Shown piece after piece: positions 1 through 33,361 of a stretch of 33,361 nucleotides of DNA. The DNA lies in IMG/VR virus record IMGVR_UViG_3300030117_003609, positions 1 to 33,361 of that record; one strand, 5' to 3'. This DNA is from a virus. A model generated the notes under the pieces. The model searched no databases, was not told the origin of the DNA, and was given only the letters and a program-made list of their open reading frames with translations. Both the position numbers and the translations under genes were made by a program. How positions within the stretch are numbered: position 1 is the stretch's first letter; every line of letters begins with the position of its first letter.

Positions 1-98
1 CATAATATGTCGTTCCTCATTTCTGATTTCGGATCTGTGTAATGTACAAAACAATCGAGCATGTAATGACGCCATAAGATAGGCAAGCTAAAGCTGCC
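1..98. repeat. Terminal direct repeat, left copy (circular overlap)
   Basis: These 98 bases recur without a mismatch at 33263-33360, so the sequence overlaps itself and closes into a circle of 33262 bp. The next base differs: this copy has CCC then A, the right copy CC then A. That is either a substitution in the last base or a one-base homopolymer difference. The overlap fits an assembly of a circularly permuted, headful-packaged genome, but a short real terminal repeat would look the same. Confidence 0.93.
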
Positions 99-229
99 CA
101 AATCGCCCAAGGCTGAAACGTGAAGAGAAAGGGGAAAGCCAGAAAGCCAATACAACCAGCAAGCGTAGGATTCAGAAGAATTAATAGAAGATTCATAAGG
201 CGCGGATACTGTTCAAGTTTGTTTAACAT
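17..229 (-). CDS. Small two-helix membrane protein, 70 aa
   Basis: I do not recognise this protein. The start MLNKLEQYPR is chosen because its ATG shares one base with the TAA of the gene before it (TAATG), the coupling used throughout this genome. Two hydrophobic segments are visible, roughly residues 12-36 and 42-63, followed by a short polar tail ending IRNQK. It follows a second small membrane protein (229-402) and precedes the small gene starting at the circle junction (33265). A pair of adjacent small membrane proteins could be a holin/antiholin or superinfection-exclusion pair, but nothing specific supports either. Confidence 0.72.
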   Translation of the reverse strand: MLNKLEQYPRLMNLLLILLNPTLAGCIGFLAFPFLFTFQPWAIWAALACLSYGVITCSIVLYITQIRNQK

Positions 230-402
230 TACGCACCCCACTTATTGAAGCTATTGAATTGATGCTGCGCCAGATCAACAAGCAACAGAGAAGGGATCAG
301 ACCAAAAAAGATGGTTCCACCAATGCCGAATGATGCGGTCATTGCTAGAAGCCATAAGATAGCCGCGAAGGCTGAAAGAAACGCTGAAATCCAAGTGATC
401 AT
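229..402 (-). CDS. Small hydrophobic membrane protein, 57 aa
   Basis: This is an unrecognised 57-residue protein starting MITWISAFLSAFAAILWLLA. It has two hydrophobic segments, about residues 3-21 and 24-43, and a polar C-terminus ending HQFNSFNKWGA. Its TAA overlaps the ATG of the 70-aa membrane gene by one base, which argues that both are real and translated together. Upstream is only a weak GAGA-type ribosome site about 12 bases away. It is the first gene of the minus-strand accessory operon, just downstream of a candidate promoter. Confidence 0.7.
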   Translation of the reverse strand: MITWISAFLSAFAAILWLLAMTASFGIGGTIFFGLIPSLLLVDLAQHQFNSFNKWGA

Positions 403-442
403 AACAAGTAATCTCTATAGTGAATAATATGTAACAGTGACC

Positions 443-470
443 ATTATACAGATAATACAATTGTACACAA
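443..470 (-). promoter_or_regulatory. Candidate sigma70-type promoter for the accessory operon
   Basis: On the minus strand a perfect -10 hexamer TATAAT (448-443) follows a weak -35 TTGTGT (470-465) with a 16-bp spacer. The predicted start is near 436, giving a leader of about 34 bases before the ATG at 402. A CACTATAG octamer, identical to the core of a T7-family promoter, lies between the -10 and the gene. No phage RNA polymerase is encoded, so it is probably chance. Confidence 0.4.
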
Positions 471-479
471 TATAATATC

Positions 480-493
480 TGCAATTAATTGCA
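480..493. repeat. Perfect 14-bp palindrome
   Basis: TGCAATTAATTGCA equals its own reverse complement. It lies between the candidate accessory and late promoters, next to a second smaller palindrome TACAATTGTA (457-466). Such sites are typical operators for dimeric regulators. The protein that might bind is unknown; the XRE-sigma4 protein or the winged-helix protein are the phage's own candidates. Confidence 0.45.
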
Positions 494-686
494 TTCCTTT
501 AATATAGGTTTATCGCGTAGGCAGCTATCTCTCCCCATACTCTCCCCGATTCTATTCTTTGCCTACCAGAAATAGCCTTTAAGAAATCAGTAATAGATTA
601 TGGGCACTGTATAGATGTACAGGCTGGAAAAAGATAGGGGGGGGAGGGGTAGGCCATGCTGTAATAATTATAGTAGCCCCCCAAAC

Positions 687-714
687 TTGCAAGAGAGTAA
701 AACCTGACTACAAT
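687..714 (+). promoter_or_regulatory. Candidate late promoter, predicted leaderless
   Basis: TTGCAA (687-692) and TACAAT (709-714) are separated by 16 bp, a reasonable sigma70-type promoter. Transcription would begin about 6-8 bases after the -10, at 720-722. That is the A of the ATG at 721. No Shine-Dalgarno sequence precedes this ATG, which agrees with a leaderless message for the first late gene. It is the only recognisable promoter in front of the 23-kb late operon. Confidence 0.45.
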
Positions 715-720
715 ACGCCT

Positions 721-1137
721 ATGACTGACTTAGCTAAGACAGAACCCAAGAACCTTGGTGGTAGACCTCGTATTGAGTTGACTGAGGAGCAGATAGAGAA
801 GCTTAAGATCATGGCTCCTTATCTGACTATAGAGATGATGGCTGACTCCTTACAGGTTAATAGGGCTACTTTTCAGGAGATATTGAAGAGAGATCCCGTG
901 GTTTCTGGTATCTATCAACAATACAAATCGGAAAAGGTAGCTCAGGTAGCCTCTAGTCTCGTAGGAAAGGCTATGGATGGCGATACCCGCGCAGCTATGT
1001 TCTACCTAAGGACACAGGGAAGATGGCGTGAAGAGGCTCACAGTGCGTCTGAGCGGCCCCAGATCCAAATCAATGTTTCGTCCATGCCTCAGATTGAGGA
1101 AGTCAAAGGTGATGTAATTGAGCCAGAAGCTGATTGA
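721..1137 (+). CDS. terS: Terminase small subunit-like protein
   Basis: This 138-aa protein begins with a GGRPRIELTEEQ segment and a predicted helix-turn-helix at about residues 34-56 (LTIEMMADSLQVNRATFQEI). A helical region and the GKAMDGDTRAAMFYLRTQG segment (about 81-99) follow, ending in an acidic tail. This layout is typical of phage small terminases, which bind viral DNA at the packaging site and regulate the large subunit. It is the first gene of the late operon. There is no ribosome site before its ATG, and the predicted transcription start falls on the ATG. It overlaps the endolysin gene by 20 bases. An unusual feature is the separation from the large subunit (2442) by endolysin and small genes. 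The call rests on fold pattern and position. Confidence 0.75.
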   Translation: MTDLAKTEPKNLGGRPRIELTEEQIEKLKIMAPYLTIEMMADSLQVNRATFQEILKRDPVVSGIYQQYKSEKVAQVASSLVGKAMDGDTRAAMFYLRTQGRWREEAHSASERPQIQINVSSMPQIEEVKGDVIEPEAD

Positions 1138-1546
1138 TCAACTGTCCTTGCATGAGGGTGTTAAGCGGTTTGCTTACAAATGCCCTGCTGGTAAATGGAC
1201 GATAGGTGTAGGCCGTAATATTGATGAAGATGGCGGTATTGGGCTATCTGATGCTGAAGTCTATACCCTGCTTAGTAATGATATAGCCCGTGTAGACCAG
1301 GAGCTTGATGAAGCCTTTGAGTGGTATAGCTTATTGGATCAGGTTAGGAAGGATGCCTTGTGTAACCTGTCTTTTAACCTTGGTATGCCTAGATTGATGA
1401 AGTTCCAGAAGGCTTTAGGACATCTTGCTGCTGACCGATACAAAGAGAGTGCAGAAGAGTTCTTAGACTCTCTATGGGCCTCTCAGGTAGGTCAGAGGGC
1501 CTTAGATGTTGCTCACATGGTAGAATTTGGAGAATATCCCGAATGA
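1118..1546 (+). CDS. Endolysin, T4-type lysozyme (GH24 family)
   Basis: This 142-aa muramidase cuts peptidoglycan at lysis. The catalytic region reads LHEGVKRFAYKCPAGKWTIG: Glu13, then Cys22 in the place of T4 Asp20, then Thr28, i.e. the E-8-(D/C)-5-T pattern known in phage lysozymes, here with Cys. The rest (SDAEVYTLLSNDI, LCNLSFNLG) matches the helical lobe. The start is TTG at 1118, chosen because AAGG lies 8 bases upstream and it supplies the residues before the catalytic helix. There is no signal peptide, so release should need a holin (candidate at 14878). Its stop overlaps the next ATG (ATGA). The place between the terminase subunits is unusual. Confidence 0.92.
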   Translation: MSQKLIDQLSLHEGVKRFAYKCPAGKWTIGVGRNIDEDGGIGLSDAEVYTLLSNDIARVDQELDEAFEWYSLLDQVRKDALCNLSFNLGMPRLMKFQKALGHLAADRYKESAEEFLDSLWASQVGQRALDVAHMVEFGEYPE

Positions 1547-1773
1547 AAACAAATTCTTTATTAATAACTATTGAAACGCCTTCAGGCGAAAAATTTTATG
1601 ATGGCTGGTATCTCAATGAAAAAGCAGGATATGTTGGCGGTCATGCAAAAAGATATCCAAAATTTAAAGTGACTAGTGAAATAGCTAATCGTGATCCAAT
1701 GCAATTTTCGTTTAACGAAAATTGGGAAAATAATCACAGAAAGTATTTAAAGGAATTACATGAAAGGTGTTAA
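1543..1773 (+). CDS. Hypothetical protein, 76 aa
   Basis: I do not recognise this protein. The start MKTNSLLITIE is supported by an ATGA overlap with the endolysin stop. The sequence looks like a small beta-rich fold (ETPSGEKFYDGWYLNEKAGY) followed by a polar helix. Its codons look more AT-rich than those of its neighbours, hinting at a recent arrival, though I have not counted them. The next gene begins 14 bases before its end. Confidence 0.72.
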   Translation: MKTNSLLITIETPSGEKFYDGWYLNEKAGYVGGHAKRYPKFKVTSEIANRDPMQFSFNENWENNHRKYLKELHERC

Positions 1774-1936
1774 ACATTACAAAAAGGATGGGACGATCCA
1801 TACGGCAGGAACACACAAGATGGCTGATGGGACTTTGCATTCTGGCAAAACCCATACCAGTAGTAGTGTGAAACTCTTTCATTACGGTGAATTATCAAAG
1901 AAAGCGCAAGAAAAGGCGCGTAAAAACTGGAGGTAG
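1760..1936 (+). CDS. Small basic conserved phage protein, 58 aa
   Basis: Begins MKGVKHYKKDGTIHTAGTHK and continues with paired short repeats (THKMADGTLHSGKTHT), then SSSVKLFHYGELSKKAQEKA. The KHY-KDG-x-H/THKM-DG-LH-GKTHT pattern is one I associate with small proteins of marine phages next to terminase; function is unknown. The ATG at 1760 is supported by AAAGGA a few bases upstream. It ends in a lysine/arginine-rich tail, like the next three genes, so a DNA-associated role is possible but unproven. Confidence 0.75.
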   Translation: MKGVKHYKKDGTIHTAGTHKMADGTLHSGKTHTSSSVKLFHYGELSKKAQEKARKNWR

Positions 1937-1938
1937 CT

Positions 1939-1998
1939 ATGGCGATGAATGGTAAGAAAAAAAAGAAAAAAGCAAGAGTGCGTAGGCCAAGTTATTAG
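1939..1998 (+). CDS. Very short polylysine peptide, 19 aa
   Basis: The reading frame MAMNGKKKKKKARVRRPSY is preceded by a near-perfect ribosome site GGAGG six bases before the ATG. Its stop shares one base with the GTG of the next gene (TAGTG). More than half of the residues are basic. The A8 and A6 runs (1957-1964, 1966-1971) are slippage-prone. It may be a real micro-protein or a leader that couples translation to the next gene. Confidence 0.55.
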   Translation: MAMNGKKKKKKARVRRPSY

Positions 1999-2216
1999 TG
2001 GCTAGACGCTTTGCAAAGGTTCCCAAGACTAAACGGGGTGTCCCTGTTAAGTATGTGCGCGGTGCTAAAAACAAGAAAGCAACTGAAGACGAGATAAAGT
2101 CTACAGCCAAGAAATATCGGGAAGGCACTCTGACTAAAGCTGAAATGGATGCTATATCCAAGAAGAGGGCAAAGAGTGGCAAGAAAAAAAGCAAAAAAAA
2201 GCGCAAAAAGCGGTAG
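1998..2216 (+). CDS. Small basic phage protein, 72 aa, Lys-rich tail
   Basis: Starts at GTG overlapping the previous stop by one base. The N-terminal RRFAKVPKTKRGVPVKYVRG is a signature I recall from short conserved proteins of marine phages (possibly the family named DUF5872, from memory). A charged helix follows, then a C-terminal KKKSKKKRKKR tail. The tail is encoded by A7 and A8 runs (2184-2190, 2193-2200) lying within the start of the next gene, so slippage could fuse the two products. Function is unknown; the charge suggests nucleic-acid binding. Confidence 0.72.
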   Translation: MARRFAKVPKTKRGVPVKYVRGAKNKKATEDEIKSTAKKYREGTLTKAEMDAISKKRAKSGKKKSKKKRKKR

Positions 2217-2445
2217 TGCGAAAACACTTGCTGATTATTCCAAGAAGTACAATATTCCTGTTCGCATCTTGAGTCAGGTGAAGAAGCGGGGTATGGGTGC
2301 TTACTACTCTTCTGGCTCACGACCTGGAGTTACCGCAAACCAGTGGGCTATGGGTCGCGTCAGATCTTTTGCTACTGGAAGTGGTGGTGCGCGTAAAGCA
2401 GATGCTGATTTGTGGAAAAAGGCGAGAGCTAGTCGCACTGCATGA
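2176..2445 (+). CDS. Basic protein upstream of terL, 89 aa
   Basis: The GTG at 2176 is preferred over the ATG at 2149 because AAGAGG sits 7 bases upstream. It overlaps the preceding gene by 41 bases in a different frame. After a K/A-rich N-terminus come TLADYSKKYNIPVRILSQVK (about 19-38, possibly helix-turn-helix) and GMGAYYSSGSRPGVTANQWA, MGRVRSFATGSGG. The G-x-x-A...S-RP-x-x-x-x-x-QWAMGRV-SF pattern recurs in phage proteins of unknown function (possibly DUF5824-like, from memory). Its stop overlaps the terL ATG (ATGA), so it is translated with the packaging motor. Confidence 0.72.
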   Translation: MARKKAKKSAKSGSAKTLADYSKKYNIPVRILSQVKKRGMGAYYSSGSRPGVTANQWAMGRVRSFATGSGGARKADADLWKKARASRTA

Positions 2446-3686
2446 ATCTTGATATCCAATTACTCGCTTGGCAGCAAGCCGTCTGGAATGATCCTACGCG
2501 CTTTAAGGTAGTTGCTGCGGGTCGTAGGACAGGCAAATCACGCCTTGCAGCCTATCTGATCATGGTCAATGCCTTACAGTCGGACAAAGGCCATGTATTC
2601 TATGTAGCCCCTACTCAGGGGCAAGCCAGAGACATCATGTGGAATCTCCTCCTCGATGTCGGCAAAGATGTCATCAAGAACTCCCATGTCAACAATATGC
2701 AGATCACTCTGCTCAATGACGTAATTATTTCCCTCAAAGGAGCTGACCGTCCTGAGACAATGCGGGGTGTAAGCCTTTCTTACCTCGTAATGGATGAGTA
2801 TGCTGACATGAAGCCTGATGTCTGGGAACTCATACTCAGACCTGCACTGGCTGACAGATCTGCTCCTGCCCTGTTTATTGGTACTCCAATGGGCCGTAAT
2901 CACTTCTATGACCTATATCGCAATGCTGAACTTGGAGATGACCCAGACTTTGCTGCATGGCATTACACAAGCTATGACAACAACTTGATTAAGCGAGAAG
3001 AGATAGATCGGGCAAAGAAATCCATGTCCTCATACGCCTTCAGGCAAGAGTTCATGGCATCTTTTGAGGCCCGTGGCTCTGAGATGTTTAAAGAGGATTG
3101 GGTGTATTTTGATGAAAATGAACCCGAAGGTGACTATTACATAGCCATTGACCTCGCTGGTTTTGAGGAGATGGGCAAGAAAAACAAAACTAAAAACCTA
3201 GATAACACTTCAATAGCTGTCGTAAAGGTAAATCAGGATGGTTGGTGGGTTGCCGATATGATTGTAGGTCGGTGGACGCTAGATCAGACAGCAGTAAAAA
3301 TCTTCCAGGCAGTACAGAATTACAGGCCCGTGTCAGTAGGAATAGAAAAAGGCATTGCAAAACAAGCAGTTATGAGTCCTCTAAGTGATTTGATGGCGAA
3401 GTATGCCAGATATTTTCATGTAGTAGAGCTTACGCATGGTAATCGCAAGAAAGTCGATCGTGTTATGTGGGCGTTACAGGGCAGGTTTGAGAACGGACTT
3501 ATTGCCTTAAATAAGGGTGATTGGAACTATCAGTTGATGGATGAGCTATTTCAGTTCCCAGATGTGCTGACACATGACGATATGGTGGACTCCCTAGCAT
3601 ATATAGACCAACTTGCCAAGGTATCGTATGCTACGCACTTTGAAACAGACACCTTTGACGTTTTAGATAGCGTGGCAGGGTACTAA
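2442..3686 (+). CDS. terL: Terminase large subunit
   Basis: This 414-aa protein is the ATPase-nuclease that cuts concatemers and pumps DNA into the capsid. The N-terminal ATPase shows Walker A AAGRRTGKS (25-33), Walker B LVMDE (115-119, catalytic Glu119) and the coupling motif IGTPMGR (146-152). The RNase H-like nuclease has Asp237 in AIDLAG, Glu302 in VGIEKG and the DD-x-x-D cluster at 379-383 (HDDMVDS). Length and motif order are normal. It overlaps the preceding basic gene by ATGA and is followed after one base by the portal gene. Confidence 0.97.
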   Translation: MNLDIQLLAWQQAVWNDPTRFKVVAAGRRTGKSRLAAYLIMVNALQSDKGHVFYVAPTQGQARDIMWNLLLDVGKDVIKNSHVNNMQITLLNDVIISLKGADRPETMRGVSLSYLVMDEYADMKPDVWELILRPALADRSAPALFIGTPMGRNHFYDLYRNAELGDDPDFAAWHYTSYDNNLIKREEIDRAKKSMSSYAFRQEFMASFEARGSEMFKEDWVYFDENEPEGDYYIAIDLAGFEEMGKKNKTKNLDNTSIAVVKVNQDGWWVADMIVGRWTLDQTAVKIFQAVQNYRPVSVGIEKGIAKQAVMSPLSDLMAKYARYFHVVELTHGNRKKVDRVMWALQGRFENGLIALNKGDWNYQLMDELFQFPDVLTHDDMVDSLAYIDQLAKVSYATHFETDTFDVLDSVAGY

Positions 3687-3687
3687 T

Positions 3688-5628
3688 ATGATTGACCAAG
3701 AAACATTTGCCTTTGAACAGCCTGTCAGTAGTTGGGTCATGGACAAGTGCAATACATGGCGAGATTTCTATTCAAACGTCTATGAGAAGAAGTTTGATGA
3801 ATATAATCGACTGTTTCGTGGTCAATTTTCTGACGAAGACAAAACCAGAGAGTCTGAGCGGTCTACCCTTGTATCTCCTGCCCTACAGCAAGCAGTAGAG
3901 TCTGGTGTCTCTGAGATAGAAGAGGCTACCTTTGGTCGCGGGTCGTTCTTTGACATCAAAGACGATCTTAGAGATGGCGAAACTGCCGATATTGCCTATT
4001 TACGCAATCAACTACACAAAGATTTTAGCCAGACCAAGATTCGTAAAGGTGTAGCTGAGTGCCTAATTAATGCTGCTGTATACGGTACAGGCATAGCAGA
4101 AATCGTAATTGAAGAGGCAAAAGAGGCAAAACCTGCCACTCAACCAGTTATGGACGGGCAGATGACCGCCGTTGGCATAAATATTGCGACCCGCACCATT
4201 TGCAGGCTTAAACCTGTTCAGCCAAGAAACTTCTTAATTGATCCTGTTGCTGTTTCTATCGAAGAGGCAATAGGCGTGGCCGTAGATGAATATGTGCCAT
4301 ACCACCAAGTAGAACAACTCCAAGAGGTCGGTGTCTACAAGGACGTAGACATTACCCTTGCCTATCAAGATTCTGACATCGATGCAGATCCAGAACTGTC
4401 TAAACAGCCAGACGATAAGATCCGACTGACTAAATACTATGGTCTCGTCCCGAAAGAGCTTATGGAGCTTGAAGAGGACTTTGAAGCAGAAGAAGACGAT
4501 GGGATGTATATTGAGGCAATTGTTGTTGTAGCAAACGGTGGTGTTTGCCTCAAAGCAGAACGTAATAACTATATGATGGGTGACAGGCCCGTTGTGGCGT
4601 TTCCTTGGGACATTGTGCCTGGAAGGTTCTGGGGACGAGGTATATGCGAAAAAGGCTACAGTTCGCAGAAAGCCTTGGATGCAGAGATGAGAGCTAGAAT
4701 TGACGCTCTTGCTTTGACTGTTCATCCCATGATGGCTATGGACGCAACCCGCATTCCAAGAGGTACGCATCCAGAAGTTAGACCTGGAAAACTACTCCTT
4801 ACCAATGGCAATCCTCAAGAAGTCTTGCAGCCATTTAATTTTGGCACAGTTTCGCAAATAACTTTTGCTCAGGCAGACGCTCTTCAGAAGATGGTACAGA
4901 CCGCTACAGGAGCGATAGATTCTGCGGGTATACCTGGATCTATCAATGGAGAAGCTACTGCAGCGGGCATCTCAATGAGTCTGGGAGCGATTATAAAGCG
5001 CACAAAGCGTACTTTAATTAACTTCCAAGAGTCTTTCCTTATACCATTTGTTACCAAGGTTGCTCATCGATATATGCAGTTTGAGCCAGAGATGTATCCG
5101 GTAAATGACTACAGATTTCAGGTTACAAGCTCTTTGGGCATCATAGCCAGAGAATATGAGGTTACTCAGCTTGTACAACTGCTCCAGACGATGGGAACTG
5201 ACTCACCGCTGTATCCAGTTCTTATTCAGTCGATTATAGACAATATGAACATCTCTAATCGTGAACAGCTTGTACAGGTTATTGCACAGGCATCTCAGCC
5301 TAATCCACAGGCTCAAGAGGCAGCACAAGCACAACTACAGTCTCAGATACAGTTCCAAGGCGCACAGAGCGCGGCTCTTGCAGGTCAAGCAGTTGAGTCA
5401 CAAGCTAGAGCAAGGAAACTGGAGGCAGAAACCAGAGCAATACCAGTTGAACTGGAGACAGACCAGATTAATGCAGCTACCAAGAATCTTGCTGTTGGCG
5501 ATGCTGATGACAAAGAGTTTGAACGCCGCATGAAGGTAACTGACAGATTGCTGAGAGAGAAACAGTTGAATCTACAGCAAGCGTCCCAGACTCCACCTGC
5601 TCCGCAGCCAGAGGCACGACCTAACTAA
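3688..5628 (+). CDS. Portal (head-tail connector) protein
   Basis: The 646-aa product forms the dodecameric ring through which DNA enters and leaves the head. Position directly after terL, length and the podoviral portal pattern (NRLFRGQFSDEDKTRESERS, GVSEIEEATFG, PRNFLIDPVAVSIEEA, FPWDIVPGRFWGRG, GICEKGYSSQKALDAEMRAR) support this. A long helical stem is followed by an A/Q-rich C-terminus (about 545-625), expected for a helical barrel projecting into the capsid. Its TAA overlaps the next ATG by one base (TAATG). Confidence 0.92.
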   Translation: MIDQETFAFEQPVSSWVMDKCNTWRDFYSNVYEKKFDEYNRLFRGQFSDEDKTRESERSTLVSPALQQAVESGVSEIEEATFGRGSFFDIKDDLRDGETADIAYLRNQLHKDFSQTKIRKGVAECLINAAVYGTGIAEIVIEEAKEAKPATQPVMDGQMTAVGINIATRTICRLKPVQPRNFLIDPVAVSIEEAIGVAVDEYVPYHQVEQLQEVGVYKDVDITLAYQDSDIDADPELSKQPDDKIRLTKYYGLVPKELMELEEDFEAEEDDGMYIEAIVVVANGGVCLKAERNNYMMGDRPVVAFPWDIVPGRFWGRGICEKGYSSQKALDAEMRARIDALALTVHPMMAMDATRIPRGTHPEVRPGKLLLTNGNPQEVLQPFNFGTVSQITFAQADALQKMVQTATGAIDSAGIPGSINGEATAAGISMSLGAIIKRTKRTLINFQESFLIPFVTKVAHRYMQFEPEMYPVNDYRFQVTSSLGIIAREYEVTQLVQLLQTMGTDSPLYPVLIQSIIDNMNISNREQLVQVIAQASQPNPQAQEAAQAQLQSQIQFQGAQSAALAGQAVESQARARKLEAETRAIPVELETDQINAATKNLAVGDADDKEFERRMKVTDRLLREKQLNLQQASQTPPAPQPEARPN

Positions 5629-5879
5629 TGGAAGATAATGATTATGAAATCTTCCAAGAAATGTTTCTAACGGAAGGTTGGAAAAAAGTTATAGAAGATT
5701 TAGAGCAGTTGAGAGAGATTAATAATGATCTACAATCAACGCATACGCTTGAAATGTTATATAAAAATAAAGGAAAATTAGAAATTATAGATATTCTGCT
5801 AAGTCTTGAGACTACGGCAGAACTGGCAAAAACCCAACAGGGTAGCGATATCCAGTGGTGGTCTGATGTTAGTTCGTGA
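5628..5879 (+). CDS. Hypothetical acidic helical protein, 83 aa
   Basis: I do not recognise a named family. It starts one base inside the portal stop (TAATG). The sequence is almost entirely helical and acidic: EDNDYEIFQEMFLTEGWKKV, then VIEDLEQLREINNDL and DILLSLETTAE. Short helical proteins between portal and scaffold are frequent in podoviruses, and it may assist head assembly. It overlaps the zinc-ribbon gene by 14 bases. Confidence 0.75.
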   Translation: MEDNDYEIFQEMFLTEGWKKVIEDLEQLREINNDLQSTHTLEMLYKNKGKLEIIDILLSLETTAELAKTQQGSDIQWWSDVSS

Positions 5880-6093
5880 TTTTCAGTGCGATGACGGCCA
5901 CACGTTTGAAAAATTTGTTTCACATGGAACAAATGTTTTGGATTGTCCTGTATGCGGTAAAATTGCAAAAAGGATCGTTTCTGCTCCGATCTTTCATCTT
6001 GACGGGTGTAGTGGGCATTTTCCTACAGCATCTGAAAAGTGGGTAAAGAAAAGAGAAGAAAAGATAGCATTAGAACGTAAGGCAGCCGAGTAA
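5866..6093 (+). CDS. Zinc-ribbon protein, FmdB-like, 75 aa
   Basis: The start MLVRDFQCDDGHTFEKFV is chosen because the zinc-ribbon fold begins here. Cys8 and His12 (CDDGH) and the CPVC pair (about 28-31) form a C-x3-H / C-x2-C metal knuckle like the FmdB family. A basic helical tail (EKWVKKREEKIALERKAAE) follows. Such small zinc ribbons are common between portal and scaffold in podoviruses; their function is not known. The weak GGTGG upstream suggests translational coupling with the previous gene. Confidence 0.82.
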   Translation: MLVRDFQCDDGHTFEKFVSHGTNVLDCPVCGKIAKRIVSAPIFHLDGCSGHFPTASEKWVKKREEKIALERKAAE

Positions 6094-6102
6094 ACGTCCT
6101 GC

Positions 6103-6116
6103 GGGTTAGAGAACCC
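6103..6116 (+). other. Small hairpin before the scaffold gene
   Basis: GGGTT-AGAG-AACCC forms a 5-bp stem with a 4-base loop in the 59-base gap between the zinc-ribbon and scaffold genes. There is no T run, so it is not an intrinsic terminator. It could be an RNA processing or stability element ahead of the strongly expressed scaffold and capsid genes. Confidence 0.35.
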
Positions 6117-6152
6117 AAGGGGTAGCCAATACAAGGTCTTAGGAGTTTAATG

Positions 6153-6938
6153 ATGGCAAAAATTATAGATCCGGTTAAGGTAGATGAGGAAGTCAACGCT
6201 TCTGTCTCTGAAGAACCGCAGGTTCAAGAAGAGGTAGCAGAAGTTCCAGAGCAATATCGTGACAAGTCTCCTGCTGAACTCATCAGGATGCACCAAGAAT
6301 TGGAAACAAAACTTGGTAATCAAGGTAATGAGTTGGGAGAGCTACGCGGCGCGAAGCAAGAGGTTACGGAGCTTAGGAAGGTAGTTGATGACTTTATTCT
6401 TAATCAATCCAGTAATGATAAAGCCAAGGAGCCTGCCCAAGAGGTAGATTTTTTTGCAGACCCTGATAAGGCTGTTGAAGATAAGATTGCTAATCACCCC
6501 CTCATAAAAGAGGCACAGCAAACTACGCTTCAGATACAGCAGAACCAGGCGAAGCAAGTTTTACTGGAGAAACATCCAGATGTTGCTGAGATTATACAAG
6601 ACCAAGAGTTTGTAAATTGGGTCAAAGGTAGTCCTATCAGAACAGAGTTGTTGACCAGAGCAGATCAACAGTTTGATTCGGCTGCGGCTGATGAGCTTTT
6701 TTCTAACTGGAAGCAACTTAAATCAGTGTCTAACAGCACTGATACTACTGAAAAAGATGTCAGAAAGGAGACTTTGAAAAAGGTATCTACTGGCGGCGCA
6801 ACTGGAAGCACTCAAACATCTAGTAAGAAGATCTACAAAAGGGCAGATATTATTGAACTTATGAAAACTGACCCTAAGCGATATCGAAGTATGGAGCCAG
6901 AGTTAAGACTAGCCTATGCGGAGAATCGTGTCAGATAA
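6153..6938 (+). CDS. Scaffold-like capsid assembly protein
   Basis: A 261-aa highly charged, mostly helical protein directly before the major capsid gene, the usual place of podoviral scaffolds that guide procapsid assembly and are then removed. It has an acidic N-terminus, a VPEQYRDKSPAELIRMHQEL segment, a coiled-coil region (about 45-90) and a basic C-terminal segment (KKIYKRADIIELMKTDPKRY) of the sort that binds coat protein. Two ATGs are adjacent (6150 and 6153); the second is preferred because AGGAG lies 7 bases before it. Confidence 0.82.
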   Translation: MAKIIDPVKVDEEVNASVSEEPQVQEEVAEVPEQYRDKSPAELIRMHQELETKLGNQGNELGELRGAKQEVTELRKVVDDFILNQSSNDKAKEPAQEVDFFADPDKAVEDKIANHPLIKEAQQTTLQIQQNQAKQVLLEKHPDVAEIIQDQEFVNWVKGSPIRTELLTRADQQFDSAAADELFSNWKQLKSVSNSTDTTEKDVRKETLKKVSTGGATGSTQTSSKKIYKRADIIELMKTDPKRYRSMEPELRLAYAENRVR

Positions 6939-6948
6939 GGTGACTTAG

Positions 6949-7956
6949 ATGGCTAATGAAACTTCAGGTGCTTATTTTACAGCTAATGCTGCTGTAGATA
7001 AGACTGCTGCTGGTACGTTTATTCCTGAAATATGGAGTGACGAAGTAATCGCTGCATACGAGAAGAACCTCAAAATGGCTCCTCTTGTAAAAGTTTTGAA
7101 CTTTTCTGGTTCAAAGGGCGATGTGATTCACGTTCCTAAACCAACTCGCGGAAGTGCTAATGCAAAAGCAGAAGCCACTGCGGTAACAATCCAGGCAAGC
7201 CTTGAAACCGAATTGCAGGTTACTATTAACCGTCATTTCGAGTATTCGCGGCTTATTGAGGACATTGTAGAAGTACAGGCTCAAGCGAGTCTGAGAGCTT
7301 TCTACACTGAAGACGCTGGTTATGCACTTGCCAAGCAGGTCGATGACGATCTGTTCCGAGCAGGTACAGGCTTTGGCACAAGCACACTAGATATGACTGT
7401 CGTTATTGATGGCTCTACCGCTGCTGGTACAGCTTTTGAGAACGCCAACTCATTCTTTGTTGATGCGTCCAGTGGCCTGACCGCATACACCGATGATACT
7501 GTTGTAGCAGCAGATGTCTTTACAGACGCGGGATTCCGCGCTCTAATTAAGAAGATGGATGATAATGACGTTCCTATGACGGATCGTTCGTTTATTATTC
7601 CACCTACTCTGCGATCCGCAATCATGGGTATCGATCGATATGTGAGTGCAGACTTTACCTCACCTCAGACCACTCAAAGTGGTTTGATTGGTCAGCTATA
7701 TGGTATTGATATTTATGTATCATCTAACTGCCCAGTTATTGAGGATGCAGGTAGCAATAGTTCAGGCTCTTCAGATGTTCGTGGTGCATACCTTATTCAT
7801 AAGGATGCAATCATGCTTGCCGAGCAGATGGCTGTAAGGTCACAGACTCAGTACAAGCAAGAGCATTTATCGACGCTCTACACCGCAGATACTCTGTATG
7901 GTGTACAAGCCTATCGTCCAGAAGCAGGATTCATCCTCTGCGTTCCAGACGTATAA
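6949..7956 (+). CDS. Major capsid protein
   Basis: A 335-aa coat protein that builds the icosahedral head, presumably with the HK97 fold. Evidence is the place after the scaffold, an AAGGTGA ribosome site, the size, and the pattern FIPEIWSDEVIAAYEKNLKM, GDVIHVPKPTRGS, NRHFEYSRLIEDIVEVQAQA and the central QVDDDLFRAGTG typical of phage coat proteins. The C-terminus (YTADTLYGVQAYRPEAGFIL) also fits. A strong terminator follows within 15 bases, so capsid transcripts can end here. Confidence 0.93.
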   Translation: MANETSGAYFTANAAVDKTAAGTFIPEIWSDEVIAAYEKNLKMAPLVKVLNFSGSKGDVIHVPKPTRGSANAKAEATAVTIQASLETELQVTINRHFEYSRLIEDIVEVQAQASLRAFYTEDAGYALAKQVDDDLFRAGTGFGTSTLDMTVVIDGSTAAGTAFENANSFFVDASSGLTAYTDDTVVAADVFTDAGFRALIKKMDDNDVPMTDRSFIIPPTLRSAIMGIDRYVSADFTSPQTTQSGLIGQLYGIDIYVSSNCPVIEDAGSNSSGSSDVRGAYLIHKDAIMLAEQMAVRSQTQYKQEHLSTLYTADTLYGVQAYRPEAGFILCVPDV

Positions 7957-7968
7957 GATGAGGCATAG

Positions 7969-7992
7969 AGGGGGGCTTTGCCCCCTTCTTTC
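7969..7992 (+). terminator. Intrinsic terminator after the capsid gene
   Basis: AGGGGGGC-TTT-GCCCCCTT forms an eight-bond stem (one G-T pair) with a 3-base loop, followed by a short T-rich tract (CTTT). It lies 12 bases after the capsid stop and six before the next start codon. It probably attenuates rather than stops transcription, so that head genes are made in excess of tail genes. Confidence 0.82.
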
Positions 7993-7997
7993 ATCTC

Positions 7998-8279
7998 GTG
8001 GCTAAAGATCCTAAGCTCAAGAAAGCTGGAGTCTCTGCTTATAACAAAGCTAAGAGGACTCCCAATCACCCCACTAAAAGTCATGTTGTTGTTGCCAAGA
8101 AAGGCGATAAGACCAAGTTAATAAGATTTGGGCAGCAGGGCGTAACAGGTGCGGGTAAGAATCCCAAGTCTGAAAAAGACAAAAAACGCAGAAAGTCTTA
8201 TTACAAGAGACACAATGCACAAGATCCTAACCCAGATTTTTTCAGTGCGAGATATTGGTCGCACAGAGTTAAATGGTGA
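7998..8279 (+). CDS. Conserved basic phage protein, 93 aa
   Basis: The GTG at 7998 begins VAKDPKLKKAGVSAYNKAKR. The sequence matches a family I recall from marine phages (perhaps DUF6321, from memory): GVS-YNK-KRTPNHPTKSHVV, IRFGQQGV, a KKRRKSYYKRHN stretch and a terminal YW-HRVKW. Function is unknown. No Shine-Dalgarno site is visible, because the terminator hairpin occupies the upstream region, so translation may depend on melting or readthrough of that hairpin. Confidence 0.82.
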   Translation: MAKDPKLKKAGVSAYNKAKRTPNHPTKSHVVVAKKGDKTKLIRFGQQGVTGAGKNPKSEKDKKRRKSYYKRHNAQDPNPDFFSARYWSHRVKW

Positions 8280-8284
8280 TGTAG

Positions 8285-10426
8285 ATGGCAGTACGAATTA
8301 AACCCAGGCGAGAAACAGGCGGTGCGGGAGATACACCTACTACCTCTGATCTTGAAGCTTATGAGATAGCTCAAAATACTGCTGACAAACGATTGTTTGG
8401 TAGAGATGGCAGTAACAATATATTTGAGTTTGGTATCAACCCAACATCTCTTACTACAGGTGCAATAACCGCATCTGGAACTGTGACAGCGAACTCATCA
8501 TTGGTTTCGTCTAACGCTACGTTTACGGGTGGAACCATTAATGGAATGGTTATTGGTGGGTCATCAGCCGCTGCTATAACTGGCACAGTTGTTACTGCAT
8601 CTACTAATTTTGCTGGCAACATTACAGGAAACGTCACAGGAAACGTAACCGGAAATATAACTGGGAATATTAGTGGTGATGTAACAGGTAATGTAACGGC
8701 AGGATCTGGCACATCTACATTTAATAACTTAGTAGTAAATGGAACAGTAGATTTTACTGATACTGTTTTAACTAATTTAGCATCTCCGTCTTCTGACACA
8801 GATGCTGCTACTAAGGGTTATGTAGATACTCAACTGACTAATCTGGTTGGTGGTGCGCCTGCTGCGCTCGATACATTGAATGAGTTAGCGGCTGCTTTGA
8901 ATGATGATGCGGCTTTTAACACCACAATTACAAACTCCATAGCAACTAAACTGCCACTAGCAGGTGGCACGATGTCTGGTGCGATTGCTATGGGAAGCAA
9001 TAAGATTACCGGGCTTACTAGTGGGTCGGCATCGGGTGACGCAGTAAATAAAGGTCAGTTAGATACCATGTTGCCTTTGGCGGGCGGCACGATGACAGGC
9101 AATATTGTCCTTGGTTCTAATGTAATTACATCTAGTGCCAACCCCAGTGATGACACTCATCTTGCTCGTAAAGCCTATGTAGACTCGATATTAGGAAGTG
9201 CTACATCAGCAGCAACAAGCGCATCTACCGCCACAACAAAAGCCTCGGAAGCAGCAACATCTGCAACAAATGCAGCTAGTAGTGCTACAGCAGCAGCATC
9301 TTCTGCAACGTCTGCTGCAAATTCGTTTGATGCATTTGACGATATATTTTTAGGAGCTAAGTCATCAGACCCGTCTGTAGACAATGATGGAGATGCCTTA
9401 GCTACAGGAGCGTTATATTTTAATAGCTCATCTAATGTAATGAAGGTCTACGGCGGCTCATCGTGGGCAAACGTAGCACCTACAGCAACAAGCGTTTCAG
9501 TAAGCCAAGTATCTGACCTTACGGCAACAGCATCAGAATTAAATATAATGGACGGTGTAACAGCTACAACGGCAGAACTAAATATTTTAGATGGAGTGAC
9601 TGCTACTGCTACAGAGCTGAATATTTTAGACGGCGTAACTAGCACCACAGCAGAATTAAATATTCTGGATGGCGTAACTAGTACAACAGCCGAGTTGAAT
9701 ATATTAGATGGCGTCACTGCAACAACTGCTGAATTAAATTATACAGATGGAGTTACCTCAAATATACAAACTCAATTAGACGCCAAACAGGCTTTAGATG
9801 CTAATCTAACGAGTTTTGTTGGAACATTTACATTGCCTACAAGCGATGGCTCTAATGGGCAGGTATTAGCTACAAATGGTAGCGGTACACTCTCGTTAGC
9901 GGATGCAGGTGGTGGTTCTTGGAATTTAATTTCCACTACAACAGTCTCAAGCGCAGTATCATCGATAGACATTACATCGGGGATTGACTCAACGTACAAA
10001 ATGTATGTTATGCAGGCCATAAATATACAAGTGGCAAGTTCAGGAAATCACAGGATGTACTTACGAACATCGTCATCAGGCTCAAGTTTTGACACTAGTG
10101 AGGGAGATTACCTTCGGAGATATGTCACAAACGGTTCAGCGGGGTCTGCGGGGCCATCAGGTGGCGGTTCAGTTTATTTAGAGATGCACGATGGTGGCCC
10201 AAGTCCCGGTGACTTCCATAATGCGTTGATATGGATCGTTGACCCATCAAACTCTTCAACAAACACCGTCTTGTTTTGGGATGACTCAGTCGTAAGAAGC
10301 ACCGCTGCTTTAAGAACTATTGGGGCAGGAGTAAGGCTTGCTACTGCTGCTGTAACTGGAATTAGGTTGTTTCATGCGGGTGGAAACATTTCTGACGGCA
10401 TTGTTAAGTTATACGGCATATCTTAA
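8285..10426 (+). CDS. Tail fibre / appendage-like repetitive protein
   Basis: A 713-aa structural protein, likely a host-contacting fibre. Its modules in order are a short conserved head, GN(V/I)TGN repeats (about 111-137) characteristic of beta-helical fibres, two LPLAGGTM(S/T)G motifs (about 224 and 264), an Ala/Ser/Thr-rich helical stretch (about 303-346), an ASSATAAASS-type linker, six 13-residue AELN(I/Y)xDGVTxT repeats (about 416-492), and a glycine/serine-rich C-terminal domain ending IRLFHAGGNISDGIVKLYGI. The chaperone-like gene downstream supports a trimeric fibre. Receptor specificity cannot be inferred. Confidence 0.85.
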   Translation: MAVRIKPRRETGGAGDTPTTSDLEAYEIAQNTADKRLFGRDGSNNIFEFGINPTSLTTGAITASGTVTANSSLVSSNATFTGGTINGMVIGGSSAAAITGTVVTASTNFAGNITGNVTGNVTGNITGNISGDVTGNVTAGSGTSTFNNLVVNGTVDFTDTVLTNLASPSSDTDAATKGYVDTQLTNLVGGAPAALDTLNELAAALNDDAAFNTTITNSIATKLPLAGGTMSGAIAMGSNKITGLTSGSASGDAVNKGQLDTMLPLAGGTMTGNIVLGSNVITSSANPSDDTHLARKAYVDSILGSATSAATSASTATTKASEAATSATNAASSATAAASSATSAANSFDAFDDIFLGAKSSDPSVDNDGDALATGALYFNSSSNVMKVYGGSSWANVAPTATSVSVSQVSDLTATASELNIMDGVTATTAELNILDGVTATATELNILDGVTSTTAELNILDGVTSTTAELNILDGVTATTAELNYTDGVTSNIQTQLDAKQALDANLTSFVGTFTLPTSDGSNGQVLATNGSGTLSLADAGGGSWNLISTTTVSSAVSSIDITSGIDSTYKMYVMQAINIQVASSGNHRMYLRTSSSGSSFDTSEGDYLRRYVTNGSAGSAGPSGGGSVYLEMHDGGPSPGDFHNALIWIVDPSNSSTNTVLFWDDSVVRSTAALRTIGAGVRLATAAVTGIRLFHAGGNISDGIVKLYGIS
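9528..9765 (+). repeat. Six 39-bp coding repeats in the fibre gene
   Basis: Six consecutive 13-codon units encode (T/A)xELN(I/Y)(L/M/T)DGVT(A/S)T. Copies differ mainly at third codon positions, so the repeat is maintained as protein. Units 2-5 are most alike, which leaves room for copy-number change by recombination and so for fibre length variation. Confidence 0.88.
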
Positions 10427-10437
10427 AGGGTTAAAAA

Positions 10438-10710
10438 ATGACAGTTTACAGACAGACACAAGATGGACTCGTAGCCCTTACAGACGAGGAAGAAAATGCA
10501 TTAATTGCAGAAAGGGCGACTGAAGCAAATGAACATCCCGCTAGAGAAGCAAGGAATGAAAGAAATTTAAAGTTAGCAGAAACAGATTGGAGAGCGGGAA
10601 GCGATCTTGTGTTGTCGGACGAATGGAAAGCCTATAGACAAGCGTTGAGAGACATTTCTGCTCAGTCAGGATTTCCTAATGACATTACTTGGCCTACGGA
10701 GCCAAGTTAG
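10438..10710 (+). CDS. Phage tail assembly chaperone-like protein
   Basis: This 90-aa protein carries the signature RNLKLAETDWRAGSD (about 43-57), W-x-x-YRQALRDI (about 64-73) and FPNDITWP (about 80-87) found in small tail/fibre assembly proteins (Phage_tail_APC-like family, from memory). It follows the fibre gene, whose folding or trimerisation it may aid. The ATG is preceded by AAAGGG. Its C-terminal WPTEP is a typical end for the family. Confidence 0.83.
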   Translation: MTVYRQTQDGLVALTDEEENALIAERATEANEHPAREARNERNLKLAETDWRAGSDLVLSDEWKAYRQALRDISAQSGFPNDITWPTEPS

Positions 10711-10721
10711 AGGTATGGTTG

Positions 10722-11558
10722 ATGGAACGTCTATTGGTTTTAGCAATGTTGAGCATTTTTGCTATGCCTGTTTTTGGACAGACGCAGACAGAAATTACTA
10801 CAACTGCAACAAGCACAAGTTCATCATCCAACGTCAACACAAACAATAACACGAACACAACGAACTACACAGGAACGTCAACCAACACCAACACTAACAA
10901 CTCAACGATCAACACAACTACGAGTGGGACTAATCTAAATACTAATGTTAATTCAATGGATTACAATGGTCTGATTGAAAACATAAATACAAGTACGAGC
11001 AACAACACGAATACAAACATAAACAATACAATTTCAACAAACAGCAATACAAACCTAAATACTAACAACACAACAAGTAACACAACGTCAAACAGTACTA
11101 GTTTTACGACCACAAATAGCGTTAGTGACATTACGGCGTTAAACACAAACAACAACGTGAACAATAGCCAGAGCATTAGCGACTCAACACAGCGAGTGAC
11201 ACAAAAAGTAGAGTCGCCCCCGCCAAGTGCTATTGCGCCAAGTATTGGCAGCAGCTATAGCCAAGACCTATGCACAACAGGCATATCAGGGGCAGTTCAG
11301 ACACAGATATTAGGTTTGTCTACGGGGCGTTCAGTCAGAGATATAAATTGTGAGCGAATTAAGTTAGGTAAGACCCTATATGACATGGGTATGCGGGTCG
11401 CAGCAGTTAGTCTCATGTGTCAGGACTATCGCGTATGGTCAAGCATGATGAGCGCAGGAACTCCTTGTCCGTATGATGGAAAGATAGGTGATGAGGCAAA
11501 AGCTCTATGGGAAGCTAATCCTGATCGAATACCAGAGCCAGATCGGAGAGTAAGGTGA
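10722..11558 (+). CDS. Secreted Asn/Thr-rich protein with conserved C-terminal domain
   Basis: The start MERLLVLAMLSIFAMPVFGQ is chosen because AGAGG lies 8 bases upstream and it gives a clean signal peptide (cleavage near VFG-Q). Residues about 24-160 are almost only Asn, Thr and Ser in NTNT/NNTN patterns. A compact C-terminal domain (about 185-278) has four or five cysteines and CERIKLGKTLYDMGMRVAAV, CQDYRVWSSMM, GTPCPYDGKIG. I associate this combination with marine phage genomes but know no function. A Sec signal on a late phage product is unusual; it may act in the periplasm or be surface-exposed. Confidence 0.82.
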   Translation: MERLLVLAMLSIFAMPVFGQTQTEITTTATSTSSSSNVNTNNNTNTTNYTGTSTNTNTNNSTINTTTSGTNLNTNVNSMDYNGLIENINTSTSNNTNTNINNTISTNSNTNLNTNNTTSNTTSNSTSFTTTNSVSDITALNTNNNVNNSQSISDSTQRVTQKVESPPPSAIAPSIGSSYSQDLCTTGISGAVQTQILGLSTGRSVRDINCERIKLGKTLYDMGMRVAAVSLMCQDYRVWSSMMSAGTPCPYDGKIGDEAKALWEANPDRIPEPDRRVR

Positions 11559-13435
11559 AGAAGTATTTACCCATCTTTTTATTCCCGACTGTTACTTTTG
11601 CGGACAACTTGTCTCCAGACGGCATGACACAGGTGATGAGTGGCGTTGACGATAAGGCTGTTTCAGTGGAGATGGGTCATACATTCCCGTGGTTAGATCA
11701 AGTCTTCACTCATGCTTGGATGAGTACGAATGGGTTTGTTTTGATGTACAACCCTACAACTGGGGTAGGCGCACAGTCAGCACCATTGCGTGGTTTTTGT
11801 TGCAGCGGATACTCCCACCTGTCAGGGATGCCCACTTATATGCCAAATACATACGGACTAGGCAGCTTTTCCTATATGTTAGCCCCATTGTGGACAGACT
11901 TAGATGATACAAGCAACGATGCGGATGCTGGATATTTCTATAAAACAGACTCGGACTCTACCAGTTTTTTATGGAACAAGGTTCGACAGTATGCAACTAC
12001 AAACGAGAATACCTTTGGATTGACGCTAGATCGCACAGGTGGATTTAAGTTTGAGTATCAAGATGTCAATGTGAATTTTCATCATAAGGCATTTGTTGGG
12101 TGGTATGGCGGGCCTAATTTTCCAAACGGAGATGGCTACGGCGGCTCATGGACGCAAGAATATTCAATGAATGGATTTACGACTACCGACATTATGAATT
12201 ATGGAGGCCCAACGAGTTTTGAGGTTAACAACGGTGTTGCAAGTCTAATTATGTCTGCAAGTACCCTAGACCAGCAACAAGGCGGTGGCGGTGGAGAAGC
12301 GGCCTCTGCTCCCCCTAGCTATGCAGAACAGGCAACGGACACTGTGTTTGGTGACTCAGCAGATGATTTTATGCACCTTGACCAACCTGATGCAATGGGA
12401 AGACCAAGGGTGCTAACACAGTTAGCGCAGCCACAGGTCTATCAGGACGCACCTCAAGAGCAAATTTTTGGTGGGCCACAGATAGAAAGCCGTATGCCAA
12501 CAGGTGAGCCAATTCAACAAGAACAGCGGCAAGCACCAGAAATCACAGGTGAGTCTGCACAAATCGAAGAAGCGCGTGAAGCTCGACCAGTAGAAGTTGT
12601 GGAGACTGTAACGGAGGTAGTCCAGGTCACTCGTGAGCCAAGGCCAGAGCCTGCTCCAGAGCGTGTAGTTATAAGAGCAGAACCAGTTGTTCGAGAAGCG
12701 CAAGTTGTAGAGGCACAAGCGGCCCCTGTTGAAGTAGCTGCTGAAACTAGAGCAGAACCAGCGGCTGAAAGAGTCAGTGCTACCGTAAAACCATCTGTGG
12801 ATGTGGTAGGTATTGCTTTGAGTTTATCAGGACAATCTCAGTCTTTTGGCTCTAGGACGCAGAATCTTGGCTCATTGGATGACGCAGGCCCAGATCAGAC
12901 TATTGCAGGTATGCAGCAGCAAATAGCACAAACAGCAAATAATCAGTCTGAGCAGCAGCAGTCAAATGGCTTGACGCAAGAGGACTTAGCCCCTCCAAGT
13001 CAAATGCAGTTTGAGCAGGATTTTAATGATGCGATTGCTACAGGTCAGTCGATAGGACAGTTCTTATCTGCTCAAATGCCAGATTTTAGTCGCTTCGATG
13101 TTGCTCCACCAAGCCAGCAAGAACAGCGCACAGTACAACGGGCAGAAGCTCAGATACAAAGCATGAGCCAACAGGATATAAACCAGAGTTTAGAGAATGA
13201 ATTAGATGAACTGGGAGATACGGGAGGGTTTACTGACCAGAGCCTAGCGGTATTTCTTATATCTAATAACCCTGAATTTAGTCAGTACAATATTGAATTG
13301 TCGGACAGACCACAGTTTTATCCGTCTACGCAGCCCTATCCATCAAACAATATTCAGGCAGATTCTCTGGGTGTGCTGCGTGTGACGGGTAATGAAGGTT
13401 ATAACAACCTAGTGGAGTTACAATGGCAGAGGTAG
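11555..13435 (+). CDS. Secreted multidomain protein, unknown function
   Basis: This 626-aa protein starts at a GTG overlapping the previous stop (GTGA). It has a signal peptide (MKKYLPIFLFPTVTFADN). The first 230 residues look like a nidogen/lectin-like beta domain (FTHAWMSTNGFVLMYNP, WTDLDDTSNDADAGYFYKTD, FHHKAFVGWYGGPNFP). Next come a GGGGG linker, a Pro/Glu/Gln/Val-rich region (about 310-410) and a Q-rich segment with a duplicated motif: FLSAQMPDFSRFDV and FLISNNPEFSQYNI. An adhesin-like or virion decoration role is possible. The conserved pairing with the preceding secreted protein suggests a joint function. Confidence 0.8.
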   Translation: MKKYLPIFLFPTVTFADNLSPDGMTQVMSGVDDKAVSVEMGHTFPWLDQVFTHAWMSTNGFVLMYNPTTGVGAQSAPLRGFCCSGYSHLSGMPTYMPNTYGLGSFSYMLAPLWTDLDDTSNDADAGYFYKTDSDSTSFLWNKVRQYATTNENTFGLTLDRTGGFKFEYQDVNVNFHHKAFVGWYGGPNFPNGDGYGGSWTQEYSMNGFTTTDIMNYGGPTSFEVNNGVASLIMSASTLDQQQGGGGGEAASAPPSYAEQATDTVFGDSADDFMHLDQPDAMGRPRVLTQLAQPQVYQDAPQEQIFGGPQIESRMPTGEPIQQEQRQAPEITGESAQIEEAREARPVEVVETVTEVVQVTREPRPEPAPERVVIRAEPVVREAQVVEAQAAPVEVAAETRAEPAAERVSATVKPSVDVVGIALSLSGQSQSFGSRTQNLGSLDDAGPDQTIAGMQQQIAQTANNQSEQQQSNGLTQEDLAPPSQMQFEQDFNDAIATGQSIGQFLSAQMPDFSRFDVAPPSQQEQRTVQRAEAQIQSMSQQDINQSLENELDELGDTGGFTDQSLAVFLISNNPEFSQYNIELSDRPQFYPSTQPYPSNNIQADSLGVLRVTGNEGYNNLVELQWQR

Positions 13436-13926
13436 AGTTTGGCGACCTCAAGGTATCTGGAGGCAAACTTCTGCTTGTTATCCCGTTTCTGGGGAGCATA
13501 GGAGCTGCATTGTGGGGCGGCTTTGAGTTGTATCAGCGGCTTTTAACAGCCGAAGAGGCAATCGTTTCCTATGTCTCCCCAGATTTTAGTTCTTATGATG
13601 AAGAGCTAGCGGTACTAGATACAAAGCTAGATGCGGCAGAAGTGTTGATTGAGACAGTTAAAAGAGCGATTGACCAAGATATTGTGGAACTCAGCAATAA
13701 CATAGACCGGCTACAAGCAGATATTGATATTGTGGAGCGGGTAGCGAGAGATACAGATGATTCGGTTGCGATTGCGACCAGAGAGTTACGAGATGATGTT
13801 TATGCTCTTGAAGAGCGTGTAAATGACAGTTTACGAGACATAGACAACGAACTGCGAGAGATGCGAGATGACCTCGAAGAACGCATACAACGCATATTAG
13901 ACAACCCACTAAACGTCGAGAAATAA
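13423..13926 (+). CDS. Membrane-anchored coiled-coil protein, i-spanin candidate
   Basis: A 167-aa protein with one transmembrane helix (about 16-36, KLLLVIPFLGSIGAALWGGF). A long, highly charged coiled coil (about 50-160) with heptads such as VELSNNIDRLQADIDIVERV then follows. N-terminal anchor plus periplasmic coiled coil is the architecture of inner-membrane spanins (Rz-like), which bridge to an outer-membrane lipoprotein at the last step of lysis. A small lipoprotein and a holin lie within 1.5 kb. It overlaps the previous gene by 13 bases. Sequence similarity to known spanins is not evident. Confidence 0.72.
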   Translation: MAEVEFGDLKVSGGKLLLVIPFLGSIGAALWGGFELYQRLLTAEEAIVSYVSPDFSSYDEELAVLDTKLDAAEVLIETVKRAIDQDIVELSNNIDRLQADIDIVERVARDTDDSVAIATRELRDDVYALEERVNDSLRDIDNELREMRDDLEERIQRILDNPLNVEK

Positions 13927-14688
13927 ATGAAATTAGATCCTGTACTGTTAAAAATGGCATCGAGTTGGTCTGAGAAGGCTTATGAAGATGACGTTAGAGA
14001 TGCGATTAAGGTAGAGAATAAATGGACGAGCGCAACAGCATATATCGCTAAACGCAAAAGCATTGATGTGATTGCCTTTAGAGGCACTCAACAGAAGTTG
14101 GATGTTCTGACAGACATTAATGTCATGCCTGTGCCATACGCAGGTCGGTTGTGTCATGGCGGGTTTGTGCTGCAACACGCATCTATATGGGGCGTGATAC
14201 AGCAACATCTTGATCCGAAGAAGCGCACACTATTTTGTGGGCATAGCCTTGGTGGTGCGTTGGCAGAGCTATCTGCTGCAAAAATGTACAAAAAGCACAA
14301 GAACATTAATCTTGTGACCTTTGGTAAACCTAATACGTTTTTCAAAGGATTTAAGCGGCCTATGGACTTGGACTATCAGATATCGTGCGTACAGGGCAGT
14401 GATATCGTGTCAAGGATACCAAGACTGTGTTATGGCCCCAGTGTAAGCCAGACCATGTTGTATTTTGCTAACAACGGCACAAATGTTGTGAACCCCGGCA
14501 AGCTATTCAGGAAGGTAGATCGCGGCGGTTTGAAAGACCGGATATCCGATCACATGATGGCAGGGTATGCAGAGAGACTTGAGCAGTATCTTGAAGAAAG
14601 AGAAGACGCTGCTAAGAAAGTTACTGATATACGCAAGCAAGATAAAGAAGATCTGGAGAAAATCGCTGATGAACTGGAAGCTAGTTAG
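13927..14688 (+). CDS. Class 3 lipase-like alpha/beta hydrolase
   Basis: This 253-aa protein has the complete signature of the lipase 3 family: oxyanion region VIAFRGTQ (49-55), nucleophile elbow GHSLGGA (105-111) with Ser107, VTFGKPNTF (130-138), Asp159 in GSDIVSRIP and His209 in SDHMMAGY. It would hydrolyse ester bonds of lipids. There is no signal peptide. The C-terminus (about 215-253) is a charged helix. The position between a spanin-like protein and a lipoprotein/holin pair suggests membrane degradation at lysis. Virion association or lipid scavenging are alternatives. Confidence 0.9.
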   Translation: MKLDPVLLKMASSWSEKAYEDDVRDAIKVENKWTSATAYIAKRKSIDVIAFRGTQQKLDVLTDINVMPVPYAGRLCHGGFVLQHASIWGVIQQHLDPKKRTLFCGHSLGGALAELSAAKMYKKHKNINLVTFGKPNTFFKGFKRPMDLDYQISCVQGSDIVSRIPRLCYGPSVSQTMLYFANNGTNVVNPGKLFRKVDRGGLKDRISDHMMAGYAERLEQYLEEREDAAKKVTDIRKQDKEDLEKIADELEAS

Positions 14689-14881
14689 TATTGGAATTTT
14701 GGTATGTTTGCCAAGCTGCACCTCTGTCGAGCAAGTTATAGCTAATAAAGAGCTATATTGTAGTCAGTTTTACAAGGGTGTAAGGGCAGTTGGTAGAGGA
14801 GCGTTATCTGCAACCACGGGTGTTGTTGTGCCAGATGTGTGCGACACCATTGATGAGATTGTAGAAGAGGCTACAGAATGA
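14669..14881 (+). CDS. Small lipoprotein, o-spanin candidate, 70 aa
   Basis: The start MNWKLVSIGILVCLPSCTSV gives a short signal with a lipobox-like LPSC (cleavage before Cys17). An upstream in-frame ATG at 14567 would destroy that. It overlaps the lipase end by 20 bases in another frame and the holin start by ATGA. The mature part has two more cysteines (YCSQFYKG, PDVCDTIDEI) and a Gly/Ala-rich middle. Location and type fit an outer-membrane spanin subunit (Rz1-like), although those are usually proline-rich, so this is an inference. Confidence 0.72.
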   Translation: MNWKLVSIGILVCLPSCTSVEQVIANKELYCSQFYKGVRAVGRGALSATTGVVVPDVCDTIDEIVEEATE

Positions 14882-15348
14882 AGTTAGGTGGACTGTTAAA
14901 GTCCCTAGCTCCGACTATAGCCAGTGCAGCAGGTGGGCCGATGGCAGGTATGGCTGTCAAGATGGCAGCACAAAAGCTAGGGATGCCAGATGCCACGGCC
15001 AACGAAATAGAGGATTTGATTGAGCGAGAACCTGAAAAGGCTGTGTTGCTGAAAGAAGCGGATAAGGATTTTAAAGATCGCATCCGTGAGATGGAAATAG
15101 ATCTTGAGTCATTTAAGACTGAGGTTGAAGATCGTAAAGACGCCAGAAGCAAGTTTTCTGGTGACATAACACCAAAGGTGTTTTGCATCTTGGCGTTAAT
15201 ACTGTACGGAGCGTATGTCATGGCAGTAACAATCATGCCTCACGATCAAAATGATGAAACCATTATTAGCCTAGTTTTAGGTCAGTTGAGCGGTATATTG
15301 GGTACTTGTGCTGCATTTTTCTATGGCGGCTCAAATGGGAAAGGGTAA
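14878..15348 (+). CDS. Holin-like membrane protein (GTA-type 3TM family)
   Basis: A 156-aa protein with an amphipathic, glycine-rich N-terminus (GLLKSLAPTIASAAGGPMAG), a charged helix (45-90) and two strong transmembrane helices, about 101-120 and 129-149. The pattern LAPTIASAAGGPMAGMA...LG and the membrane C-terminus resemble the three-TM holin family of gene transfer agents and phages. It would release the signal-less endolysin (1118) by permeabilising the inner membrane. Start and stop are embedded in overlapping neighbours. Confidence 0.82.
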   Translation: MKLGGLLKSLAPTIASAAGGPMAGMAVKMAAQKLGMPDATANEIEDLIEREPEKAVLLKEADKDFKDRIREMEIDLESFKTEVEDRKDARSKFSGDITPKVFCILALILYGAYVMAVTIMPHDQNDETIISLVLGQLSGILGTCAAFFYGGSNGKG

Positions 15349-15353
15349 GAGAT

Positions 15354-16445
15354 ATGTCTAATGTGACGTTGGGTCGCACCGGAGTCGGATACCAAAATAG
15401 AGTTCTCGGTGATCCTGCTGAAATGAGTTTGCTTGATGACATTTTATATCAAATAAGTAGACCTGATTTTTCTGATACAGAGGGAATGTTTGAGCGAGAA
15501 GAAGCATTATTCGACAATGTAGTAAATGTTCTTACGCAGATACAGAATCAGATACCTGAAGATCAAAGGGTAGATAAAGTAGCTGAGTTTTTGCGTAACT
15601 CTGGATTTAGCTCAGACGTTGTAACACAAGCACTGGGTATACCTAAAGAAGAGGTTAATGCTGCTCTGATGGCGGGTGGATATGATGCCTTAGGAAACGC
15701 ATTACCAGAGGGTAATCTCACGGAAACGACAATACCGCCAAGCACAATAGACGTAAGTAGTATTGATTCTGACCAACCAACAATCGGCCCGTTGCCGCCG
15801 TTGCCTCAAGAGACCATTGATAAGGCGAGAGCAGGAGATGAAGAAGCCCGTATTGCTGTAATTGACGATGCAAATGACAGAGGCTTAACAATAGGTCAGA
15901 TGTCAGAAATTTATGGCAAAGATGATCCTAATTTTTTTCAAGAGTTGCTAAGGATACTTAGCGGAATGACGGACAACGCGGATGCAATCAGTATTCTTGG
16001 CCGTCCAGAACCATCAGCAGGTACGGGAGATGCAAATGGAAGTAGCAATACTGGGAATAATAATCAGTCTAGTAGTAGTGCTACAAACAGCGTAGGAACT
16101 ACAACAGCAAAAACATCCACTACAAGTGGTACAAGCGGTACAAGTGGTTCAGGTAATACAGGCGCAACTGGGGCAACGGGTGCAACTGGAGAAGGCGGCA
16201 TGGCAATGCCTGGAACTGATGTATTTCTAGAGGGAGATGTTGTAATTGATGACCAACCGAAAGGCACAGATCAGTTTGTATCCCTCCCTCAGAGACCTGC
16301 ACAAACAGGACTTTTAGCTATGGTTACTACTCCACAGATTGTACCGGCGGTGATGTCAGAGCCAAGCAAGTTATTTGAGCCAATGTCATTTGAAATGAAC
16401 AACGTATCACAATATTCAGGGCTAATACGGAGGTTGTTAGCATGA
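15354..16445 (+). CDS. Structural-type protein of unknown function, 363 aa
   Basis: The start MSNVTLGRTGVGYQ is chosen because the upstream in-frame ATG (15306) lies inside the holin gene. The first 130 residues are helical (FEREEALFDNVVNVLTQIQN, KVAEFLRNSGFSSDVVTQAL). The middle holds a degenerate helical repeat (ARIAVIDDANDRGLTIGQM). A low-complexity Ser/Thr/Gly/Asn linker follows, with collagen-like GATGATGATGEGG (about 275-290). It overlaps the adaptor gene by ATGA, so it is probably a virion or assembly protein, but no family is recognised. Confidence 0.75.
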   Translation: MSNVTLGRTGVGYQNRVLGDPAEMSLLDDILYQISRPDFSDTEGMFEREEALFDNVVNVLTQIQNQIPEDQRVDKVAEFLRNSGFSSDVVTQALGIPKEEVNAALMAGGYDALGNALPEGNLTETTIPPSTIDVSSIDSDQPTIGPLPPLPQETIDKARAGDEEARIAVIDDANDRGLTIGQMSEIYGKDDPNFFQELLRILSGMTDNADAISILGRPEPSAGTGDANGSSNTGNNNQSSSSATNSVGTTTAKTSTTSGTSGTSGSGNTGATGATGATGEGGMAMPGTDVFLEGDVVIDDQPKGTDQFVSLPQRPAQTGLLAMVTTPQIVPAVMSEPSKLFEPMSFEMNNVSQYSGLIRRLLA

Positions 16446-17089
16446 CGTATTTAGACCTTATAAATAATGTCTTGCGAAGGTTACGAGAGGATCAGGTAGA
16501 TACAGTAAATGGCACAGACTACTCAAGTCTCATCGGTGACTTGGTAAATGATGCCAAGAAGGTTGTTGAAAACTCATTTGATTGGACTGCGTTGCGGGAT
16601 GCGATAACTATAAGCACGGCCAGTGGGACAAGCGAATACTCTATAACTGGTAGCGGAGATCAGGCTGTCGTAAAAGATGTTATGAACACAACATCCCAGA
16701 AGTTTATGTACCAACGTAGCAAGTCATATTTCAACAATGTCTATTACAATACGGCTGTAGTTTCGGGATCGCCTGACTACTTTACTTTTATTGGCACAGA
16801 CACTAACAATGATCTCAAGATAAAGTTATATCCAGAGCCAAACGCTATATTTTCTTTACGATTTGACGTTGTAGTGCCGCAAGCAGATCTTACCTCTGAC
16901 TCCGACACGCTTTCTATTCCTAGTAATCCTGTCATACAGCTTGCATATGCAATGGCCCTACGAGAGCGCGGAGAGACAGGTGGGCAATCTGCAGCAGAAC
17001 AATTTGCCGTTGCATCTACGGCCTTGTCGGACGCAATAGCTTTTGACGCAAATCGCTATCCTGCGGAGCTTACGTTTCAGGTGAACTAA
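16442..17089 (+). CDS. Head-to-tail adaptor (tail tubular protein A-like)
   Basis: This 215-aa protein matches podoviral adaptor proteins that sit under the portal: TYLDLINNVLRRLREDQVDT, LVNDAKKVVENSFDWTALRD, then a beta-rich middle and an LSIPSNPVIQLAYAMALRER helix. It is followed with a one-base stop/start overlap (TAATG) by the nozzle-like protein, the gene order expected for gp11/gp12 of T7 or gp4/gp10 of P22. Confidence 0.88.
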   Translation: MTYLDLINNVLRRLREDQVDTVNGTDYSSLIGDLVNDAKKVVENSFDWTALRDAITISTASGTSEYSITGSGDQAVVKDVMNTTSQKFMYQRSKSYFNNVYYNTAVVSGSPDYFTFIGTDTNNDLKIKLYPEPNAIFSLRFDVVVPQADLTSDSDTLSIPSNPVIQLAYAMALRERGETGGQSAAEQFAVASTALSDAIAFDANRYPAELTFQVN

Positions 17090-18618
17090 TGGCTCAGAGA
17101 CTACAAAGCATTACAATAACGGCTCCAGGCTTTGCGGGTATCAACACTCAAGATGCACCGCTAGCTCAAGACCCCACTTTTGCGTCAGTTGCAGACAACT
17201 GCATCATTGACAAAGAGGGTCGGATTGCTGCCCGTAAAGGCTATGAGATGGTGTCATCTAATGGCAGCAGTGTTTTAGGTTCTTCTGCTGGCGTAGAGGC
17301 TGTGCATCAGTTTAGAGATGAGGCAGGAAACACTAAGGTTTTTACAGCAGGTAATAACAAGATATTCACCGGGACATCTACACTGGCAGACGCTACTCCA
17401 GGTTCTTATACAGTATCAGCAAACAATTGGAAGATCGTTAACTTTAACAGTAAGGCGTACTTTTTTCAGCGAGGCCATGAGCCGTTAGTTTATTCAAACA
17501 GTGCAGGTGCTGTGCAAAAGATGTCAGCTCACAGCGGAGCATCTGGTACACCGCCACAGGCTAACGAAGTTTTAGCTGCATTTGGCCGTTTGTTTGTTGC
17601 TGACTTTGCTACAGATAAATCAACGGTATTTTTTAGCGATGTATTAGACGGCACAGATTGGAACTCTGGGTCATCAGGATCGATAGATATCTCTAACTTC
17701 TGGCCAAATGGCTACGATGAAATAGTGGCCCTTGCTGCACATAACGACTTTTTAGTGATTTTTGGGCAGGATTCTATCTTGCTGTACTCTGGCGCAGAAT
17801 CACCTGCCTCAATGACCTTGGCAGACACCATATCAAACATTGGTTGTGTGTCGCGTGATTGTGTTGTATCGACGGGTAAAGACCTATTATTCCTTGATAG
17901 ATCTGGGATGCGTAGCATTGCAAGGACAATACAGGAAAAGTCTTCACCGATTGGTGATATATCCAAGAATGTAAACAGCGATATCAAAGCTCTGATTGCT
18001 TCTGAAACCGGCAACATAAAGACACTGTATAGTGCAAAAGAAGCATTTGTTTTAGTCAACTTTCCTGCATTACAGCAGGTTTTTGTGTTTGATACTCGAT
18101 TTCCTTTGCAGGACGGGTCGCACAGGGCAACTACATGGACAGCCATTGCGCCGTTGAGTTTTACAAATCTAGCAGATGATACGATTTACTTAGGTGTTTC
18201 CACAGGTCTTGCCCAATATGCGGGGTATGACGATAACAATGGAGCATATCAGTTAAGTTACTTTTCACACCCTTTGGCGTTTGGTGATAGTTCTGTTCTT
18301 AAATTTTTGAAAAAAGTAAATCTTACAACTTTTGATGGGGCGGAAGCTCCCGTGGTGTTGAACTGGTCTTATGATTACTCAAATGCTTACAAAAAGCAGG
18401 TGTATACGCTGCCAGCCAACAATGCAGCGCAATACAATATATCGGAATACAACACCACCGCAGAATATTCGGGATCTTTGAATCTGATAAACAGACAAAA
18501 AATAAATACGTCTGGGTCTGGGGCTGTGGTGTCTGTTGGGGTCGAAAGCACTGTAAATGGTAAATCTATTGCGATACAGCAATTAAATATTCATGCACTT
18601 TTAGGAAGGATTGTTTGA
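17089..18618 (+). CDS. Tail nozzle (tail tubular protein B-like)
   Basis: The 509-aa protein starts MAQRLQSITITAPGFAGINT and continues with DAPLAQDPTFASVADNCIID and REGR-type KEGRIAARKGYEM, the hallmark opening of podoviral nozzle proteins (T7 gp12 and relatives). The remainder is beta-propeller-like, with repeated short beta motifs (VFTAGNNKIFTG, FVADFATDKSTVFFSDVLDG, FGQDSILLYSG). It forms the distal tail tube and binds fibres. It is coupled to the adaptor by TAATG and ends by sharing one base (TGATG) with the next start. Confidence 0.9.
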   Translation: MAQRLQSITITAPGFAGINTQDAPLAQDPTFASVADNCIIDKEGRIAARKGYEMVSSNGSSVLGSSAGVEAVHQFRDEAGNTKVFTAGNNKIFTGTSTLADATPGSYTVSANNWKIVNFNSKAYFFQRGHEPLVYSNSAGAVQKMSAHSGASGTPPQANEVLAAFGRLFVADFATDKSTVFFSDVLDGTDWNSGSSGSIDISNFWPNGYDEIVALAAHNDFLVIFGQDSILLYSGAESPASMTLADTISNIGCVSRDCVVSTGKDLLFLDRSGMRSIARTIQEKSSPIGDISKNVNSDIKALIASETGNIKTLYSAKEAFVLVNFPALQQVFVFDTRFPLQDGSHRATTWTAIAPLSFTNLADDTIYLGVSTGLAQYAGYDDNNGAYQLSYFSHPLAFGDSSVLKFLKKVNLTTFDGAEAPVVLNWSYDYSNAYKKQVYTLPANNAAQYNISEYNTTAEYSGSLNLINRQKINTSGSGAVVSVGVESTVNGKSIAIQQLNIHALLGRIV

Positions 18619-18848
18619 TGACTGATTACACAAAAACCACAAATTTTGCGGCTAAAGACGCTCTTGTATCTGGTAACGCTGCCAAGGTGGTCAAGGGTAC
18701 TGAAGTCAACACAGAGTTTGACAACATAGCGACAGCAGTTGCGACAAAAGCAGATGTTGCAGGGCCAACACTTACAGGCACAACAACCGCTGCAAACCTG
18801 ACGGTATCAACGACATTTACCGCCACTCTTGATGGAGGGACTTACTAA
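18618..18848 (+). CDS. Short fibre-head-like protein, 76 aa
   Basis: The ATG at 18618 has AGGA seven bases upstream. The sequence MTDYTKTTNFAAKDALVSGN, AAKVVKGTEVNTEFDNIATA is a conserved N-terminal domain that normally attaches long tail fibres to podoviral tails. Here it stops after 76 residues with a short TLTGTTTAANLTVSTTF segment, so it could be a mini-fibre, an adaptor, or the remnant of a longer fibre. The frame is intact and coupled on both sides, which argues for function. Confidence 0.78.
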   Translation: MTDYTKTTNFAAKDALVSGNAAKVVKGTEVNTEFDNIATAVATKADVAGPTLTGTTTAANLTVSTTFTATLDGGTY

Positions 18849-19990
18849 TGTCACATAACCCATTACACTCCTTTCAACAGGGGCTTGGTAACTTCTTGGG
18901 AAGTCCCGCTGCGGGTCTGATAGGAGCCATTGGTCAGGGTGTTCTGACTGAGAGAGGCATTTCAGATATTGGTGATGCGCGTCAACAAGCAATGAGAGCG
19001 TTGACGGGTTCACCAGACTTTCCACAGATGGAAGGTGGACTGATTGGTGAGGTAGAAAGGCAATCGCAATTTAGGCCGTTTACCGTAACAAGCACCAATG
19101 TTTTTGGTCAACCTTCTGCCGCAACGATCTCCAGAGAAGGAACCGAACTTGCTTTGAGTCCAGAAGAAGCGAATGTACAACGAGCTTTGACAGGGTTTGG
19201 GCAAGGCGCGTTTGATTTCTTGAATGATCCTGCTGCAAGAGAGCAAGAGCAAAGCGCACTGATTGGTATGCTTACTCAAGATCCAGGTCAAAGGACAGGT
19301 AGAGAAGCAGATATTTTTGCCAGACTTGAGGCCGCACAAGAACCCGCAAGGGAACGAGCCAGATTACAGCTTGAAGAACGCTTGTTAGGTCAAGGTCGAA
19401 CTGGTGTCAGAACAGCCGCCTACGGTGGTACGCCAGAGCAACTAGCACTAAATCAGGCCATCGAAGAGCAGAGAGCTAGATCAGCCGTATCTGCTTTGGA
19501 ACAAGCCAGAGCGGAACAAGCCTTGCAGTCTGGACAGACACTACAGGGTCTACAAGAGTTTAGGGGCCGTATGGGCCTGTTAGGGCAACTAGGGCTGTCT
19601 GCAATACCAACAGCATTTGTGCCGCAGCAAGAGCTTCTCAGGACACTAACACCACAATTACAGGCAACAAGACTTGCAACAGATCTTGAGCGAACTGGTT
19701 TGGGTCTTGGTGCTGCGTTAGGTGAGGCGGCTGTAGAGTCTGAGTTAGGATTTGAAGCTCTCAGAAACGCGCTAAGACAGCAGCAATATCAGGGACTATT
19801 TGATTTATTAGCAAGTGAGCAAAGAGCGCAGTCTCAGCCACAACCAACAACCCTAAGAGGGGGTTTTGGTGAAGCAATGGGAATGATTCAAGATGCTCTA
19901 AAAAATCAATCGGAGGCTGCGGCAAGACAAGTATTTAATCCGCAAGTAACACCAGTAACTATGGCTGATGGAAGCATAGTGTATTTATAG
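18848..19990 (+). CDS. Internal virion / ejection protein candidate
   Basis: A 380-aa protein rich in Ala, Gln, Glu and Arg. It has a glycine-rich hydrophobic N-terminus (NFLGSPAAGLIGAIGQG) and long helices (ARLEAAQEPARERARLQLEE, LEQARAEQALQSGQTLQGLQ). Helical proteins of this type in tandem before one very long protein are the ejection proteins of podoviruses, which leave the head with DNA and form a trans-envelope channel. The assignment rests on order and composition. It starts at TAATG after the fibre-head gene. Confidence 0.78.
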   Translation: MSHNPLHSFQQGLGNFLGSPAAGLIGAIGQGVLTERGISDIGDARQQAMRALTGSPDFPQMEGGLIGEVERQSQFRPFTVTSTNVFGQPSAATISREGTELALSPEEANVQRALTGFGQGAFDFLNDPAAREQEQSALIGMLTQDPGQRTGREADIFARLEAAQEPARERARLQLEERLLGQGRTGVRTAAYGGTPEQLALNQAIEEQRARSAVSALEQARAEQALQSGQTLQGLQEFRGRMGLLGQLGLSAIPTAFVPQQELLRTLTPQLQATRLATDLERTGLGLGAALGEAAVESELGFEALRNALRQQQYQGLFDLLASEQRAQSQPQPTTLRGGFGEAMGMIQDALKNQSEAAARQVFNPQVTPVTMADGSIVYL

Positions 19991-19999
19991 AGGCATAAC

Positions 20000-21205
20000 A
20001 TGGCTATTAATATACCTTCTTTATTTGGCGATATACTTGAAACAGACCAACAAAAAAGATTGCGTCTGGCTCAAGAAGGATCGTTATTAGGTACACAACT
20101 TACTAGAAATCTAAGAGGGTTGTCTGCAACACAAGCACCTTTAGTAGCGTCTATAGCAGGACAGTTACCGACTCGCAGAGAAAATATACGGCAAGGCGTA
20201 GGACGTATGTTGGGCCTTGATGTCAGAACAGAGTCTGAAAAATTAAGAGATTCATTAAAAGATGCTGATCTATCCACACCAGAAGATTTGGTTAAATTAT
20301 CTACTGAAATACAAGATATTGCGCCGACACAAGCCTTGCAACTTAGGAGGGCTGCACTGGAAGAAAGGAGAACCCTTGATGAACAAGAAAGGGTGCGTAA
20401 TAGACAGCAAGAGGCAGATAAACGAGCAGAAAGATCACTTGATTTATCTGAGGAGGCGGCTGCAAGAGCAAAAAGAGCAGAAGAAAGACAGATAGCAAGA
20501 GATGAAACGACAGCAGCGTTACAAGCATCAGCCGAAGCCAGAGCAGTAGAACAGGCGGAGCGTAATGAAACAAATTTTCAAAATAGTCTTATATCTTTTG
20601 AACAGTCGCAGGAGGATAGGGAGGCAGAACGTGCTGCGGCTGACTCTCTTAGAGCAAGCCTCGTAAATTCTTTACCTACAGATAGTCCTTATCAGAGCGT
20701 GTTGCAAGCCGAAAATACTTATATTCCTCTGCAACAGTTGAGGCTAATAAACAATGAAAATATCAGGTTACAAACACCGAATATAGAGCTTAGAAACATT
20801 TATGATCCTAATACTGAAAGAAATATGGTTGTGAGGATAAACAGAGATACAGGTGAAATGTTAGGCAGTATTGCTGAAGTACAAAGAACAACGCCTCAAA
20901 GAAATGTACCTGTCTTGTCAAAAAGCCGTAGAGAGCAGATTGAGGATATATTAGAGGGCAGCAGAGTATTAGAAGATAATAATTTATTTGCTTTGATGGG
21001 TGGAGGAACAAGCAACGATCAAGAAACGGCAGGTAAAGCATTGGCTGTTGATCTAGTGCATAGTTATAGCGAAAAACAAAACGTATCACTAACAGAAGTA
21101 ATTAGGATGCTTGAAAAACAGATAGAGAATGAAATAGGTAGAGATACGTTAAGGACAGGAAAAATAGAAATTCAAGAAGGCGAATGGGGCATCTTGAGGA
21201 AGTAA
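20000..21205 (+). CDS. Coiled-coil internal virion protein candidate
   Basis: A 401-aa protein with AGAGG six bases before its ATG. Residues about 95-215 form one extended charged helix rich in R/E/A (LRRAALEERRTLDEQERVRN, AAARAKRAEERQIARDETTA), consistent with a coiled coil. The C-terminal 150 residues look globular (RNVPVLSKSRREQIEDILEG). Being second of three large proteins before the convergent operon end, it is probably an ejection protein. Codons here look more A-rich than in the gene before; I have not counted. Confidence 0.75.
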   Translation: MAINIPSLFGDILETDQQKRLRLAQEGSLLGTQLTRNLRGLSATQAPLVASIAGQLPTRRENIRQGVGRMLGLDVRTESEKLRDSLKDADLSTPEDLVKLSTEIQDIAPTQALQLRRAALEERRTLDEQERVRNRQQEADKRAERSLDLSEEAAARAKRAEERQIARDETTAALQASAEARAVEQAERNETNFQNSLISFEQSQEDREAERAAADSLRASLVNSLPTDSPYQSVLQAENTYIPLQQLRLINNENIRLQTPNIELRNIYDPNTERNMVVRINRDTGEMLGSIAEVQRTTPQRNVPVLSKSRREQIEDILEGSRVLEDNNLFALMGGGTSNDQETAGKALAVDLVHSYSEKQNVSLTEVIRMLEKQIENEIGRDTLRTGKIEIQEGEWGILRK

Positions 21206-21208
21206 ATA

Positions 21209-24079
21209 ATGCCAGAGACACAAGTAACATCGCCTTCTGGAGAGGTCATAACAGTCGTTCACCCAGAGGGGGCAACAGACGCACAAATAATAAACTATGC
21301 TAAAACGCAAAGTTTGCCCTATGAGTCAAAACAAAAAACAATGGATGACTTTTCGGCTAGAGAACGATTTGCTTACGAGTTTGATAGGACGGAATCGTTT
21401 ACGGAAAATGCGTCTATATTGTTAGAAGCAGCAATGCCTGTGGGAAATATATTTGCAGGGTCAACTGGACATGGTTTCTATGCCTCTCCAACAGAGCTTT
21501 ATGGAGAAGATTTTAGAGATTTATCTTACAACGAAAGGCGAGAAAGAATACAGCAGGTACGAAGTGAGGCAGAAAAGCAGAAATATCCAGAGCTTACTAG
21601 GTTAGCAGAAACAGAAGGTACAGGGGCAGCAGGTCTGTTTGGATCATTTACAAGAGCATTAGTAGATCCAACAACATTACTACCTGTTGGTCAAACACCA
21701 AAAGCTATGGCCGCGATTGGTGGGTTGGTCGGAGGCGGGTTTGAGGCAACAAGGGGATTGGCAGAGGAGGGCAAGATAGACCCCTTGATGACAGCGGCTT
21801 CAGCAGCAGGTGGTGCGGTTCTTGCCCCCGCTGTAGACAAGGTTGTTAGATCCATAAAGCCTGGATATAACGCTTTAAGAACAGCATTAACATCAGCTAA
21901 AACACCGGCTGCACAAAAAAACGCTAATCAAATAGTTGATTCATTGAACAGCAAAATTATTCAACTACAAGAAGAAGGCATATCAGATGGTAACTTGCTT
22001 GTGGCGGCAACAGAAAGGTTAGGTTTAGATCAGAAGCAAGTAATAAAAGCGATTGGGCAATCTACGGAGCCTTTGGAAATACCAGAAAAAGAGTTAAGCA
22101 GGGCCGCGTCAGAGCTAAAAAACGCCTTTGAAAAAAACCAAAGCTCTTCTTCAAGTTTATATGGTGAGTATGTTGCTACCATGATCCAAAGATTAAAGAC
22201 CATTGATGAGGGACTAGCGGGAAGGGTTAAAAGATTAGAATATGACCTCAAAACAAAGTCCGTAGAGTTCACGCAAAAAATATCTAACTTTGCAGAACTT
22301 GAAAAGCAACTGCCAAGATCGATAAGACCAGAGTTTACCAAGCGGTTATACAATGGAGATTATGATGGAGCGGGGCAGTTAGCCATAGACAATGGAATAG
22401 AGAATGTAACCGTTAACATTGATGGCAATAAATACACCTCTACAGTCCAAGAGACACTCGACAATGTAAAAAATGTGTTGCGAGAAGTTTATGACTATAC
22501 AGATACCGCTGTAGGTTATGATGTCCCATATTTAAGCGAAAGAGAATATTTCCCCCGAAGCGTGTTAGATAGCTCTGGCATCCGTAGATATTACGGTCTA
22601 CAAAATAAAAACCCTGTATTAGAAGGAATGTATGCAAAGAAAGCGCAAATACTTGGCAAAGAAGTATCTGATCTTACAGAGGCACAGAAACAAAATGTTG
22701 TAGATAATTATTTGGCTGGCAGCAATAAGTATTTACCAAAGGGAAAGCCTGGAGCATTAAAACAGAGGAAAATAGACAATGTAGATGACGAGCTTATGCA
22801 GTATTACAGTCCTAGCGCAACGGATTCATTGGTAAATTATATTAATAAAGCTGTGGATCACGTTGAGAAATACAAGTTTTTTAATAAAGGTGGGGTTCTT
22901 CCAAAAAACAAAAGTGGGGAGCTTAACTTTGAATCTAGTATAGGGGCGTATGCTAAACGTCTTAGAGATGATGGCGTAATCACAGACAGAGGGGAACAAG
23001 AGATAAAAACACTCCTGAACGCAAGATTTGGCGCAGGAGAACAGTCACCACACAGATTTTTTCAAAATCTAAAAGCGGTTGGGAACACGATATTATTAGG
23101 CAATCCAATAGCAGCAACAACGCAGCTAGGAGATTTGTTTGTCAACGCTTACAGATTTGGTGGAAGGAACACGTTTAAGGGTGTGATTGAAACTATTACG
23201 GGGAAAAACGTACTTAATATAAAAGACTATGGTTTAGAGAAACACATATCTCAGGACTTGTCTGACGTACAGGGCATTGCTCAGAACGTACAGGATGCGT
23301 TTTTTAAGTATTCAGGATTTAGCCTTGTTGATAGGTTTGGAAAAAATACATTACTCCAATCAGCATGGAATAAAAACACCGCGTTAGCAAAGTCGGAAAA
23401 AGGAATAAGAAGACTTAAAGAAGAATATGGCGGGGCGTTTGGCAAGGAATTTGATAGTTTAGTGAGTGATTTGGCAGCAGGGAAGGTGTCAGAAAACTCA
23501 AAGTTACTCATGTTTATGGAGCTTACAGGGTCACAGCCAGTGACGCTTTCAGATATGCCGCAAAAGTATTTGGAGATCCCAGACGGAAGAATATTGTATT
23601 CACTCAAGTCATTCGGACTGAAACAGTTAGAGCTAATACATGATAGAGTAATAAGACAGAAAAACAAAGGAAACTACGCAGAGGCGGGTAAGCAAGCGTT
23701 AGCATACGCTACCATAGTTGGACTTGGTAATGCGTCAGTTCAAGAAGCAAAAAACTGGATGCAAGGAAGGGAGTTTCAAATAGATAGAGTTCCTGACAAC
23801 TTTATTGACTATATGCTTGCTACCGCAATGACATCCAGATACAGCGTAGATAAAAACCTGCGGCAAGGAAATGTAGTGGGCGTGATTGCAGAGGCGGTTG
23901 CCCCTCCAATTAGTGTATATGCAAATCTATCGACAGACGCTTACGGTGCTATGAAGGCGATTGCAGAAGGCGACGATATTGACCCTAAAGCCGCGAGAAG
24001 CATCCCTCTGGTTGGGCGTTGGTACTACAATATGTTTGGCGGTGGAGCAGAGGAATTTCTTGAACGGCAAGACGATTAG
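21209..24079 (+). CDS. Largest internal virion / ejection protein, 956 aa
   Basis: The last and longest late gene. It opens with a short domain (PSGEVITVVHPEGATDAQII, NYAKTQSLPY) common at the N-terminus of phage virion proteins, then hydrophobic/glycine-rich helices (LLEAAMPVGNIFAGSTGHGF, AAIGGLVGGGFEATRGLAEE). A long helical body and the IPLVGRWYYNMFGGGAEEF end complete it. Size and place match podoviral gp16-like ejection proteins. No transglycosylase or protease motif is recognised, unlike T7 gp16. It ends at 24079, overlapping by four bases the end of the opposite-strand operon. Confidence 0.8.
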   Translation: MPETQVTSPSGEVITVVHPEGATDAQIINYAKTQSLPYESKQKTMDDFSARERFAYEFDRTESFTENASILLEAAMPVGNIFAGSTGHGFYASPTELYGEDFRDLSYNERRERIQQVRSEAEKQKYPELTRLAETEGTGAAGLFGSFTRALVDPTTLLPVGQTPKAMAAIGGLVGGGFEATRGLAEEGKIDPLMTAASAAGGAVLAPAVDKVVRSIKPGYNALRTALTSAKTPAAQKNANQIVDSLNSKIIQLQEEGISDGNLLVAATERLGLDQKQVIKAIGQSTEPLEIPEKELSRAASELKNAFEKNQSSSSSLYGEYVATMIQRLKTIDEGLAGRVKRLEYDLKTKSVEFTQKISNFAELEKQLPRSIRPEFTKRLYNGDYDGAGQLAIDNGIENVTVNIDGNKYTSTVQETLDNVKNVLREVYDYTDTAVGYDVPYLSEREYFPRSVLDSSGIRRYYGLQNKNPVLEGMYAKKAQILGKEVSDLTEAQKQNVVDNYLAGSNKYLPKGKPGALKQRKIDNVDDELMQYYSPSATDSLVNYINKAVDHVEKYKFFNKGGVLPKNKSGELNFESSIGAYAKRLRDDGVITDRGEQEIKTLLNARFGAGEQSPHRFFQNLKAVGNTILLGNPIAATTQLGDLFVNAYRFGGRNTFKGVIETITGKNVLNIKDYGLEKHISQDLSDVQGIAQNVQDAFFKYSGFSLVDRFGKNTLLQSAWNKNTALAKSEKGIRRLKEEYGGAFGKEFDSLVSDLAAGKVSENSKLLMFMELTGSQPVTLSDMPQKYLEIPDGRILYSLKSFGLKQLELIHDRVIRQKNKGNYAEAGKQALAYATIVGLGNASVQEAKNWMQGREFQIDRVPDNFIDYMLATAMTSRYSVDKNLRQGNVVGVIAEAVAPPISVYANLSTDAYGAMKAIAEGDDIDPKAARSIPLVGRWYYNMFGGGAEEFLERQDD

Positions 24080-24501
24080 TATTCAATAATATCTAAAATA
24101 CCCAAATGACCCTGCTCACGCAGAGCCTTCAGTCGTTTGTGTTCTTCTCGATAGTGTTTGGCTACGCCCTTCAAGTCTTTATTGATGGACTTAGCCAAAC
24201 CAATATCGTTACGCTTCTCTCGTAAGATCTCCATCATGCCCTCACCTACCTTCTCTACCATCCATCTTTGAAAGTCATCAGGGTTAGAACCTAGCCTCTG
24301 GTGGCATCCAAAGCAGTGAGCAAAAGCATTGTCTGGACAGAATCTTAGGGATTTGGCCCTTCTGCCAAAGTAGTGAGAGCAGTGTAAACCCATACTGCCC
24401 TCTTCATACTTGTTACCGCAGCACTCACAAGTCCAATCAGCAGCTTCTCTGATGCACTTGGAGAACCAAGTATCAGCGGATGTTATCTTGACGTTTGGCA
24501 T
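24076..24501 (-). CDS. NinG-like recombination nuclease
   Basis: A 141-aa protein with a metal-binding core: W-TCECCGNKYEEGSMGLHCSHYF (about 23-44) and FCPDNAFAHCFGCHQRLGSN (about 54-73). The C-x2-C, HCSH, DN and C-x2-CH pattern is the zinc/HNH-like fold of NinG (Rap) proteins, which cut recombination intermediates such as Holliday junctions and D-loops. It is last in an operon that also has annealing protein, exonuclease, SSB and a NinB-like protein, so a role in recombination-dependent replication is likely. A basic C-terminal helix follows. Confidence 0.82.
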   Translation of the reverse strand: MPNVKITSADTWFSKCIREAADWTCECCGNKYEEGSMGLHCSHYFGRRAKSLRFCPDNAFAHCFGCHQRLGSNPDDFQRWMVEKVGEGMMEILREKRNDIGLAKSINKDLKGVAKHYREEHKRLKALREQGHLGILDIIEY

Positions 24502-24504
24502 GGT

Positions 24505-24732
24505 TTATCCGTAGGGAGACTTATAGCCAGTTTCTGGTGAGGCATTGCCATTTGTGAGCGGGGGTTCATCTGTCAGTTGTTCATCGAGGTAGTATGCAAG
24601 GACTTTTGCTAGTGTTTGGGCGTTTGTTAGGCGTAGGCCAGTGGCCTCAGAGGCTTTTGTCTTGGCCTTTTCAAAGTCTGCCTTGACCTCTGGGTTTGAT
24701 GCTAGATTAAAACTAAGCGTTAGATTTGCCAT
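24505..24732 (-). CDS. Hypothetical protein, 75 aa
   Basis: I do not recognise this protein. It begins MANLTLSFNLASNPEVKADF and has a short helical core (EKAKTKASEATGLRLTNAQT) followed by VLAYYLDEQL and a disordered tail. AGGAG lies eight bases before its ATG, inside the thermonuclease gene, which it overlaps by 20 bases. A ribbon-helix-helix-like DNA-binding fold is conceivable (strand then helices), but this is only an impression. Confidence 0.72.
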   Translation of the reverse strand: MANLTLSFNLASNPEVKADFEKAKTKASEATGLRLTNAQTLAKVLAYYLDEQLTDEPPLTNGNASPETGYKSPYG

Positions 24733-25117
24733 TTAAGAGGCTCCTGTTTCTCATGTGGGCTTGTTTGATATCGGATTTGCTCTGTCCGTAGTACTCCACC
24801 GCATGGTGGGCTTTGATGAGTTCATTGCAGATCCATTTGCGTCCTGACTTGATGTCACCCAGATACCTTCCGTACTTACCCTTTTTGGTGGTCTTGAGTA
24901 CGACCTCTGATCCGACAGGCGCGAAAGATTGGACAAATGATTTGGCAAGTAGTCCGTATTTTTTCTCTTCCAGATCTCTTGTGCGAGACTCTGGGGTATC
25001 CACGCCAACAAGGCGTATACGCTGACCGTGAAGCCAGCAATCAAAACCGAGATCAATATCCACATCGACTGTATCTCCATCAATCCATTTAAGTATTATG
25101 CTTTTGTATTCATGCAT
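24713..25117 (-). CDS. Thermonuclease (staphylococcal nuclease-like)
   Basis: A 134-aa calcium-dependent DNA/RNA nuclease by homology. The start MHEYKSIILKWIDGDTVDVD is chosen because the fold begins there, AGG lies 8 bases upstream, and an extension to 25237 would run through another small gene. Catalytic residues of the SNase family are present: Asp14/Asp20 region (DGDTVDVD), Arg35, Asp40 and Glu43 in RLVGVDTPE, and Arg84 in YGRYLG. There is no signal peptide, so it acts in the cytoplasm; host DNA breakdown or recombination processing are likely roles. Confidence 0.9.
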   Translation of the reverse strand: MHEYKSIILKWIDGDTVDVDIDLGFDCWLHGQRIRLVGVDTPESRTRDLEEKKYGLLAKSFVQSFAPVGSEVVLKTTKKGKYGRYLGDIKSGRKWICNELIKAHHAVEYYGQSKSDIKQAHMRNRSLLNGKSNA

Positions 25118-25137
25118 TCTGGTTGCCTGGGAGCGAG

Positions 25138-25230
25138 TTAGGAGAAGATTCCGTTGAGCATCATCATCAGCATCAACAGAAACAGTATGGTTGTGGCCGC
25201 TGCGTAAAGTGTTTCTTTTACAGTATTCAT
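25138..25230 (-). CDS. 30-aa single-helix membrane peptide
   Basis: MNTVKETLYAAATTILFLLM begins the frame, which continues with a further methionine/leucine-rich hydrophobic stretch and ends at a TAA at 25138. Evidence that it is real: its ATG overlaps the stop of the XRE-sigma4 gene (ATGA), AGAGG lies 7 bases upstream, and the next gene starts 20 bases later. It would be a single transmembrane helix with a short cytoplasmic N-terminus. Position next to a regulator suggests a membrane tether or antagonist, without direct evidence. Confidence 0.62.
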   Translation of the reverse strand: MNTVKETLYAAATTILFLLMLMMMLNGIFS

Positions 25231-25817
25231 AGGTCATCCTCTAGGTATGCTTTTAGGTCTCCTGACCGCGTGGGGTTTCGTAAGCGTCTCATTCCTTTGT
25301 TATAGATCTGTCTTGATCGCTCAAGGGAACGCCCGATCTGCTGTCCAATTTCGGTGAACGTATGCTCTCGGTCATAATCCTGGATACCATGACGCATTGT
25401 GATAACCTTTCTTATGCGGGGTGGTAACGAATTGAGAGCTTTAAAAATGTCAGACTGCGCTTGTTCCGTTATTAACAGTTGCTCGGCGGTTTTGTTCTCT
25501 AAAAAATTGCTAGACATCAGTTCAGACATATTCAATTCGACCTGCGCCTTGTTAGCCTCTAGGGGATCAAGGATGTTTTGGGGCGGGAACATATCTTCAA
25601 TGCCAATCATCAGAAAGTCGGCAAGTTTCTGAACGGATGTACGGACTCTTCCAACCTTATTCACAGGTGCGATCTGGAGATTAAGCATCTTTCCGATTTC
25701 AGTCTGAGTCACGCCAGAAGCCCTATGAAGCTCTGCTGCTGTCTGATATCCCCGCTGTCTCATTTGAGTCAGTAGATAGTTATTTTTAACCTTTATCTCA
25801 ATAGAATAATCTTTCAC
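25227..25817 (-). CDS. XRE helix-turn-helix fused to sigma70 region 4
   Basis: This 196-aa regulator has an N-terminal Cro/CI-type helix-turn-helix (about 13-77; LLTQMRQRGYQTAAELHRAS, GVTQTEIGKML), a helical linker and a C-terminal sigma region 4 (about 119-183). The latter reads ALNSLPPRIRKVITMRHGI, then TFTEIGQQIGRSLERSRQIY and NKGMRRLRNP, very close to the -35 recognition region of primary sigma factors. Region 2 (core binding/-10 melting) is absent, so it is not a full sigma factor. It probably recruits host RNA polymerase to particular promoters, perhaps the late promoter at 687-714. GTG start with GTGA overlap. Confidence 0.87.
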   Translation of the reverse strand: MKDYSIEIKVKNNYLLTQMRQRGYQTAAELHRASGVTQTEIGKMLNLQIAPVNKVGRVRTSVQKLADFLMIGIEDMFPPQNILDPLEANKAQVELNMSELMSSNFLENKTAEQLLITEQAQSDIFKALNSLPPRIRKVITMRHGIQDYDREHTFTEIGQQIGRSLERSRQIYNKGMRRLRNPTRSGDLKAYLEDDL

Positions 25818-25966
25818 AGGCCATCCTTAATCTCTTGTAGTTTGTCTTTGATTTCCTCTAGTTGGTCTTTCAATTCATCAAGTATGTCCGATAGCTTGGC
25901 AACGTGCCGCGCTACTTCCATTAACTCTTCTGTCTCTTCTTCATCCATCTCTAGATTTATTCTCAT
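25814..25966 (-). CDS. 50-aa acidic coiled-coil protein
   Basis: The frame starts MRINLEMDEEETEELMEVAR and continues as a leucine/isoleucine heptad coiled coil (LSDILDELKDQLEEIKDKLQ). Both ends are embedded: its ATG overlaps the radical SAM stop (ATGA) and its stop overlaps the XRE-sigma4 GTG (GTGA). The overlaps and regular heptads argue for a real gene. It could be a dimeric partner of the regulator encoded next to it, or a DNA mimic because of its acidity; both are guesses. Confidence 0.68.
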   Translation of the reverse strand: MRINLEMDEEETEELMEVARHVAKLSDILDELKDQLEEIKDKLQEIKDGL

Positions 25967-26844
25967 CGATTATAATCGTCCCACTTAACGGTGTTAAATA
26001 TAGCTTTGTGATTCACCCACCTGGTGAATTTTCTCTGGTACGGGTCTTCCTTGTTATATGGCATTACAAACGGATCGCAACCGTAGCTGCGTAACACCTC
26101 AACACGGTGCATATCCTCTTCTGGTGTAGAGTGATATCCAATTAGAACGTAAAAGCCCATTTGATATGGCTTAATTCCCGCATCAAGGCAAGTCTGGATC
26201 CCCTTATGGATCAGCTTTTCATGGCGAGGATCATCCCACGCAAAGTTGACTGATTTTGTTTTACCAGACAATGACCGAAAATTGACGCTGGCGAGTGCTT
26301 CTGCTTGCTCTGACTTAATATTGCGTATATTTAACCCTTGATTAAAATTGACTCTAAGATTTAGATCTCTAATTTCTGCGATGCGATCTCGCCACGCTGG
26401 GTTTCCGAAAAAATCATTATCAAGCAAAACCACAAAGTCTGATGTCCTCTGTGTCCAAATTTCAGGTATCGTCATCACCCCGTAGGGTTTACCCTCCTTC
26501 TCTGGAACAACGCAAAAACTGCACTTCAATCGACAGCCGCGCATGGTAAACCCAATGTTGTGTGGATAGTTGTAGATGTTGTAGTCGGGAACCATGTTTT
26601 CGATCTCATCTGGCAGAGTCTTTTTCATATCCCACCCAGTGCCACCTATAATCATGCGCTCATCACTTAGCATTGAGTCATCACTAAAATTGAATATTTT
26701 GGACGCATATATTTTGTCGTATTCATCACGGAACAATGGCATGTAATGCTCAACGTGATCACCCTGCTGCTTGTGCCACGCCGAGATCTTCATCAAGGCA
26801 AGATTAGGGATCTTGCTGTCGACATCATAAATTGCAATTCTCAT
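25963..26844 (-). CDS. Radical SAM enzyme, unknown substrate
   Basis: A 293-aa protein with the cluster motif C-x3-C-x2-C at Cys104, Cys108 and Cys111 (RGCRLKCSFCVVPEKEG), which holds a 4Fe-4S cluster and cleaves S-adenosylmethionine. The first 95 residues resemble a shortened cobalamin-binding-type Rossmann domain (MRIAIYDVDSKIPNLALMKI) without the DxHxxG motif. The later LLDNDFFGNP and VNFNQGLN segments complete the barrel. It lies inside the recombination operon, starting by ATGA overlap with the NinB-like gene. A nucleotide, tRNA or protein modification is possible; the substrate cannot be inferred. Confidence 0.92.
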   Translation of the reverse strand: MRIAIYDVDSKIPNLALMKISAWHKQQGDHVEHYMPLFRDEYDKIYASKIFNFSDDSMLSDERMIIGGTGWDMKKTLPDEIENMVPDYNIYNYPHNIGFTMRGCRLKCSFCVVPEKEGKPYGVMTIPEIWTQRTSDFVVLLDNDFFGNPAWRDRIAEIRDLNLRVNFNQGLNIRNIKSEQAEALASVNFRSLSGKTKSVNFAWDDPRHEKLIHKGIQTCLDAGIKPYQMGFYVLIGYHSTPEEDMHRVEVLRSYGCDPFVMPYNKEDPYQRKFTRWVNHKAIFNTVKWDDYNR

Positions 26845-27308
26845 TGGTTTTGGCTTCCGCTATATTCTAAATAATCGCCCTGTGCTTCTAACAGTAGCCC
26901 CTCTTCTGCAAAAAACGACTGCATCCAATCCAAGAAGAACGTCATCTCACCCTTAGTCCAGTTGCCACTAGATGTGAGATCTGTCTTTCTCTGCTTGGTC
27001 TGAGGGTTAATTAAGGTCTGCACTAGGAAGCTCTGCTTGGTGTCGCTGTAGCAACGCATCTTGCAGTACCGCTTCATGCTCTCTAGCTCGATGTCCGATA
27101 CCTTGCTCTTAAAAGTAAACTTGGCAGCTTCGCGTAGCCAGATGTGAAACAGGGCGTTTTGGGACAGACCGCGCAGCGAAAACACCTTGCAGTCCATCCC
27201 CTCGCTTGAAAACGCTATCGACACCTGCCCTTCTTTCTGCAATACACGCGCAGCAGAGCGGAATACAGTCCTGAGGTCTTCCTCATTGTAGACAGCGTGA
27301 GTTTCCAT
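26841..27308 (-). CDS. NinB-like recombination protein
   Basis: A 155-aa protein whose second half follows the NinB/YbcN pattern: RGLSQNALFHIWLREAAKFT, SDIELESMKRYCKMRC, then SSGNWTKGEMTFFLDWMQSF and FAEEGLLL. In lambda the family (Orf) binds ssDNA and SSB and helps load annealing protein. The SSB gene immediately upstream (TGATG overlap) and the NinG-like gene downstream give the same context here. The N-terminal 50 residues are less clear. Confidence 0.72.
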   Translation of the reverse strand: METHAVYNEEDLRTVFRSAARVLQKEGQVSIAFSSEGMDCKVFSLRGLSQNALFHIWLREAAKFTFKSKVSDIELESMKRYCKMRCYSDTKQSFLVQTLINPQTKQRKTDLTSSGNWTKGEMTFFLDWMQSFFAEEGLLLEAQGDYLEYSGSQNQ

Positions 27309-27709
27309 CAGAACGGTATGTCATCGTCAAAGTCAAACTCATCCGGTATCGAACTTGCTGCCATATCCTGCTGAGTAGGCTCTACGGTCTCAGGGTTGTA
27401 CACAAGCTCAATTGTTACCGCAACCACCTGAGTTTTCCACACCTTGTGCTTCTGACCATCCCCAAAATCCTTGTCGTAACTGGAGTTCTGTAGACGGCCC
27501 TCGACATACAGCCTAGAGCCTTTATGAACATACTTGGAAAGGAAGTTATCCACAACCGCCCCGAATGCTACGCAGTCGTGGTATGTCGCTGTCTCTTTGA
27601 AGTTGGTAGCCAGAGAAAAGTTGGCTACGGATACGCCGCCCGTTGATTGTCTGATACTAGGGTCTTTTACCACCGTACCGACGATAATTGCTTTATTTAC
27701 GCCTTTCAT
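27308..27709 (-). CDS. ssb: Single-stranded DNA-binding protein
   Basis: A 133-aa OB-fold SSB. The start MKGVNKAIIVGTVVKDPSIR is chosen because GGAG lies 7 bases upstream and its ATG overlaps the exonuclease stop (ATGA); an ATG 18 bases further upstream is possible. Family marks are VANFSLATNFKE, TYHDCVAFGAVVDNFLSKYV, HKGSRLYVEGRLQNSSY and the acidic tail DEFDFDDDIPF that docks partner proteins. It would protect replication intermediates and work with the Sak3-like annealing protein. Confidence 0.95.
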   Translation of the reverse strand: MKGVNKAIIVGTVVKDPSIRQSTGGVSVANFSLATNFKETATYHDCVAFGAVVDNFLSKYVHKGSRLYVEGRLQNSSYDKDFGDGQKHKVWKTQVVAVTIELVYNPETVEPTQQDMAASSIPDEFDFDDDIPF

Positions 27710-28350
27710 GTATTCACTCCATCCCATTGGAATTTATTCACGCCCTCTTCAATCAGCAGGACGGCCTCTTGTAGATTTGTGACAAGCTCGTTGATCAGGT
27801 CATCATCCCGGTAGGTACGGATCATAAATGGCCGCATCTTTGGGTGATAAGACATGAAATCCCAAAATCCCCTGCCCGTAACAAACATACAACCCTGAAC
27901 CTGTAGCAGATACTTGGAAGGCAGCTTCCCTGCTCTCAGGTATTCAACGTGCGTGCCCTGTAACGGGCATTTGATCTCTAGCCCACCTATCAAGCCACGG
28001 TCGCACTTAACGTCTATCAGGCCATCAGGACTGCATCCGACTTCCATGTTTGGGTGCTTGATGAAGTCTACCCCCTTGTGTCTTACATCAACCTCTTCAA
28101 TAAGCTGATACATTGCTCTGGCTTCATCCTCCAGGCTAGTGCCGCGCTCCATTGGCTCAGTGATTTTGACGTAGGTGGGATCTCCAGTGAGCTTCTCTGC
28201 TATCAGGGCGTTCACATAGCTGTTGAAGGACGTACTACGCTTGCCCGTAGTTGTGACTATCTTGCTGAAGTTTGACGCGCTAGGGACTCCCAGACGCGCT
28301 CTCAGCCATTCCTCAGTGCCTTGACCGCCACAATCTATTTCTCTGCTCAT
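27706..28350 (-). CDS. YqaJ / lambda-exonuclease-type 5'-3' exonuclease
   Basis: A 214-aa protein of the viral recombinase fold. The motifs in order are QGTEEWLRARLG (10-21), PMERGTSLEDEARAMY (66-81), GCSPDGLI with catalytic Asp109 (105-112), LEIKCP with Glu125-x-Lys127 (124-129) and LLQVQG (148-153). It resects double-stranded ends to give 3' tails for the annealing protein at 28872. Both ends overlap neighbours by ATGA. Confidence 0.93.
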   Translation of the reverse strand: MSREIDCGGQGTEEWLRARLGVPSASNFSKIVTTTGKRSTSFNSYVNALIAEKLTGDPTYVKITEPMERGTSLEDEARAMYQLIEEVDVRHKGVDFIKHPNMEVGCSPDGLIDVKCDRGLIGGLEIKCPLQGTHVEYLRAGKLPSKYLLQVQGCMFVTGRGFWDFMSYHPKMRPFMIRTYRDDDLINELVTNLQEAVLLIEEGVNKFQWDGVNT

Positions 28351-28583
28351 AAAATCTCCTTTTGAAATATCTGTTTCAGTTTTCTAAATATGTCTAGCTC
28401 TCGACTCAAAGCAATACTGCTGATATCGGACAAATCTTTATCGTCCAGATCATTTCGCAGATCGTTGTAAGCCACATGAATTAGGGTGTAGAGGGCATCA
28501 TACTCAGCCCCCTCAATGACAAACTCCTTGTTTGATTGATTTGTCACCGTAATAATTAGGGTATCTCCCTTGCAATTAGACAT
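28347..28583 (-). CDS. Hypothetical protein, 78 aa
   Basis: An unrecognised small acidic protein. It begins MSNCKGDTLIITVTNQSNKE, with a beta hairpin then helices (YDALYTLIHVAYNDL, LSRELDIFRKLKQIFQKEIL). It overlaps the wing-helix gene by 8 bases and the exonuclease by ATGA. Its position between annealing and exonuclease genes suggests an accessory recombination or regulatory protein. Confidence 0.72.
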   Translation of the reverse strand: MSNCKGDTLIITVTNQSNKEFVIEGAEYDALYTLIHVAYNDLRNDLDDKDLSDISSIALSRELDIFRKLKQIFQKEIL

Positions 28584-28875
28584 CCAACACCCCCTGACCT
28601 TTTTTTGGTGGAGGCAGCAAGCGATACTGGTACAAGCCGTTGCCTAAATGCGTTTTATCCACTATAAAACCACCAAAACGCTCCTTTTTCAGATGTCTAA
28701 GCTGTGCTGATACACTAGCCTCTGGATCTCCTGTAGCGTCTGAAATCTGCCCTAAAGTGCGCGGTATGCCATCAATCATAAGGCTATGCACCCTTTTGAT
28801 CTGGCCGCTGAGTCTCACATCATCCCGCTCAGGAACGTAATCTGAGCCGTTGAACATTTCCTTGTAAATACTCAT
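28576..28875 (-). CDS. Winged-helix DNA-binding protein, 99 aa
   Basis: Begins MSIYKEMFNGSDYVPERDDV and holds a winged helix (about 20-90): LSGQIKRVHSLMIDGIPRTL, GQISDATGDPEASVSAQLRH and the wing GLYQYRLL. Proteins with this VPERD-RL-GQ-RV...GDPEASVSAQLRHL pattern are common in phage recombination modules. The role may be repression of the early operon or help in replication. It is coupled by ATGA to the annealing gene. Confidence 0.83.
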   Translation of the reverse strand: MSIYKEMFNGSDYVPERDDVRLSGQIKRVHSLMIDGIPRTLGQISDATGDPEASVSAQLRHLKKERFGGFIVDKTHLGNGLYQYRLLPPPKKGQGVLDV

Positions 28876-29435
28876 GAGTCACCGCCCTGCTTCTCCAGCT
28901 TAGCGTTCAACATTGTTATTGCCCTGTCGAAGTCTCTGGTGCTTAGGTCATCAACTGAACCCACCTTAAAGTGAGTGCAGAAAGCCTCCTTCAAAGTGTT
29001 GGTCTCAGACATCAGATCCACTATCTCTCGCGCCTGTTCTGGAGTGATCGTTTGCGCCTTAGCTTGTGGTACGCCCTCGCCTTGGTATATGTAAAAACCA
29101 AGCCCAAACATACTCATATTTTTCGTGAAGCACCTCATACGGGCGTCTGATATGTCATCGCAGCTTGGATTCTGGATAGCTTGGTTCTTGTGATCAGTAA
29201 CAGCCAACCACATTGGGCGTGTGATGCTATTGATCTCCATCTCAGTATGCACAGTAACAGAGCCGTCACCATGCACCTGATCAGGTAGTTCTCGAAAGAT
29301 CGCGCTCGGGTAATGCTCCATCAGGGTTGCCCAAGCATAGTTCCAAGGCAGGTAGTCAAACTTGCCTTTGGACTTCTTGTGTTCATTGACATTGATGGCT
29401 GAGAGAGTTTCCCAGATTAGTTTGGCTTCACTCAT
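28872..29435 (-). CDS. Single-strand annealing protein (Sak3/DUF1071-like)
   Basis: A 187-aa protein with the family opening LIWETLSAINVNEHKKSKGK, followed by FDYLPWNYAWATLMEHYP and a central SVTVHTEMEINSITRPMWLA. The block DDISDARMRCFTKNMSMFGL closes the core domain; the remaining helical tail is variable in the family. Such proteins anneal complementary strands, replacing RecA or Red beta. Together with exonuclease and SSB they form a complete two-component recombinase, and here they probably support concatemer formation. Assignment to Sak3 rather than another annealing family is from memory. Confidence 0.83.
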   Translation of the reverse strand: MSEAKLIWETLSAINVNEHKKSKGKFDYLPWNYAWATLMEHYPSAIFRELPDQVHGDGSVTVHTEMEINSITRPMWLAVTDHKNQAIQNPSCDDISDARMRCFTKNMSMFGLGFYIYQGEGVPQAKAQTITPEQAREIVDLMSETNTLKEAFCTHFKVGSVDDLSTRDFDRAITMLNAKLEKQGGDS

Positions 29436-29625
29436 CGTCAGCCTCCCTGAGTTCCTGCGTGTGGATGCTGATCTCTCTGGCAGTACCAGTGCCTATGTCT
29501 GCTATGAACTGTTCCACAACGGCCTGTACGGAGTCGTCATGGCTTGCCAGATGGGGGTTACGGATGTATTCGACCAAGGCTTGTGCCTCAAGGCCGTCTA
29601 CAACGATTAGGCTAGACTTTCGCAT
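29428..29625 (-). CDS. Hypothetical protein, 65 aa
   Basis: Not recognised. MRKSSLIVVDGLEAQALVEY begins a small alpha/beta-like, acidic protein ending in ELREADDE. It overlaps the annealing-protein gene by 8 bases. There is no visible motif, and its place second or third in the operon suggests early expression. Confidence 0.68.
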   Translation of the reverse strand: MRKSSLIVVDGLEAQALVEYIRNPHLASHDDSVQAVVEQFIADIGTGTAREISIHTQELREADDE

Positions 29626-29627
29626 AA

Positions 29628-29864
29628 TTAATCCTCTTTGATTGAATAATCTTTGTAGAAGGTCTCACGCTCGAATCCCATCAGTTGACTCGTCAAAATG
29701 ATCAGTGACTCCATATCTGACAGTTGATCGACTCTAGGCCCGCGAAAAATGCCTTCCTGTATGTCTCGCAAATAATCCGAAAGGCTGTTCACATAGCGTA
29801 ATGCGTCCTGTGGTGACGTTTGAGCGTGTTTTTTAGCAAATTTTCGTATTTTTTTGACGTTCAC
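29628..29864 (-). CDS. Hypothetical protein, 78 aa
   Basis: Not recognised. A GTG start follows AAGGGGG seven bases upstream, a strong ribosome site. The N-terminus is basic (MNVKKIRKFAKKHAQTSPQD), followed by helices (ALRYVNSLSDYLRDIQEGIF and SLIILTSQLMGFERETFYKD). It could be a small nucleic-acid-binding factor. Confidence 0.7.
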   Translation of the reverse strand: MNVKKIRKFAKKHAQTSPQDALRYVNSLSDYLRDIQEGIFRGPRVDQLSDMESLIILTSQLMGFERETFYKDYSIKED

Positions 29865-29866
29865 GG

Positions 29867-30289
29867 TTATACCCCCTTCTTATCTTGGTAGTTATCTAAA
29901 GCCATTGACTCAAGGTGATATTCCTTCATGGCAGCCTCTGCCTTGTGGTGTTCCTCGCTGATTGTTTCCTCAAGGCCGTTGAGCGTGTCTTGGGCAGTCA
30001 ATCGTAGGCATCGGGCGATCTCCTGGACTTCTGGCATGTCCTTGTGCATTTCCATGATCCTTAGCATGAAATCCACAAATTCAGCGGGATCTCCCCAGAG
30101 GGTTACAGCTTCAAAGAAGTAGTCAGCCTTGTCGCTGCCTCGCATCAGGCACTCAACAACATCGTCAAGAACAGGCACATCAGCGTTCTTAACACCAACA
30201 TCACGATCATAGAGGTCTGCAATGTTGTCTCTGATGATTTCAATGAGAGTAGGGGGTCTAGGTGGGGGTAAATCGAATGGATCTGACAT
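29867..30289 (-). CDS. First gene of the recombination operon, 140 aa, unknown
   Basis: Not recognised. It has a proline-rich start (MSDPFDLPPPRPPTLIEIIR) and is otherwise helical and acidic (VLDDVVECLMRGSDKADYFF, FVDFMLRIMEMHKDMPEVQE). GAGGA lies six bases before the ATG. As first gene after the repeat-rich non-coding region it is probably expressed earliest. A host-takeover or replication-loading role is possible but unsupported. Confidence 0.72.
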   Translation of the reverse strand: MSDPFDLPPPRPPTLIEIIRDNIADLYDRDVGVKNADVPVLDDVVECLMRGSDKADYFFEAVTLWGDPAEFVDFMLRIMEMHKDMPEVQEIARCLRLTAQDTLNGLEETISEEHHKAEAAMKEYHLESMALDNYQDKKGV

Positions 30290-30700
30290 AATTTGTCCTC
30301 GTCGAAGAATAAAATAACTTGTTGCAGGTGGATCATTGCAAATTATCGGCCATCAATCAATAACTTTAATAAATAATTACAGGAATAAATCTACAGGCAA
30401 TACCAGTCTTTTGATGGTTTGGGACACCTCACCACCTCTGGCACTTTATCTTGTAGCTAACCCACAGCCTATTTCAGAAACAGTATGCCTTCCTAATTGG
30501 CTGCCCTGTCTGGCCCCTCACTAAATCGCCGCAGCAAAAAAATAAATCCTTGCAGCGATTTTGTGTCCCGTAACTCTGTTTGTTTACCTGGTAATTAGCC
30601 GGTAACGCTCCCATCACTCGCGGGCTATCGGGTAGATTTCAGCTTCGCAGCATCAAGATTGGTAACGTCGATCTTGTAGGAACCCGACCGACATGAGACA

Positions 30701-30723
30701 TCATTGAACGTCATTGAACGTCA
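30701..30723. repeat. Tandem 10-bp repeat TCATTGAACG
   Basis: TCATTGAACG occurs twice head to tail (30701-30710, 30711-30720) and is followed by TCA, the start of a third unit. Period 10 equals about one helical turn, as expected for adjacent protein-binding half sites. The target protein is unknown. Confidence 0.6.
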
Positions 30724-30849
30724 ATCACAGAGGAGATATACTTGGGGAACTGACTAAACGGTCGTTTCCAGAGATCTCGACTGTTGAATGAGCTTGGTAA
30801 ACTCAAGTCGGTAGTTGGATATTACTCAGTAGCTGTGGGTCTGTCCAGC

Positions 30850-30875
30850 GACTAGGTTTCTCCCCTTCCCTAGTC
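30850..30875. repeat. Inverted repeat GACTAGG...CCTAGTC
   Basis: A perfect 7-bp inverted repeat (30850-30856 with 30869-30875) encloses a 12-base pyrimidine-rich loop. It stands five bases before a second, stronger hairpin. No T run follows on either strand, so it is not a normal terminator. Confidence 0.6.
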
Positions 30876-30880
30876 CGTAT

Positions 30881-30902
30881 CTGGGGGGCTTCGGCCCCTT
30901 GG
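30881..30902. repeat. Strong UUCG-type hairpin
   Basis: CTGGGGGGC-TTCG-GCCCCTTGG forms a nine-pair stem (including three G-T pairs) capped by a C(TTCG)G tetraloop, an especially stable RNA structure. No T tract follows on either strand. It could belong to a structured RNA or block polymerase near an origin. Confidence 0.62.
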
Positions 30903-30914
30903 GTACACTTCAGT

Positions 30915-30967
30915 ACCAGTTTTCCCCCTTTTGAATACCAGTTTTGCCTCTCAAAACACCAGTTTTG
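30915..30967. repeat. Three phased ACCAGTTTT repeats
   Basis: ACCAGTTTT(C/G) occurs at 30915-30924, 30937-30946 and 30958-30967. The start-to-start distances are 22 and 21 bp, about two helical turns, so bound proteins would line up on one face of the DNA. This is the arrangement of replication iterons or multi-site operators. Confidence 0.75.
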
Positions 30968-31001
30968 CGCTATGTGAAAACTGCCAGTATTTGTAGCTGT
31001 C

Positions 31002-31037
31002 AAGTGCCGCCGCACTAGCATGAAGTGCCGCCGCACT
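31002..31037. repeat. Two phased AAGTGCCGCCGCACT repeats
   Basis: Identical 15-mers at 31002-31016 and 31023-31037, again 21 bp apart. Each is nearly palindromic (AGTGC-CGCC-GCACT) and could form a small hairpin or bind a dimer. Equal phasing with the ACCAGTTTT set suggests one nucleoprotein complex over both. Confidence 0.75.
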
Positions 31038-31050
31038 CAAATCCAAGTAA

Positions 31051-31104
31051 GTCTGAAAAGTCTGAAAAGTCCGATCACCGGACAAAACTATGAACTATTG
31101 TCCG
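31051..31104. repeat. GTCTGAAAA tandem plus CGGACAA inverted repeat
   Basis: GTCTGAAAA occurs twice in tandem (31051-31068), followed by GTCCGATCA as a degenerate third unit. Next is a perfect inverted repeat CGGACAA (31079-31085) and TTGTCCG (31098-31104) with centres 19 bp apart, suitable as an operator for a dimeric regulator. Confidence 0.6.
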
Positions 31105-31108
31105 TTTG

Positions 31109-31132
31109 CACAGTTATCACAGTATTCACAGT
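31109..31132. repeat. CACAGT words with DnaA-box-like site
   Basis: CACAGT is repeated three times with a 9-bp period (31109, 31118, 31127). Within them GTATTCACA (31122-31130) matches the DnaA consensus TTATNCACA at 8 of 9 positions, and TTATCACA (31114-31121) is a one-base-short variant. This supports, but does not prove, DnaA-dependent initiation nearby. Confidence 0.5.
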
Positions 31133-31254
31133 TCGACCTTTTTACCGGCGATTTCATGCGAAAATCACATATTTTTAAGTGAAATTTACATAATCAAGCC
31201 CCTCAGAGCGCGTATAAGGAACGATCTTGCGTAAGTAATACCTATGCAAGGGGC

Positions 31255-31279
31255 AAAAAAAAGCCCCTAAAAGGGGCTT
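31255..31279 (-). terminator. Intrinsic terminator of the accessory operon
   Basis: On the minus strand AAGCCCC-TTTTA-GGGGCTT forms a 7-bp stem followed by a run of eight T, a textbook intrinsic terminator. It lies 14 bases after the stop of the last accessory gene (31293). A further AGGGGC at 31249-31254 (plus strand) can pair with the same GCCCCT, giving a mutually exclusive hairpin and a possible switch. Confidence 0.92.
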
Positions 31280-31292
31280 AGAATTGATCGGT

Positions 31293-31490
31293 TTAAGCTG
31301 TTTTTCTGCCGGTGGTCAGATTTATTTCAAACCTCAGACCGCCCAGACAATCGCGACAGCGCAGATAATCGAATTGTTTTTCTGCTATCATTCGCTCTCG
31401 AATCGCTTTTCCCGCGTTGGGGCTTGAAATGGTATCGATATAGATTTCTGGCCCGCCATCTTTTACGCCAAATAGCTTGAATGATCTCAT
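31293..31490 (-). CDS. Hypothetical protein, 65 aa, last accessory gene
   Basis: Not recognised. MRSFKLFGVKDGGPEIYIDT begins an alpha/beta protein with an isolated CRDC pair (about 45-48) and a beta-rich C-terminus (GLRFEINLTTGRKTA). It starts by ATGA overlap with the gene before it and is followed by the operon terminator. The small size and single C-x2-C do not allow a function call. Confidence 0.7.
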   Translation of the reverse strand: MRSFKLFGVKDGGPEIYIDTISSPNAGKAIRERMIAEKQFDYLRCRDCLGGLRFEINLTTGRKTA

Positions 31491-31690
31491 TTGTCTACCG
31501 CCCCTGCCGCTATGTGAAAGCCATAGCTATCTAGCCATGCTTCTTGAATCGCGCTCATACCCTCCCATTTTTCCGCCCAAAAGCCTCCTTGCGGTAAATT
31601 ATCAGCAGGTATCACGCGGGTACCTTTTGGAATGGTTGCGATCAGACCGTAAGGCATACTTTCATATGCTATATCGTGTTTAGTTTTCAC
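31487..31690 (-). CDS. Hypothetical protein, 67 aa
   Basis: Not recognised. It starts at a GTG that overlaps the stop of a 42-aa membrane gene (GTGA). The sequence is compact and probably beta-rich: YGLIATIPKGTRVIPADNLP, then GGFWAEKWEGMSAIQEAWLD. Tryptophan- and glycine-rich, it could be a small binding domain. It is coupled on both sides. Confidence 0.7.
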   Translation of the reverse strand: MKTKHDIAYESMPYGLIATIPKGTRVIPADNLPQGGFWAEKWEGMSAIQEAWLDSYGFHIAAGAVDK

Positions 31691-31815
31691 TTATAGACTC
31701 CCAGAATGTCGAAAATAAACCAAATGAGAAAAGCCCCATATCCTAAAAACAGACTAAACTCGCGCCATGATCTAGTGCCGGTCGCAATAAATAGTATAGA
31801 TTTCAAATACTTCAT
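31687..31815 (-). CDS. 42-aa membrane peptide
   Basis: Begins MKYLKSILFIATGTRSWREF and continues with a hydrophobic helix (FLGYGAFLIWFIFDILGV, about 23-40). GAGGGG is 10 bases before its ATG, and its TGA overlaps the GTG of the following gene. Together with the 57-aa and 70-aa genes it makes three small membrane proteins in this operon. Confidence 0.65.
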   Translation of the reverse strand: MKYLKSILFIATGTRSWREFSLFLGYGAFLIWFIFDILGVYK

Positions 31816-31846
31816 GTTAAAATATCCCCTCATTTGCTCTTTAAAA

Positions 31847-31880
31847 ATTAGTGAACTGCGATAATTATGTCTACACCGTT
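31847..31880. repeat. 34-bp repeat, copy A (end of the GP88-like gene)
   Basis: Aligned with 33041-33074, 31 of 34 bases agree. This copy encodes the C-terminus NGVDIIIAVH and stop of the GP88-like protein. The three differences fall on third codon positions and are synonymous in the GP88 frame, which hints that the shared feature is the encoded peptide. Confidence 0.85.
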
Positions 31881-32684
31881 GAAGCGGTCAGACCCGCAAG
31901 CATGGCCCGATTTTGTACAATTGCCGCATAATCCCGGGCAGGTAAATGCTTTTTTACCATATGCTGCGCGTAGGTCAGCTTGGTGCGTTCTATCGGCGTG
32001 ATCTGCTGATTTGACTTTTCTACCGAGTGATACCGCTTTAAATTCACCGCGCACAAATGGTAGCTGTTTTAGCTTATTCTTAATCGCGTCAGTGTATTTG
32101 CTACCGCTTGATAGATTCAGTAGGTAATTGGTCGGTATTACGTCATCGTAATCTAGAAAAGCTTGCCAGGATTTACTGTATCCGTATGCTTTCAACCATT
32201 GACGATTATTAAGAGCGCGAAACCAGAAAGCTATATCAGAAACGCCTGTGAAATCACCGTCAACGTATAAGCGGAAGTCTATTTGACCAGATTCCGGTTG
32301 AAATTTGTCTAATGCCATTAATATGTGGCCGCGTCCGCGCATTGATTGAAGCAATATCGCGTTTTGGGCTTGTCTACAGAAAGCTGCTGGATACCGCCAT
32401 GCTCGGAATGAATAACACCAATTTAGGCAATCGCCAGCGCCGACACAGAAACCAGACCCAGGTAAGCTTGAAAACGCCAGAAAAGGAAGCTTTCCGTTGC
32501 CATCCTTGGCGAATATAGAGAACCTCGGAATATCGTCTATTAGGAAATCGCGCAGTTTAGTTAGATCTCTCCGCCAATTGACGCCGATATCTTGTGCAAG
32601 CTGTTGGTTGATGATTTTGTGGACTGTGTCAAAGTCCCGCGCAGAAATAGCGGACGCAATCCGCTTCAAAGTGAATCTTTTCAT
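31848..32684 (-). CDS. GP88-like cysteine-rich protein, unknown function
   Basis: A 278-aa protein with two four-cysteine clusters: Cys80, 86, 90, 103 (GFCVGAGDCLNWCYSF...FC) and Cys249, 253, 256, 263 (CPGLCGNCTKSGHAC). Between them are FRLYVDGDFTGVSDIAFWFR (138-157) and LKAYGYSKSWQAF (164-176). The order SLPG-C-x5-C-x3-CY, GDF, Y(T/S)KSW, C-terminal cysteines fits the mycobacteriophage L5 gp88 family (from memory), whose function is unknown. Metal or Fe-S binding is likely. It is the largest gene of the accessory operon and its last residues recur after the gene at 33074. Confidence 0.82.
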   Translation of the reverse strand: MKRFTLKRIASAISARDFDTVHKIINQQLAQDIGVNWRRDLTKLRDFLIDDIPRFSIFAKDGNGKLPFLAFSSLPGSGFCVGAGDCLNWCYSFRAWRYPAAFCRQAQNAILLQSMRGRGHILMALDKFQPESGQIDFRLYVDGDFTGVSDIAFWFRALNNRQWLKAYGYSKSWQAFLDYDDVIPTNYLLNLSSGSKYTDAIKNKLKQLPFVRGEFKAVSLGRKVKSADHADRTHQADLRAAYGKKAFTCPGLCGNCTKSGHACGSDRFNGVDIIIAVH

Positions 32685-32715
32685 AATCTATACTCTGTTT
32701 GCTGAATAATGATTT

Positions 32716-32994
32716 TTACGGGTTTAGCGGGTCCAGTTCGCAAGTTTCAATCGCCATTTCAATGAACGCGGCAATTGTTTCTTCTGCAATCAATCGCAAT
32801 TGTTTCTTCTCCCATTTTTTAGCGGCAGCTCCATTCAATAACAGGAATGAATCTGGGTAATTCAGGATATCGCCAGATTGGTTACTGACTAACGCGCCGT
32901 CAAATGTAATAATGAGATTCTGATTATTGCCATTGCTGTAAAAATAAACGTCAATCGTTTTGCCGAGTGCGGTAAATGTGAAATGTACTGTCAT
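32716..32994 (-). CDS. Hypothetical protein, 92 aa, possible -1 extension
   Basis: Not recognised. MTVHFTFTALGKTIDVYFYS opens a beta-rich domain; a helical part follows (KKWEKKQLRLIAEETIAAFI). It ends ...CELDPLNP at TAA. The last sense codons read A-AAC-CCG, an X-XXY-YYZ type slip sequence directly before the stop. In the -1 frame reading continues as PVKIIIQQTEYRL, stopping in a TGA that overlaps the ATG of the GP88-like gene, the usual arrangement in this genome. Either programmed frameshifting or a missing base in the CCC run would give the longer protein (32682-32994). Confidence 0.7.
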   Translation of the reverse strand: MTVHFTFTALGKTIDVYFYSNGNNQNLIITFDGALVSNQSGDILNYPDSFLLLNGAAAKKWEKKQLRLIAEETIAAFIEMAIETCELDPLNP

Positions 32995-33040
32995 AGTAAT
33001 ATGTCTCCGTTTAAGTAAATTTATAAGCTTTCACCTATTA

Positions 33041-33074
33041 ATTAGTGAACTGCGATAATAATATCGACACCGTT
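33041..33074. repeat. 34-bp repeat, copy B
   Basis: Partner of 31847-31880. It lies just after the stop of the 63-aa gene. In the -1 frame of that gene it reads LNGVDIIIAVH followed by TAA, preceded by RFNV, so the similarity to the GP88 C-terminus (RFNGVDIIIAVH) extends past the repeat with a three-codon insertion. Confidence 0.85.
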
Positions 33075-33265
33075 CAGGACGTTGAATCTTTATAATAGTT
33101 TAATGTGTTCTCGATTTCATCGTGAGTCGTGCAGAAGGTTCCATCATCCCATCCAGTGCCGTCAATCCAATAGCCCCACCCGACATCATCTCGGATGGCG
33201 GTAATTGTCAGGCCCATAGTTGACGCAAACCTACGCAACTCTTTTAATGTCATTTTGTCACGCAT
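33074..33265 (-). CDS. Hypothetical protein, 63 aa, possible -1 extension
   Basis: The start MRDKMTLKELRRFASTMGLT is preferred because GAGGA stands about ten bases before its ATG; the ATG lies on the circle junction (equals positions 3-1). It has an N-terminal helix (LKELRRFASTMGL), a beta part rich in Trp/Gly/Asp (DDVGWGYWIDGTGWDDGTFC) and a short C-terminal helix. One extra A in the AAA run (33091-33089) would carry it into RFNVLNGVDIIIAVH and a TAA at 33042, a tail nearly identical to that of the GP88-like protein. Function unknown. Confidence 0.72.
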   Translation of the reverse strand: MRDKMTLKELRRFASTMGLTITAIRDDVGWGYWIDGTGWDDGTFCTTHDEIENTLNYYKDSTS

Positions 33266-33360
33266 AATATGTCGTTCCTCATTTCTGATTTCGGATCTGT
33301 GTAATGTACAAAACAATCGAGCATGTAATGACGCCATAAGATAGGCAAGCTAAAGCTGCC
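33263..33360. repeat. Terminal direct repeat, right copy (circular overlap)
   Basis: Exact copy of bases 1-98. Joined there, the minus-strand accessory operon runs without interruption from 402 across the junction to 31293. Base 33361 (A) differs from base 99 (C). Confidence 0.93.
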
Positions 33361-33361
33361 A

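Follow-up and report, generated by a model that had tools for sequence, protein, structure and literature searches.

Mosaic junctions in phage genomes are attributed to relaxed or illegitimate recombination, and Sak belongs to the Rad52-like phage recombinases, which are reported to be a driving force of mosaicism among phages that have diverged (De Paepe et al., 2014; PMC3945230). The locus described here resembles such junctions in that an unrelated module appears to be joined to a phage backbone at a gene boundary within an accessory region, and in that this phage also possesses genes for an annealing protein of the Sak family, for an exonuclease and for an SSB. It differs in that about 33 nt from the 3′ end of the gene that we infer to have been replaced is left behind, and can still be read as a peptide. 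That gene would belong to the GP88 family (Pfam PF17338, Gene product 88). The window analysed here (33,361 nucleotides; positions 1 to 33,361 of IMG/VR virus record IMGVR_UViG_3300030117_003609) contains a resident gene which is a clear member of this family, as well as an orphan sequence which reproduces the last ten residues of GP88 but consists of no more than the final ten codons, is not in frame, and lacks both a start codon and the Cys-rich core. We consider it very probable that this out-of-frame copy is the dead 3′ remnant of a GP88 allele which was replaced by a module carrying a 63-aa gene, and that it is an ordinary mosaic scar. The relevant features of the window are as follows.

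27308-27727: SSB, part of the phage recombination set.
27706-28350: YqaJ exonuclease, part of the phage recombination set.
28872-29435, minus strand: Sak-type single-strand annealing protein, forming the recombination set with the YqaJ exonuclease and SSB.
31848-32684, minus strand: intact GP88-family gene, 278 aa (PF17338, E 3.8e-11).
31848-31880, minus strand: in-frame C-terminus of the resident GP88 gene which matches the orphan (repeat, 31846-31880); modelled as a β-strand.
32716-32994, minus strand: 92-aa gene, a component of the backbone shared with L025/L031 (66% identical), lying downstream of the orphan.
33005-33035, minus strand: leader of the 92-aa gene, common to L025; putative right side of the junction, with homology starting 6 nt past the orphan stop codon.
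33042-33074, minus strand: orphan GP88 3′ end, NGVDIIIAVH*, out of frame behind the 63-aa gene (repeat, 33040-33074).
33074-33265, minus strand: 63-aa gene with no assigned function (stop codon TGA at 33076-33074).

A first-pass annotation of this DNA had pointed to the same C-terminal tail at the ends of two different genes, one copy being out of frame. This observation holds: the two copies form a direct repeat of 35 nt (31846-31880 and 33040-33074, both on the minus strand) in which 32 of the 35 positions are identical. None of 100 shuffles contained a match to the repeat, and the best that random 35-mers of similar composition achieved anywhere in the genome was 24/35, compared with the 32/35 observed. 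The repeat proper encodes NGVDIIIAVH*. Its orphan copy starts on the last base of the TGA stop codon of the 63-aa gene and, as had been claimed, the −1 frame directly behind this stop encodes the tail, reading (stop) RFNVLNGVDIIIAVH (stop). An 'RFN' further upstream (...RFN-VLN-GVD...) lies outside the repeat and is three codons further upstream than in GP88; because its Arg codon differs between the copies, and because the ungapped match beyond the upstream edge of the repeat does not exceed background, this resemblance is probably fortuitous. The three mismatches within the repeat were also described correctly, in that all of them are synonymous and fall at third positions of the GP88 frame. 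By our own arithmetic such a 3/3 pattern would arise by chance about 1 time in 30 and, taken alone, it lends thin support; it is homology to GP88 that carries the case. The orphan is homologous to the end of a known gene of which nothing else is present, the hallmark of a gene remnant at a mosaic junction. A functional GP88 gene at this position is ruled out, given that only the last ~33 nt are present and that these are out of frame.

The tail is a property of the GP88 family. The resident gene scores 43.7 bits against Pfam PF17338 (gathering cut-off 24.4) and its structure matches in BFVD are GP88-domain proteins. Relatives across the family end in the tail motif or a close variant of it: 50 distinct GP88 C-termini from the fetched loci yield the consensus FKGV[DP]IIIAVH, with a terminal His in 49 of them, and an alignment of 45 GP88 homologues shows H278 to be invariant along with seven cysteines (C80, C86, C90, C249, C253, C256 and C263). 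The AlphaFold model of GP88 is confident (mean pLDDT 93) and places tail residues 273-276 in a β-strand (pLDDT of about 90 for the block), which argues that the tail is an integral part of the fold and not a detachable tag.

The 63-aa gene has relatives in two other phages (L022, 68%; L023, 65%), and an alignment-based scan revealed none beyond these. The two proteins end ...KKEACL* and ...KDACGTN*, at about the same stop point as the 63-aa gene, and behind neither gene is the GP88 tail present in any frame; unrelated DNA follows instead. Neither the 63-aa protein nor a nucleotide search of the region produced a match in annotated phage records. When a degenerate form of the tail pattern was searched against 2.9 million viral contigs, the matches outside this phage were in-frame GP88 ends. 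An orphan tail was found in no other phage, either in those contigs (exact degenerate pattern) or among the scanned loci, in scans that would miss strongly diverged orphans, and bacterial and archaeal genomes contained no match to the degenerate pattern. The shared C-terminal tag that had been suggested is therefore ruled out as a transferable element common to unrelated proteins, because the motif is the GP88 family end and is carried neither by the 63-aa homologues nor, in these scans, by other unrelated proteins. The related suggestion of selection on a shared peptide survives in part: the sequence has been shaped by selection, but on GP88 itself, and the 63-aa relatives lack the tail.

The same comparisons bear on a programmed or occasional −1 frameshift within the final five codons of the 63-aa gene. 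Such a shift would append the GP88-like tail and produce a second isoform that has a tag for docking or turnover in common with GP88. Over 15 codons, starting just past the AAA and ending at the TAA, the −1 frame stays open, and what it encodes is exactly the tail conserved in GP88. Nevertheless, we regard frameshifting as highly improbable and found no positive evidence for it. In addition to the two tail-less relatives and the failure to find other orphan tails in viral contigs or scanned loci, inspection of the sequence reveals no slippery heptamer (X-XXY-YYZ) within those five codons, the only place where the shift could occur, folding of the downstream RNA indicates no unusual structure (z −0.87), and the GP88 tail, with its invariant terminal His, is modelled as a β-strand belonging to the fold, as opposed to a flexible tag. 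It is fainter still as a prospect that low-level frameshifting extends the 63-aa protein into the GP88 C-terminal strand to create a decoy or partner which competes with or complements GP88.

On the other side of the orphan lies the 92-aa gene, whose leader sequence is GGTGAAAGCTTAT. A relative of this gene was found in one phage type only (L025 and L031, which are one contig), and DNA homology between the backbones (75% over 256 nt) begins 6 nt after the stop codon of the orphan. The L025 phage is nearly identical to this one in the divergent neighbour genes (98.6% for a terminase-small-like protein and 94% for lysozyme), and upstream of its 92-aa gene it carries an unrelated 68-aa gene without the GP88 tail. 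The flanking homologies switch at the remnant, being with L022/L023 on the 63-aa side and with L025/L031 on the 92-aa side. Because the L025 homology starts so close to the orphan stop, and an unrelated gene lies upstream of it in that phage, the orphan appears to lie at the operon front with a foreign module on one side and the phage backbone on the other. This is where four relatives carry GP88 itself, as the first gene after the divergent terminase-small-like/lysozyme block in L004 and L047, and as the second in L005 and L046. The intact resident GP88 gene is flanked by the 92-aa gene and the 48-aa gene. In L025 that slot is occupied by a 77-aa gene, and the same 46/48-aa gene comes next in both phages; both slots, that upstream of the 92-aa gene and that of the resident GP88, are therefore swap sites. 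No phage was found with an intact GP88 gene directly upstream of the 92-aa gene, and the leader was found only here and in L031.

The first-pass annotation had also allowed for a regulatory DNA repeat, and one could envisage the 35 nt as a DNA or RNA element (a promoter, operator or recombination site) which precedes the next gene and happens to overlap the GP88 coding end. Each copy does lie upstream of a small gene and is overlapped by a promoter-like match of 9/12. However, promoter-like matches are only modestly more numerous than in shuffled sequence (9 versus 4.7, sd 2.0), those at the two copies are on opposite strands, the downstream contexts of the copies differ, and L025 possesses the 92-aa leader without the element. 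We found no positive evidence for such an element and judge it very unlikely, because the DNA is not conserved as such: other GP88 genes retain the protein sequence of the tail while their third positions change freely.

A comparable codon pattern is seen between GP88 alleles. L004 and L030, which encode 91% identical proteins, have three differences in the tail stretch, all at third positions, and across the 510 nt that they have in common, changes affect 16 of 170 first, 3 of 170 second and 59 of 170 third positions. Since the differences between the orphan and the resident gene match this pattern, the orphan most likely diverged while it was part of a working gene and turned to scrap recently. 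The first-pass annotation had held that its reading of the tail as a selected peptide would fall if relatives of the 63-aa gene stopped at the same codon without a tail and if conservation of the DNA were independent of codon position. The relatives do stop at about the same codon and are tail-less; the differences, on the other hand, do depend on codon position, a pattern that the scrap would have inherited from GP88. The pattern also weighs on a short, gene-conversion-like ectopic duplication of the resident GP88 end into the 92-aa leader, with later drift and no replacement of a gene. It is true that the orphan is closest to the resident GP88 gene (3 differences, compared with at least 7 from any other GP88), and the two have in common an AAC codon and TAATT at and after the stop. 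But a non-coding copy should not gather third-position changes only, a pattern which implies divergence while coding, and it is at this end of the operon that GP88 is found in relatives, so this duplication has only a slim chance of being correct. The parent allele of the orphan cannot be placed on a tree because the homologous stretch is short (33-35 nt).

Finally, an error of sequencing or assembly was considered, by which either the 63-aa protein would in truth include the tail or the repeat would be an artefact of misassembly. This is a metagenome assembly and a one-base change would join the two frames. However, a second contig (IMGVR_UViG_3300030430_003577) which is not identical, having 13 aligned differences elsewhere, has the same bases throughout the region, and the 63-aa relatives have no tail. 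The probability of such an error is close to negligible.

A remnant of recombination with a GP88-like gene, another of the original suggestions, is supported by the family tail, the absence of a tail from the 63-aa relatives and the position of the junction; from these and the repeat, all of them direct observations, we infer the following order of events. In an ancestor, the front of the operon would have been occupied by a GP88 allele that immediately preceded the 92-aa gene. Recombination would have brought in the 63-aa gene and removed that GP88 save for its last ~33 nt, and because the two parts were joined precisely at the stop codon of the 63-aa gene, the scrap would have been left out of frame and is probably untranslated. 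The Sak/YqaJ/SSB machinery of the phage could have been the agent of the junction. A fragment of a coding region left at a mosaic junction can mimic a shared, selected peptide tag; it looks selected because its synonymous-only differences are inherited from its time as a real gene end. From scraps of this kind one can read both the exact point of recombination and the identity of the gene that formerly occupied the slot. In other respects, this gene remnant is a case of ordinary phage gene shuffling.

Several other features of the genome deserve mention. Sequence and fold searches of the PDB with GP88 returned no significant relative, and neither annotated phage records nor a literature search by name gave a match. 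Its weak, non-significant fold matches are to proteins such as spore photoproduct lyase and radical SAM proteins of viruses, and as a lead only, GP88 could be an Fe-S or radical-SAM-like enzyme. Separately, 25963-26844 has a weak radical SAM match below the Pfam cut-off, and 25227-25817 encodes a phage protein with a sigma-70 region 4. At 9492-9756 a degenerate unit occurs five times in tandem with a spacing of 39 nt, possibly within a repetitive structural protein. The contig is probably a closed circle: an exact 98-nt direct repeat is present at its termini (1-98 and 33263-33360), and another contig, L029, reads across the join. In related phages, a stretch resembling GGGGGCTACTATAATTATTACAG and then C-rich DNA precedes the operon (L025, 2432-2500; L004, 829-916; L023, 2142-2213; L003, 1372-1485), and this conserved stretch is a possible promoter or origin region.
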